Positions 1 to 64,000 of a stretch of DNA of 64,000 nt are shown in pieces; positions within the stretch are counted from its first letter, which is position 1; each line of letters begins with the position of its first letter. Location: positions 2,108,501-2,172,500 of the forward strand of contig OX485805.1 of NCBI GenBank assembly GCA_950295325.1. The letters run 5' to 3'. The notes below the pieces were generated by a model. That model was not told the DNA's origin and did not search any database. It was given only the letters and a program-made list of their open reading frames with translations. The DNA is from Polytrichum commune (Eukaryota > Streptophyta > Polytrichopsida > Polytrichales > Polytrichaceae). Both the position numbers and the translations under genes were made by a program.

Positions 1-695
1 CGTGTGGCGTGGTCAAGCCTGCCCGGCATCTCTTTCTTTGTCTTTTTTCAAACGCCTCGTCTCCCTCTTCCCGAACCCAAACGCCTCTTCTCCCTCTTCC
101 CGAATGCCTCTTCTCTGATGTCCCCCACTTCAACCCTCAGGTATCCTTCTCATTTTTGGCAGTAAGCCCTATCTCTCCATTTCATTGAAACATACCAAGC
201 ATGAAAATGCCGAACTTCCCAAGAAGTTGAAGGCTATCATTAATTCTGGCCTTGAGGTTACAGCCAACAAGTAAGTCCAAACCTTGTTCAATGATTTTTT
301 TGTTTATTATTATTTTATTATTCTATTCCAATTATTTGTATTTCAAGTTATTGATATACACTTGTTTGTGCAGGTTAAATGATTTGGTTGATGTGATTAC
401 GAAGTATGCAGGTGTGAATACGTCTTCGTATTTAAATTTCACTTTAGAAGGCACGTATTGTTGCATTTCTTACATTTAAGATATTATGCAACTAATGGCC
501 GATCCTGGGAAACTCTCAAACCATTTAATGGAATAGTGTAGAGTTTGGTATAATCCCCAAATCAGAGACCTTAAATTTTATGTGGTTAGCCATATTTACT
601 TCAAACATTGCAGGTATGGATAAAAGGCAAACATGGAGAAGGTAGTCAGAGTTTTGCACAATTTTTGAAAAAAAGAAGCAAATGATATTTGCTAG

Positions 696-1360
696 GGTTT
701 GACATTCCAACATTGATCATTCCTTATATGTTTGCAAAACATTGGAGTGTGTTTATATTGAGTGAGGAGTGTTTTATACACTTCGATTCAATGTGGGCAG
801 CTGGGCTTCATGAACATAAATACCTTCATACATATCTTGCAAAATTCTAGGCGACTTGGAGAGGATTTCAGGTTGGATCAGCTGAGTGGAAGAGTTGCTC
901 TTCCCTGGATATTTGGGAACACCCATGTATCCCTCAACAACATTCCAATTGGGAGTGCGGATTTTATTCTCTTAAGTGCATTATGGAGTATTGCTCCATA
1001 AAGAGGAGTAAGGAAAATAAGCAGGTAATGAAAATCAATTTTTTGTATCATTTATTGTTATCATAATTTTTATAGCCATAAAAAATCGTTCATGAAATTA
1101 ATTTATAATTTGATTGTATTATGCAGGGTCATGATCTAATGTTTGGAAGAAGCGACGCATTAGCGATTCACACCACCCTTCAAGAAGCTTTGTATGATGT
1201 AATAAGTAGCGCTGCTTACAAGAAAAGACCATGGGAAGTTGAAGTTGTAGTAAACGCACAGACTGATAATACTACAGTATTTGTAGTAGGATTAATTCCA
1301 ACCAATGTTGTTCATTATGTTAGTAAATCTAAACGATACAAAGACCAAAGAAAGTTATGA
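696..1360 (+). pseudogene. ULP1-like (C48) cysteine protease fragment, probably transposon-derived
   Basis: Two exon-like blocks, 696-1024 and 1127-1360, join in phase through a GT donor after 1024 and an AG acceptor at 1125-1126. The first block carries ULP1/SENP-type landmarks in order: KHWSVFIL (catalytic-His region), HFDSMW (Asp region), then CIPQQHSNWECGFYSLKCI, which supplies the expected Gln and nucleophilic Cys. A TAG at 848-850 interrupts the frame between the Asp and Cys parts. No full N-terminal region is recognisable, although short exon-like pieces with good splice borders occur near 190-270 and 373-410. In plants such domains often sit in CACTA or MULE transposons, and the opposed repeat arrays and the MULE-like fragment nearby fit that. 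The product of the second block (GHDLMFGRSDA and onward) is not recognised. I read this as a decayed element gene; a stop-bypassing splice form is possible. Confidence 0.55.
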
Positions 1361-1499
1361 TATAATATATGCGTAGTTGTCTTGAACAACATGAACTACC
1401 AATTTCACAATTGTATATCAATCATATCTACTTTATGAAGCAATTATTTTCTGTGTAGAAAGTTATTGTCAATGTATTTGCTTTTATACTTTGTCTTTT

Positions 1500-2340
1500 A
1501 TTGTGTAATTTGCGAAAAAATGTGTCATTCATTTTGTCCTTTATTGTCTCATTGTCCTTCACTATGATATTTATTTTTTATTATTTCATTTTCTAACTCT
1601 ATGTCTTCCACTTTGTTCTTATGAAATATTTTGTCTTTCATATTGCTTTATTTGTTTCAATGTCTTTTACTATGCATTTTGAAACCTTATGTCGTGCATT
1701 TTTTTAAAAATTTTTATATCATTCACGTTATCCTTTGTTGTTGCAATGTTAGTCATTACTTTTATGTCATGCATTTTGTCCTCTACAAACAAGATGTCCT
1801 TCACTGTATCATTTGACAATTTTATGTCCTTCAAGAAATCAATTTATTACACTTTGTCCTTTGATTTATTCATCAAAGATTTAATGTCCTTCATTGTGTT
1901 CAAAAGTGTTTTATGTCTTTCACTTTGTCCTTCACTAGTTAAATTAAATGACCTCCGCAATATGTGTTATACAACATAGCCACCTCATCAATATGAACGT
2001 GATTTAATTCAATTACATCATAATTCTACTCCCTCAATACAATATGATATTGACTTATATCAAAAACCACACATAGTAGATTCATTAATTTTATGTCATG
2101 CATTTTGTGCTCTACAAACGTTATGTCCTTCAAGAAATCAATTTATTGCACTTTGTCCTTTAATTTATTCATCAAAGAGTTAATGTCTTTCATTGTGTTC
2201 AAAAGTGTTTTATGTCTTTCACTTTGTCCTTCACTAGTTAAATTGAATGACCTTCACAATATGTGTTATACAATATAGCCACCTCATTAATATGAATGTG
2301 ATTCAATTCAATTATATCATAATTCTACTCCCTCAATAGA
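1500..2340. repeat. TGTCCTTCA-rich region with a ~300 bp direct duplication
   Basis: The + strand repeats variants of TGTCCTTCAC / ATGTCTTTCA many times between about 1530 and 2235. Within it, a block starting near 1825 (TATGTCCTTCAAGAAATCAA) recurs near 2125, and both copies run through TATGTGTTATACAA to CTCCCTCAATA. This is a direct duplication of about 220 bp with a 300 bp period. Short open frames here are by-products of the repeat. The same word occurs in reverse complement at 8997-9160. Confidence 0.7.
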
Positions 2341-2344
2341 CTAT

Positions 2345-4385
2345 GACATTGATTTATATCAACAAACCACACACAGTAAATTTTATTATAGAGACAAACA
2401 TTTATTACAACCATGTAGAACGCAATAATCAATAAGAAATGCCAATCATAACCCTGAACTCCAAAAACTAATTGCAGCCATTTGGATATCCTATATGCAT
2501 GCCTAATTTCCAGGCCATTTTTTGGACCTTGAAGCACTTCCTTTTAAGAAACTACGATATCGCTTCAATAATCAATCTCCTAGTATCTCAAGAAATTGTG
2601 AGAGGCCCTCATGCTTAGCAGGGTTTGCCACTCCACGAGCAATAAGTTGTTAAGCCATCGCCTAGCTGTTAAGCCCCAATTCTCTAACTTAGTAAGAATT
2701 AGCGGTGATAGGCAGTGAGAAGTCCCTTCGCAGTGGGAACAGAGGGCTATAGCTGTTCCAAGGCGGTTGTAACCACCTTCTTCCTCCTCGGCTAATAAGA
2801 GGACGACAGGCTATTGCCCTACCATGCTATTTTCAATTGTAGAATCAGACGTAGTCTCAAAGTAGAAGCAATAGGCTTATAGAAACGTTCGAGCACTCAG
2901 TGATTCACGGGTAGGTCACTTAGTGCATTTAAAAAACGACGTGCGGCATAATATAGAGAGGATTAAAATCATTTGAAATAAAAATTATAAAGGAATTCCA
3001 AATAATGAAGGGGCCATTAAATGTAGACAATCCCATTATAAGTAAGTTAGATGGACATAAAATTTGGGCCATTATTTTTTTGTAAAATTAATATAGGGGC
3101 TGAAGATAAGGATCCTAGAAGGTATGTTTAGTATGTTTGCTATGGTCTCCTATGTGTTTTCTTCATAACTTTGTTTGCAATGATATTACTGTTTGCACCC
3201 TTCTTTGTTTTCATGGTTTCCCTTAACACTCGTCAATGTGTTAGGAAGTAGATTAGCTTTTATTACTTAAAAGGAATATAGAGTACAAAAAATTGCAGTG
3301 ACTTGGACAATATAAGTAATGTAAGGGTGCAAACAAATGGGCCATTTTTGAAATTTAAGTAATTATAGGGAGGCTTTAATTCAACCCTTGAAGGTAAATA
3401 GCCCCAAAACAAAAAAACCCCAACCGCACGTGGTGCACAAAAATGCCTTAGAGTGACCTACCCGTGCAATGATTGAGGCCGAGCGATTAGCAATAGACAA
3501 CGCCAAGCAAGAGGCTGGCAGAATTAGAGACAGAATCGAGAGCCAAGTGATTCAGACTCTCAGAACTTGGAACGTTGGCAGTATGAGTAAACTTTTTGTG
3601 AAATGCAATTGTCTTTGAAGTGAAGTTGTTTGTTGTGTGATTGATAATCATGAAATGTCTTGTGTGATGTCTGGCAATAGCCGTGAGCGTTGAAATAGAC
3701 GTATCATCCGCCATGAGGGCGAGGAAGAAAGAAGCAATGTCTTTGTGATAGCAATGGTCGAAGTCTGAATATGGCCACAAGCAAGACATAAACTTTTCTC
3801 AGTCTGCATATGGCCATAAGCAAGAGAGAGACTTTTCTCAGTCTGATGTAATAGTTAAAGACTAATTGCCAAGAAGAAGAACAAGGGCAGTGGTCGTAAG
3901 AAGGACACAAGATGTTGGCAGATAGGCGAGTGAATGGAAGAGTCTTAGAAAGTAATAGTGTGAGTGAGGCAAGGCCTTAGGCAATAGGCTGTGTCGAGAG
4001 AAGTCTGACAGTCAGGATGAAATCAGAGAAGGCGAGTAGTTGAGGTTGAGGCCATCGCCTGCAAGGACAGAGAACCGAAGCATTTGAGAAGGGCTATCGC
4101 CCGTGACCGTTGGCTATCGCCTACATGCAATCATAGAGGTAGAGTCAAGAGAATAAAGATAGGTAGGGCCATAGACGTTACAGGTGTCGTCCCTAAGGGA
4201 AGCACACACAGAGAGAGCTGACTAATCTTGTCTGGATTATACTCTTGTCAAGTTAGGGTATTACATCCCTCTTGTAGAGTTAAGTTAAGTAATGTAAAGA
4301 CAACATACATCCCTGTTAGAACAGGGTCTTGATAATCAATGGGTATTTTATTATACATTTCTCTCTTTCTTGGTCCTGTATGAAT
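2345..4385. other. Intergenic, no gene recognised
   Basis: No coding similarity is apparent on either strand. Words such as GCTATCGCC, GCGATAGGC and TTGGCAGATAGGCG recur between 2640 and 4140, and again after 6690. This suggests fragments of one old repeat family, which I cannot assign to a class. Confidence 0.4.
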
Positions 4386-5515
4386 AGGATTTTTATCTGT
4401 GTAACATTTCTGGCCTCATAGCAGATATAGGAATCACTCACATATATCTAAAGACACCCTTGAGCAAATGGAACTTAATCTGAGATGAAAGGAGCCTTTA
4501 CAACCCTTATTCTCAAATGGTCAAAAAATATATATATATATATATATATACCAGGACTGCGACACACACCATTTGACTGCGGTCCGGTGATTGTTCTTAT
4601 TTGTACCCAGTTTAAGAGTATCCTTTCTGTCTCTCTAAATCAAGATTTTTAGAGAAACCCACTTAGTAGGTTGCCATAATCACTTAGTATGTTATGGTCA
4701 TGGTTTCTGCTTCACAACTTCTCCAACTAGTAGATTAAACATCAGGTGACAGGAATCATGCAGGATCCTTTTCAATTGTTACCCAGTGAATCCAGCACTC
4801 ACAGCTAGCTTAGCATATTTTCTACGTCTCATTACTCATGAAGATTTGTATCATCAGTAAAGTACATATGAGTATTATCTCAAATTTAGCTTCAGTAACA
4901 GATTCTGTAGCTAACTCTCAAATGGTTGTTTATTACATTACTTAGGGTGTAATCTTCAGATACAGCCCCTGAATCAGAGAGCAGATATGCAAGCACATGT
5001 AGATATCACAAAAGAGCTGATGAAACCCTTACAACATAATGGAACTCTTTTCAGACTAAGGGTGTATAAGACTCCCCTACTCTCAGATGGTCACTCATAC
5101 ACCTGGTATGAGACACCCGTCATTTGACAGAGGTTCATTAAGTATTCTCGTGGTGTACTGATCACCCAGTTTAAGGATAATGCTCTCTGTCTATAATTCC
5201 ATGATTTTCTTGAGACCAATTTGATATGTTACCATAGTCACGGAACACGTTTAAGTCGAAATTTCTGCTTCAACATTACATCATCAAGCATCAGTAGTAC
5301 GGATTCAACCCTCTTTCAGTGTAACAGACCTTCTTTCTCAGTGAACTTCTGTATACATGTGTGTCTCTTAGTTCTCATTATTCATGAGGGACTTTATTCT
5401 GTTAATTTGTGTCCGAACAGAAGAGCACGGATGAGTATGGCTTCAGTAGCATACTCTGAAGCTATCTTCTCAAGTGGTCAGTACAGAGGTACTTAGGGTG
5501 TGATCTACCGTAATT
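4385..5515. repeat. Diverged tandem duplication, ~520 bp unit
   Basis: Unit 1 (about 4420-4955) and unit 2 (about 4960-5510) share the same ordered landmarks: GCAGATAT followed by CTCACA or GCAAGC, TCTCA(A/G)ATGGTCA, ACCCAGTTTAAG, CTCTCTGTCT, TTCTGCTTCA, TCATTA(C/T)TCATGA and finally ACTTAGGGTGT. Divergence is substantial, so the duplication is old. Unit 1 also holds a perfect AT dinucleotide run near 4526-4551. Confidence 0.6.
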
Positions 5516-6646
5516 TCTACCTGACCACTTCTCATCTGGTCATAGTCACAGAAATCTATTGATCATACAGACTTGTATGCTTATTCGAAAATCTATTTTA
5601 CTGCTAACAAAGATTTATTGGTAACTAATTACAAGCAGGAAATACCCTCACAATATCACTGCAATGTAATAGCCCCCGTAGTATTTTCATATTACCCATA
5701 TAGCAGGTATTATTTGAATCAGAGTATAGAGAGTATAAAATGTTGTTTCAATCAAGAAAGATAGTCTCATAGTCGTTGCTCCAAATTTCAAGAAGATTTT
5801 TCTTGTGGAATAGCTATGAATGGACATTTCTTCGGATGGTGCACAGCACTTGTAGAAGAGGTCCTCACCTGTGCCCATGCTCCCCAACATTACCAAAGCA
5901 TAAGTTAGTAGAGCGTACAACAGGTGTAGGCGGACCTTCTTACTTGTTATCGATGTCAACAAGGCTGTACTATTTCCTTGGAAATAGGTAGAATTCAACT
6001 CTCTATATATCTTGATTTAGAAAGATCAACATATATCCATGTAGCTTTATCAAAATATGTATAATCTCAAATATATATCAAGAATTCATGTGTAGTTTTC
6101 CTCAAGAGTATAATTCATACAATTATACTTATACATGGGATAAAACCTTATAATCATCCTTGGAAGCATTATTCTTGCTCATCTTTGCAGCAATAGCAGT
6201 TTCTTGGTCTTGTGACCCACTTCACTGTTCAGACAGAAAATTCCTTTGAAAGAAACAGATTCTCTCTCAGGAGATCTATTCTTTCTATCCTTCCACTCCG
6301 CAACAGACTGTGAGTTCGTGGTATCTACTTTAACAGGTAACCCGCGGCCTTAGCTCTGAATCCCTGTATAGCTATGAATCCCTGTTGAGCAGAGTCTTTT
6401 CTTCACATCAACCTTTCTCAGACCACCCTCCTCTTCGAAGAACAACTATGGGCAGATACTACCAGTCTCCTGGCTCTGTTCTCAGAAAAACTGACAGACA
6501 GCTCTACCTTCTAGTCTCGGAAAATCTGGCTCTGGGTTGTGCCAGTCCTCGTTGCCTTTTTATATTGCTATTTCTGCCACATTTTTTTTATGTGGGCAGC
6601 CCATAAGGGTATATTTTTAGGCGCTTTATTTTTTCAGGATTTCAAG

Positions 6647-6651
<5 letters not shown>

Positions 6652-6682
<31 letters not shown>
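6652..6682. repeat. GA microsatellite
   Basis: An uninterrupted AG/GA dinucleotide tract of about 30 bases lies in otherwise non-coding sequence. Confidence 0.95.
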
Positions 6683-6684
<2 letters not shown>

Positions 6685-7468
6685 GAGCTTGACAGAGCAT
6701 AGCCGGATGCCTACTCCGAGACATTACCAGGCGTGAAGCCAATTCAATGACGGCAGACAAGAGATATTAATAGTAGGCGATAAACTGCGAAAGACATTAC
6801 CATCTCAGGAAAGAGAAACTGATCAATTAGTGTAAGACATTAACAAAGGCAAATCACCTTGAGATTACAATGGACTAAGGCTTTAATCAAGGAATATCGC
6901 CTACATTGTTGATGCTTGGATTATGTATAATCTTGTGGATGTTTGTGATGACAAGTTGCCAGATAAATTGAAGATGACGATGATGATTACAGTTTCGAGA
7001 AGATTGCCGAACGACTTGTAAATTGAACTAAAATGAATTAAATTGAAATTATTGCAGGTTTAAGGTTTGAAATGCCAAGACGATGCGGTTACAAAAAGAC
7101 ATTACCCCGGACTATGTCCTGACAAATTGCCCATGACAGCTTGCCAAGCTTTTGAGCTTCACGGCTGAAATAGGTCAAAGGCATAGAGTGATAGGAACTT
7201 TCCCAAAGATAGGACATAATCACTAACGACTGAGGAAGCACAAAGGAACCATAAGAGTGGAGAGTAAGTGGAATTAAGAAGGAATGAAGGAAGAAAAACC
7301 TTAAGTTGTTATTATAATCCTTAATCCAATGTGACATTAACCCTTATAGACACTATCTCAGTCTTCCTGGAGACCTAGTTCCCTGGGTTTGTTGTTTTAA
7401 GTCATAGAAAAAACCTAACTACAGGTGCCGAAAATTGCATCAATTGCAATTGCAGAATTATGACCAAA

Positions 7469-8575
7469 TCATGCCATTATTTGTTGTTGCCATTCGGATT
7501 GAATACCAAGAGTGAATGGTGCGTCTTCTTGGCAATTTTTGTTTAAATCCAGAAGACCATGCTCTTGATAGTTAAAAACTGAATTTGGATTTTCATGTAC
7601 CCACATACGTACACTAATGGGATCCGATGCATGTTTCTCCCACAATTCTTCCGCTCGTTTACGACATATGTTGCGAACATCAAATGGTAGCAAAAATGTG
7701 TCACGGGTGACGGGTTGGTTGTTCATTGCCATATCCCTAACCTCTTGCTTGTGTTGAGACATGATTTGTGCCGGTGATAAATCAATTGCATGCATTTGTT
7801 CAATATGCAATTTCATCTCATCGGATAAATTAGAGCCAAGTGCATGACGGAAGACCGCAACCATGCTCCCATGGCAAGGATCCCCAGACTTGTTGGCATG
7901 CTCAATATGTTCATATATGAGCTGACATAAGGAATTATCGATGTACAAGCGTTTTGCCACGAACAAGCATTGACAACCATGTTTAATTGACATCCCTGCA
8001 AGTGTTTTCCCAATCCTCTTTACAACATGGCCAGTTGAGCGATGCACTGAAAATGCATTATATTCGGGTATTGTCTTACGACCTTTTTTTTGTCATTGCC
8101 TCTGTTGTATTCTTTTTGCACTTCTTCTGAGTTGACTTCAACAATGTTTGCATGTCTTGGGGGACAATGTCAGTTTTGTCTTCTGGTCCAAAATTACACC
8201 TATATCTGGCACAAATTAAGGTATCTAGATTAAAGGTAGATTATATGTTGAAAGACATGAATGTAATGCATTTATGTAGAATGTGCAACATTGCAAAACA
8301 AAGATAGTTCAAATAAGAACATATTTGAACAAAATAAAGATGTATAGTTTGAATACAAAAACTATGCATATGAAAGTTACCTTATGGCTATAGCAACATT
8401 ATTGGCTCGTGGGTTGCTCAAAGAATTAGGGCGGTTTTGGCGGATAATGTCCTTCGTGAATTTGCAAGGAAAGACCTCATTAGTTTGTTCTCCAACCACA
8501 AAATCTTCAACTCCATCTGCATCATACATAGTCTTCAATCCCAACACAAGTGGATTCTTCTTAGCACTCTTCTAC
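7469..8575 (-). pseudogene. MULE/FAR1-like transposase-family fragment, disrupted
   Basis: The minus strand holds two exon-like blocks. The upstream one (about 8575 to 8381, donor GTAAC) encodes a region containing GVEDFVVGEQTNEVFPCKF. After an acceptor before 8205, the second block starts YRCNFGPEDKTDIV and runs to a stop at 7469. Its core, KHGCQCLFVAKRLYIDN then EHANKSGDPCHG, has the Cys/His pattern and spacing of the N-terminal zinc-finger region of a plant MULE-associated family often mis-annotated as 'PKS-NRPS hybrid synthetase CHEESE-like'. The later SVRMWVHENPNSVFNYQE and FTLGIQSEW also match that family as I know it. A run of eight T on the + strand (8084-8091) lies where the frame must shift by one base, so the gene is broken. 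The MULE catalytic domain expected downstream is absent. Family call moderately sure; element class inferred. Confidence 0.6.
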
Positions 8576-8994
8576 ACAGTTTGAAGTGACGCATATGAGA
8601 ACCTAATCACTCCTTGGGGGTTGTCATGAGGTAGATGTGCTTCATGGAGTAGATGATGCAACTGTTACGTTTTTTCTGATTTTGGTGTACAGTGACTATT
8701 AGTGCAGACATACACAATCATTCACACATATACTAACAATTGCGATTCTAGATGTGCACCCCTAAAAAACAATGCATCAATTGTTTGAATTGATAACAAC
8801 AAATAGAATTAAGGACATGAAATGGCATGTCATGACATAGAAGAAAGATCAAAGGTGGGCACTCCAAATGACACACTTTGAAAGATTTCAAAAGTTGTTT
8901 GAACTCAATTTACACATATTACAACTTCATGTTGGGAGATTGTTTAGGACTCCCACTAACCCTAAACTGCGGTGGCCGATCAGATCCGAAAATC

Positions 8995-9162
8995 ATGGTG
9001 AAGGACAATAGGCATGAAGGACAAAACTGAGCCATGAAGGACAATCGCAGTGAAGGACAATCGCGGTGGTGAAGGACAATCGCAGAGAAGGACAATCGCG
9101 GTGGTGAAGGACAATCGCAGTGAAGGACAATCACGGTGGTGAAGGACAATTGCAGAAGGACA
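8995..9162. repeat. GTGAAGGACAATCGC minisatellite
   Basis: About ten imperfect head-to-tail copies of a 15-18 bp unit built on GAAGGACAATCGC(A/G)GTG. The core TGAAGGACA is the exact reverse complement of the TGTCCTTCA word enriched at 1530-2235. There are no unique spacers, so this is not a CRISPR array. Confidence 0.9.
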
Positions 9163-9199
9163 ACACCATGGTATTAAAAAAATAATGTTAAATTGCAAT

Positions 9200-12100
9200 T
9201 GTTATTTTGTTGAAGTGGGGGGCATCAAAGAAGAGAGATGTTTGAGAAGAGATGTCGGGCAAAGGGCTTCGGGCAGCCTTGACCGGGCCGCATGGGTAGT
9301 GAAGCAAACATTTTCGGAGGGCAGATGTAGTGGTGGGCCCCACATGTGCCTTTCATGCCAGACAGAGCTCGTTGGGGTCTCTTTAGCGTCTGCCATTCCA
9401 AACTAACATAAGAATCCTGCATGCTTGAAGTAAGAGGCTTTTATATGTTATTTTGGCCCACATGGTAGTGGGCATCACCTTACACTAGTGGATACCTTGC
9501 ATCCACATGGATTGCCACTTGGTGGATCACAAACCCCATCAAAATATTAGGTGGTAACTCATTTTTGGGTTGCATAAGCATTTAAGGGTTTAGGTGATGG
9601 CTATGCAACAACAACACCACTATCCATCCTTTGTTATTATGTGTGGATCTTGCAATATAGTTGATATTACAGTCAACTGGTTGGTCAGTGTGAGCCCAAA
9701 GTGGTGCCCACATATGCTCTTAACCCTTAAAACCATTACAAGTTAGACTTTGATTTTCATGTCATTAGACAAAAAGAGAAAAAGAGTGGAAATTAGTTAT
9801 TAGCCGTGCAATTGAAGTAGTGGGTGAGTCAGGGTGTTATGTTTGATCTTTATTCAAACCGATGAAAGTAGTTTTGATTATAGGTTAGTGTGTTCTTTTT
9901 ATTTTCTTGAACTGATAAATTGGTATGAGGAGATGCCTCTTGCCGTGAATTGAGTTCTTTTAAAAACTTCCATTAGGCTTGGGTGATGTTCATTTTAGGC
10001 TTTGGGCTTGTTGGTCAAGGATTTAGGGGAGTTATTAAAACAATTGGCTAGCTAGAATGTTGAATTGATTAGACAAGTTAAGAGCTGGAGTTTAAATGTT
10101 CGAATTAGGATTGGTTGAGGTTCGGATAAGGGAGGGAAGGACTGTACCCTAGCTTTTCAAGGAGCTCGGATCGAACTGGCAGTTCCTCTCTTGCCCAACA
10201 GGGAAGAAGGTGGTGTCTCTCCCTCCGAGGTGGCGGCAAAGGAATGTGGACAGACGGAGAAGAGTTGGCCAGAGGAAAGGCTGAGTCTCCGCACAGAACA
10301 TACACAAATTGGTTCCTGGGCTCAGAGGGAATGCGAGGATGGATGTAAGGGGATGCCCACTAGCCTAAGCCGATTTTGGCATCTCAGGGATTACTTTGGC
10401 TTCTCTGGAAAAACCGGTATCGACATTTACTTTCTAGGACTTGGCCCAAGGGTCATCTGTAGCTGCCTTGAATCTTAGGCAAGTGGGAATTGGAGCAGGA
10501 GGGAGCAGCCATTGCAGCGTTATAGACATATTAGCGGCAGAGCATTGCCGGGAGCTCGAAAGGAGACTAGCATGATTTGAATCCCTGGAAGACCAGCAGG
10601 GGATTTCGGATGTGGATGTGGAATTTTGCAGCTCGAAGCACAACTGAGGTGGTAATGAGGATGAGTCATGATTGGGGAAGATTGATTGCGTTGCTATTGT
10701 GACAATGCGGCACAGGGAGGTGGGTTTTGCCCTCAGAATTCCCAGATGTGGATGAGGTCAGAAATCACTATAGAATGCGGCTCAAAATTGAGCACTGGGC
10801 TGGATCCTAGGAATGTGCGAATGATGTGTGAAACGAGGGGGATATTGGTTGTTGGGTTCGTTTGCATCACAATGGCAGCCGCTGTAGATGTGCAGTCTGG
10901 CTGGGCAGAGCCTAGGAGGATTGCAAAGGTAAGAAGACAGGTGGGTGCAGCTGCGCTCAACCGAGACTGAGTTCGGCTGCTAGTTGGTGCTTGCACTAGA
11001 GTACAGGGGAGGAGGATTGGCCTGTGGATGGAACATGGGCTCAAGCCTCGGCCGAATTGGGATGTCCAGGGGCAACACAAGCACGGATAAGGGCTGTAGC
11101 CTCCTGGACTGCAGAGGTGAAGGCCCTGGCAGGGCTGGGATCAAGGGGCAGCAAATCGAGTTAGGGAAAGGATTAGGGACTTATGCTGCCACACAATAGG
11201 TGGTGTGGGTTTGTAGTGTGGGTTTGAAGTGTGGGTTGAAGTTTAGAGGTAGGAAGGGGGTTATACAATTAATTGTACCAAGCATTTGTGAATGCTTGAA
11301 GTTTTAATAAAGAATTGGCATTCACACTACACCATGCCCAGTTGAGCCAGTGAGGCCACATGCTTACTTGAGGTGTGACCCAGTGTGAGTGGAGGATTCC
11401 CCCCTTGGACTAGGACGCATGCAAGGGTGGGGACGATTCCGGCTCACAGTCAGCACAAAAAAAAGGCGAAGCGGTCGACTGGTCAACAAACATGAAGCAA
11501 TATGATTGGTTCAATTTTATTCTTTTCATTTTAAAGGGGGAGACTTATAGTCCTTTCCCAAAATGCCGCCCTCTAAGGCAGCCAGGTCACTTGCTAGGGT
11601 TAGGGTTAGAAACGGCAGCAATTGTAAAGTTGCCGCAGCAGGCCCCAGTGAATGAATGGACATTAGTTTCTCAAGATGTATGTCGTGATATCGAGCTGAT
11701 CTTATATACGTCAAAAAACCCAGCTGCCAAGTCAAATTTGAGCCACATAAGGAGTGCTTGATGGAGTTTCCTGCCCTTCTGAATTCATATAATGAATCTG
11801 AATCACGAAATCCTGAATCGCACTTAAAAACAAAGGAGGTGGTGCAGAAGATGTAGATGAACATGATCAAATTACCTGGTGAGGTCGTAAGTAGCTCCTG
11901 GCTTGAGGTGGTTCAAAATGGAGGTTTTTTTGATGAAGTGTTTGCTTTGTGTCAACCTTCGGAGTGGAGGTTTTCCTTCATGAAATCGCTAAAAGTTGAA
12001 CCCTGAACTCTAATTTGATGCTTCCAATGGCTTTGAGTTGCATACAAAATTATTTCAAGATTTTTAATTCCATTGGATTAAATAGATGTTGTTTTTTACC

Positions 12101-13805
12101 CCATTGCATTTAGATGGACAACAAGGTTCTTGTCCCGTTCCTTATTAAAGAAAAAAATAGAACAGGATAGGACGTGACATGACATGACTTAGAGAGTAAT
12201 GTTTAAGACCAATCTTGTTTGCGTTGGATTGAAGAACTCATATATATATATATACGTTCATGGGTGGAGTGTGCAACTCTACAAACAAAAGGTGCCAAAA
12301 CATTATGACTTGCGGATTTCTTTTAGTATCCTTTATCACATAAATGAGATCAAAGAAGTAGAGTCGGATTTGAAACACCAAACAAAAGGCAATGTCCAAT
12401 AATTGATTAAATAGCTTACTTATTTGAATATTCTACTTGACGTACAAGTCGATGTATGAAGACTCAAATAGTCACTTGATTATATCCAGTTACACCCATA
12501 GAAACATATTGGTCAGGTTAGGCATACCTCGAATGAAAGAAACCATAATCATTGTAAATGGATATTTGAAATCGAGATTGGTAGGATTAACAATATTTAA
12601 TTTTAGACAAGAAACCAAGTCTCATAAAAAGTAGAAACACTCATGAGATTCCCGAAATATAGATTGGCAACAAAATAGTGCCAATATAAAATTTGAATAT
12701 TTTTGAACGTTAGATGTGAGGCAACCTTGATTTCAATAATACCTCCTCCTCGTTTTTTTATAAGGAGCCTTAGTATTGATGATAAAGTGCTCAAAGTAGG
12801 TAGGCCCTTGATATTGTTATAGTGACCAACTGCAATGCCACTTTCTATATATTTGTCAAACATGTGTAGGATCAAAAATTGAAAGATTTTGAAGCCAAAG
12901 TATTCGACAAGACCAGGAAAGACATTGCTTGAACCAATCAAGGCCCAATAAGGGCCCCCATCGAACAACTTGTAGAATCCGAATAATGTTATGGGGTGAG
13001 GGGGGGGGGGGACGAGTCACTTGTGGAGTGCAATAATCATTTTGGAAGCTTTAAGGATACATGTTTAATAAAATGCCATTAGAAACATCCATTCACATCT
13101 TGCAATGTCATACCCTAATGTGTTGGATTTTGTAGTTATAATAATGTAGAACATGATAGCTAGGTTTAAAATAAAGTAAAGTGATTTGGGCCCCTTACAA
13201 TCTAACCAAGATGAATGTCTCTCTCGCCCTTCAAACACATGGACAGGGCAAAATTGTTGACTTCATATGTGCATCGAGTAATTGTTTGTTACAAATGGAG
13301 GTATGCCACCCCTCCAAGGAACATATGCTGCAACTTGCAAGACTTGCTACACATGCACTTGAACCTCATGAGTGGCTCCACCACCCTATCCGCAAGTTTT
13401 GTTGCAAGGATTGTAGGGAAAAAAAGTGACTAGATGATGCATGCCACCTACATATACAATGTGTTTGACATCAAATTTAGTTAACTTGTCAAGCGAAAAT
13501 AACATGCCTATCTTCAAGAGGCCAACATTGTGGATAAATGTAAATGGTATTCTCTCCAAAGAAACCCCCTCGCATGTAGAGCCTCACGGTTGGGCAAGGG
13601 TCTTGAAAGATGTGCTTGTATGTACAATATATGAGAGGAAACTTAGCTAAATCGTCAAGCAAAAATGACACGCCCATCTTTAGGAGGCTAATATCATGAA
13701 TGTTTTCTCTTTATATCACTTTAATGCTTTTCTCCAAAGAAGCCCCCTTCCAATGTAGGGCTTCATAGGTGGGCGTGGACCTTGGGGATGGTACATGTGT
13801 GTACA
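9200..13805. other. Intergenic, no gene recognised
   Basis: Open frames in the more GC-rich part (10.1-11.2 kb) are short, lack recognisable domains and overlap on both strands. Simple repeats are present: a TA run near 12240-12254 and ten consecutive G near 13002-13011. Nothing else is supported. Confidence 0.5.
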
Positions 13806-13819
13806 AAATTGGAGATAGA

Positions 13820-14064
13820 GGCTGGGGATTCGTGGCACTCAAGTAAAATCATCCGTGCGGATGAAAAAAACACAGGAATCATCTAAATGGCTATTTTGGG
13901 CAATTTGATTCCGGAAATAGAGTCAAAGGCCCCGAATTAGTCTAGTGACGTCACATTCGAATGAATCGGCCCTCAACCCCATAGGGGGGCTTTTTTTATT
14001 GGAGCCACTTCATCCACGATATCTTGGATGGATGATTTTACTTGAGTGCCACGAATCCCGAGCC
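13820..14064. mobile_element. Mutator-type MITE (245 bp) with perfect 9 bp TSD
   Basis: The element begins GGCTGGGGATTCGTGGCACT and ends with the inverse, AGTGCCACGAATCCCGAGCC. Terminal inverted repeats of about 35 bp differ at one position near the tip (GGCTGGGG against GGCTCGGG). Both sides are flanked by GGAGATAGA, at 13811-13819 and 14065-14073, a perfect 9 bp direct repeat. A 9 bp target duplication with TIRs starting GG is the signature of Mutator-superfamily elements. The interior has no coding capacity, so it is non-autonomous. Near-identity of the TIRs and the TSD implies a fairly recent insertion. Confidence 0.92.
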
Positions 14065-14079
14065 GGAGATAGACATTAT

Positions 14080-15720
14080 ATAACATGTAAACCACATTCG
14101 AATAACATAATCACAAAGTATAACAAAAAGTATTCGCTTCAGAGGGCAAATATGAAAATAAGCTAAGTGAAAGAGAATTACTAGAGGTGAGCTTTGGCTT
14201 CAATCCGAGGAACTAAATCTACTTCGACTAAGGTAGAAGGTGCTTAAACCAACACTTCAAGCTATTGCATATACATATAGCTATGTGGTTGATATATAAA
14301 ATAGATATTTATATTAGCCTTTGGGCTAAACATAGGTATCAAGAAAGAAAAAATATTTTTAGTCTCAATTGAATATTTGATGAATATTCAAAGTCAAAAC
14401 AACTAGCTTCCTTAAACCAATCCATAGGCCCCGAGTATGGCAACCTCACATGTGATGAGGACCCCCACGTTCATTGCCTAAAACCAACACAACATAATTG
14501 GGTACTAGACCCAAACTACATCAAAGCCCAAGTAGTAATGGTACGCAAAGTCACAAGGCTACCTCCATGATCCCTCCCAATTCGCTTGCAAAACCATCAC
14601 CTTGCATCCCGGGAACCGACCTCCTTGCATCCCGGGAAATGACCCTTTTGTGCTTTGTGGGCCTACCTCCTTGGCGTTGTGAATAGAATGGCTATAATAG
14701 GCATTGACAAGCCACCCTAATCCCACCTTGAACCAACCCGAGACTGAGTGGAGCTACATGGAGGTCATGGAGGCCGCTATGAGGTGGCATCACTTATGAC
14801 ACCTAAAACCGTCACTCCGTGGGCCTAGACACTCCAACACCGCCAGGTTCGATTCAAGGTCATAGAGTGTTGGCAATTGGGAGGTGTTTATAGATGTTGG
14901 TTTTGGATGGGGTATTGGTTTTAGCACCCTCTACCTTAGATGGTCCACCTATGTAAGAGCTAAACCACATCTTGGACAACATTTGCGACACCAACCATTG
15001 TGATTGCAAGGTCAATGGGCGCCTTGTGCTTGAAACCAACCTTCAGAAACAAAACATTTTTAAGAGCCCAATGGCGAAAGTTTTGAAGGAGAATCCAACA
15101 TTGTATAAACAAAACTTCCAATTTTCCAATTCTATTTCAGAAACCTTGACAAATTCGTAACCACAAAATTTTCCCTATATTGTGGCGAATTGCACCCTAT
15201 TTGGTGTCTAGGCTCCAATGAAATTCGTCAACACCCCCATCAGGCTTGTGCTTCATGTCATATTGTCAAAACTCCTGCTAAAAAAACTCACTTTTTTGGC
15301 TGTTGTCCAGTGCAACTACTGGAAAAAATTGCCATGAGCAATCCACAGAAATTGTTCTTCTAACTTCTTCCCACCTATACTGGGGACCTATTAGCAGAAG
15401 ATCTCGTAAAGAGATAAACTGCTAAGTACACAAAAATGCTCCAGAATATTGACACCTAAAACTATGCAAGGCACTAATCTAGTTTCAAATTGGGAAATTC
15501 TACCACGAAATTCAATGAATTATATAAGAACAACAACCACATGCATGTGATCTATACTCATCCTTCATCACATTTCTGCTTGCTAACCTTGCAATCTACA
15601 CTGTAGAAAATGTACAGAGTGTTGTTACATGAAAAAACCATGGAGGTGGCTTTTTTAAACAAAATCGTTAACTATACCAAATGAGGTGATAGTAACCATG
15701 ATTAGCAGAGAATGAAATAT
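14080..15720. other. Intergenic, downstream flank of the callose synthase gene
   Basis: No gene is recognised. The last few hundred bases before 15728 presumably hold the 3' UTR of the minus-strand callose synthase gene. I cannot place a poly(A) site with confidence. Confidence 0.4.
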
Positions 15721-15727
15721 CAATCTA

Positions 15728-18700
15728 TTACTTCTCTTTGGTGTCCTTCTCCCTGGACTTCTTGCCAACAGTGGCCAGCAATGTTGAAATATGGAGCCCT
15801 CGGCTGAATCCCTCATTGAACAAGACTCGCGTCTGCATCGCCTGGAAACCTGGTAACCACGAAAGAATAACTACCGGAGCCAAAACTATAAGGCCCATAC
15901 CGAGCTCATAAAGGCGTGCTACGGACACGACAACAGGCCAAATAAAAGTTTTCTCAAGCCACTGAGTTCTAAAAACAAGAATGATTTGGATGAGCCCCCA
16001 TCCGGTGGGCAGAAACGCTAATAAACTTGTCAGCAGGTCCATAAATGTAAACGTCGTGAAAATCTTCAAAAGCGCGATTACAACACAAACGATGACAATT
16101 AGGGTTGCTTGAACGGAGCGATACCGACTATGGTGTCGAATGGAAAGCCGGGAATTGGCAAAAGAAATGATAAAATGGATCAAGCCTGCCACGACGACAT
16201 AACTCCAAGAGCTTAGGTAAACCCAAAAACTATGGTTGTTTTGGAATAATCGAAGTTGATAGACGACCCCATATTGGAAAAAGAAGAAACGCAGGTCAAG
16301 TAAAACTTCCAATGCTTTTCCCCACAACCCAGTTTGTTGGAAATGTTTTTGTTCTTCAAGCCACCAGCTTTCCCAACTTTGATCAGGGCCAGTTATAATG
16401 CCTCCTTTATACCAGAGCCAGTTGGTGAAGTCCTCATAGTCGTCCAGGGTTTTAAGCCAATCGAATCCCGACGGGTTGAATATGAACGGTGCCATGATCC
16501 AACAAAGTGCTAAAAACCAGCTCGTCAATACAATCAATATATATGTCGCTGAGGAACGCGTCGCCCCATAGGTTTGGTACACAATAAGGAGTATAATAAG
16601 TTCAATCCCTTTCACAAAATGACTCCTCGAGTATAGCCGGTAATTCGCAGCGAAATGCTCGTGCTTCACAACAAAGCCCCGTCCTGTTGCCCTGTACTGG
16701 AGATCGAGAACAAAAAGAAAAAAGAAAATATTAATATTAATACGACAAACATCACAGCCGATAACAATAGAAGGCACACAATAGAGTTCCCCTTTACCTC
16801 AATGGGACTTCTCATTGGGAGTTGGTTGGTCCCCTATGAGGTTTGAAGGCAATACCGATAGTTCCTTTCTACTTGTGGTACAGGCTTGGAGGTAGGGTTT
16901 GAATTTGAATGAAGAACAACCTATTGTACAAAATTGAAGGTCAAACACATTTTAGCACCTCTTGGCATAACAAAATGAGTTCGACAATCCATGAACCAAT
17001 ATAGCATGTTCTGTGTTCAACCTTCCACACTACCTCCAAAGCATGCACCACAAACTTACTGAATATGGAAGGTATTGCATGCAAAAAACCAACCCCCGAC
17101 CAGAAGTCAATTTGAGTTTAGGGTTTAAGGTTTAGAGTTTAAGTTAAAACTCAATTGATTAGCTTATGAATTACAAGACACGAGGGAGTGTTGCATACCA
17201 TGGCACCACCATGGAGGAGGGTGCGGCCAAAATAATGAGCCCGTGTGCCCATTGAGAAGGTAAAGAACACAGATGCGAGTTGCAGCTGCATGGTGAAAAA
17301 ATCCCATAAGGCAGTTCGAAAACCGCGTTCGAGAGCATTTTCCACAATCATAGGCAATGCCGTAAGAATCCCTAGCTGTACAATGAACTGCTGATTCAAA
17401 GCTGCCGTGAGTGCTGTGTTATCAAGGATTTTGGAGGTTAGGAACGAGCTTTCAGCACCACTTAGTGCCAGATACACACGGCCCCAAAGAAACGCGAAAA
17501 CGGTGAGAACAACGATCAAGTTGTTGATGAAGAACCCAACAGTCGTGTAATAAAATGAGAGCATTCGGAAGAAATCGAGCCGGTGACCCAGGCGGTACAC
17601 ATCTCGACTCAAAACTTGCTCACCATTTCCACTTGACACTTTTGCTTCAAACAATGCAATCTGGTTCAGTCCGACGTCCCTTCCCTTTCCAGCCTGATTG
17701 AACCATCCCACATAGCCAGCACAAAATTTGGTTAATTTCAATTGACTCTATTGAATATTCTACTGAGGGGCTGATCACACCAGCCACTTCTGGCACCATC
17801 CATCAGCATCTCCAGATGTAATAGTGTGAAAAGTGGTGGTCCAACATCTATTTCTCAACATAATCCCCAGCAATTTCACGGCCAGAACTGGATGAAAAAT
17901 TTGGTGTGATCGGAGCATGATCCCTTTTTCAATCTGCTTGACTTGCATAACAATTGAGTTAACCATAAAGTCCCCAGATCAAACTCTAGGTAAGCTGGTT
18001 AAAAAGGCAGGTCCATAAAGTTGCCCAAGTGGCCCTTTATGGGCTTTTGTGATACGGTTTTTTACAGTTCACCTACATAAACACATTTTTAGCAAAACTC
18101 GTGAACTGCAACCATGTTCAAATTGTCCAATTCATTTTCTAGCTGAAATTTTTACAAAACGAGGTGAATATTGGATGTTCGAGTTTATTTAAGTGTTTAC
18201 TATGATATTCGAAAGATATTTTCCAAAATATCTTCAAGGAAAAAGAGAAAATAGCATTAAAGTAGTGCAAAAAAACCATGGCCGTTAAGGCTTGATTAAC
18301 ATGCTAATAGAGTGGGCCAGGGCTAAAAATCCAACCTTTTTATAGGATCGTTGGGCCGTCCTAGCCTTGCATAGGCCAAGGCAAGATTTAAGGTGACAGG
18401 TCCCATGGGTGGGACCCTAATTTAGATCCTAATCTTCTCCTTAAATTATTTAGATTGAAAGAAGAGGTACAAAAGTTTCAGCCAACTTTCATAATTAGGC
18501 TCCCACACAAGACACTCTCATGAGCTCTTAATAGAAGAGTCCCTCAAAGAGGGATTAAACTCCTAGTTAGTCTGGTCCCTCTGAAAAACTTTGCGTATAA
18601 CTCAGTTATCACACATGCATCACAAGGAATGTTTAAGTGAGCCAGATGTACTCAATATACTCATATAAAAGATTGAGATGGAAATGATTTGGCAGAAAAA

Positions 18701-21700
18701 AGAAGGCACCTGAATGTACTCGTGATGGGTGACCGTGCCACCACGCAAAGTGCAATTGAACCCTGCAAATATGTCTTCACTAATGTTGATCGTTCGAGAT
18801 GCTTTGCTAATGCCTCCGCGAGTTAAGAACCACAACCGGTCGAAAACATCCGGGTGCCCGTAGTGCATCCTGATTTTAAGAGGGTTGGCTAATACACGTT
18901 GTCCAAGAGTAACAAAGCTTGTTTCTTGAGCTGACATGAACCACGCTAACGACGAAACAGAACCCGTAAAGACATGCTCTCGAACACCCAATATTGTGGG
19001 TTTTCGAACACCGTGGCGCTTGCCAAACTCTTGGAGAAGGTTCCGCATTTTTAATGCCTCCTCAAAGTACATTTCCTGTAGAAGTTGAAGTGGGAGAGAA
19101 CTCAGAATAGCTTCCAAACTATCTCCTATAATTTTGATTAGTATGATTATGTTATCGAACCTTTTGGAATTAATGTTATCCTCTAACTCAGCATGACTTT
19201 TGGTTGGGAGTTGGTTGTTTAGCATAGAGCACCTTCCATGTTCAGTAACTTTGCGGTGCATGCTTAGAGGTACTGTGGACGTTTGAACAAAGAACATTCA
19301 ATATCGGTTCATTCAGGGTCGAACTCATGTTGGCATGCCAAGTGGTCATAAATTGAAAGAAATTATTAATATTCTGTGCAAAACAACCAATGAGAAATCT
19401 TACAGGGCCAACTCCTGACATAAAGTCCCCATTGAGTTAAAGAATAACTCTGATAACCACTCCAGTACCCATGTCATAGAGTAGGCCGATTTTCTTACCT
19501 GGTTCATGTCAATTGTCTGAACAGCATCACCTCTTGTAAAAATGAGTGCATGGTTCTGATTCTCGGGCTTCCCTTCTCCCTGCTTCAAAGGCCCAGGTAG
19601 CTGAACTCGATATATTTCAACTTCATCCTGAAGATCTTGGTCATATTTCACCAAAACTGAGAAATACTGCTTCCCTTCGGTCGACTTTACTTCATCTACG
19701 TAAGCAACCCGTAGGCCTTTATATGTTTTCAGCAAGTAAGCAATACCCTGTGCTTGCTTTGCATTCTCCTTCTTTTGCTTACCATACAATTGGGCAGCAA
19801 CGACATATGTAAATTTCATGGCAGCTGTGGCAAGCACCTGTTCACTTCTCAAAGTTGCCTCCGAATTTGAGAGATCAACTAGTTCTTCCTCATTACTAAC
19901 AGAAGCCTGGGCAACCATTTTTCTGAAACCTAAAGCTTTGTTTAGATCTGTTTCAGAGGCAGCATCGAGAAAAGCCTGGCATTCAAGTGCCCTGTCCCAA
20001 AAGCAGAAATAGCATTTGTACCAAGACCACTATTAGTTGTTTGGAGAAATTTTGTTGTGGAAATGGAATTCAGCTCGATGAATTTGTAGATGCATCCATG
20101 TTTCCCTTGTTGAACCAATTTAATAAAGTCTGCAACATCTCTGTATATGCAAAAATTAACTCCAATCTTAATGGAAAGGAAATTTGTTTTTATCGGGAGT
20201 AATCTGACCTCTCATAATACATCATACCACGCACTGTGCGCGTGAGGGTTTGACCTCGATATGAAGCCCAAAGACAAAGCTGAAATGTCAGATCCTCCTT
20301 CGCCTTCATGCGATTCACAAAATGAGTATCATCCTCAGATTTACCAAGGTTCTGAGAACCAGGTTCCGAAAATCTTTCTTTGAAGTTGTTCCAGTCATCT
20401 GCAGAATTCAGACAGACATGTCAGCATTAATAAGCTTAATAAGCACACTGAAGTAAGGGAAGGGATATCATTAGTTTCAAAGCTGACCTGGAAAAACTTT
20501 CTGAAGATAAAACAGGATGTTGATGCCATCTTCATTTTCCAAGTCCAGGTCTCTCTCTGAGTAGATGACATCCTCCGCATAATAAGGAGTCAAAACACTG
20601 AAAGCCAACATCTTTTCCACCTGCAGAAAGAATTCATCATGCACCACATTAAACCTAAAACCAATTTTTTTTTTGCAGACAACCAGACTTGAAGTGTTGA
20701 AAATAGTTCAGTGGCATGTTGAAAAAACCAGATTTGACACAAAAACAATTTAAATTCAGACCTTGTCAGTTTATGACCTGACATTCCACAGAACCATTTC
20801 AGTCAATAGCGAACCAATTGGAAATTTGAGTCTAAAAATCATGGGCATGAAGCATGAATAACATAAGTGGAGAAGCACAATGACCTTGAAAGGTTATATA
20901 CAGAGACACAAGAAATGTATAGATCCAGGCACCGACCCTCCATTTGTGAATTGTGTTTTTGGTGGTCATAAAACATCTTCAGTGCCAGTATTATGTCCAC
21001 AAGTGCCTATAAGATGTTATATGAACATGAAAACTCTTATTAACAAGACTTTCACAAGAAGACAGGAAAGAATTTCAGGGAAATCAGAAAACCTATTAAT
21101 TTGCATCACAATTCCACTGAAGATACCCGAACAAAACCATCACCTGTGGTGCCCGTGGCATTGTCATGAAAAGGGAATTCGAAAAAAAGGAGATGCGTCG
21201 TCTGGCTTCCAGACCCTTGGGGACTAGTAGCATTGACTCTTTTGTTTCGAGGGTGGTTTGCAGCCGTTTCAGTTGCCTGTAAAAAACCTTGTCTTCCGAA
21301 ACTGGTAACTCAACCGCATCAGAGAAGACTAATCTGAATTTGTTGCTCCGAACTTCATCAATTGTGCCTTTAAATGTTTGTTTCCAGTCGCCTTTCAAAA
21401 AGTCATTGCAAAAGAACTCATATAAATCTTGTAAGCATTTCACCACCTGGAACATGAGTAGAATAAAGTTAGCTATATACCCACATCGAGTATCAACTGG
21501 AAAGACTGCAAAGAAATACCTATAGTCTGTAGACATCCATAAGAGTGGAATGAAGAGAAATCACAAGGCAACTCCAATGAACATTACCAAACTTGAACAC
21601 TATGAAACCCTAAACCCTAGACTGACCATGACTTTTGGTCGGAAGTTGCCTGTTTCACTCACAATACCTTTCATGTTCAGGAAGCTTGTGGTGCATACTC

Positions 21701-24700
21701 GGAGGTAGTGTGGAGGTTTGAACGAAGAATATTCTATATAAATTCAGTGAAAGTCAAACTCATTTTGGCATTCCAAGAGGTGCTAAAAAGAGTTTGGCCC
21801 TCAATGAACAAAATAGGTTGCTCTTTGTTCAAATTCAAACACTGCCTCCAAGCATGCACCGCAAGTACAAAGAGAAAAGATATTAATAGTGTATGCAAAG
21901 CAACCGATAGAAAATCATAGGGGATCAACCAACTCCCAGCATAAAGTCCTATTGAGTTAAGAGGATAAACTCTAATATCTCAGTATAAGTTACCTTTGCC
22001 TTCTCTTGTGACTCTTGCAACACTTTCGACTTTTCTCGTGACTCTTGCAATAACTTCGCCTTTTCTTGTGACTCTTCAGTTTTTGCCTTTGCCTTTGCCT
22101 TCTCTTGTGATGCTTGCACAGCCAGAATTTCTGTGACAAGCTGCAGAACAAATTTATGAACACCCGAGAGCTTCGAGAGCATAAATGTCTCAGTAAACCT
22201 GTGATGCTCAATTGCAGTGTCAATTTCTTCAAATAGTGCTATAAGAATCCGTTGCTCTTCTGAATTTGTCCTTATGATTCGGTGTAGAAGTACATGCTTA
22301 ATGCTATCATATGATTCAATAACAGCGCACCGCCGGTACTCATTTTTTGTGACCTTCTTCCAAACAACTTTGTCTGCCCCATGATGATATTCAACTAGGC
22401 TCAAAGCCATACAGACCTACACAAAATACAACCCAAATCATCAGATTTCTATTGAAGTGAAAAAAACCAAGACCTTTTTCTGTTTGTAATCATGTAAAAG
22501 CTCAGAATAAACTTTGCAAAGCAGTCATAGAGAAGGAAAAAATCATTAAGTTGTAGAAATTTATACAGGTTTCTCTTCACAGAATCGAATTGGGTGTCTC
22601 CTTAGTTACTCTCACCTCATTTGCAAGCAAGGTTGAAGGCCACTGAAAGACTGAAATGCCCCAATCTGCAGAAGGAATTTCGAGCAACTCTAGCTCTCTG
22701 TATTCAATGTAATAAGAAGCAATGTCAACATTCAAGCTTGTTATGACTACAAAATTTATTATGGCTAAACTAAGACACATTACTTTCTCTCTTTTGTGCT
22801 CCCTCTCTCTCTCACTTGTATGAGAAATAAGATGGCAGAGTCAGTTTTTGCTATAAACAATGCTGTGTTCATGGTCTAACAAACACTTGAGGACAAAAAG
22901 CCATGTCACAGAATTAAGAGAGCATGCCTGTTACTTATTAAATCCTCTTCTCGGAATGTTTGCAGGATCTCGTTCCAGGTATACGAAAAACGTTTCGCTT
23001 CCATGTTCTCATCCTGTCAGGCATGAATATAAATGAGAATCCATACATGAACTTATTGTTAAAATGATGAACAAGGGAAATCAACAAATAATCTGCCATT
23101 TCAAGTCACCTTGGGTTCTTGGGCAGCCGCTCCATATCGAAGTTTGATCCGTTTGAAGAGGTTTTTAGTGTTAACCCACCAGCCATACCTGCTCCAACCA
23201 TAAAAGGTAAAAACATTAAAACAAGTCTCCTGCTGAATACTGGCTAGAGGAGATGGTAACAATGTAATTAAGTACTAGCTGCAAAAAATAATTTTTGGAG
23301 GATCATTATTTTATGAGGATGGAAATTACTCACTGTTCTTTGAGACCCCATGTTTCGGGCGTGAGGTTAAATTGAACAGCACTAGGAAACATCTGGAAGC
23401 GTGTTTTGAGTTGATTGACATTTCGGATCTGAGCAAGCCACATAGCAGAAATTTAATATACACTTTGGAGCTTTGAGCTGGAATCTTTGCACAACAGCAG
23501 TGAGAGTTGAAAACATTACAAAATCTTTCACAAGACAGGTGTCACGTAAATTACTTTTAAGATTCATTGCTAGTTTTTTTCTGCCAATATAATGCTTTAA
23601 AAGGTTGGCAATGAATTATTGGTTCTTAATTCAGATTCAATATAAAAAAATAATCACCTCAAAATAATAAACAGTGAGTCTGATTTGAATCATAAATCTC
23701 CTGTATGCCAAACAAAGGTATTTTGTGTGGTACAACAATTTGGTGACCAAAATTTGACAATCCTCCTAAAACTCAACCTCTTGCACAGTTCAAAGTCATT
23801 AATAAAGCTAAAGGTTCAGTTCAAGCAGAACATATAAGCTCTCTACCTTAATTGATCAAAAACAAGTCAACAGAAGACAAGTTCTACTGCTACAAGTCTC
23901 ATTGTTCATTTTGAGATCAAGATTGGTATCATGTACTAAATAATTAATAATTTCATAATCGGCATAAAATCATTTGAGGATGCACCTTAATCTGTGTGAG
24001 GCAACAATTAATGACTCGGCCCAATAATCTTGCTGATTAATGTCTTAACACGATAAATACTAGGTACTTTGTGAACAATTAACAAGTGGTACTGTTATTG
24101 ATAGTGAGAAATTTTTGTGACTAACGAAATACCTCGCCAAGATGATCCAATAGGCCTACTAATGCTCCAAACAAAGAAGACCAAACGCAGTACCAAATTT
24201 GCGTGTCCATGAAATATATCTGGGAAAGAACCCACAAATGTTTTTGAGACATGTCCATCCAAGTGTTTTAACAAAATGTAAAATCATCACAAAGTAAGTA
24301 TCCTTGAACAAGACCTTCAAGTAGTTGATCAACAGAAAAGTTTATAGAATAAGGTCACTTAAGATGTTCTTTTAGGGCTTTCAAACAAATAGAACATCTT
24401 ACCAGAATCACCGGAGCCCACAAAGCAAGTACTGCAACCCTATTGCCTGCATACATATATCAATAACTTGTTAGTGCAACTTAAAACATATCAAGAACCC
24501 CTAAATGGCTCATCAAGAATTCAACACAGATCAGCGCCCAATAATTAACAAAACAATAATGAAGAGAAATGCTCTAAACTGCAGTGCAAACAAACAAAAT
24601 CCCGCATACAAAAAATTCTGGGTTGAAAGCGTTTAGAGTTCAATAAACGGACGTCCACATTGATGAGGAGTATAATAATACCATGAGAAAAAAACTGATG

Positions 24701-27700
24701 CCACTTGTACTGAATATCTGTTATCTGCAGTATTTCTTTAGTTGGCTTAATTAAAGGCTTTATCTGCAAATTGAATCAGGACACCAAAAATTGTCAGACC
24801 CAACTTCTTTTGAAACAAAATGAAGGACAACGCACAGTAATCAGAATTTACAGGTTTAGGTCTGCAGGTAGAAAGGTACCTGAAAGAAATAGCTAAAGAG
24901 GAACTTGGATGCCAACACCAGCGCCCAGAACAAAGTGTATCTGTAAAATGTGGGTTGTTAGTGCTGTCCCTTGATTTAAGGTTCGGTATATCACTAAGAA
25001 ACTCTTGCGAGTAGTCATTAACTAAACTTGTTAATATGGAATACTTGATAATTTGTACAAACCCCAACAAGTATTGAAATCGTATATTGTTTAGTCTATG
25101 ATACTGAATACATATTTAGCACAACCTAAACTAAAGAGGAAGTGAGAGTAAAGTCATATGTGACAACAGTGATTGGATATACGTGGTATGTATTTGAGTC
25201 TAGGTCATTTATACGAGCTCAAATCTCCCTATAATTCGTTTTACATAAATGTATGCTCTGATTAATATTATGCATGTGCTTGATGGGCTACAATTAGATA
25301 CCGTCAATTTTGATATTTTTACCTGAAAAGAAGCAATTTTAAACCTCTCCGTATGACACCTTGAGGCCCATAATGGTGCCATCCCTAATTTAATATTTTC
25401 CCAATTATTTCAGAGACAACTACATTTTACTGTTATTTAGAATGTTGGAATCTCACACAACCTCCTGAGCCAATTTACAATATTCACAATGAGTAATGAT
25501 TGTGGTCTTGAAACAAGAAAACAATTGTAATGGGGTTTTGCTCTCCACTCACTTGAAGTTATCCACAAGGCCCTCCCGTAATCCACGACCAACGTATGCT
25601 CGAGTCTTTAGATCAGGACAATCTTGACATCAGTACATCTCAATGAATGTAAAACTTTGTGGAGATCAATAATAAGAAAAAAAATATTTGTGTCAACCTC
25701 ACACACCAACAAAAAAATCATTGACAGTTGTTAGATAGGTACCTGAAACCACCATGTAAGGAGATGGAAAAATTTGAAATTTGTGTTCTCCAAGAAATTT
25801 CGTACAAATGGTATAATGAATAGAACAAGTGCCAAAGCCTCCGGTAGAACAAATGCAGCACTCGCATATATGAATCTCATGAAAAGAGTGTTTGCAGCTG
25901 TCGACCAGGCGTGATCTTGATGTCGCTGATACCACATACCTCTGAAACACAAGCAATCATCTCCAACATTATCTTACATGTACCAGTAAGTTATTCTGCA
26001 AAAATAAAGTTATCAATAAAGCCTCCAGGTCAAACTCCAGGTGAGTTCGCTAAAAGGCGAGATTGAGAGCTTGTGCATAAAGTCACCCAAGTTTTCTTAA
26101 GCACAAATAAAATGCTAAAAGAGTGGGGCCGGGCTATCTAGCTCAAGGATCAGTGGTCCAAGTTAGCCTTCTTGCATAGGCAAAGCCAGTATTTAAGGTG
26201 GCAGGTCCCATAGGTCAGACCCTGATTAAGATCCTAAATTTCTCTCAAAGATTTTGGGATCAAAAGATGAGGTCCAAGGAGTTTCCCCCAACTTTCAAAA
26301 TTAGGCGTCGACACAAGATACTCTAACAAGCTCTCAATAGAAAAGATCCTCAAAGAGGGACCAAACTCCTATTGATTTTGGTCCAACTTTGAAAGACTTT
26401 GCGGAGCTAGTCTCATAAAATTCATCTCAATTTTGTTCCAGATATTAGTCACAAGCTAAGAGTTTTAAATCCTCACCTGTAAAAAACTGAGAAGATCACA
26501 ACCCAAATACTGGCCACCACCGCTTTAAGGATCATGCGTACACCAATTGTCCATGTCTCCCATGAGAGGAGGTTATATTGCATACCCGTGTCAAGTAAAG
26601 CTGGAAGTAAAGAATGATCTATAAGTATGCAGGGCATAAGATACAAACATGAAGCAAACCAGCGAAAACAAAGAGCACACATGTTCCATGAAAAATGTAG
26701 AACACCAACTTGAATAATGTACAATCATGCTCCAACAATAATCACCAAAACATTGATAAGTTAATTCATATTAAGATTGCAGGGTTTTGTGGCCATACTT
26801 CATAGACATCAAGGAGGCTATATAATTGCTAAAATATTTCAGAGTGAATACCAAAGATTATTAGAGGGTTGTTGTTGGTCTTCAGAAATAACAGTCCCCA
26901 ACCTTCATACTTTGGTGTTTTTGATACAATACATATATTACAGAGAAAGGTTGACAAGGGCATGAACTACCATTCTGTATCAGTTCAGCAAGTATCAAAC
27001 TTATTTTGGCATACCAAAAGATGCTAAAATGAGTTTGGCCCTCAAAGAACCTAAATAGGTTGCTCTTCGTTAAAATACAAATGTTACCTTCAAGCATGCA
27101 CCACAAGTAGAAAGAAAATTGATTCCCCACCAAAAAGTCTCCTTGAGTTAAGAGGACAACTCAAATGTTATAGAAAATAAATTACGAAAAAGGTTCAGAG
27201 CCCAACAAACCTTGGAAAAGGCGTAGGGCTGACCAAGTTATGAATATAGTTAACAAGCGAGCAAGAGAATCTTTTTTCTGCAACTCAAACCAAGGTGCTC
27301 CGCTCCCACTCCAAAGCGTTACTATGCATGCCTGAGAGTGTAAAGACAATCTTAGGTAACTTCAACTTTAAGCCCAATTAGGACAAAGTTGATAAGCTAT
27401 CTCCATCAAATTGGTCTCTGGAATCATCACAACACTGATGAAAGAAGAAACCTGAACACTAGATTCCAAGTAGATCCTTGCTTGAAATAAAACTTCAATA
27501 ATCTTAAATGCAGAGCTGATACCAATTCACTACAGTGTAAATAAAGTAACCAGTAACTTCTGACAAAGAGCCCTTCGTTTATTTTACTGAGAATATTTGT
27601 TAGCCATACGAAGAAACAAACAATACCAAAGTAAGAACTGCATGCAAATACTTCAAGCTGACACTAATTACCTCCAGTACTTTGATATGATATGGAGAAA

Positions 27701-30700
27701 TTCCTCCAGTTAACACAAGTTCATGAATGCAATTTGTTCATTAAGATGTAGAGAATTTCAAACCACACCTGCAGGATCAATATGTATCCTATCCACAGAC
27801 GATCAAAACTTCGAAAAATATTGAAGAAGGAACGTTGTTCCACGAATCCTGTCTTCCCAACCTTATGCTTCGTTCCCTACAAAAGAGGTTCCATAATTTC
27901 TTCAATAGAGGCAGCTAGAAGAAGACAACCTTTCCTACACATGTATTGATTAACAAACGTATGGTCCTCCCCTGCAAACATAAAACTGAAAAGTCCCATT
28001 TCAAAAACATATGTATTTTAGAACATATCAGATATTGGGAAAAAACAAACCCCTTGAGCGGACGGCTTCACAAGATAGTTGCAACCTTTGTCCAATGGCC
28101 AGCTCAGACGAGTAAAGCATCGATTATCCCTGTGGAGTACAAAATTATGACTTCATGTATTTGTCTCATGAAGAAATTCCTCATTGCAAATGCTCTAAAG
28201 TGCAGTTTATGATAGAGTCAGGAAGAAGAAAACCATTAAACCACCACTAACAGACAAACATTTCATCTGTAGGAAAAGGTGAACCTAGCATTATTCAATT
28301 TATAAAGGTTGAGAAGAACACCATAAAGTGAAAAAAGAAATGGAAGGTGACAGGATGCAGTACCAGAAGTATTCATTCAGGTCGTCATAATTACGCCAAG
28401 AAGAATGAGAAGCCGTTCCATTTTTATTTGCACCTGCTTCCTATGCAGCCACAATCAACCCATGAATGTGCCTGGTGTACTCTTCTTGGTCACGAGTAAA
28501 ACAAGTATGAAGGAGTTGACAGCCTAGAAATCCATATGCTCTGAAAATCAATAAGAAAGATAGACTAAATAAAAACACTCATCTTTAAGTATATGGAAAA
28601 TCAACAAGATTTCCTGAATAAAGATCTTCAGTCTTATTTAGATGATTTTTTTCCTTTTGAAGTCTATGAGAAAGGGAACTCACAGCTTGAACGACTTCAA
28701 ACAATGGGATGATCACATTCTTTAAAAAACCATTTGGTTCCCTGTATGTTGGGGCAGATTCTCTTGCTGAGCCCTCGTCAATAAATCCTTCCAGCATCCT
28801 ATTCAACTCCAGAACCATCTGAATGATGGCAAACCATATTATTCAGATTAATAGGAAATGCCAAAAGCATGTACCTTCTAGAGCTTCACAAATCATAAGC
28901 ATCACAAATATGGGCACCAAAACCAAATCTTCCAGTTTACAAGTACGCACCAAACATTTCTAACATGCAAGCTTTACACCCAGTTTCATCAAGTGTTCCA
29001 GCTGAGCAACACACAAAATTAGAGTTACACATTCACTCACCGAATATTTTAATTGGAATTTGGTTGTTTTCTATACAACACCTTCCATATTTGGTGAATT
29101 TTTGGTGCATGCTCGAAGGTAGTGTGGGAGTTTTTGCCCAAAGAGCATTCTATATATCGTTTCATTGAGGGTCAAACTCATTGAAGGGCCAATAGGTGCT
29201 AAAATAAGTTACGCCCTCAATGAACCAAAATAGGTTGCTCTTTGTTCAATTCAAACACTACCTCCAAGCATGCACCACAAATGGAAAGAAAGAGATTATT
29301 GATATTGCAAGCAAAACAACCAATGGAAATCATAGGGGACCAACTCCCAAAGAAAAGTCCCATTGAGTTACAAGGATCACTCTATTCAGAAACTCAATAA
29401 ACTTCAGTCTTACATGGTGGAAGATGAAGCAGATGCACTCAGGCATAAATCGAATATTAGCAGCCTCTCCCCAAATCAAAAGGTACAGAGATGTGTATAG
29501 CAATTCACGACGCTCATCCAACTCACTTTCCTTTGAGTCGAGCACCCTTCATGAGACAAAAAGGTCATCTCAAAAACATACACTGCATTAAGGACTTACA
29601 AAAGGAAATTTAAAGCACCTGCTGATGTGATTACTTTGACCACTAGAACCTCGAGCTATTATTGACAGAAAAAAATTTGGATTAACCAATCAACATATTG
29701 ACTTCCACATAACTACCACATAAAGTGTCTTAAAAGGCATCTTTTCTTTTAAGACATAAAGAACTGTAGCCTTGCATGCTGCAGCAAATATTCGAGAAGC
29801 AAATATTGATATATGATATGCTGAATTGGAAAATGTACAAATAAAACACTCACCTTAGATTATGCCTCTTCCCAACGAATTGGCACCAGGAAACATAATT
29901 CTTTGTCACCTTTTTCCGAATTTTTCGGACCACACTTGCCTCCAGCTGCAACAGATAAATGGAGAAAGACATAAATTTGCTATGTCTGAACAAGTCTATG
30001 ATGAAAACATTGTTAAATGTACATAGTGCAGAATAATTACCAGCAGCTAGGAAACTACTAGGTTAAAAGCACAAGTCCTTAAACTATCACTTATTTTTTC
30101 GATATCTACCTTGTCACCTGCTGCAGGCTGTAATCGCATTTGAGCATTCGCTAATAAAAGAACCAAGTGTTCCCGCTGATTCTTTGCATTGGCTTCCTGC
30201 AAATATTTCCAAAAACTTTCTAAAATCATGCAGCTCAAATTTCTCTACAATTTGCCTCACCACAGCTCTGCAACAAATGCCAATAATAACTGCTAGTGAC
30301 AATTTGCACCATATTCTATTAATTATAACACAGACATGACGATATCCTAAAAACAGCTACAGCCAAAAATAATCCATTCCAAATATCCCTAACCAAGGTA
30401 AAAAAACGCAGAGCATCAAAAACTAACTCTGAGAAGACATCCAACATATTTCTCGAGAGATTATTATTACTTAAATAGTCTGAATTTCACAAACTAGAGC
30501 CAATCAAGTACTAAGATGCTCTGATTACAACTTAGCCCGTACTTGCTTGTGGTCCAAACAACTTGTAGAAATCAAGTCAACTTGTGTTGAGCCTCAAGGT
30601 AGGTATTGGTGAAGAAATTTCCTTGTAATACTGATCAACTATGCAGTAAAAGCTCTCATGTATTCGTCACATTTGGTCAATAGGTAAATAGCCACAGGTA

Positions 30701-32139
30701 TATAGGTAATCAAGGTAATAGCACCCAAAAGATATCCGCAATATCCCTTTGCTACCTTGAGCCTTAAAGGTGTGAGAGGCTTGTTCTGGGCCTCAAGGTG
30801 TCTTAACGGAGGGGTTTAAGCTAACTTCTTCAATTTTTTAGCTGAAAGTGTCAAAAGTGACCCTATCTAGAACTATCCTATGTATTGTACACATTATTCC
30901 AATCAAATATACCTTGCAAACAATACACATGTGCTTACAACAACCTCAGTTCGAATCATTCTAAAGTGTGTATTTCCTTCAAACCTTTGGCAAACCGGTC
31001 AGACTTTAAATAGCAATTATAATATCACAATGCACCAAGGGTTGCCTTGTATTCTTTGTAAAAAACACCCTCACCATTTAAAGAAATCCTACTAATTAAA
31101 ACCACACCTGGAAGCCAAACCAACACCGAAGCCAGTCGAGTAAATCCATGTTCCGTGTCCATTGTGTATGTGGCGGTCTTCGCAAGTCGCCAACACACTT
31201 CAGAGCAGCTATAGAAGCTCGAACCTGTAAAAAATATTGAAATCACATCGCATGTATCAGTTGTATTTCTGGCCTTTATAAATATAGCATGCAAATTAAA
31301 TGATAGACTCGATGATAACTACATAGTCTTTGGAGAAACTCGACTTAACACACCACACCCAATATCTGAATACCAGCTACGCACGAAACTCTTGGAAACT
31401 TTTAATTCATTCTGCAATACGTTCCGCAACCTATTTCTCGAACAGCTCCTTGCGACCGTCTTCTTTTTTAGAAGGCAGAATGGGCAACTACAATTACACC
31501 TTGAAAGTAGGTAGCGAGAATGAGGACTAAGTGACTTGAACAGTATACAAGCAAAATAAACCAAATCAAACCTTCTCCACTTCTAATGGAGCAGGAATAC
31601 GAATAACATTTCTTGCCCTAAATTGTACATACATCCATTGCAGAAATGTTCACCTTCGATGTGTTAAACCCCAGTGTACACCAAGACTTCAATGTCCCCA
31701 ATTTGGAGTTTACCATAGTTGAAGTCTTCAAACATATTCAGAAAGACTCTTGATCCAAGGCAGACTCAACCCTGCTTTACTATTTCGATATGCTGAGTGA
31801 TAACTTTTGCAACCAATTTCATTTTCCTCACTTTGGTGTTCAGCATAAGTTTGGCGCCTTAAAAAAGCATTCAGAAAAGAGTCCTGATCCAGGACATCCC
31901 GAAAAGTGAATTACCCCTGACGTTACCATTTCGATGCGCTGAGTGACAACCAACCAACTATGTAACCAAGACCACAACAACAAGAATGGTTGCCAAAGAC
32001 TACAAACTCATCGCAATGCTCGCCACATCCTTGCAAAAATTGAATAAACACAATGAAACCTCACCTCCGGAAACAGCACTGCTGCATGATTGGCCAACGG
32101 ATTGTCCACCGGCACTATGTTATAGATATGGCTCCCCAT
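15728..32139 (-). CDS. Callose synthase, CalS11/12 (GSL1/GSL5)-like, 29 exons, complete, 1,795 aa
   Basis: Makes callose (1,3-beta-glucan) from UDP-glucose at the plasma membrane. Exons, in order: 32139-32065, 31224-31108, 30196-30110, 29945-29854, 29546-29414, 28818-28684, 28440-28364, 28129-28051, 27876-27769, 27331-27211, 26600-26477, 25941-25743, 25605-25553, 24940-24880, 24763-24682, 24446-24403, 24219-24133, 23428-23334, 23188-23110, 23013-22928, 22697-22616, 22416-21994, 21446-21144, 20620-20488, 20398-20209, 19991-19499, 19075-18710, 17693-17199, 16696-15728. They sum to 5,388 nt with no stop and matching phases. An in-frame TAG upstream (32181-32179) makes the ATG at 32139 the only start in that exon. 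Landmarks: YNIVPVDNPLANH (residue ~6), NQREHLVLLLANAQMRL (~69), GEAANIRFMPECIC (~150), GLEARRRISFFSNSLF (~890), glucan-synthase domain ~905-1700, GKPENQNHA, GVREHVFTGSVSSLAWFMSA, YRATGRGFVV (RxTG). Membrane segments lie near ~290-545 and in the C-terminal ~400 residues. NEYRRCAVIESYDSIKH places it with CalS11/12. Length matches (~1,780). Oddities: one GC donor, and a charged repeat at ~774-813. Confidence 0.95.
16782..17136. mobile_element. ~370 bp TA-MITE family copy B, in callose synthase intron 28
   Basis: The outer left part reads TAGAGTTCC..CTCAATGGGACTT, then GGGAGTTGGT. The right part ends ACCAACCCCCGACC, GAAGTCAATTTGAGTT. Internal landmarks shared by all copies are GGAGGTAGxGTTTGAATTTG, TTAGCACCTCTTGGCAT, CACACTACCTCCAA and GCATGCACCACAA. 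The interior is itself partly palindromic. Confidence 0.8.
17960..18600. repeat. Dispersed repeat, copy 1, in callose synthase intron 27
   Basis: Shares long colinear blocks with 26015-26420 in the same gene and orientation, for example CAAACTC(T/C)AGGT, GAGTGGG(C/G)C, TTGCATAGGC, GGTCCCAT(G/A)GGT, GAGGTAC or GAGGTCC followed by AA, CACAAGA(C/T)ACTCT, TCCTCAAAGAGGGA or TCCCTCAAAGAGGGA, and GACTTTGCG or AACTTTGCG. It extends about 600 bp with gaps. Class unknown; no TIR or TSD was found. Confidence 0.7.
19174..19452. mobile_element. ~370 bp TA-MITE family copy C, in callose synthase intron 26
   Basis: Starts TTATCCTCTAACTCAGCATG and GGGAGTTGGTTG, passes GTGCATGCTTAGAGGTACTG, and ends TTGAGTTAAAGAATAACTCT. 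It is shorter than the family's full length because of an internal deletion on the right of the centre. Confidence 0.75.
21605..21973. mobile_element. ~370 bp TA-MITE family copy D, in callose synthase intron 22
   Basis: Contains the family landmarks CATGACTTTTGGTCGGAAGT, CTCGGAGGTAGTGTGGAGGT, CTCATTTTGGCATTCCAAGA, ACTGCCTCCAAGCATGCACC, and the end TTGAGTTAAGAGGATAAACT. The left terminus is eroded. Confidence 0.8.
21994..22113 (-). repeat. In-frame ~30 bp coding repeats in callose synthase exon 22
   Basis: The last 40 codons of exon 22 encode imperfect decapeptide repeats of the form S(Q/R)EK(A/S)K(L/V)LQE, after a shorter QEKAKAKAKTEE stretch (residues ~774-813). The segment is strongly charged and probably helical. 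It sits in the cytosolic region before the catalytic domain, where the CalS12 sequences I know have no such repeat. The frame is open throughout, and exon 23 resumes conserved sequence soon after. Confidence 0.8.
26015..26420. repeat. Dispersed repeat, copy 2, in callose synthase intron 11
   Basis: The shorter second copy of the repeat at 17960-18600. It lacks an internal block present in copy 1 (about 18060-18270 there). Confidence 0.7.
26960..27173. mobile_element. ~370 bp TA-MITE family copy E (5'-truncated), in callose synthase intron 10
   Basis: Only the right ~210 bp is recognisable: CTTATTTTGGCATACCAAAA, GAGTTTGGCCCTCAAAGAAC, CTTCAAGCATGCACCACAAG, and the end CTTGAGTTAAGAGGACAACT. Confidence 0.7.
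29047..29384. mobile_element. ~370 bp TA-MITE family copy F, in callose synthase intron 5
   Basis: Begins near TTTTAATTGGAATTTGGTTG, carries CATGCTCGAAGGTAGTGTGG, GTTGCTCTTTGTTCAA and ACTACCTCCAAGCATGCACC, and ends CATTGAGTTACAAGGATCAC. The right end lies about 30 bp from the exon 5 donor at 29413. Confidence 0.78.
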
Positions 32140-32889
32140 CCCTACAACACATCCCCAACCCAAACTCCCTCCACCAACCTACCTAAACTCACTCACTCAC
32201 TCTGCAAATTTCCCCAACCACCCACAATCTTCCCTCGCCTCCACCCACCACCTCCACGTCTTACCGACTACTCTCGCCTCCTCTCTCAACCAAAAAACCC
32301 AACACCCAACACAACCCAAGATCCGACAATAAGTTCTAACCCAATAAACTTAAACCACAACCAGATTTCTTGCTTTCTTTCTTTCTTCGCTTGCAATGGT
32401 TGCTTGGTGCTTGCAGAACACCAACGACGAACTTAACTTTCACAAGTAGAACCCCCAAACACACACACACACAACGTGAGTGACAGGGTCGGTCAATCTC
32501 CCTCCGATTCCTCCAAAACCCACCACGCTGAATCCTGCAGACTTGAGGGCTGTGAGCAAGACATCCAATTTTAGCATGCTGGTTCCTGGAAAATTAGTCC
32601 AGCTCGGCTCATTGGCTCATTGGCTCAAGTTCTGCCTACTTGAGCCAAATGTAGGTAAAACTTATGTCCTTGTGGGGTGCCAGAGAGCAGGAAGAAGAGT
32701 TTTGAAAACTTCTCTGTTGCTGATCTGTTTTGTTTTGTTTGTTCCGCCATGTCGGCTACAGCATTCAGGCTGTAGTGACATGGAAACCACCTAAGCTAAG
32801 CTGAGCTAAGGTAGGGCATTCCACCGTTAAGGAACGCTTTAGATTTGGGGGGGTCCCACAGTCCAAGAACATAGGGACCAATTTGAGCA

Positions 32890-33370
32890 ATGAATGGGGA
32901 AAATCGGTCGCTAGTTACAGATGAATTGGTTGGGTTTGAGAAATAACCAGTTGAAGTTCAAGATTCTAGGAGAAACCCATCGTTCTAGAGGAATCTATGG
33001 AATAATCCTCGAATTTAATAAAGAAGATCTGAAATATCACGACATGTAGCCGTTTGGACTTGGAAACACTAGGATTTTGATCAATTATGTCCAAAAATCT
33101 CCTTGGAAATCGAAATTGAGGCAAATTGAACCCTTGTGCCGGATCCTCCCAATGACGGGGAGAACCAACTCCTAGTTACACATGAACCGGTTGAGTTTGA
33201 GACATAACCAATTGAAGTTCAAGACTTCAGGAGAAGTACCCATCGTTTTGGAGGATTTTAGAGATCATATTGCAAATTAATAAAGAACAACCAGAAAATA
33301 TCAACATGTAACCAGTTGGACTTGGAAACGCTAGGATTTCAAGTGATTAAGCCTAATAATCTCCCCGGAC
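32890..33370. repeat. Tandem duplication, ~265 bp unit
   Basis: Two adjacent copies, about 32895-33120 and 33160-33370, share TAGTTACA(G/C)ATGAA, AACCAGTTGAAGTTCAAGA or AACCAATTGAAGTTCAAGA, CCCATCGTT, TTAATAAAGAA, and GGACTTGGAAAC(A/G)CTAGGAT. It lies upstream of the callose synthase start and has no coding potential I can recognise. Confidence 0.75.
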
Positions 33371-34234
33371 ACTAGACCCTCCCACCTTGAACCTTACTTC
33401 CAAAAGTGGTTCTACAATGCACGAGCTCTCCTTTGAGCTTCATTTCTTGGTTTGGACTATTAGTGTTTCCTTCCAATAAGATGCCATTACGAGGAATCTC
33501 ACTTTGCCTCTTTTTGGTCTTGGATCCTCATATAAAGGTCTTCGGTCCAATTCACACCTCTTGGCTAATAGGATTGCTTCATTTTGTTAGGCCCATCTAA
33601 AGCGCCCTCAAGTTATGGACTAGGCACCTTCGAGCATTGGGAGGGCTGAGAGGGGATACTACACACAACCATTTTGGCGCCCTCTCCTCTGGACCCTCCA
33701 ATCATGAAGGTCAACAACCTAGATTGAGAGCATGGGAAGGGAGGATTATGCAATGTGAAAGGCATCATGTTCCCCAATCCCAATTCGCCGCCTATGCCAA
33801 CTAATTATGGAGTAGATTACCATCAAGAAGAGACCGGATGACGAGCTACAGAAGAAGTGGAGAGTCATCCACCTCTTTGAGTTGGCATTCAATCACAACT
33901 AGTCCGCTCGTGGATGTAAAACTATGAATTATGAATGAAATATTGTCTACATGGATAGAAGATGCAAGAAAGTCATTGGAAGTGCCCTCCACTTGGACAA
34001 GCAACCAATTATGTGATTGTGTAGAAAGTCCAATAGGTACATGTGAGGGAGAAGAAAGCCTTTCAAATTCTATGAACATGGAAACTTCGTGGGTCGTGAC
34101 ACATGCGTGCTTTTTGTGGAGATCGAAGAAGAATGTTGTGCGGTTGTGCGGTTTATTTAATCTAGTTGGGGGACCCATGAGAAGACTATGGTGCGGCCCA
34201 TTGGAAGGAGGTAGGTGGCCATAAAACTGGGGTA

Positions 34235-34334
34235 CTCCCTCCATCCCAAAATGATTGTCTTACCCTGTTTGTCCGACAAACATTTTGGGATATAAAACTC
34301 CGGGGGGAGGACAATCATTTTGGGACACAGGGAG
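34235..34334. mobile_element. Stowaway-like MITE, 100 bp
   Basis: The left end is CTCCCTCCATCCCAAAATGA and the right end TCATTTTGGGACACAGGGAG, flanked on both sides by TA (34233-34234 and 34335-34336). CTCCCTCCRTCCC termini with a TA target duplication define the Stowaway group of Tc1/mariner-related MITEs in plants. The two arms pair almost along their full length. Confidence 0.92.
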
Positions 34335-34388
34335 TAGAACTTAACTCTTAGGTTTAGATGTCACACATGGCTTCATCATGGCTTTGGA

Positions 34389-34427
<39 letters not shown>

Positions 34428-34602
34428 ATGACTCCATATCTCTCAAGTCCTAAAAATTAGACACGAGAAAGGACAATTTTGATCTTGTTAATTTTGTTCC
34501 CCTCAATTCCCATAGTTTGGATGGGTCCAATAACCCCCAAGTCATCAAGGAGATTCCGACCACTTACAATTGGAGTATTAATTCAAGGACAAAAGTAGTA
34601 TA

Positions 34603-34781
34603 AATTGAAATAGTCATCCATGTCGATTTCCTAGAAAAACCGATTGATTGTGGTCCATATTACCCTTTAAACTAAAGATTTGTGGGTTGAAATTAAACGT
34701 GGTCCACATTCATTATCATCATGAGAACTAGCGTGGCTTCTAGAAAATTATTGTGGCCCACACTAATAAGACAATCCAATG
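34603..34781. mobile_element. TA-flanked MITE family 2, copy 1 (eroded left end)
   Basis: The right terminus GTGGCCCACACTAATAAGAC with CCAATGTA matches the family ends. The left end (TAAATTGAAATAGTCATCCA) is degenerate. About 180 bp. Confidence 0.6.
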
Positions 34782-35324
34782 TAGTAGCTATATAATCCAA
34801 ACAACCCTATCATGGGCGATTCCAACTCTACAAGCAAGTTTGATCATTAGAGCATTTGGTCATTGTAAAATGCACATATGTATTCTCATCTTGAGTTGAG
34901 AATCAAAGTTGAGATACAAGAGTTATACATACCAAAATGAAGATTCTATGTCTACGAAAACGATCACATAGGCCCTTTCGATTGTGTGTAGAGTTATTGA
35001 GCTTAGATTGGTGTTCATCTTTTGAGCATAATATAGTCCATTCTCATCGTAATGCGTATATTTTTGGTGGCCATTCTCAACCACAAGCCTTACCATATAC
35101 CTACCATCTCAAATATGCTAAATATACCTAAAAGTGACTAGTTCCCAAAACCGAACCCTAGATAGTCTTGCCTAAAATGAACATTTTGGACACAACCATA
35201 ATAAACACATTGATCATTCATAGATTACCCATTAAATGTCCATAATCTCCATGCTACGATGTGTTGGAATCATGTGTTGATTTTCAAGAAAACCCAACAA
35301 AATAAAAATCAAAAAAATTTAGTA

Positions 35325-35542
35325 CATTGAAACTGTCCTATTAGTGTGGGTTACCATTTGGAGTTACATGTTGCTATAACTTTTTATCAACATTATCCTT
35401 TTTTACCAAGTAACTTATATCATGTTCTTTGATGTGCATACTAATTATATATGTAGCTTGAGTAAAAAATCATACACTCAATATAATGTTATAGCAATGT
35501 GTAACTCCAAATGGCAACCCACACTAATAGGACAATTCAATG
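35325..35542. mobile_element. TA-flanked MITE family 2, copy 2 (218 bp)
   Basis: The left arm starts CATTGAAACTGTCCTATTAG, and the right arm ends CTAATAGGACAATTCAATG. The arms stay complementary for about 55 bp (through CCAAATGG / CCATTTGG and TTGCTATAAC). TA is present on each side at 35323-35324 and 35543-35544. Best-preserved member of the family. Confidence 0.88.
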
Positions 35543-35727
35543 TAACTTTGCTCATATGTATAGAAAACAATTGTAGGCATGGTTAATATAAAGGCATCCA
35601 ATTAAGGAAATGGACCAGATAAAGCCCACGCACCTTGTTGACAAATATGGACAAACCCACTTATCTACTCGGTTGCTCATCCAAGTGGAGAGCATTTTCA
35701 ACAACTGCCTTGTGTTTTTCTATCCAC

Positions 35728-35728
<1 letters not shown>

Positions 35729-35785
<57 letters not shown>
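35729..35785. repeat. Poly(A) plus CA microsatellite
   Basis: About 29 A residues are followed directly by about 13 CA units and a T run. A retroposon tail is possible, but no body is recognisable upstream. Confidence 0.95.
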
Positions 35786-35788
<3 letters not shown>

Positions 35789-36451
35789 TTTTTTTGTTTT
35801 GTTACGATTGTAAACCTGTGACAATAACCTTCACTACAACGATCATGGGTCGTTAGCATTGGTTTTCAAGTATCCAAAACTATTACACCAATAAAATTGA
35901 ATACCTAAAATGTACAGCAGGTGGCCAAAAACCAATGCTAATAACCCAATATACTTCTAGTGAACTTTGTGGTCGTGACTCAAATGTAAAGATAATTAGA
36001 GGCATTTATTACAATAAAATTTTGTGACTTGGGTGTGTGTTTGTGATGATTGAAGAGTGCTATGTGGTTATGTTATTTAAATCGTTTAAGGGTACATTGG
36101 AAGTTGGACATACATGTTATACAAATGGCATAAAGTCCAACAAAAACATTGGCTCCCGGTTTGACCTCAGGAGCACGGTGCAAACCGTGTCTTAGGAGCA
36201 AGTCAATAAGGGAATATTCTAGTTTGTGCATACAGTTGACATAATATTATTTTAGTTAGTAAGAGATGTAGCGTGCTTCTAGTAATTCTTGCAATGATTG
36301 AAATATTTGTCTTAAAAACATCAGAATGGTGGTTTCTTCAAGATGGTTGACTTCATAAAGTCGTATATTATGTTTTTTTAATTGTTTAATTTGTTTACGT
36401 TTTTCTATATAATGTATGACTTAAGGATGGATCTACAAATGTAGGCCACTA

Positions 36452-36751
36452 CATTAAATAGTCCTATTATTGTGGGTAAAAAAATTGGTGCGGAGCTGAT
36501 TAACGTGGGGCACTCTAATTGTTCAATCGTGTTGGATATACATGAGTCCAAGACCCAGGTCTTCTCCTCAGTTTTTCTTGATTCTTCCAACCAACACCTT
36601 GCAAAAAAATAAAAATAACTGAAATATTAATTTTCTATAATTTTTAATGTGACCCACACTAATTTTAAACTAGAGATTTGGTAGAGGTTGAAAATTATAT
36701 GTGGGCTTTAGAGAGTTATTGTGGCCCACACTAATAGGATTGTGTTTCATG
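36452..36751. mobile_element. TA-flanked MITE family 2, copy 3 (~300 bp)
   Basis: The left end is CATTAAATAGTCCTATTATT and the right end CACTAATAGGATTGTGTTTC ATG, flanked by TA. The interior repeats the GTGGCCCACACTAAT word. Confidence 0.75.
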
Positions 36752-37299
36752 TACTTTATGTATGCCCAATGAGAGGTGACTTATTGAATGCTCCCTTTTC
36801 TTGGAGCCATATACATGTTAAGATGCATTTGGCGTGGCAAATATGAGTTGGGCCCATCCTCCCTCCCATGGGGCCCACTCATTGGCCAAAGCCCTCCCCC
36901 CCCCTTTTCACAAGCTTTTCTTTTTGGTTAAACATTGTGCATAATTTACAAAGATCCAAGATTTTAAAGAAAAGTGAATCATTTATAAGTTACCCACATG
37001 TCATTACAATCTCTTACATTCTCACTTTAATTTCAATAGAGTCGTTTCAAGTCACCTTTTTGTGTAAATTTTGTCATAGAGAAAGCCCGGCAACCCCTTC
37101 TCAATGCTAGATACTATTATGGAATATCACTCTAACTTTGGATTCAATTCATTATATAACCCATGTAATTTGTAGTTCACAGTATTTGTGGCGATGAGAT
37201 TAAACTGAGGATTTGACTTCTGGAAATTGTAAAGGTAACTTGACTTTGAAAATTTGAATAGTTTATAGATGAGTATATATGAGGTACATATCGCACTAT

Positions 37300-38240
37300 C
37301 ATTCTATATATGTATATAATCAAACTTATAGGACGCTCAGGACGTCAATATATTCAAACTATAATTAATTTGATGCCGAATTGTATCAACAAAAGACAAT
37401 ACGAGTCCAACATTAGTATAACCTCTTGCAAAGAACACCCGGAAGCACTTGGAAAAATGGTGAAAACCAGTTGGATACATCTTCAGGGAGCGCTAATGAT
37501 GCAAATTTGAACTGGTATTGAAATGGCATTGAAATCACTAGTCACAAATTCTGAGACGTCGTGAACATGAGCAACAGAGTGCCTCTTCGAACCTCAAGTC
37601 TGGCATTTGCTTGTAATGTAGAAGAACTCAGTCACAACATCAGCACACGAAATAACCACAATCCTACCAAATATCAATGTGCCACATGACAGCTAATTGT
37701 GATCATTTGACAAAATCATTAAATGAAGAAAAGAATCAAGGAGGTATACTCTGGCAAAAAAACAACTGGAAGCAATTCAAAAAGTGGTCAAGACCAGATA
37801 AAGTAGAGCGTGTCAAAATCAACACCCTAAAAGCTTGCACAATAAGTACACATTGATTATGCAAATGTCCACCACATGAAGAAAATGTGTTGGTTTTGAA
37901 GTCATCTACCAATAAATCCTTGAATGCTTGTAACATTTGCATGCAATATTCAAATAAGACATACTTTGTACATTGGAATCCCCTGTCAATTGCTAACGAG
38001 AATCATTTGTTTTGGTATTTTTTTCTTGATCTAATGATAAGATCTATGCTCAGCACTTAATGTGACAGTTATAGCACCATCTACCTTATATGCATCTTCA
38101 GGAAGGCTGATGGTGCAAACTAGAACGGCCATCAATAGTGGATTGGAATGACTAGTCACACATTTGGAGGCCGCTAACACACTGATAAGTAATGGATTTC
38201 CAGCAGAATGGCTTGACCCCCACATAACCAATTGCATAAC
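37300..38240. repeat. Diverged duplicated segment downstream of cytochrome b5
   Basis: A block near 37470-37560 (ACATCTTCAGGGAGCGCTAA, GATGCAAATT, ATCACTAGTCACAAATTC) recurs near 38090-38180 (GCATCTTCAGGAAGGCTGAT, GGTGCAAACT, TGACTAGTCACACATT). A related piece (GGAAGCA.TT..AAAA.TGGT) is at 37440 and 37770. No gene was found. Confidence 0.55.
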
Positions 38241-38521
38241 ACATAGATATAGTAGGTAGTACCTCCTAACCTTGGAGGACTATAGAATATATTCTTGGTA
38301 TCAGATCCAAAGTACTATGAATATGACTCATAAAAACAATGTCTGTACATTCACAAATGGTGCATGCTGGACTCAGGTTGACACTGTTCTCTTAAAATTA
38401 AGAGATGAGTAGCAGCATGTCTGGAAGTAAATGAAGAGGTATCCATAATTTAAGACTAAGCAAATTGCGCCTTGTTTTAACAATCCCTCATGTTTTCAAC
38501 AAGCACTGGACTTTTTCTAAC

Positions 38522-40480
38522 CTAGTCTTTGCTGACCTTGTCCTCAGATTTGCCATACTTCCGTAATGCAAATGCCACTCCCAGAAGTACCAGGGGCACC
38601 AAAAATTGGAGAACTTTACTGAACATGCCTACAGTATTTGTGGAAGCAGGGGTTTTAGAGAAATCCTTGAGTTCTTTAGAATCATTTTGAGCCTTCTTTT
38701 GGTCCAATGCTTCAGGACACTCACCCACATAGAAGTCCTTCAGTTGCTCCTTGGCACTCTTGCTGTGGCCAACATCATCAAAGTCCTCCGTGGCATCTCG
38801 CCCTGAATTGAGCAACATTTACATTTATTAGGTATGCACCACTCTTAGAACATGCAACCACATCGAATGCTGTATGTCCTGTGTCGAACTTAATTCACTA
38901 GCACTAACTGGTACTCCTTTTCCATGCCAAAAAGATTTCACAAAATGGAACATAACAAAGAGTCTATGTCATGCCGAACATGGTTCAAGCGCAAGCTTGT
39001 AATTGTCCAAGTGCAAACAAAAAGTCCTCTTGAAGAAGGTTGCCCTCTTATATGTTTGCACACAACCCCCTTCCATTTCTCAAACAGCAAATGCCTTCCA
39101 CTTCTAAAGCATCTTAGTGTTGCATTGACGCATTGACTACCTACTTGGCAGCCACATTCCATCATCAAGTATCTAAGTGTTCCTTAGACCTAACAAAAAT
39201 ACCTTAGCAGGATTTCATTACTTTGCGCTGGTACATACCCCTCTTCCACGGCAGAAAGATTTCGCAAAAGGAAACAAAACTAGGGATCTATGTCATGTAC
39301 ATCATGACAAACATGGCTCAAGTGCAAGCTTGTGATTACACTAAGTACAAAACGAGAAGTCATCCTAAAGAAAGTTGCTCTCTTAATTGTGAAGACACAA
39401 CCCCCTTCCATTTCTCAAGCATCTAAGTGTTGCAGTGACTAACCTACTTGGCAGCCACTTTCCATCCTCAAGTATCCAAGTGTTCCTTTTCACTAAGGGA
39501 AATACCTTGTCAGGATTGGATTTTTTTGCACTGGTACCCCTCTTCCATGCCAAAAATATTCCACAAAAGGGAGCAAATCAAGGCATCTACATCATAAAAA
39601 ACATGATTCAAGTGCAAGCTTCTGATTGCACTAAGTGCAAACGCGAAGGCATGTTGAAGAAGGCTACTCTCTTATATGTGTGCACACAACTGCCTTCCAT
39701 TTCTCAAGCATCTAAGTGTCCTGGTCACGGTGACTAACCTACTTGGGAGAATGTTTTCCCTGCTTGTCCTTCCCTACTCACTACAAGCAACTATCCACGG
39801 TTGGATGAAGTTAATCGATAACCAATAGGAGATTGTTTTTTCTCCTCTGTATCTAGTGCTCCCTCAACTTATAATCCCCCCCATCTCAATGTTGGGACCC
39901 CCTATCCTACTGCTTCTAAACAAATCCACTGTCAAATGGACTTAAGAGCGTAAATAGGTAGTAGGAGATATATGTATCAGAGTGGTTCCCGCCATAGCCT
40001 GCCTGTCGAAGAAGCATCACACAATCCAATCCTCTTCACCATGGACGCAAAAACTACAAATTTTCTCCGAGAGAGGAGAGGGCAACCAGAAATCGCAAAA
40101 ACACTTACATTTGACCTCAAGAGGCTCGATTACGTAGACACCGACCAACACAAAACAAACCGACAGGAGAAATCCAACAAGAAGCACCCATATCATCACA
40201 TATCACATCATACCTGCGGATTGTAGAAGGACGTCATCACCTCCCGGGTGGTCATCCATAAACTTGGTCACATCATACACCTGCCGAGACAAAACAAACA
40301 AATAAATATCCGAATCCATTCTGAGCACAAACCAAACCAAACCAAAACCAAAACCAAAACCCATTGCCCAAGAAACCTGTCACCGACCTTGCCTTCGATG
40401 ACCATCCAGCAGTCATCCTGGACGGTGTGCTCCCCCACCTCCTTCATGCTGAAGACGACCTTCTTCCCTGCGTCCTCCAT
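38522..40480 (-). CDS. Cytochrome b5, ER-type tail-anchored, 3 exons, complete, 146 aa
   Basis: Electron carrier that supplies electrons to ER desaturases, hydroxylases and some P450s. Exons: 40480-40388, 40280-40214, 38802-38522 (93+67+281 nt = 147 codons, phases 0 and 1, GT-AG borders). The haem-binding fold is intact: [38 protein letters not shown] with axial His at ~42 in HPGG, and [12 protein letters not shown] with the second axial His at ~66. A charged linker follows, then the hydrophobic tail [18 protein letters not shown] (~118-135) and a polar end, typical of a tail-anchored ER or outer-mitochondrial cytochrome b5. The start is the first ATG in exon 1; a GA-rich stretch lies just upstream of it (40482-40505), in the probable 5' UTR. 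Length is slightly above the plant norm (~135-140). Intron 2 (1.4 kb) is mostly tandem repeats. Very secure. Confidence 0.96.
38905..39750. repeat. Three ~300 bp tandem repeats in cytochrome b5 intron 2
   Basis: Units begin near 38908, 39227 and 39529, each with CTGGTAC then CTTTTCCATGCC or CTCTTCCA(C/T)G, then AAGATTTC(A/G)CAAAA or a variant. They run through CAAGTGCAAGCTT or GCGCAAGCTTGTAATT, CACAAC..CCTTCCATTTCTCAA, CATCTAAGTGT and CCTACTTGG(C/G)AG. They fill about 60% of the intron. Confidence 0.82.
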
Positions 40481-41619
40481 CTCTCGCGCTCTCTCTCTCT
40501 CTCTACAGACAGAAGGGATAACTTCTGTGTCTACAGAGAAAGATTGGGACACAGATAAATATAAAACTAACTAAGTACGTAAGTTTGCAGCTCGGAGAAG
40601 CGACCGAGCGAGGGAGAGGGAGAACGAGATCTTTTGTGATACTTCGTCGGCTGGGAGGAGCCTGTTGCTGGTCCTTTGCAAGAGGAGCTTCGGTGTTGAC
40701 GAAGGACTGAGGTTTTGGTCACGGTGCGCGGGCACGGGGTGCGCTAGACTACTCATAGGCCCACGCCACACACCCGGCCCTCCCTACCTACCTGAGCTGC
40801 ATGTGCCACAAGTATGTATGTATGTAAACTCTCTTTCTTCTCTTTAGGGTAGACAAACTCATTTCCGTTACCCGGAAGCAATTTATCATAAGCAATTTAT
40901 TTCCAAGTTTTGAAATTATTGTAACTTTTTGAAGACAAGATATTCTCCCAACCCGTATGTGCAACATAGGTTGACCTGTTGTCAATAATTGGGAGACGAA
41001 AATTGGAATACAATCAGTACCCTTTTCAAGGAACCCATATTCTTGTCCTTGTGACCAAGTCTTTTCCATCATGCCAAATATGAAGGCTGCATGGGTGATA
41101 CATCACAATTTTCTTCATCATGTTAGCAAATGACAAGACAAGGTGTGGAACTTCATAGTTTCAGGGGACTCTATGTATCAATATCTGTTTTATTTTTATT
41201 TATTTTTATTTGTGGGGGTGGGGGCATTGGAAATGGGTATGTCTAAGGTTGGTTTAGACTGCAATGAAGTATTGCATTGGTCAATGAAGAATTTCAACCC
41301 AAGACAAGGTTATTTAAGGTAACAATTGGTATGGCAAACAAGGTGGAGGAGGGAACAAAAAAAGAAGAAGCAAAAAGTGTTGCCATGTTGGCAACCGTGT
41401 CATTTTGTCATCCATGCTTGAGGTTCTCCACAAGAGAAGTCTTGGCCGTAGTGTAAACCTTGGCCAGTGAAGAACCCATTTCATAGCCACTCACATTGCT
41501 CCATTTCCCTAAAACTCTTGACCGGTGCACTTCTTGACCGTAGCCTCAACCGACCCTAAGGTACATGGGACTTAAATGGTTACTTTTTTCCAACTAACCC
41601 ATTTCCCCTAGGATTGAAA

Positions 41620-42715
41620 CACGCGTTTAGTACAAGATGGTCAACGAAGCCAAATCGAGGCCATACTTGCCACTTTCCTCATAATTTTTGGAGCTCGTAT
41701 GAGCATCTTATTCATTATCAAAATGAAGACTTTCGTACTCATCAAATGAGCACGTAGGTCTTCTCCTCCTCTTAATTATGCTGATTATTGAGTTGGAATG
41801 GCTCTCATATTCTGAGCACATTATCCAATCTCTTTCAAACATATGTCTTTTGGGTATCTGTTCTTGGAGCTACACCAAACCATATACCACTTAAATATAG
41901 GTGTCTGAATAAGGAAAGTAACCAAAGGAGGGTTGTCTACCTTAGGTGATCTTTTCTTAAATGTTGTTTTACATAGAGACCAAGGCCGTGAATGTATAAA
42001 CCTAAGGGCCCTTGAAAATCATCCAAAGGCCATACTGTGGAAATAGAAAAAAATCCAATTTTGCAATTCATGGGTCCTCAATCTTAGTGTAATATGAAGG
42101 TGGACCATGTATTGGGGGACTACAACATATGTTCATGTTTAGGTCCCCATCATGGCAGTATAATATTTATAGGAGCCAATGGCAATTTAATTGATTGCCA
42201 TAGATTCTTGTTTTGCGTTAGACTTCACCTCCTTGTCATGGGCCTAACCCAATACATGGTAGACCATGAATCGTTGTCCACTTGATGTCATGTAAAACAC
42301 CATTTAGATATTTCATCCATTTGAATTTCTTCTTGCCTTCAAGCTCTTAAGGTCTAGTGTTAAAGTGAACTTGGACCATCTCCAACTTCTCAACCAATCA
42401 CATAATTAGTAAATCACGGGTCTAGGGCCCTCAAGCTCCAATGTAAAGTGGTCTTGAACCGATCGACTTTTATTTAAATGTCTAGAAGCTAAGGTATGCA
42501 AGTTTTACTCAATTACACTCTTAATCGGACACCTATATTTGATTGGTGTGGTTAGGTGAGGAACAAAGAACAAACACCATAAAGACACATGTTTAAGAGA
42601 GGTTGGATTGTGTCTTCAAATTTAAGTACTCCACACTCGATAGTGAACACAATGGGACAAACTATATATCTAGTTAAGGAATCCACAAACATGCACTTCC
42701 AATAACCATGTGTAA
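41620..42715. mobile_element. Fold-back repeat family, element with widely spaced arms
   Basis: The forward arm (about 41620-41935) has GGAGCTCGTATGAGCATCTT, ATTATGCTGATTATTGAG, GAGCACATTATCCAATCTCT and AAATATAGGTGTCTGA. The inverse arm (about 42520-42715) has CGGACACCTATATTTGATTG, GTGGTTAGGTGAGG and AAAGACACATGTTTAAGAGA. The interior of ~580 bp is non-coding. Confidence 0.65.
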
Positions 42716-45164
42716 AAAAAGGGGGATATGATTTTAATTTGGTTCTTGTTAATGTTTCATCATAGATTTGTCAATGCAACATAAATTTGAAGTTGTAAAT
42801 TGGATCTATAGAAGAGGGAGAACAAGAAAAACTACAAAAACTAACATTGTAAACCCGTAGACCTTCATCATTCTTTGACAACCAATTTAGAACCCCAATG
42901 CTTGAATGATACATACCTCACACAAATATATACCCACACAACATAGAAGAAATGGTGTTTCCTACCCAACCTCCCCAACCTCTAGGTACTATAGAGTTAG
43001 AAATAAGGAAAGTGGGGGAATTTCATGTGGATTTCTCCATTTTAAGTGTAACCGGAAAGTCTTGGAGATCCTTTATAAGTTCGGAGGAGTTTGGTGTTGT
43101 TCCTTTGTGAGAGCTTTGGATGAAGGACCGAGCCTTCAATGGGCTTCAGTGGGTCCATGAGCATAGGGGGTGTTATCATTGCTAAGCTACACTACTTGTA
43201 GGTCATTGCACACACCCAACCCTACCTGCCCACCTACTTGTTTGCAAGTGCTACAATAGTTTTCAAAGCTCCAAATCATAACATTATTCAACCTTGCCAA
43301 GAGCCTTGTCGTGGGTCCAGAATATACGATGAATTCCCAAATTATGCTTCTTGGGTTGTGGATTCAACATGGATTGGACATGCCTTACTGCAAATAGATG
43401 TGCACCAATTGTTGTGCCCTTTAACTTTGTGGAATCCTCCAGACTTGGAATAGGTAGTTGTCCATCTAACTCATATTACCTTCAGTGTTGATGAAGGATC
43501 GACTGTGCAAGAATTTTCCTAAGCATAATGCTACCATTGCAAGGCTAGGTAGGATACTACTTGTAGCCCCATCCCACATACCCGACCCTACATACATGTT
43601 TGCATGTGCTACACCAACTTTCAAAGTAGGATGATCAAAGCATTATTGAGCATTTGTCGGGAGTTTTGTGAGCCCATAACAAATGTATGGCATATTATAT
43701 AAGGACAATCCCCAAATTTTTGCTTCATGGGATGTGGATTTAACCTAAATACGATGTGCCTTATTGCAATTATGCATTAGCAATTGTGTCCATAAGCTTC
43801 GTGGTCCCACCCTCAAACCGCTTTTAACAATGGGATACGTATCCATCCATTTGACTCACACATTGAGTGAGAGATTCATTGTTGATGGAAGATTGAACTT
43901 GTAAGGTAGCCTACTCATATCCCCTCGCCAAATGCCATATGCTACAATAGCTTTCAAAGCCTCTAGGTATAATGGAATGAATTCGATTTACAATCTAACC
44001 ATAAAAAAACACATGTATAAAAAAAATCATCGGATTACATGCTCGATAATTGTTACCTATAGCTGGGGGGGGAGGGGGAAGACATGTGATCAATGAAGAA
44101 GAAAAACAAATCTTCACTTTGATAGTGAACAAGACATTCATATGAGCTCTAAACGTTTATGAAGAAAATGGTTGCATCCTCAACTAAGATGCACTACTCA
44201 TTGGTACTAATCACGTGCTTAATATCCTAAAGGAAGTACGTGTAGAACTAAAAATGTATGATTGTAAAAAGCTAGAAAATCCAAAGTATAACAATTTGAA
44301 ACGAATCATGTCAATGTCAATTCAAGAAATTAATTCATCCAATTTGAGAAACCGAACCTTAAATTCAAAAGTAAGATCCATAGCGGGGTGTTATGGACCT
44401 CAAATTTCTTGGACGCGGACCGAAACGCAAACCCATCCTCACCTCATACTCCATATGCACGTGTTCAATAGGACCGAGAATAAGTATGGTCCCCTAATCC
44501 TGCACACACAGTTCCTTGAATATGCTCTCGGAATCAAATCTAGGGTTATGTTTGTGGTTTCCTAGATGGGTGATGCTTTGTTCCACAAAGCTGATATAAT
44601 ATTGCGATTATGACATGAACATTTTCTGAACCTCCCAATCCACACTCATACCGGATCCCGAAATCTTCTTAAAAAGCATAAACTTATTGTCTTGGAGGTT
44701 TCCCGGTGAGCGAACCACTTGAAAACCGAAAAAGTTGATTTTGTTTGAGAGGAAGGAGCTATAAAGTTTAGAACATTCATAACATTATTCATATCCATAA
44801 TAATGTTATGCAGGAGTGACGATATTCCATATGATGTTCTTGGAATATTCTTCACATGCAGATTGGATATGGGGAATGATCCTTGGTTTGTTGTTGATCC
44901 CATGTAACATTGTTATGGATCTGAATACTGTTATGTTTGTCTATGAGATCAAGTGATTATGTTATGAGAAATTGCAACTTTTTACCTGCAAAATACTACA
45001 ATGTTAGGTTGAACTTGCAGTTAGGCATGGAAGTTTCCAAGGTTGTTGACTATTGTTATGTTCTTATCAAGGGTTTTTATCAGTATAAAAGAATGTCTTT
45101 GTAAGTAGTGGCTAAGGCATGTGGGTCCTAAAATGATTACTTTTCCCGATTTGCCCCAGTTCTC

Positions 45165-47345
45165 CTAGCTTGATATGAAATATGTTTACTACAAGATGGT
45201 CACCAAATGCAAATTGAGGTTGTAGCCATTTTCTTCATATATATTTGGAGCTCGTATGAGTATCTTAAGCATTAACAAAGTGAAGATTCTCATACTCATT
45301 TTAATGATCATATAAGTCTTCCACCCCCCCTCTCATCAATTATGTTGACTATATGTACCTAGAATGGTCATCATATCACCAACCTTTGTCAAACACATGC
45401 TTTTTTTGTATCCTTCCTTGGGAGCCACACTGAACCATACAACACTCGGTATATAAGTGTCCTATTAAGAAAAGTAAGTGAATAAGGGTTGTCTAGCTTA
45501 GGACCCTAGGTCTGGAAATTCTTTGTTGCAACAAACTTTCAAGCAAACTTCTTCCTCTTACACATTTTTATTTGGTTGCTGGTCTAGTCCCTTGTGCACA
45601 TGATCTATTTGTAGATTCTACTAAGTAATCTCAACTTTATAGAAAGTTTATCATTTCATCAAGAGATCCACACTTAATTATTTGGAGAGAGAGAGAGAGA
45701 GAGAGATCACCTTGATCAGAGCCGTGAGCTCATATGTTCTATGCGTAACATACTATTAAAGGGGCTATCATATTTGTCACTAAATTATCATTCATGTATT
45801 CACAAACCCCTACTACATGTGTTGGAATTTCTAGAAGTGTCCACTATGAGGTAAATGGGCCCCAATTATGTTGACATTTGAACTTAAACTAATTTACACA
45901 TTTTGAACACCTAACCCGATCTCTATAAAGCACATATCTTTGTGATGACCATTCTTAAAAGGGTGTTGACTCTCTTTAGGGATACAAACCAACTAGGTTA
46001 AATCCAAGAGTAGGTGTCCAAATATTTGTAGTAACCAAATTAGGCCTATCTCCCTTAATAATACTTTTAAGGAAACATACATCACTAGATGACCACCGGG
46101 TATGCTTCTCTAGCTATACATGTATTTGAATTGGCCATGACAATTGAGAGATCATAATTTTTGAAGCTCATATGAATATTGGGCACTTGTATATTGGTTT
46201 AGCCTTGTACACAATTCCATCTGCAAATTGAAACACATGGAGAACTATAACATAACACAACCTACAATGACCTCCATCATCCAAATAGGATACATTATAC
46301 AAGATACATTCTAAGGATCCTAGGTACATGGTAATTCCAATCACATACTTTCAAAGCCCACTATGTGGAGTTATTGTTAAGTTAAAAGCTCTCAAAAACT
46401 CATGAATTGGTAGGGAGTTTCGCCCCATTTTTGACATTTTATAGTGTGTGGGCTAATGAATGACTCTTGAAGGCAAAATCATCCCAAAGGAAGGTACTAG
46501 GAAGGTCACAATGGGTATCATTGTGTTTCCTCGTGAAAATTGATTGTCAAATGGTGATATCCCACTCCAATATGAAGGGATGGATGTTCACAAGAGATTT
46601 TTAAAGTCAAGAATGGACAAACTTTTGCCTTTGTTGATACATTTTATTTATAGCAACTTCACATTAATTTGATTGAAAATTGTCAACATTTGATGGAATC
46701 TTTTCTTACCTCAAAGTGCATATCTATTCTTATTACAATCTTGAAGTTTTGGACTATGATTTTATTGCGTGTATTTATCACAAGTTCTTGATGTTCAATG
46801 ATTCTAATTGATTATTAACAAACCATCAAGTTTACTAAATATTGTATTGTATTGATGTGATATTCAAATCATTACCAACAACTTTTCGGTTTAGTACAAT
46901 TGAAATCGAGCTCTAGAAAGCTTACATTTTGGTGGTCTAATGAAACCACAATACGCTCCAAGAGGTTAAGGGTTGAGGAGTGTTCATGTGATGTCAAAAC
47001 CCCCGATTTTGGTGAGATGAAGGGGAGGCATTTGACTTTGATCAGAGGATTGTAGATGTATAAAAAGATTTCATGGCAAATTTTTGAAACCAAATAGAAT
47101 GGTGCTCTCGAAAGTTTGACAAGGAGTTCCATTTATGTTCTTCGATTTTGTTTCTTGATTATACCCCTTATATTTGATTGATGTGTGATTAAGTTGGTTG
47201 AGGATCAAAGAACAAAGACCATAAAGACACATATTTGAAACTATTGGACTACATCTTCAAATTTTAAAACTACTCCACACTCAATGGTGAACATAATTGG
47301 GACTTGGACCTATCTATTTAGATAAGAAATCAACAAACATGCACT
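45165..47345. mobile_element. Fold-back repeat family arms at 45165-45485 and 47160-47345
   Basis: The forward arm carries TTTGGAGCTCGTATGAGTAT, AATTATGTTGACTATATG and CTCGGTATATAAGTGTCCTA. The inverse arm carries ATTTGATTGATGTGTGATTA, AAAGACACATATTTGAAACT and CTCCACACTCAATGGTGAAC. The 1.7 kb between them is not recognised, and the arms may belong to separate insertions. Another partial inverse arm is at 44085-44225. Confidence 0.5.
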
Positions 47346-47756
47346 TCTGAGAACCATAACTAAGTCACGGGAGGTCCAATTTCCAATCTGTTTTTTTATT
47401 TTATTTTAATAATCGATCCTTATTGTAGATTTGCTGATGCACAAACACAAGCTTCGTTGTGTAAATCCACTTGGTACAATTAGTTTGGAGAACACGAAAT
47501 ACAAACCGAACAACACCCACATACCTTCTGAGAGGTCAGTTGGTAACATGCTTGCAGTATATTCTGCTGCAAATTGAAACACGATGGTCTTATATGGAGA
47601 ATAAGTACAGAAATGGCATGCAGAAAGCAATTTTACGCCATTCAAATGAGAGACAGAGAGAGCTAAATGGAGCTCTGGAGTCGTTGCACTTTCATCTCAA
47701 GATTCTACCAAAACTAGAGAAAACTTTTTTTGTCCACCAATTAAGTTATCCAGCTC

Positions 47757-50377
47757 TCATTGGTTTGGAAGCTTGATCCAGTTATTGGCAAATGCAACCC
47801 CTAAAATTGCGAAAGGAGAGAGTAGGGTCAACAGAGCAATATAAGGCAGCAGGGTCTGCATTGGATTCTTCCCCTCCTTCTCCGCAGACGTCTGCCAATA
47901 CCTGGTGAATCAGAATGGCACATAACACTGGACTCATCAGAATCGCACACATTCATGGTAGATGGGTCATAAATGGATATGAAACACGTGATTAGTATGA
48001 GATGGTTGCACGAGATGGTTAACACATCCTAATCGAGGCCATGGCCACTTTCCTCATAGTTTTTGGGACTCATACGAATATCTTATTCATTGTGAAAGCA
48101 AAGAATCTTGTGCATATTAGATGGTCATACAGGTTCCCCCCAATTATGTCAACTATTGAGCCTAGTATGGTTATCATATTTTGAGCACATAGTCCAATCT
48201 CTTTGAGATACGTGTCTTGTTGATATCCGTTCTTGGTGTGACACCTAACCACTAAAATATAGGTGTCCAATTAAGATATTAAAAATATCATGTCTGCCTG
48301 AGGTAATTCTGGAATTTTGGATAGTCTGGAATTATGCACGCATTGTGGGAGTTGAACATCTAAAAATATAAGTAGACATGCCTAAATTGAACACAACACT
48401 AATCTGGACACCTAAATCTGAGTGGTATGTGGTTGGGTGTGGATCTAAGAACTGGCACCCAAAAAGACACCATATGTTTGAAAGAGATTGGACTAAGTGT
48501 TCAAAATATGTTGAACATTCTAAGTTGGGGGTACCTTTATGACCAATTACCGAGCATGGGCACTTTCCCTTTGATAATGAATAAGATATTCATATGAGCT
48601 CCAAAATTATGAGGCCACTGGCTTCGGGCACGATTTGGATTTGTTATTCATCTTGCACTAGTTGCAATCTGTTTTATATCCTACGAAAAGTATCCATCTT
48701 AAGGGACGTCTACCTTAGTACAAAGACGCAACTATATGATCATTAGCGCATGATGAAAAACCAACAGAAGTCACATGCGTGGCCAAAAAGTCCGGAATTA
48801 CCAAAATACTCACATGACTTTTGTCAATTGCAACATTGCAAATACCAAAATGCAACATGGATTAATTAACATATTGGGAAGCTTACTGCTCAGGCTCTTG
48901 CTCCTTAGTGATGAACTTCTTGTCATCCTTCTTGCCTTCACTTCCTTTCCCGCCTCCTACATTCCTCCACCAACAAGAAAATCTTTATTGCTTAACTGTA
49001 AGAAACATTCATTTCAATTACTGGGTGCTGCGTTTTTAAAAGCGGGCTTTCCTCTTCTAGGACCAATCTTCGCTATTTACAGATCCAGAATTGTGTGCAA
49101 AACTTGTAAAGCCGGAATGGAGAATTCTAAATACTCAGAATCCAGAATTAATTGCTATGCTCACATTGACCACAACATGAGCTGAAGCAATTTGATTCAC
49201 AAGGAGAAAAATGGAAAAATTTGACAGTTTAAGATTGGCATACCATTGCACATAGGACCCAAATTAATATGCAATAACCATTTCATATAACTCTTCACTC
49301 TTCTTTAATCCCTGGAAAATTGCCATTCTCCATTCGCCCAAGTTCCAACAATGGTTCATTTACCTCCCTGGCTAGAACCCAATTCCGTCTTCGGACCACT
49401 TCGAAAACATAACCTTGGCTAGTTACGAAAGAGCATTGCGATGAAATTTGTCAAGCCAGAATGCCACATTCTAAAGACCCAGAAAGCGGAATTGATGCTA
49501 TGTCCACGTTGACCACAACATGAGCTGAAGCAATTTGATGGGGGAGAAAAGAGCGATTCAAGAGTTTAAAGAGAGGCATTCCGTTGCAGATAGAACTCAA
49601 ACTTAGAAATGCAATAACCCTTATAACCCTCTACACTCTCCATTCTCCCCGGTTCATTTTTACATCGGACCACTTCTAGAACATATCTTTGAAAGTTACA
49701 AAAGAGCATTGCGATGAAATTTGCAGGGCCGGAATCCCGAAACCAGAATTGCTATGCCCGCATCGAACAAAACATGAGCTGAAGCAATTTGATGAAAAGG
49801 GCAATTCAAGATTTAAAAACCGGCGTTCCATTGCACGAAGGACCCATAAATTCGACATTCCGGCTTAAACCCATGAATGTGACATAATCCTTATGACCCT
49901 TCACTCTTTTTCAATCCCTGGATAATTGCAAATTCTCTATTCTCCCAGGTTCCTCCCCGGTTCATTTACCTCCCATTCTAGGCCAAACACCATCTTCAGA
50001 CCACTTCTAGAGCATAACCTTGGCTGGTTTCAAAAGAGCATTGCGAGGAAAATTGTAAAGCCCGAATCCTTGAATCCTACAGACTTAGAAACCAGAATTG
50101 CTTGCTTTGCATGCATGCCCACATTAACCAAAACATGAGCTGAAGCAATTGCGTGAATGAAAAGAAAAAAGGGCGATTTATACACACCACCGAAGAGGGC
50201 CGAAGGTCCCCGGACTGCCATGCGCTTCTTGCTCCTCATGACGCCATGTTGCACTCTTGGCAAGCGCAGGTTTGAGCCCTTGAGCGAGCTTCCATAGCCA
50301 GCAGAAGAAGAAGAGGCAGGGGAGTCTCGGGTGGTGGTGGCAAGCGAGAGGGATGCGGCAGAGGCCACCGTAGCCAT
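47757..50377 (-). CDS. Small chloroplast-targeted single-span membrane protein, 3 exons, complete, 134 aa
   Basis: Exons: 50377-50188, 48956-48887, 47901-47757 (190+70+145 = 405 nt, phases 1 and 2, GT-AG borders). Residues 1 to ~55 are rich in Ser, Ala, Thr and Arg with almost no acidic residues, as in a chloroplast transit peptide. A Gly/Lys linker (FGGGGKGSEGKKDDKKF) follows, then EQEPEQYWQTSAEKEGKNPM and one hydrophobic span PYIALLTLLSPFAILGVAFA (~106-125), ending NNWIKLPNQ. I recall very similar EPEQYWQT...NPM...FANGWIK sequences from small thylakoid-located proteins of unknown or poorly known function in flowering plants, but I cannot name the gene with certainty. A thylakoid or photosystem-associated role is therefore inferred. 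The acceptor and donor sites, the phase match and the conserved end make the model secure despite tiny exons. The ATG at 50377 is the first in frame. Confidence 0.85.
47975..48690. mobile_element. Fold-back element with ~290 bp inverted arms, in intron 2 of the small chloroplast protein gene
   Basis: The left arm (about 47975-48270) contains TTTTTGGGACTCATACGAAT, AGTCCAATCTCTTTGAGATA and TCTTGGTGTGACACCTAACC. The right arm (about 48395-48690) is its inverse: GGACACCTAAATCTGAGTGG, GAAAGAGATTGGACTAAGTG and ATTCATATGAGCTCCAAAAT. The loop is only ~125 bp. The best-paired member of the family. Confidence 0.82.
49065..50150. repeat. Four imperfect ~300 bp tandem repeats filling intron 1 of the small chloroplast protein gene
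   Basis: The landmark ACATGAGCTGAAGCAATT occurs at about 49177, 49518, 49771 and 50133. The landmark AAAGAGCATTGCGA occurs at about 49429, 49703 and 50033. TTCAATCCCTGGA(T/A)AATTG or a variant and AGGACC or GGACC words sit at matching positions. The period varies from about 250 to 360 bp because of indels. Confidence 0.85.
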
Positions 50378-51292
50378 TGTTGCCAAATACAACGGTGTTT
50401 AAGTCTTCTTCTGGAGCTTCCCAGGCTCTTCACTCAGCCTTATGGTGGCTATGGTGATGGTGATGGCGATGGCGGCCTTGGGCTTGCCTCCATACATACA
50501 TACACCTGGGTTACACCTGGGTGCCCTTATCCCCTATCTTTTTCCCATTTGAACCAAGTAAGAGCCCCCTATCACCGAGGTATGTGGGACCCTACCTCGT
50601 TGATAAGTTATCCACTCGAGGTAGGTTATTAGGTTTTCCTCACTTTTCCTACTTTCCCCCGAAAAACTTAACCTATGTGAAGGTTATCTATCAAGGTGAT
50701 ACATACGGCAGATTGACTTATTACTTGAGCTTACCTACAGTATATAGAGAACTTGCTTATAAGTTATGTGAGCGTACTTAGGCTCCTTAAGGATTTTGTG
50801 GAAGGAGAAAGCCTGAGCACTGAATTAGGATGCCTTTAGCTTTCCACCAGGAAGCCACGCGTCTCGGTATTCTTCGAGAGACTTGCATGTGCACTCAATC
50901 TTTCTCCTTCTTACATCGCGAAAAGTAAAGTCCTCTGCAATTTGTTTTGGAGATAATGTCGGAGATGGGTCTGGAAATGGTGTCTGGTGGAATATTTTAG
51001 CTTAGCGAGGTGATAAAATATTTCCACAGAGGAGACTTTCTGTCTACGATAGTGAGTGTCTTGGTTAGATGTGCAGTCAGTCCTCCTAATAAGTGACCTA
51101 TTTACATACATACATCATTTCAAACATTCACTAAATCATCTGCCAATTGTTTTGGAGGCCCGGTGATGTTGGAGATGTTGGATTTGATGGGAATGGTGCT
51201 TCTCGGTTCCCGGAGATGATGATGAAGAAGCCTTCCAGTGAAGTTTTTTGTTGAGGTGTTGGAATTTGGTTTTGGTTTGGGTAAGGGAAGCG

Positions 51293-54200
51293 ATGGATGA
51301 CAAGGATGGTTTAGAGAGGCTACGGAGGCACCACCGACGCTTGCTGCCATGGGAAGGAGGCATGCCGCAAGAAGGCGTGACGATGCAAATTGTTGAGAGA
51401 GGAGAAGACGAGGACAGTGGGGAAGTTGCAGACCTGGCAAAGAGGACATGCTGTGAGAATATCACATTCATGGAGGGACGTCGGAAGTATGTATGTGCAT
51501 CTCTTGCGAACCATTCGTATGATGGTCCGCTCTTGCAGACGAACAGTTTCTCAGATTTCGGGTTACTGAGAGCCGGGAAACGCCAGGGGCCTTCGATGTT
51601 AGGCAATTTGTTGAAAGTGTTCGGGGACGATCATCATCATGGTGGGAGGGTTAACAATCGGAGGAACGTTAGTGGTGCTGGGGCCCTAATTGTTGGAGGC
51701 TTAGTCGTGGCTGCCAAAGTGGTGGCCCTCTTGCTCTCCAGATCCTTGTGTGGTGGTGCATGGCCCATTATGCAAGTGCTCAGCATTTGCACTTTGCCTT
51801 TTGGTCCGCTTAAGCAGCTGGTAAGAATGCAACCTCGAATTTACCTCCAACGAAAGCGCAAATTCAAGAAATTTATGTCACAAGAATGGTTGGAATGGTT
51901 CCGAAGATGACGAGTTTTTCAATTTGGAGTTTCCCAACTGTAAAACATGCCTACTTAGAGAGCTGTGAGCTCAGCAGTAAAATATTGGCAGGGTTAATCT
52001 TTGCTTATCTGTTTGTTCGTGTTTGCTTATTTGCACTTAGTTTGCCTTTTGGTGCGCTCAAGCAGCTGGTAAGATTGAAAGCTTGAATTTATAAGAGTGG
52101 TCGGAGTGGGTTTGAACATGAAGGAGTTCTTCAATTTGGCGTTTCCCAACTATAAACATATTTATGTTTAGGCTTTTGAGCTGAGCATTAAGATTTCGGC
52201 AGGATTAATCTTTGCTATCTACCTGTTTGTTTCTTTTTGCTTTTTTGGCACTTAGTTTGTCTTTTGGTCTGCTCAAGCAGCTGGTAAGATTGCAAGCTCG
52301 AATTATAAGAGGATTAGGTCACAAGAGCGGTCGGAGTGTTTCTGAAGATGAGGGAGTTCTTGAATTGGGCGCTTCCCAACTGTAAACATACATATTTAGA
52401 GCTTTGAGCTGAGCAGTAAAATTTCGGCAGGGTTAATCTTTGCTATCTATGTACCTATCGTAACTTCGGCTGTTTTGTTCGTGTTTGCTTCTTTGCACTT
52501 TGCCTTTGGGTCCACTCAAGTAGCTGGTAAGAATACAACCTCAAATTTAAGCTCATTACAAGAGTGGTTTGAGTGATTCTGAAGATGGAGTTCTTTCACT
52601 TGGCATTTCCCAACTGTAAACATACACACTTAGAGCTTCTAGCTGAGCAGTAAAATTTTGACAGGGTTAGAATTTGCTATTTATTTATCGTATTTTGGCT
52701 GTTTGTATGTTTGTGCTTCTTAGCACTGTACCTTTTCGTCTACTCAAGTAGTTGTTTAGAATCAGGTCACAAGAAAGTGGCGGGAGTGTATTTGAATATG
52801 AAGGAGTTGTACCATTCCACGTTTCTCAATTGTGAACATATTTACAATTACAGCTTTGAGCTGAGCAGTTTGGCAGGGTTGGCTTTGTGTTGTAACTGAG
52901 GCTGTTTGTTGGTGTTTGCTTGTTCTTTCAGGTGCTTCCGGAGCCAGTGAAGAGAGTTGTGGAACCACTCGCAGGGCCAGTTTTGGGCCTCACCATAGCA
53001 CAGCCATTAGTATGGTTGTGTATGCCGAATACTTATCGCACTGCAAGGTTTTGGAAACGCCTCCTTCCAATTTACGTGCGGTATAGCTCATTCCTCTTGG
53101 CGTTTGTGTGTTTCTGGTATTGGAATGCATAAAATAGTTTTTGTGGAGAATAGAGTCATCATTTAACTCTATGGGAATTTTTGTTGGGAGTTGGTCTCCT
53201 AGGATTTTTTCATTGCTTGTTTTGCAGATGCTATCAATAATTTTCTTTCTATCCATGCGTGGTGCATGCTTGGAGGTAGTGTTTGAATTTGAATGAAGAG
53301 CAACCTATTTTGGTCAGTTCGTTGATGGCCAAAGTCATATTAGCACCTCTTGGCATGCCAAAATGAGTTTGACCCTCAATGAACATTTAAATTGTTCTTC
53401 ATTTGTTCACACCTCCACACTACCTCCAAGCATGCACCGAAAAATTACCAAACATGGAAGGTGTTGTATGCAAACCAACCAACTCCCGACCGAAAGTCAT
53501 GTTGAGTTAGAGGATGACTCTAATCACCTACTCCAATTCCTGGTTGATTGGATTTACCTTTGGCTTGTGTTTTTGATAAGGTTGAATGCTTACAGAGAGT
53601 AAAATTTGACTTCATCTTGGAGGCAAAGATTTTGTTGGCAGGAAACAGTGAGTGGACTGACTGGTGTATACTTGTAAATGTTGGAGATGGAACCAAATCT
53701 ATCTGCGTAGGGATTATTAGTGTCCACAGTACATCATTTTTGACTCTTCTAGAGCAAGAGATAATTTATGTGCAACCCATAGGGTTGCTGTTGTGGGTCA
53801 GGTACATTAAGACGAAGCGACAAGTGAGGAATTTATCACCTGCAGAAAGGGATACAATATGGGCGGTGCGCCATGAGTGGGGTGGTGAGAAAGTGCATAA
53901 TTTAGTCCTGGACATGAGTGGATTCTATGTGAAATCGGCCCAAATTCTGGCCACCAAAGCTGTAAGTTTATCAAATTTGTTGCTACAGTCATCATGTGTC
54001 CTGTAGCAACATGATGTGTTTGTAGACCTTTTGTTGTTGTTGTTGTTGTTGTTGTTGTGTAAGGTAAGTGGGCCTTAATAGGACATTTTTCTCTCTGCAC
54101 CCACTTCTTGTACCGTATGAAACAAGCAATTTGTGCGAGATGATTAGCAAATCAAATCATGCTTGTATCCATTTTCCTCATAATTTTTGAGGCTCATTTG

Positions 54201-57200
54201 AATCTCTTATTTATTATCAAAGCGAAGATGCTCATGCTCACTTAATGGTCATATAGGTTCCCCCCAATTAAGTTGCCTGTTGAGCCTAGAATGATCAACA
54301 TATTTGAGCACGTAGTCCAATTTTTCATAAACACATGATACCTTTTTGGTGTCCGTTCCAAGATCCACACCTAACCACACACCACTCAAATATAGATGTC
54401 TGATTTAGAAAAGTGACCATGAAAGGCCCTAAATCATATGTGATGTAAACTGTGAGTCTGCTATCTGGGTTAAGTGTAATTTATTCTCTATGACAGGATT
54501 TTGTACCTGAGCCTTGGATCAGACGTCTTTCCAACCACCTGGATAATGCTCCGCCTCGCCCTTTCGCTGAAGTAGAATGTAGCATTATGCAACAACTTGC
54601 CACCTGCCCATGCAACAAATCGTTGCCCCGCAAATCAGGTGGGCTTGTACCCCTTGATGCAGTGTTCCTGGATGTGGATCCTACAGCTATTGCAGCAGCT
54701 TCCATTGCCCAGGTATTTGAAAACCACTTCTCGCTATTAGTGTTACAATAGAGTATCATTTAACTCAATGGGAATTTCTGTTGGGAGTTGGTGCCCTATG
54801 ATTTTCCATTGGTTATTCTGCATACAATATCAATAATATAATTATTTCCACTTGTGGTGCATACTTGGAAGTAGTTTTTGAATTTGAAACAAAGAGCAAC
54901 CTATATTGGTTCATTGAATGCCGAAGTCATTTTTACACCTCTTGGCATGTAAAATTGAGTTTGGCCCTCAATGAACCCATATGGAATGTTCTTTGTTCAA
55001 ACCAAAGTTGGACTGGTATTGCCTTTTGTAAATACCATTTGGGTATCCATGATGAGGATTTCACATTTTTTTGATATTTGTAGGGTATGAATAATTGACA
55101 GTATTTTTGTCCTCGTTACCATTCGGGTATGTATATTATGCAAGAACCTTCACACCTAGGTCAAATCGCCCTAGTATCAGTATGTTTTGGAATGGTATTG
55201 ACCAACATAATTACTTGGGTATAGGAAGATTCTCCCCCCTGACATACCCATCAAATATCAAAATTTGACTGGTATTACAAATATGATACCCATAGGTAGC
55301 TTTTTTGATACCATTATTGGAGTTGATTATTGATACCCATGCATTCACCTACATACCGGTCAAACATTGGTTCAGACCTCCACACTACCTCCGAGCATGC
55401 GCAGAAAACTAACCAATTGTGGAAGGTTTTTGTATGCAAAAGAACCGACTCCTGACCAAAAGTTCTTTTGAGTTAGAGGATAACTCTAATGTGCCTGTCT
55501 TATTATCAAGCCCCAATACACATTTGTAGTGGCCCTTATGCTTCTCATGAATGGTCTTACTATACCTTCCAGCTGGCAGCCATGTTGATTGTATTTCCAA
55601 GTGTGCAATGCCATTATAGACTTTTACTTAGTTTTTTTTGTGAATGGTGGGCTCGAGCAAAGGTGCATGCAGGTACACTCAAGGACAATAATATGCGGGT
55701 GGTTATCAAAGTTCAGCACCTTGGCATGGAGAAAGTGATGGCTTCTGATCTTCGTAACATTGGTTGGGTATGACCTGACCTGGTTTTGATTTGAAAGGTG
55801 CCGATTCACTTTGTGATGACTGAAGAACTTGATATAATTATGAATTGCAATCTAATCCCAAAACAATAATGTTGGAGTACTTAGTGTTGTGTGTTTGTAA
55901 TTTCCTAGTAATAAGTGTACAAGGAATGCATGACAGATTAGTCTGAATGTTGTGCTGAATGAGTACAGTTATGTCACCTCTACGTCTATTGTATCCCATT
56001 CCCATCCCATTCCCATCCCATTCCCATCCCATTCCCATCCCATTGCTTCATAGTTTCTGTGAACTTTTGTACAGGTGGCAAAATTCTTGGAGGGCCAGCT
56101 TCCGTTTGACCTCGTTCCTGTAAGTGATATTTGAACCTCTAATCCAGTTTGTGTCCACTCAGAGAGAAGTATGTATTTGCCTTGTAAAGTTGGAGTCAAT
56201 CTGCAGTTTCATGAAAGCCATTTAGTCTGCCTCTGCTACTGAAATGACACTGGGTTTTACAATGTTGCAGATAGTGAAGGAGATTCAAGCAACTATTCCA
56301 TTGGAATTTGATTTTGCCCGGGAAGTCTGGTTCATGGTATTATTCTTATTTGACATTAACTGCCTGTATATTGTAACGTGAAATGAATAAGTTGATGAAG
56401 GTTGTTAGGGGTGTAAACATTAATGTGGATAAAATAAAGCATCCGCAAGTATTTGCACTTATCTCTTATTTGTATTTCTATATGTCTGGATGCTTTTGCA
56501 GACAAATATAAAAGAAAGTTTAGAGACAAATGGATTTGACAAAATCAAATGTCCTGCCCCTATGCTGGACCTCTGCTCCCAGCGACTAATTGTAATGGAG
56601 GTAAAATTACTATTTTCCATGTAATCAAGGCTATTGAAAATTCATCTTCTGTATTTCAAACTCTGCTTGAATCAAGAAAATTACTCAATACTTTCTGGCC
56701 TGATTGGTGAGTCCTTTTTTCTCTAATCCTGGCTAGGTACTTCTTTCTGTTGAGTTTGATGATATTTTCTTAGCAGAAACTACACTAAATAGTTCTATCA
56801 CTGTGGGCCACAGTAATTTTATAGAGCGCACACTGTGAGATTCAATGTGGGCCGCATTAATTTTCCACTCATGCTAAATTTCTAGTAGAAAATTAGCGTG
56901 GCCCATAGTAATTGTTTTTCCTAGGAAATTAATAGAGGTGGTTATTTTATTTGGTGCTACTTTCGTCCTAAAACTAATGTGTTGGTTGGCAGTCTTCATG
57001 AAGTCTTTGGGGAAGACCCTGGTTTTTGGACCCACATTCTTTCCACCTTGACTTAAAATTTAGTGTGGCCCACGTCAACTATTTCCATGCTAATTTTTCA
57101 ACTACACTAATAGGACTATTAAGTGTACTTGACTTCTGTCTTGACAGAGATTGGATGGTGTACCCTTTACGCATATTCTGCATTCTCGAGCTCCTGAGGC

Positions 57201-58411
57201 TTTGCAGAGAAGGTAATCTGGTCAGCTTGTTGTATTTTTTGCTCTTAGAAAGGGAGGGACGGAAAATTCAGGCACACATGCCCTTTTCTTTTGCCAACTT
57301 CCCTAGAGGAGACACTCTCATACAAAGTTGATACGATACTGAGCATACCAATTATGTTTCTGCAGGATTCCTGAGGTGGTGCGGGCCTTGGAATCTTTGG
57401 TGCATGCATATGGACAGGTAATCCTTCCGGGCATTTCTTAAATGCTCTGAATCCCATGCAAGCATATTTCAAGCGAATCATCTTATCTTGACCTTTTACA
57501 TCGTGTGTGAATACAGATGCTTTTTATAGACGGAGTCTTTCATGCTGATCCACACGCTGGAAATCTCCTGCTATTGCCAGATGGTCGCCTTGGACTCCTT
57601 GATTTTGGTCAAGTGAGTAGATTCCTTCCCATTTTACTTATGATCTGCTTCTTTTTTTGCATCATTTTTATGTTGCTGAAAAGAAGGTATGCATATATTG
57701 TCACTTGACATGTTTGTAGGTGAGTTGTTAGCATCGGCACCTCAACTCTATTTTTTAAAATGATTTGAGCGTGATGATTTATTGGACATTGCATGTGACC
57801 CTGATGACAGAGCAAGGTTCTAGAAGCAGATATGCGCTTAAAGCTTGCCCGCATGATTCAAGCTTTAGCGAGCAACGAAGATGCAGCAATTGCGAGAGCT
57901 TTGATCAATTTGGGATTGAGGTTTGAGGATGTAAAAGGTGGAGAGGTGTCTGAGAGTAGGTTGGCAATAATGGCCAGGATCCTATTTGACACGTGTTATG
58001 TGCAAGAGGCAACTGTTTCACCGATGTCACAAGAATCTATTTTGCGCACAACACCCCTCAAAGCTTTCAATCAGTCTGTTTGGATGGTATGTCAGCTGGA
58101 AACTAGACTCCTAACAAAAAATAAAATATGTTTCTCTTCTTGTTGCTTACGTGAGGTTTCTATTGTTTTAGTTCCAGATGATGATTGAAGTGCTACAGTG
58201 TGATTGCATCATAGACACGTTGACAAGTCATCTTGAACCTCATTAAGTGTTGAGGTTGAGGTAATCATTTTGTACTCCTTTGTTGATGCAGGTAGTCCGA
58301 GCATTAGTTATTCTCAGAGGCTTGTGTTTCGCCTTACAAATGGATTTGTCAGCAACCACAATCTGGTACCCTTATGCCAAATCTGCATTGACTTCAGCAG
58401 GCGAGCTGTGA
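51293..58411 (+). CDS. ABC1/UbiB (ADCK/AarF) family atypical kinase, 13 exons, complete, 658 aa
   Basis: Family members are atypical protein-kinase-like ATPases of mitochondria or plastids that support quinone and isoprenoid-lipid metabolism. Exons: 51293-51820, 52932-53080, 53802-53961, 54497-54712, 55663-55767, 56075-56119, 56271-56336, 56502-56600, 57148-57212, 57366-57417, 57517-57612, 57811-58086, 58292-58411 (1,977 nt, phases consistent, all GT-AG). Family motifs in order: FYVKSAQILATKA (the KxGQ position, here KSAQ, ~270-273), AAASIAQVHAGTL (Ala-rich nucleotide loop, ~345), VVIKVQH (Lys ~367), EFDFARE, VFHADPHAGNLL (catalytic loop, ~503-513) and LLDFGQ (metal-binding DFG, ~522-527). 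A stop at 51239-51241 upstream makes ATG 51293 the first in frame. The ~150 N-terminal residues are not conserved and contain one hydrophobic stretch (~130-150), so organelle targeting is likely but the true start is uncertain. Subfamily not assigned. Confidence 0.93.
51787..52931 (+). repeat. Tandem array spanning the exon 1 end and all of intron 1 of the ABC1-kinase gene
   Basis: Each unit of about 215-250 bp starts with a copy of the exon 1 tail and its donor (TTTTGGTCCGCTTAAGCAGC, TG, then GTAAG). Donor positions are 51821 (the real one), 52069, 52284 and 52527; a fifth, degenerate copy lies near 52755 without GTAAG. Each unit continues with GTCGGAGTG, TTTCCCAACTGTAAACATA, CTGAGCAGTAAAAT, GGCAGGGTTAATCTTTGCT and GTTTGCTT. 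The last unit runs into the true acceptor TTGTTCTTTCAG of exon 2. Confidence 0.88.
53152..53522. mobile_element. ~370 bp TA-MITE family copy A (most complete), in ABC1-kinase intron 2
   Basis: TA-flanked termini GAGTCATCATTTAACTC and GAGTTAGAGGATGACTC form the outer inverted repeat. Subterminal GGGAGTTGGT / ACCAACTCCCG and TGGTGCATGCTTGGAGGTAG / CTACCTCCAAGCATGCACC form inner inverted pairs. Total length is about 370 bp, and there is no coding frame. Confidence 0.87.
54115..54415. mobile_element. Single fold-back family arm, in ABC1-kinase intron 3
   Basis: Carries AATTTTTGAGGCTCATTTGA, GTTCCCCCCAATTAAGTTGC, GAGCACGTAGTCCAATTTTT and CTCAAATATAGATGTCTGAT, in the same order as the forward arms at 41620 and 47975. 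No inverse partner was seen in the intron. Confidence 0.68.
54749..55488. mobile_element. ~370 bp TA-MITE family copy G, split by a nested insertion, in ABC1-kinase intron 4
   Basis: The left half (54749-55002) starts TAGAGTATCATTTAACTCAA and runs to GTTCTTTGTTCAAAC. The right half (55370-55488) resumes CAGACCTCCACACTACCTCC and ends GAGTTAGAGGATAACTCTA. Joined, the halves reproduce the family's order. Confidence 0.85.
55003..55369. mobile_element. Nested hAT-like MITE (367 bp) inside MITE copy G
   Basis: The ends CAAAGTTGGACTGGTAT and ATACCGGTCAAACATTG are inverted repeats (14 of 17 match). The flanks GTTCAAAC (54995-55002) and GTTCAGAC (55370-55377) make an 8 bp duplication with one change, as expected of hAT elements. 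The interior repeats the words GGTAT(T/C)/GATACC, GGGTAT and ATACCC many times in both orientations, like hAT subterminal motifs. Confidence 0.78.
55991..56045. repeat. TCCCATTCCCA minisatellite in ABC1-kinase intron 5
   Basis: Five tandem copies of the 11 bp unit TCCCATTCCCA. The complementary strand is G-rich (TGGGAATGGGA). Confidence 0.95.
56783..57125. mobile_element. TA-flanked MITE family 2, copy 4, in ABC1-kinase intron 8 (~343 bp)
   Basis: The left end is CACTAAATAGTTCTATCACT and the right end CACTAATAGGACTATTAAGT, flanked by TA at 56781-56782 and 57126-57127. Subterminal GTGGGCCAC / GTGGCCCA words are repeated inside. The right end lies 20 bp from the AG acceptor of exon 9. Confidence 0.8.
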
Positions 58412-58419
58412 TGATGCCT

Positions 58420-61180
58420 AAGGAACAGGGTGTAGCTGTATTTTTGATGAGGCGACATTCTAAAGGAGGAGCTTTATAAAATCATTAATGAAAATTGCTA
58501 GAAACCAACTGGCCTTGTGCTCACGCGTTGTTCTTAAACAGTATACTCATTACATTGATTGAGGGTGAACGGGCTAGAGCAGAATTAGTCTGTGCATGGC
58601 CCTTGAGAGCTTCAATCATTGTCTAGCTGGAAGAATTTGATGTAAATTATCAAGTTTGATGGATAAATCATATCTGTCTCCTGTTGAACCATGGAAATCT
58701 GTTGAAGAAGTTGCATATGATTAATTTATAGCTACAAATGCAGTTTCATAAATCATGCTGATTACTGTTCATTTGACTCGACTATACAACTTTCACCTAA
58801 GGTAGATGCGTGTAAATCCAACATAGAAATGATTTGGACACTTATATTTGAGTGGTATGTGGTTAGGAGTGGATTTAAGAACGGACACCAAAATGGTCTC
58901 ATGTGTTTAATAGAGATTGGACTACGTACTCAAAATATGCTTACCATTCTATGGCCAATAGTCAACATGATTTGGGGGACATGTTTGATCACTTAATGAG
59001 CATGAGATTCTTCACTGTGATAATAAAGAAGATATTCATATGGGCTTGGATAAATATGAGGCAAATGGCTAATCATCTTGCACTAATTGTGTGGTTCATA
59101 TCCTACAAGAAGCAGTATACCATTGATTTCAATGTCGAAGCTTGGGGATGTTCTTTTGCATGCATGCATGTGTGTGGAGGATGATCAACTAATTATCCCA
59201 CTTAGTGAGGGTAGGCTAATAATGTGTGTGCGATATTGGTGAACATGACACTAAATTCTTTACAATCTGCCTGGATCTAGGAAGATTAGTCATCCTGGCA
59301 TTATTCATTGAGAATATTATTCATAGCATCACTATTAATTGAAGTACCGGCATTATTCATCTTGGCACTATTCATTGAAAATATTATTCATAGTAGTATT
59401 ATTCACCTAAAGAGTTGACACTATTCACAATATTCATACTATGCATATGAGCTTTAGTTTCTTCCTATAAAATGAAGATGGAGGTCCCTATCAAATGCTA
59501 AATATAGGAACAAAACTTAACCATACGGTTGAGTAATGTTATGTTGACAAGCATATGTTTGCATATAATTTTGAATGCACACATTAATTTTCTTGAAATG
59601 TATGATACTGAATGAGCATGTATGCATGAATTTATTATCACTTAATAAGCATTTTCAACCCTCAGTGATTTTGAGACTTGGCAAAATAGTGTGTGTTTCA
59701 AGGCTTAGTACCACACACACTAAATGGGATAATCAATGTTGCAAAAACTCAAGTCTAGAATGTCAAGGATCCATTGTTGACAACTTGACAATGAAATTTC
59801 ATTAGTTGAATGTTGCGGAATGTGATTTATTCCTTCCATGCAGATTAATTGTGGTGAATGCCAAAGAAGATAGGAATAATGTGGACACTTATATTTAATT
59901 GGTATGTGGTTAGGTGTGGATCTAAGAATGGACACCAAAAAGGCATCATGTATTTAAAAGGGATTGGACTACGTAAACAAAATATGCTAACCATTCTAGG
60001 GTCAATAGTCAACATGATTTGGGGACCTGTGTGACCACTTAATGAGCACGAGATTCTTCACTGTGATAATGAAGTACATTTTCATATGAGCTCCGAAGAT
60101 CATGAGGCAAATGGCTACAGACACCACTTGGATTTGCTAATCATCTTGCACTAATTGCTACGAGAAGTGAGTGGAGAGAGAAGGATTCCGAATAACATAC
60201 GTCTTAATTCCTCCATGCATGTGTGATGAACCGTTTTCCGATTCATTCTTGCTATGGATTGCGAGTTCTTTGTGGTCGCTTTGTATCGAGTATTAAAAAT
60301 CTAAAAGCTTTGGAACAACTATCGAGTCTCTGTTGATTCTTACGCTATGGCCTACAGGTTAATTACCTCTATCTATCTGTAAGTGTTGTTTGTAAATCAA
60401 CAAGAGGGGACAGGCATAATCCGAGATTTTTTAGGATTTAAGTGAGTATCATCCCAGCATGAGGCTATCATGCGTAGATGTCATCAGTTTAGCGTCGAAG
60501 AGGCGCCGTCGCCGAACATTTTGGATACAATGAGGCACAATGGGGGATTCGGAAGGACACATGGCTTGCACCTCTCCGGATTCAACCTGGTCCTCCTCCT
60601 CTTGGTACCATTCCTCATCTCCCACCATCATGGATTGATGCATGCATGGTGTTGGTCTCCTCCAGGGTTTGCAATTCATTGAAACAAACTCACATGCAAA
60701 ACCATAAAAACATCGATTGTCAGTTCAGGTGTAATTACTGCTGCTGCTGCTGCACCATCATCACAGCTCTACATCTGCATGCTACATTGGTAATTTTTGA
60801 TTTCTTGAGCACCACTAGCTGATTACCAAGAAATTAAAGAATCCACTCCTCCATGGCCATTCAACATCTGACTCGAAGTACAGCTGAAACAGATTCAAGA
60901 GCACATGAGAGAGATGATGCCAAATTGGCAGGGTTAAAGTTTACCTATGGCGGACGAACTAGGGGAAAGTAGTCACCCGGTGCTTGGATCTGGGTAACGA
61001 CGGCAGACAAGCAGCCCCGAAAGGGGAGCCGGCTCGGGAGCGTCCTCGAATCGAACGCAGTTGCATCACCGAAATACAATCGGCAGCTTTCGGTGGTCCT
61101 TGACGCTCCACCGTTAGCTCCTCCGAGTTCACCGAGCTCTTCGAGTCCTCCAAAGTCGCAATCCTCGGGTGGAGGCGGCG
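58420..61180. other. Intergenic; fold-back arms, no secure gene
   Basis: Two inverse-orientation fold-back arms lie at about 58835-59110 and 59880-60170. Both have GTGGTTAGG(A/T)GTGGAT, GACACCAAAA, GGGATTGGACTACGTA or AGATTGGACTACGTA, TTAATGAGCA(T/C)GAGATTCTT and TTCATATG. They run in the same direction. A five-fold CTG/GCT repeat is at about 60738-60753. An open frame on the minus strand (60679-60449, acidic, no domain) is unsupported. The promoter of the decarboxylase gene must lie just upstream of 61183. Confidence 0.5.
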
Positions 61181-61182
61181 GC

Positions 61183-64000
61183 ATGTCAGGAACCGCTCCT
61201 CCCCAGTATCCTGTGATCGAGTCCACAGCATGCTTGGGGCGACATCTGGCACGCAGGCTTGTGGAGATTGGATGCAGTGATGTGTTCTCGGTGCCCGGAG
61301 ATTTCAACCTCATATTGCTGGACCACTTGTTGGCGGAGCCTGGGCTCAACAACATTGGATGCTGCAATGAGATTAATGCAGGGTACGCGGCGGATGGCTA
61401 CGCAAGGTGGAAAGGTGTGGGTGCTGTTGTGGTCACATTCACAGTGGGAGGGTTAAGTGTCATCAATTCCATTGCCGGAGCTTACAGTGAGAATCTGCCG
61501 GTCATTTGCATCGTCGGAGGTCCGAACTCCAATGATTATGGCACCAACCGCATCCTGCATCACACCATTGGAATCCCGGATTTCACCCAGGAGTATCGAT
61601 GCTTCCAGACTGTGACCTGCTTCCAGGCAATGATCTCCTGGTCACTATCCACCTTTTTTCTTCTATTGTCCGTCTGTTGATTCTTCTTCCAAATTGTGAT
61701 GCCAGCAATGCCTTGTGCAGGATGTCTGATTCTTCAGTAAAGGTGTCATCGCTTATTCCTTGTGTGTTGATGATGTCAAATAGTTCTCACAAAGACAACC
61801 ATGCCTGCTTGATGCAATGGATTACCTGTTTCTCGAAACAATGAAGTGTTCAAATCCATAGGGTTACATAAAGTCAAGAAGCTGATCCTTGGATCAACCA
61901 TAGTTACTTTGCGTACATGTTGAGACATGTCTTGAAAAGTTTCTATACCCTTCTTCTCCCAAAACGCATCAGCAGCTCTCAGCGTCGTAGCTGGAACAGC
62001 AAAGTGTTTGAATCAATTTATATAGGGTTGCAGCGAGTCAAGAAAGTGAACCTTAGATAATAAATACTTACTCGTGCACTTATGATTTTGAGACATTCCT
62101 TCAAAAGGTTGTACACTAATCTTGATGGGGGAAGGATTTTCTATTCTAGCAATGCACCCAACTTACATGCGGCATGGCAGGGACTGTAATCTTTGGAACA
62201 GGCTATCATCAATTGCCTGGACGACGCTCACGAGCTGATCGATCGAGCCGTGTCAACATGCTTGTCAGAAAGCAAGCCTGTGTACATCAGTGTGAGCTGC
62301 AATCTTGCAGGAACTGTGCACCCTTCGTTCACACGCAGCACCATCCCCTACGCAATCAAAGAAACGTATTCCCCTATACCATTCTTGCAACATTCAAGAA
62401 TTTACTGGCAGACAGTCAAAAGTTAACGTAGGAGGAATTTCAAGTGAAGACATACGTACTTGAACATACTGAGACAAGGATGTTTGTGGTCATGCATAAT
62501 TGAACGTAAGTATGTTGGAAAGTAAGTATGTCTTGAATGCCAAAATGTAACATCTTCGTAACTTGAATTCCACCACCATGGGTTTGTTCTGAAAGTTATG
62601 AAGCTAAGCTGAGATATAAACGAACATAAATAAGATTCTACGAAGGAGGTTTTAAGTTTCTTACACAACGCTCGCACACGCCGAACGTCGGACGATTTGG
62701 AACTTTCGACAATTCAGAAAGCAGCCTCGAGGGTGCGAGTGCAAAAGATTTTGAGACGGCGAACGTTCTGAAACGTCCAACGTGCGGGTAAAGTGTACCT
62801 GTAGAAAGTCATGACTCACATAGGCTCACGAAGATGGAAAATCAATAAAGTTGTCACCATTTGCAAGCCGGGGTTTGTGAGGGTCATCGAACACGTTGGA
62901 CTACTGTTACAGTAACGTTGGAACTACTGTAGTCCGGACGTGGAACATTCTCGGTTGTCCAACGTTAAAGTGCACAAAAAACGGCTCCCCAACTTGCGGG
63001 AGGATCCTTGACGTTCCGAATGTTCGACATTCGCCATGTGTGATTGCTATATTAAAGTAGCTACTCAACAACACTGACAGTTCCCCAATAAGCTCAGCAT
63101 ATCAGTCGTTGATGTGCGTATACCTTCCTGATATGCATAAGTACGTATGTTTGAATGTAAGTGTGTTTCATTATGTTCCAGTAAGTTTGTTTGAATGCAA
63201 GTATGTTTCAATATGTTCAAGTAAGTATGTTTGAATGCAACTTTCTTTCTGGTCATGCATATTAGTACGTAAGTATGTTGAAAAGTAAGTAAATCTTGAA
63301 TGCCAAAATGTAACAAGTTTGTAACCTGAATTTTACCATCATGGGTTTGTTCTAGATATTATGAACCCAAGCTCAGACATATAAACAAGGATAAGGTTCC
63401 ACGAAGAAGGTTTTGAGTATCTTAGAGTAGCTATCTTTACATATGATTCAGTCTTTGATGTCCATAGGTATACATTCTTGTTTGTGATTCGAGCTCCCAT
63501 GATGGCAGGAGGAGCAACCAGGCCTCCTTGGAAGCTGCAGTTGCTGCAGCAGTGAAATTTTTAAACAACAGTGTGAAGCCAGTGCTGATCGGGGGCCCCA
63601 AGTTACGGTTAGGAAAAGCGAAAGCTGCGTTCCAAAAATTGGCGGAATCATGTGGATATGCATACGCCACTATGCCATCCGCCAAAGGTCAAGTTTCGGA
63701 GACACACCCTCGTTTCATTGGAACATATTGGGGAGCTGTCAGCTCTCCCTATTGCCTTGAAATAGTGGAGTCGTCCGATGCTTACATCTTCGCTGGACCC
63801 ATCTTCAACGACTACAGCTCCGTGGGCTACTCACTGCTGCTCAAGAAGGCACACATGATTGTAGTTAACCCTGATCGGGTCATGGTATGTGGTAAAGCGG
63901 AATTTGGTTGTGTACTTATGAAGGATTTCTTGGAGCTTCTGGCGGACAAAGTGAGCAGAAATCCAAACTCATTTGACAATTATAAGCGCATCTATGTTCC
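61183..64000 (+). CDS. Pyruvate decarboxylase, exons 1-3, truncated by the window end
   Basis: Thiamine-diphosphate enzyme that converts pyruvate to acetaldehyde in ethanolic fermentation, in the cytosol. Exons: 61183-61626, 62202-62365, 63509 to beyond 64000 (phases 0 and 2), giving about 366 of the usual ~570-600 residues. Motifs: GRHLARRLVEIGCSDVFSVP, GDFNLILLDHLLAEPGL, CCNEINAGYAADGYAR with the cofactor-activating Glu at ~63, GGPNSNDYGTNRILHHTIG with the catalytic His pair at ~126-127, the tail of exon 1 (RCFQTVTCFQ) joining AIINCLDDAHELID, then VKPVLIGGPKLRLGKA, MPSAKGQVSETHPRFIGTYW, FAGPIFNDYSSVGYSLLLKK and FGCVLMKDFL. The C-terminal thiamine-diphosphate (GDGS...NN) domain lies outside the window. 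Exon 1 ends CAG|GCAATG, a GC donor. The frame is open upstream of ATG 61183 without another ATG, so the start is fairly but not fully secure. Confidence 0.93.
62440..63475. repeat. Direct duplication in pyruvate decarboxylase intron 2
   Basis: Copy 1 starts near 62489 (GGTCATGCATAATTGAACGT) and copy 2 near 63252 (GGTCATGCATATTAGTACGT). Both continue AAGTATGTTG, TCTTGAATGCCAAAATGTAA, CATGGGTTTGTTCT, ACGAAG(G/A)AGGTTTT and, beyond the MITE in copy 1, AGTAGCTA and TCAGTC(G/T)TTGATGT. Short AAGTATGTTTGAATGC units fill 63145-63240 between them. Confidence 0.83.
62664..63051. mobile_element. Harbinger/PIF-like MITE (388 bp) with TTA target duplication, in pyruvate decarboxylase intron 2
   Basis: Flanked by TTA at 62661-62663 and 63052-63054. 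The ends are imperfect inverted repeats: CACACGCCGAACGTCGGACG near the left end pairs with GTTCGACATTCGCCATGTGT at the right, continuing into GGAAC / GTTCC. The sister duplicate has a single TTA (63422-63424) and no insert, which marks the boundaries. No coding frame. Confidence 0.8.

Follow-up and report, generated by a model that had tools for sequence, protein, structure and literature searches.

Why is the first intron of a predicted ABC1/UbiB-type kinase gene of Polytrichum commune filled with copies of the end of its own first exon together with the splice donor that follows it, and do these copies influence the expression of the gene? The question arises from a stretch of 64,000 nucleotides (GenBank assembly GCA_950295325.1, contig OX485805.1, positions 2,108,501 to 2,172,500 of the forward strand), which is referred to here as the window and to which all positions apply unless another contig is named. 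Our analysis suggests that intron 1 was probably enlarged by stepwise tandem duplication over the exon 1/intron 1 boundary and that the extra donors were carried along as passengers.

The predicted kinase gene and its first two exons

The gene matches PF03109 (Pfam ABC1) with 72.1 bits, well above the cut-off of 22.9, which places it among the ABC1/UbiB atypical kinases. The match to TIGR01982 has an E value of 1.6e-23 and stays far under the equivalog cut-off of that model; the matches to UbiB models run from residue 251 on and all lie under the models' own cut-offs, and the solved ABC1 and COQ8 proteins are weak matches to the gene product. The modelled exons 1 to 7 (Table 1) comprise 423 open codons, with additional exons downstream.

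The join between exon 1 and exon 2 is a prediction. It is based on the phase-0 open frames on both sides of the intron, on the finding that, among 2000 Markov sequences, a frame as long as that of exon 1 (176 codons) stays open by chance in 0.1%, and on the change in GC content from 0.52 in predicted exon 1 to 0.39 in intron 1. The codon score of exon 1 is best in frame 0 (0.194), with frame 2 near to it (0.170). No homology was found for exon 1, as the protein-family matches start at residue 251, in exon 3, and a search with the protein of exons 1 and 2 as query returned no close paralogue in which the intron could be compared.

Table 1. Predicted features of the kinase gene and of the array in its first intron (positions in the window)
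Feature	Position	Strand	Basis
Modelled part of ABC1/UbiB-type kinase gene, exons 1-7	51293-56336	+	Pfam match, open frame
Predicted exon 1 (176 codons), ending in phase 0	51293-51820	+	Open frame, ends CTG/GTAAGA
Unit 1 of array, with exon 1 tail, donor 51821 and intron body	51784-52028	+	Five-unit alignment
Unit 2 of array, with donor copy 52069 and CTTAG in the tail copy	52029-52242	+	Alignment, donor scan
Potential 28-nt microexon in unit 2, frame-shifting	52041-52068	+	CTTAG and donor, frame test
Unit 3 of array, with donor copy 52284 and CTTAG in the tail copy	52243-52490	+	Alignment, donor scan
Potential 28-nt microexon in unit 3, frame-shifting	52256-52283	+	CTTAG and donor, frame test
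Unit 4 of array, with donor copy 52527 and an in-frame TAG in the tail copy	52491-52718	+	Alignment, donor scan
Array unit 5: donor decayed to TTGTTTAGA, sole unit with GTTCTTTCAG acceptor end	52719-52931	+	Alignment
Predicted exon 2, phase 0 start	52932-53080	+	Open frame

Intron 1 is made of five diverged tandem units

The predicted intron 1 (51821-52931, 1111 nt) consists of five diverged tandem units. When 51701-53000 was compared with itself by BLASTN, direct repeats were found at an offset of 211 (815 columns, 72.8% identity, E 3.7e-131) and at further offsets of 463 (E 1.9e-71) and 706 (E 7.2e-39), and the repeat search returned five in-register copies with spacings of 248, 215, 243 and 228. 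The array of about five units with a period of about 230 bp that had been proposed in a sequence-only reading of this DNA is thus borne out. TRF picks up part of it only (52321-52762, period 234).

According to the same reading each unit restarts with a copy of the exon 1 tail. This stands, whereas the tail sequences had to be corrected, to GCTTAAGCAGCTG in exon 1, GCTCAAGCAGCTG in units 2 and 3, ACTCAAGTAGCTG in unit 4 and ACTCAAGTAGTTG in unit 5, and the start of the array had to be moved into exon 1, near 51784, where the last ~36 nt of the exon (51784-51820) form the head of unit 1. The tail and its copies end at 51820, 52068, 52283, 52526 and 52754. Every unit begins with ~36 nt of exon-1 tail, followed by the donor, which is decayed in unit 5, and the intron body; the 3' ends of all units copy the 3' region of the intron, TTTGCTT, and the acceptor GTTCTTTCAG follows in the last unit only. 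An extra 4 nt common to units 2 and 3 creates CTTAG, and the tails of units 4 and 5 contain an in-frame TAG. Given the exon 1 prediction, the repeated unit holds both exon and intron sequence, as expected for a tandem duplication across an exon-intron boundary. The suggestion that a splice site is itself the repeated unit has to be revised: the unit, 213-248 nt in length, is the exon tail plus nearly the whole intron, the splice site makes up 9 nt of each, and its repetition would be a by-product of the position of the duplication breakpoint.

Pairwise identity among the five aligned units ranges from 68.2% to 85.4%. Since the units differ at 15-32% of the aligned positions, an assembly artefact or a recent copy was ruled out. 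Units 2 and 3 are the closest pair (85.4%, K2P 0.164) and are joined in a maximum likelihood tree of the intronic part with a support of 81, while the grouping of units 4 and 5 has a support of 54. Unit 5 is the most distant one (K2P 0.36-0.42, with 0.42 to unit 2) and, judged by this divergence, would be the oldest.

Proposed course of the enlargement

An ancestral intron 1 of about 0.2 kb would have grown to 1.1 kb, about fivefold, by several rounds of tandem duplication. The ancestral size is suggested by the intronic part of unit 5, which is 177 nt long (52755-52931). Because GTTCTTTCAG is present in the last unit only, the duplicated block would have run from ~36 nt upstream of the donor, in exon 1, to ~10 nt before the acceptor, and owing to these start and end points each round would have duplicated the exon-1 tail and the donor without the final CAG. 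The number and order of the duplications we infer from the units themselves: the graded divergence (K2P 0.164-0.42) and the supported grouping of units 2 and 3 fit several events. Splicing of the mature message most likely still takes place between donor 51821 and acceptor 52931. The three donor copies that survive, and likewise the two 28-nt pieces that gained an AG, would then be passengers, lacking a function of their own and giving rise at most to some unproductive transcripts.

Donor strength and consequences for the reading frame

The same donor nonamer, CTGGTAAGA, stands at 51821, 52069, 52284 and 52527, and the fifth copy reads TTGTTTAGA. The donor of exon 1 is thus intact in three of the four extra copies, as had been noticed before. 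All four donors have seven of nine consensus letters, a value of at least seven being reached by no other GT in 51701-53000 (97 GTs), and the duplex with the 5' end of U1 has -8.0 kcal/mol at each of them, the best value among the 97 GTs, followed by -6.8. In terms of local strength the four donors are therefore equal rivals, in agreement with the earlier reading. Their surroundings differ. In the 60 nt upstream of donor 51821 the GC content is 0.50 and the T content 0.33, compared to 0.45, 0.38 and 0.48 (GC) and 0.45, 0.53 and 0.43 (T) upstream of donors 52069, 52284 and 52527, respectively. On the basis of these values the exon 1 donor would have the most exon-like flank, with a small margin in GC.

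The two 28-nt pieces bounded by CTTAG and a donor copy were found where the sequence-only reading had placed them, and both AGs are T-rich. Counted over the 20 nt upstream, the acceptor at 52931 has 15 pyrimidines; the AG at 52255 has 16 and ranks first among the 81 AGs of the intron, and the AG at 52040 has 14 and shares a four-way tie for fifth. Seven splice forms beginning from exon 1 (extra donors, retention, microexons) were subjected to a frame test. Use of any of the three extra donors, or retention of the intron, leads to a stop at codon 206; inclusion of either microexon leads to a stop at codon 238 and inclusion of both to a stop at codon 201, which confirms the predicted frame shift. 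An early stop was consequently observed in all seven alternatives. For each extra donor the alternative choice introduces a premature stop, as in AS-NMD. The arrangement does not correspond to mutually exclusive tandem exons: CTTAG is present in two of the four extra tails, and both pieces are 28 nt long and shift the frame.

Conservation of tails and donors

Among units 2 to 4 the mean pairwise identity is 0.806 in the exon-tail columns and 0.808 in the remainder of the intron. In view of these values the extra tails do not appear to be conserved as exons; they seem to diverge at the rate of the intron, which argues against selected microexons. Thus, the idea that the array tunes expression or yields useful isoforms finds no support in tails that are no better conserved than the intron and in alternatives that all end early.

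Across units 1 to 4 the donor nonamer shows no difference, a degree of conservation reached by four of 194 nine-column windows, three of which lie over the donor and one elsewhere; in units 2 to 4 alone, eight of 197 nine-column windows are as conserved as the donor. With maximum likelihood branch lengths on the tree of units 1 to 4, the probability of no change is ~0.006 for the 9 nt and 0.059 for GTAAG. The test is post hoc, with the motif picked as intact, and it includes unit 1, which is constrained by use; for these two reasons we regard it only as a weak hint that divergence may be somewhat lower in the donor nonamers than in the remainder of the unit.

It is against this background that a role of the donors has to be weighed. 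The extra copies might be kept as decoys that divert transcripts to products with premature stops, probably subject to NMD, or that hold U1 on the long intron, the number of units helping to set gene output. Four equal donors that are the best U1 matches of the region, the stop that each of the three extra ones brings about and the somewhat better preservation of the donor columns are in line with such a role, yet this conservation is weak and post hoc, the donor of unit 5 is lost, the extra tails are unconserved and arrays without donors are common in the genome, and we consider it unlikely. Quite improbable in our view is the stricter form, a copy-number dial in which each duplication adds a decoy donor of equal strength, gene output is set by the number of units and selection maintains the donors in units 2 to 4. 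Passenger donors appear most likely from the tails that diverge like the intron, the in-frame TAGs, the early stops and the common occurrence of arrays; the donor nonamer unchanged in units 1 to 4 would count against them, with the post hoc choice of the motif in mind.

A single frame-keeping alternative was observed. Transcription starting within unit 1 could provide an alternative first exon (51886-52068), in which ATG 51886 and donor 52069 would lead to a kinase with a different hydrophobic N-terminus. This frame has 61 open codons, enters exon 2 in phase 0 and stays open through exon 7. Of 2000 Markov sequences, however, 4.9% have an equally long open frame, the codon score is intron-like (-0.154), and units 3 to 5 have no equivalent (25, 1 and 1 open codons, no ATG), making such an exon very improbable.

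A decayed partial copy on C4

In a genome search that scored the best candidates only, one other place matching the unit was found, on the minus strand at C4:53939607-53940660 (within C4:53937000-53943500, locus L004). A piece of exon 1 comes first (84% identity over 132 columns), then the last part of unit 1 together with unit 2, and then an insertion of ~470 bp, beyond which lie a part of unit 3, the last part of unit 4 and most of unit 5. The copy is collinear with the array, the order of the units being unchanged. As pieces of all five units are present there in order, the array is older than the partial copy and hence old. In the four aligned pieces 78 differences from C3 to C4 are C>T or G>A and 12 are the reverse, a bias that would fit a methylated, decaying copy on C4. 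The donor copies of units 2 and 3 are lost in it. In this copy exon 1 meets the last part of unit 1 at a shared GCTCAGCA, which is consistent with a deletion between short repeats.

Tandem arrays elsewhere in the genome

To compare the intron 1 array with others, tandem arrays of at least 50 nt (spacing 60-800, E not above 1e-8) were searched in 36 loci of 7501 bases (L005-L024 and L026-L041). Twenty of them were picked from clusters of ABC1 matches, with some clusters left out, and 16 lie around sugar transporter and aminotransferase matches; some of the arrays counted may lie outside introns. The search gave 15 arrays in the 20 ABC1 loci and 21 in the 16 other loci, a total of 36 arrays in 36 loci, one or more arrays being present in 11 of the 20 and 12 of the 16 loci, respectively. 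An ABC1-type gene at C4:30718500-30726000 (L005) has a predicted first intron of ~2 kb, read by eye, with an array of 1653 nt (5546-7198 of the locus) in about five diverged copies, and a tract between two sugar transporter matches (L032) consists mostly of two copies ~360 apart. Like the intron 1 array, both are built from moderately diverged units of a few hundred bp that fill much of a predicted intron; unlike it, their units contain no exon end with donor when read by eye. From the 36 loci, 71 repeat pairs were aligned; two of these had donor-like nonamers in register, in each case on the opposite strand to the sampled gene, and for none of the other arrays in these loci could an exon end with its own donor be demonstrated. 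Thus, tandem arrays are ordinary in this genome, and the exon end with donor within the unit is the unusual part. At such a frequency, exon boundaries can be expected to fall within some of the arrays.

An inserted satellite or transposable element with a chance likeness to the exon end deserves hardly any credence as the source of the units: tandem repeats are indeed plentiful in the genome, but among the best candidates scored the search gave no more than this locus and a decayed copy, which includes part of exon 1, and the tail matches exon 1 in register in all four extra copies.

A preference of arrays for the 5' side appeared strong in the 20 ABC1 loci (13 5', one 3', one inside; p 0.002) and was not confirmed in the 16 loci of the two other families (12, 7 and 2; p 0.26). 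Because the second set of loci did not confirm it, no such bias is claimed. The window itself has further tandem repeats: a diverged array at 49065-50150, ~1.1 kb upstream of the predicted start codon of the kinase gene, another diverged array at 38912-39750 and a young tandem pair at 1822-2382 (period 299, ~92% alike). On C5 (1751760-1846160), fourteen light-harvesting protein matches of equal score were observed on both strands within ~95 kb and seem to form a young gene cluster. Genes for light-harvesting proteins and TTTAGGG repeats (619 forward and 662 reverse matches) indicate the genome of a green plant.

Significance and comparison with known systems

The intron offers a natural test of how the spliceosome chooses among four donors with identical nonamers that differ in position and context only, and it points to a way in which an intron can be enlarged by repeated tandem duplication while the reading frame across it is kept open. 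If the decoys were used, expression would have a simple control in the number of copies of an intron unit; if they are unused, donor choice tolerates three perfect decoys.

The alternative sites resemble poison exons and alternative donors coupled to NMD in that all of them would give premature stops. They differ from these in that the predicted sites appear to be without clear conservation.

In the titles and abstract openings listed, searched with limited wording, no intron array bearing its own exon end was found, and passages of PMC8724738 and PMC6041940 hold nothing that bears on such an array. In the AGGT model of intron gain, a duplicated exonic AGGT supplies both splice sites (PMC3443670). 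Here, too, the structure of an intron is altered by tandem duplication, but the array does not conform to this model because the acceptor end GTTCTTTCAG is present in the last unit only and thus outside the repeated block, which moreover is mostly intron. The nearest published case identified is the RdRp gene of potato, in which one tandem duplication over a 3' intron-exon boundary made a new intron, as shown by RNA-seq; a separate 83-bp tandem duplication inside intron 1 is also mentioned there (PMC4974935). Both cases concern a plant gene and a boundary-spanning tandem duplication that brings splicing signals along. In contrast to potato, several rounds at a 5' boundary would have enlarged one predicted intron here and left spare donors rather than an acceptor. 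What is new compared to known boundary duplications is thus that the duplication is multi-copy, lies at the 5' boundary and enlarges an intron rather than making one.
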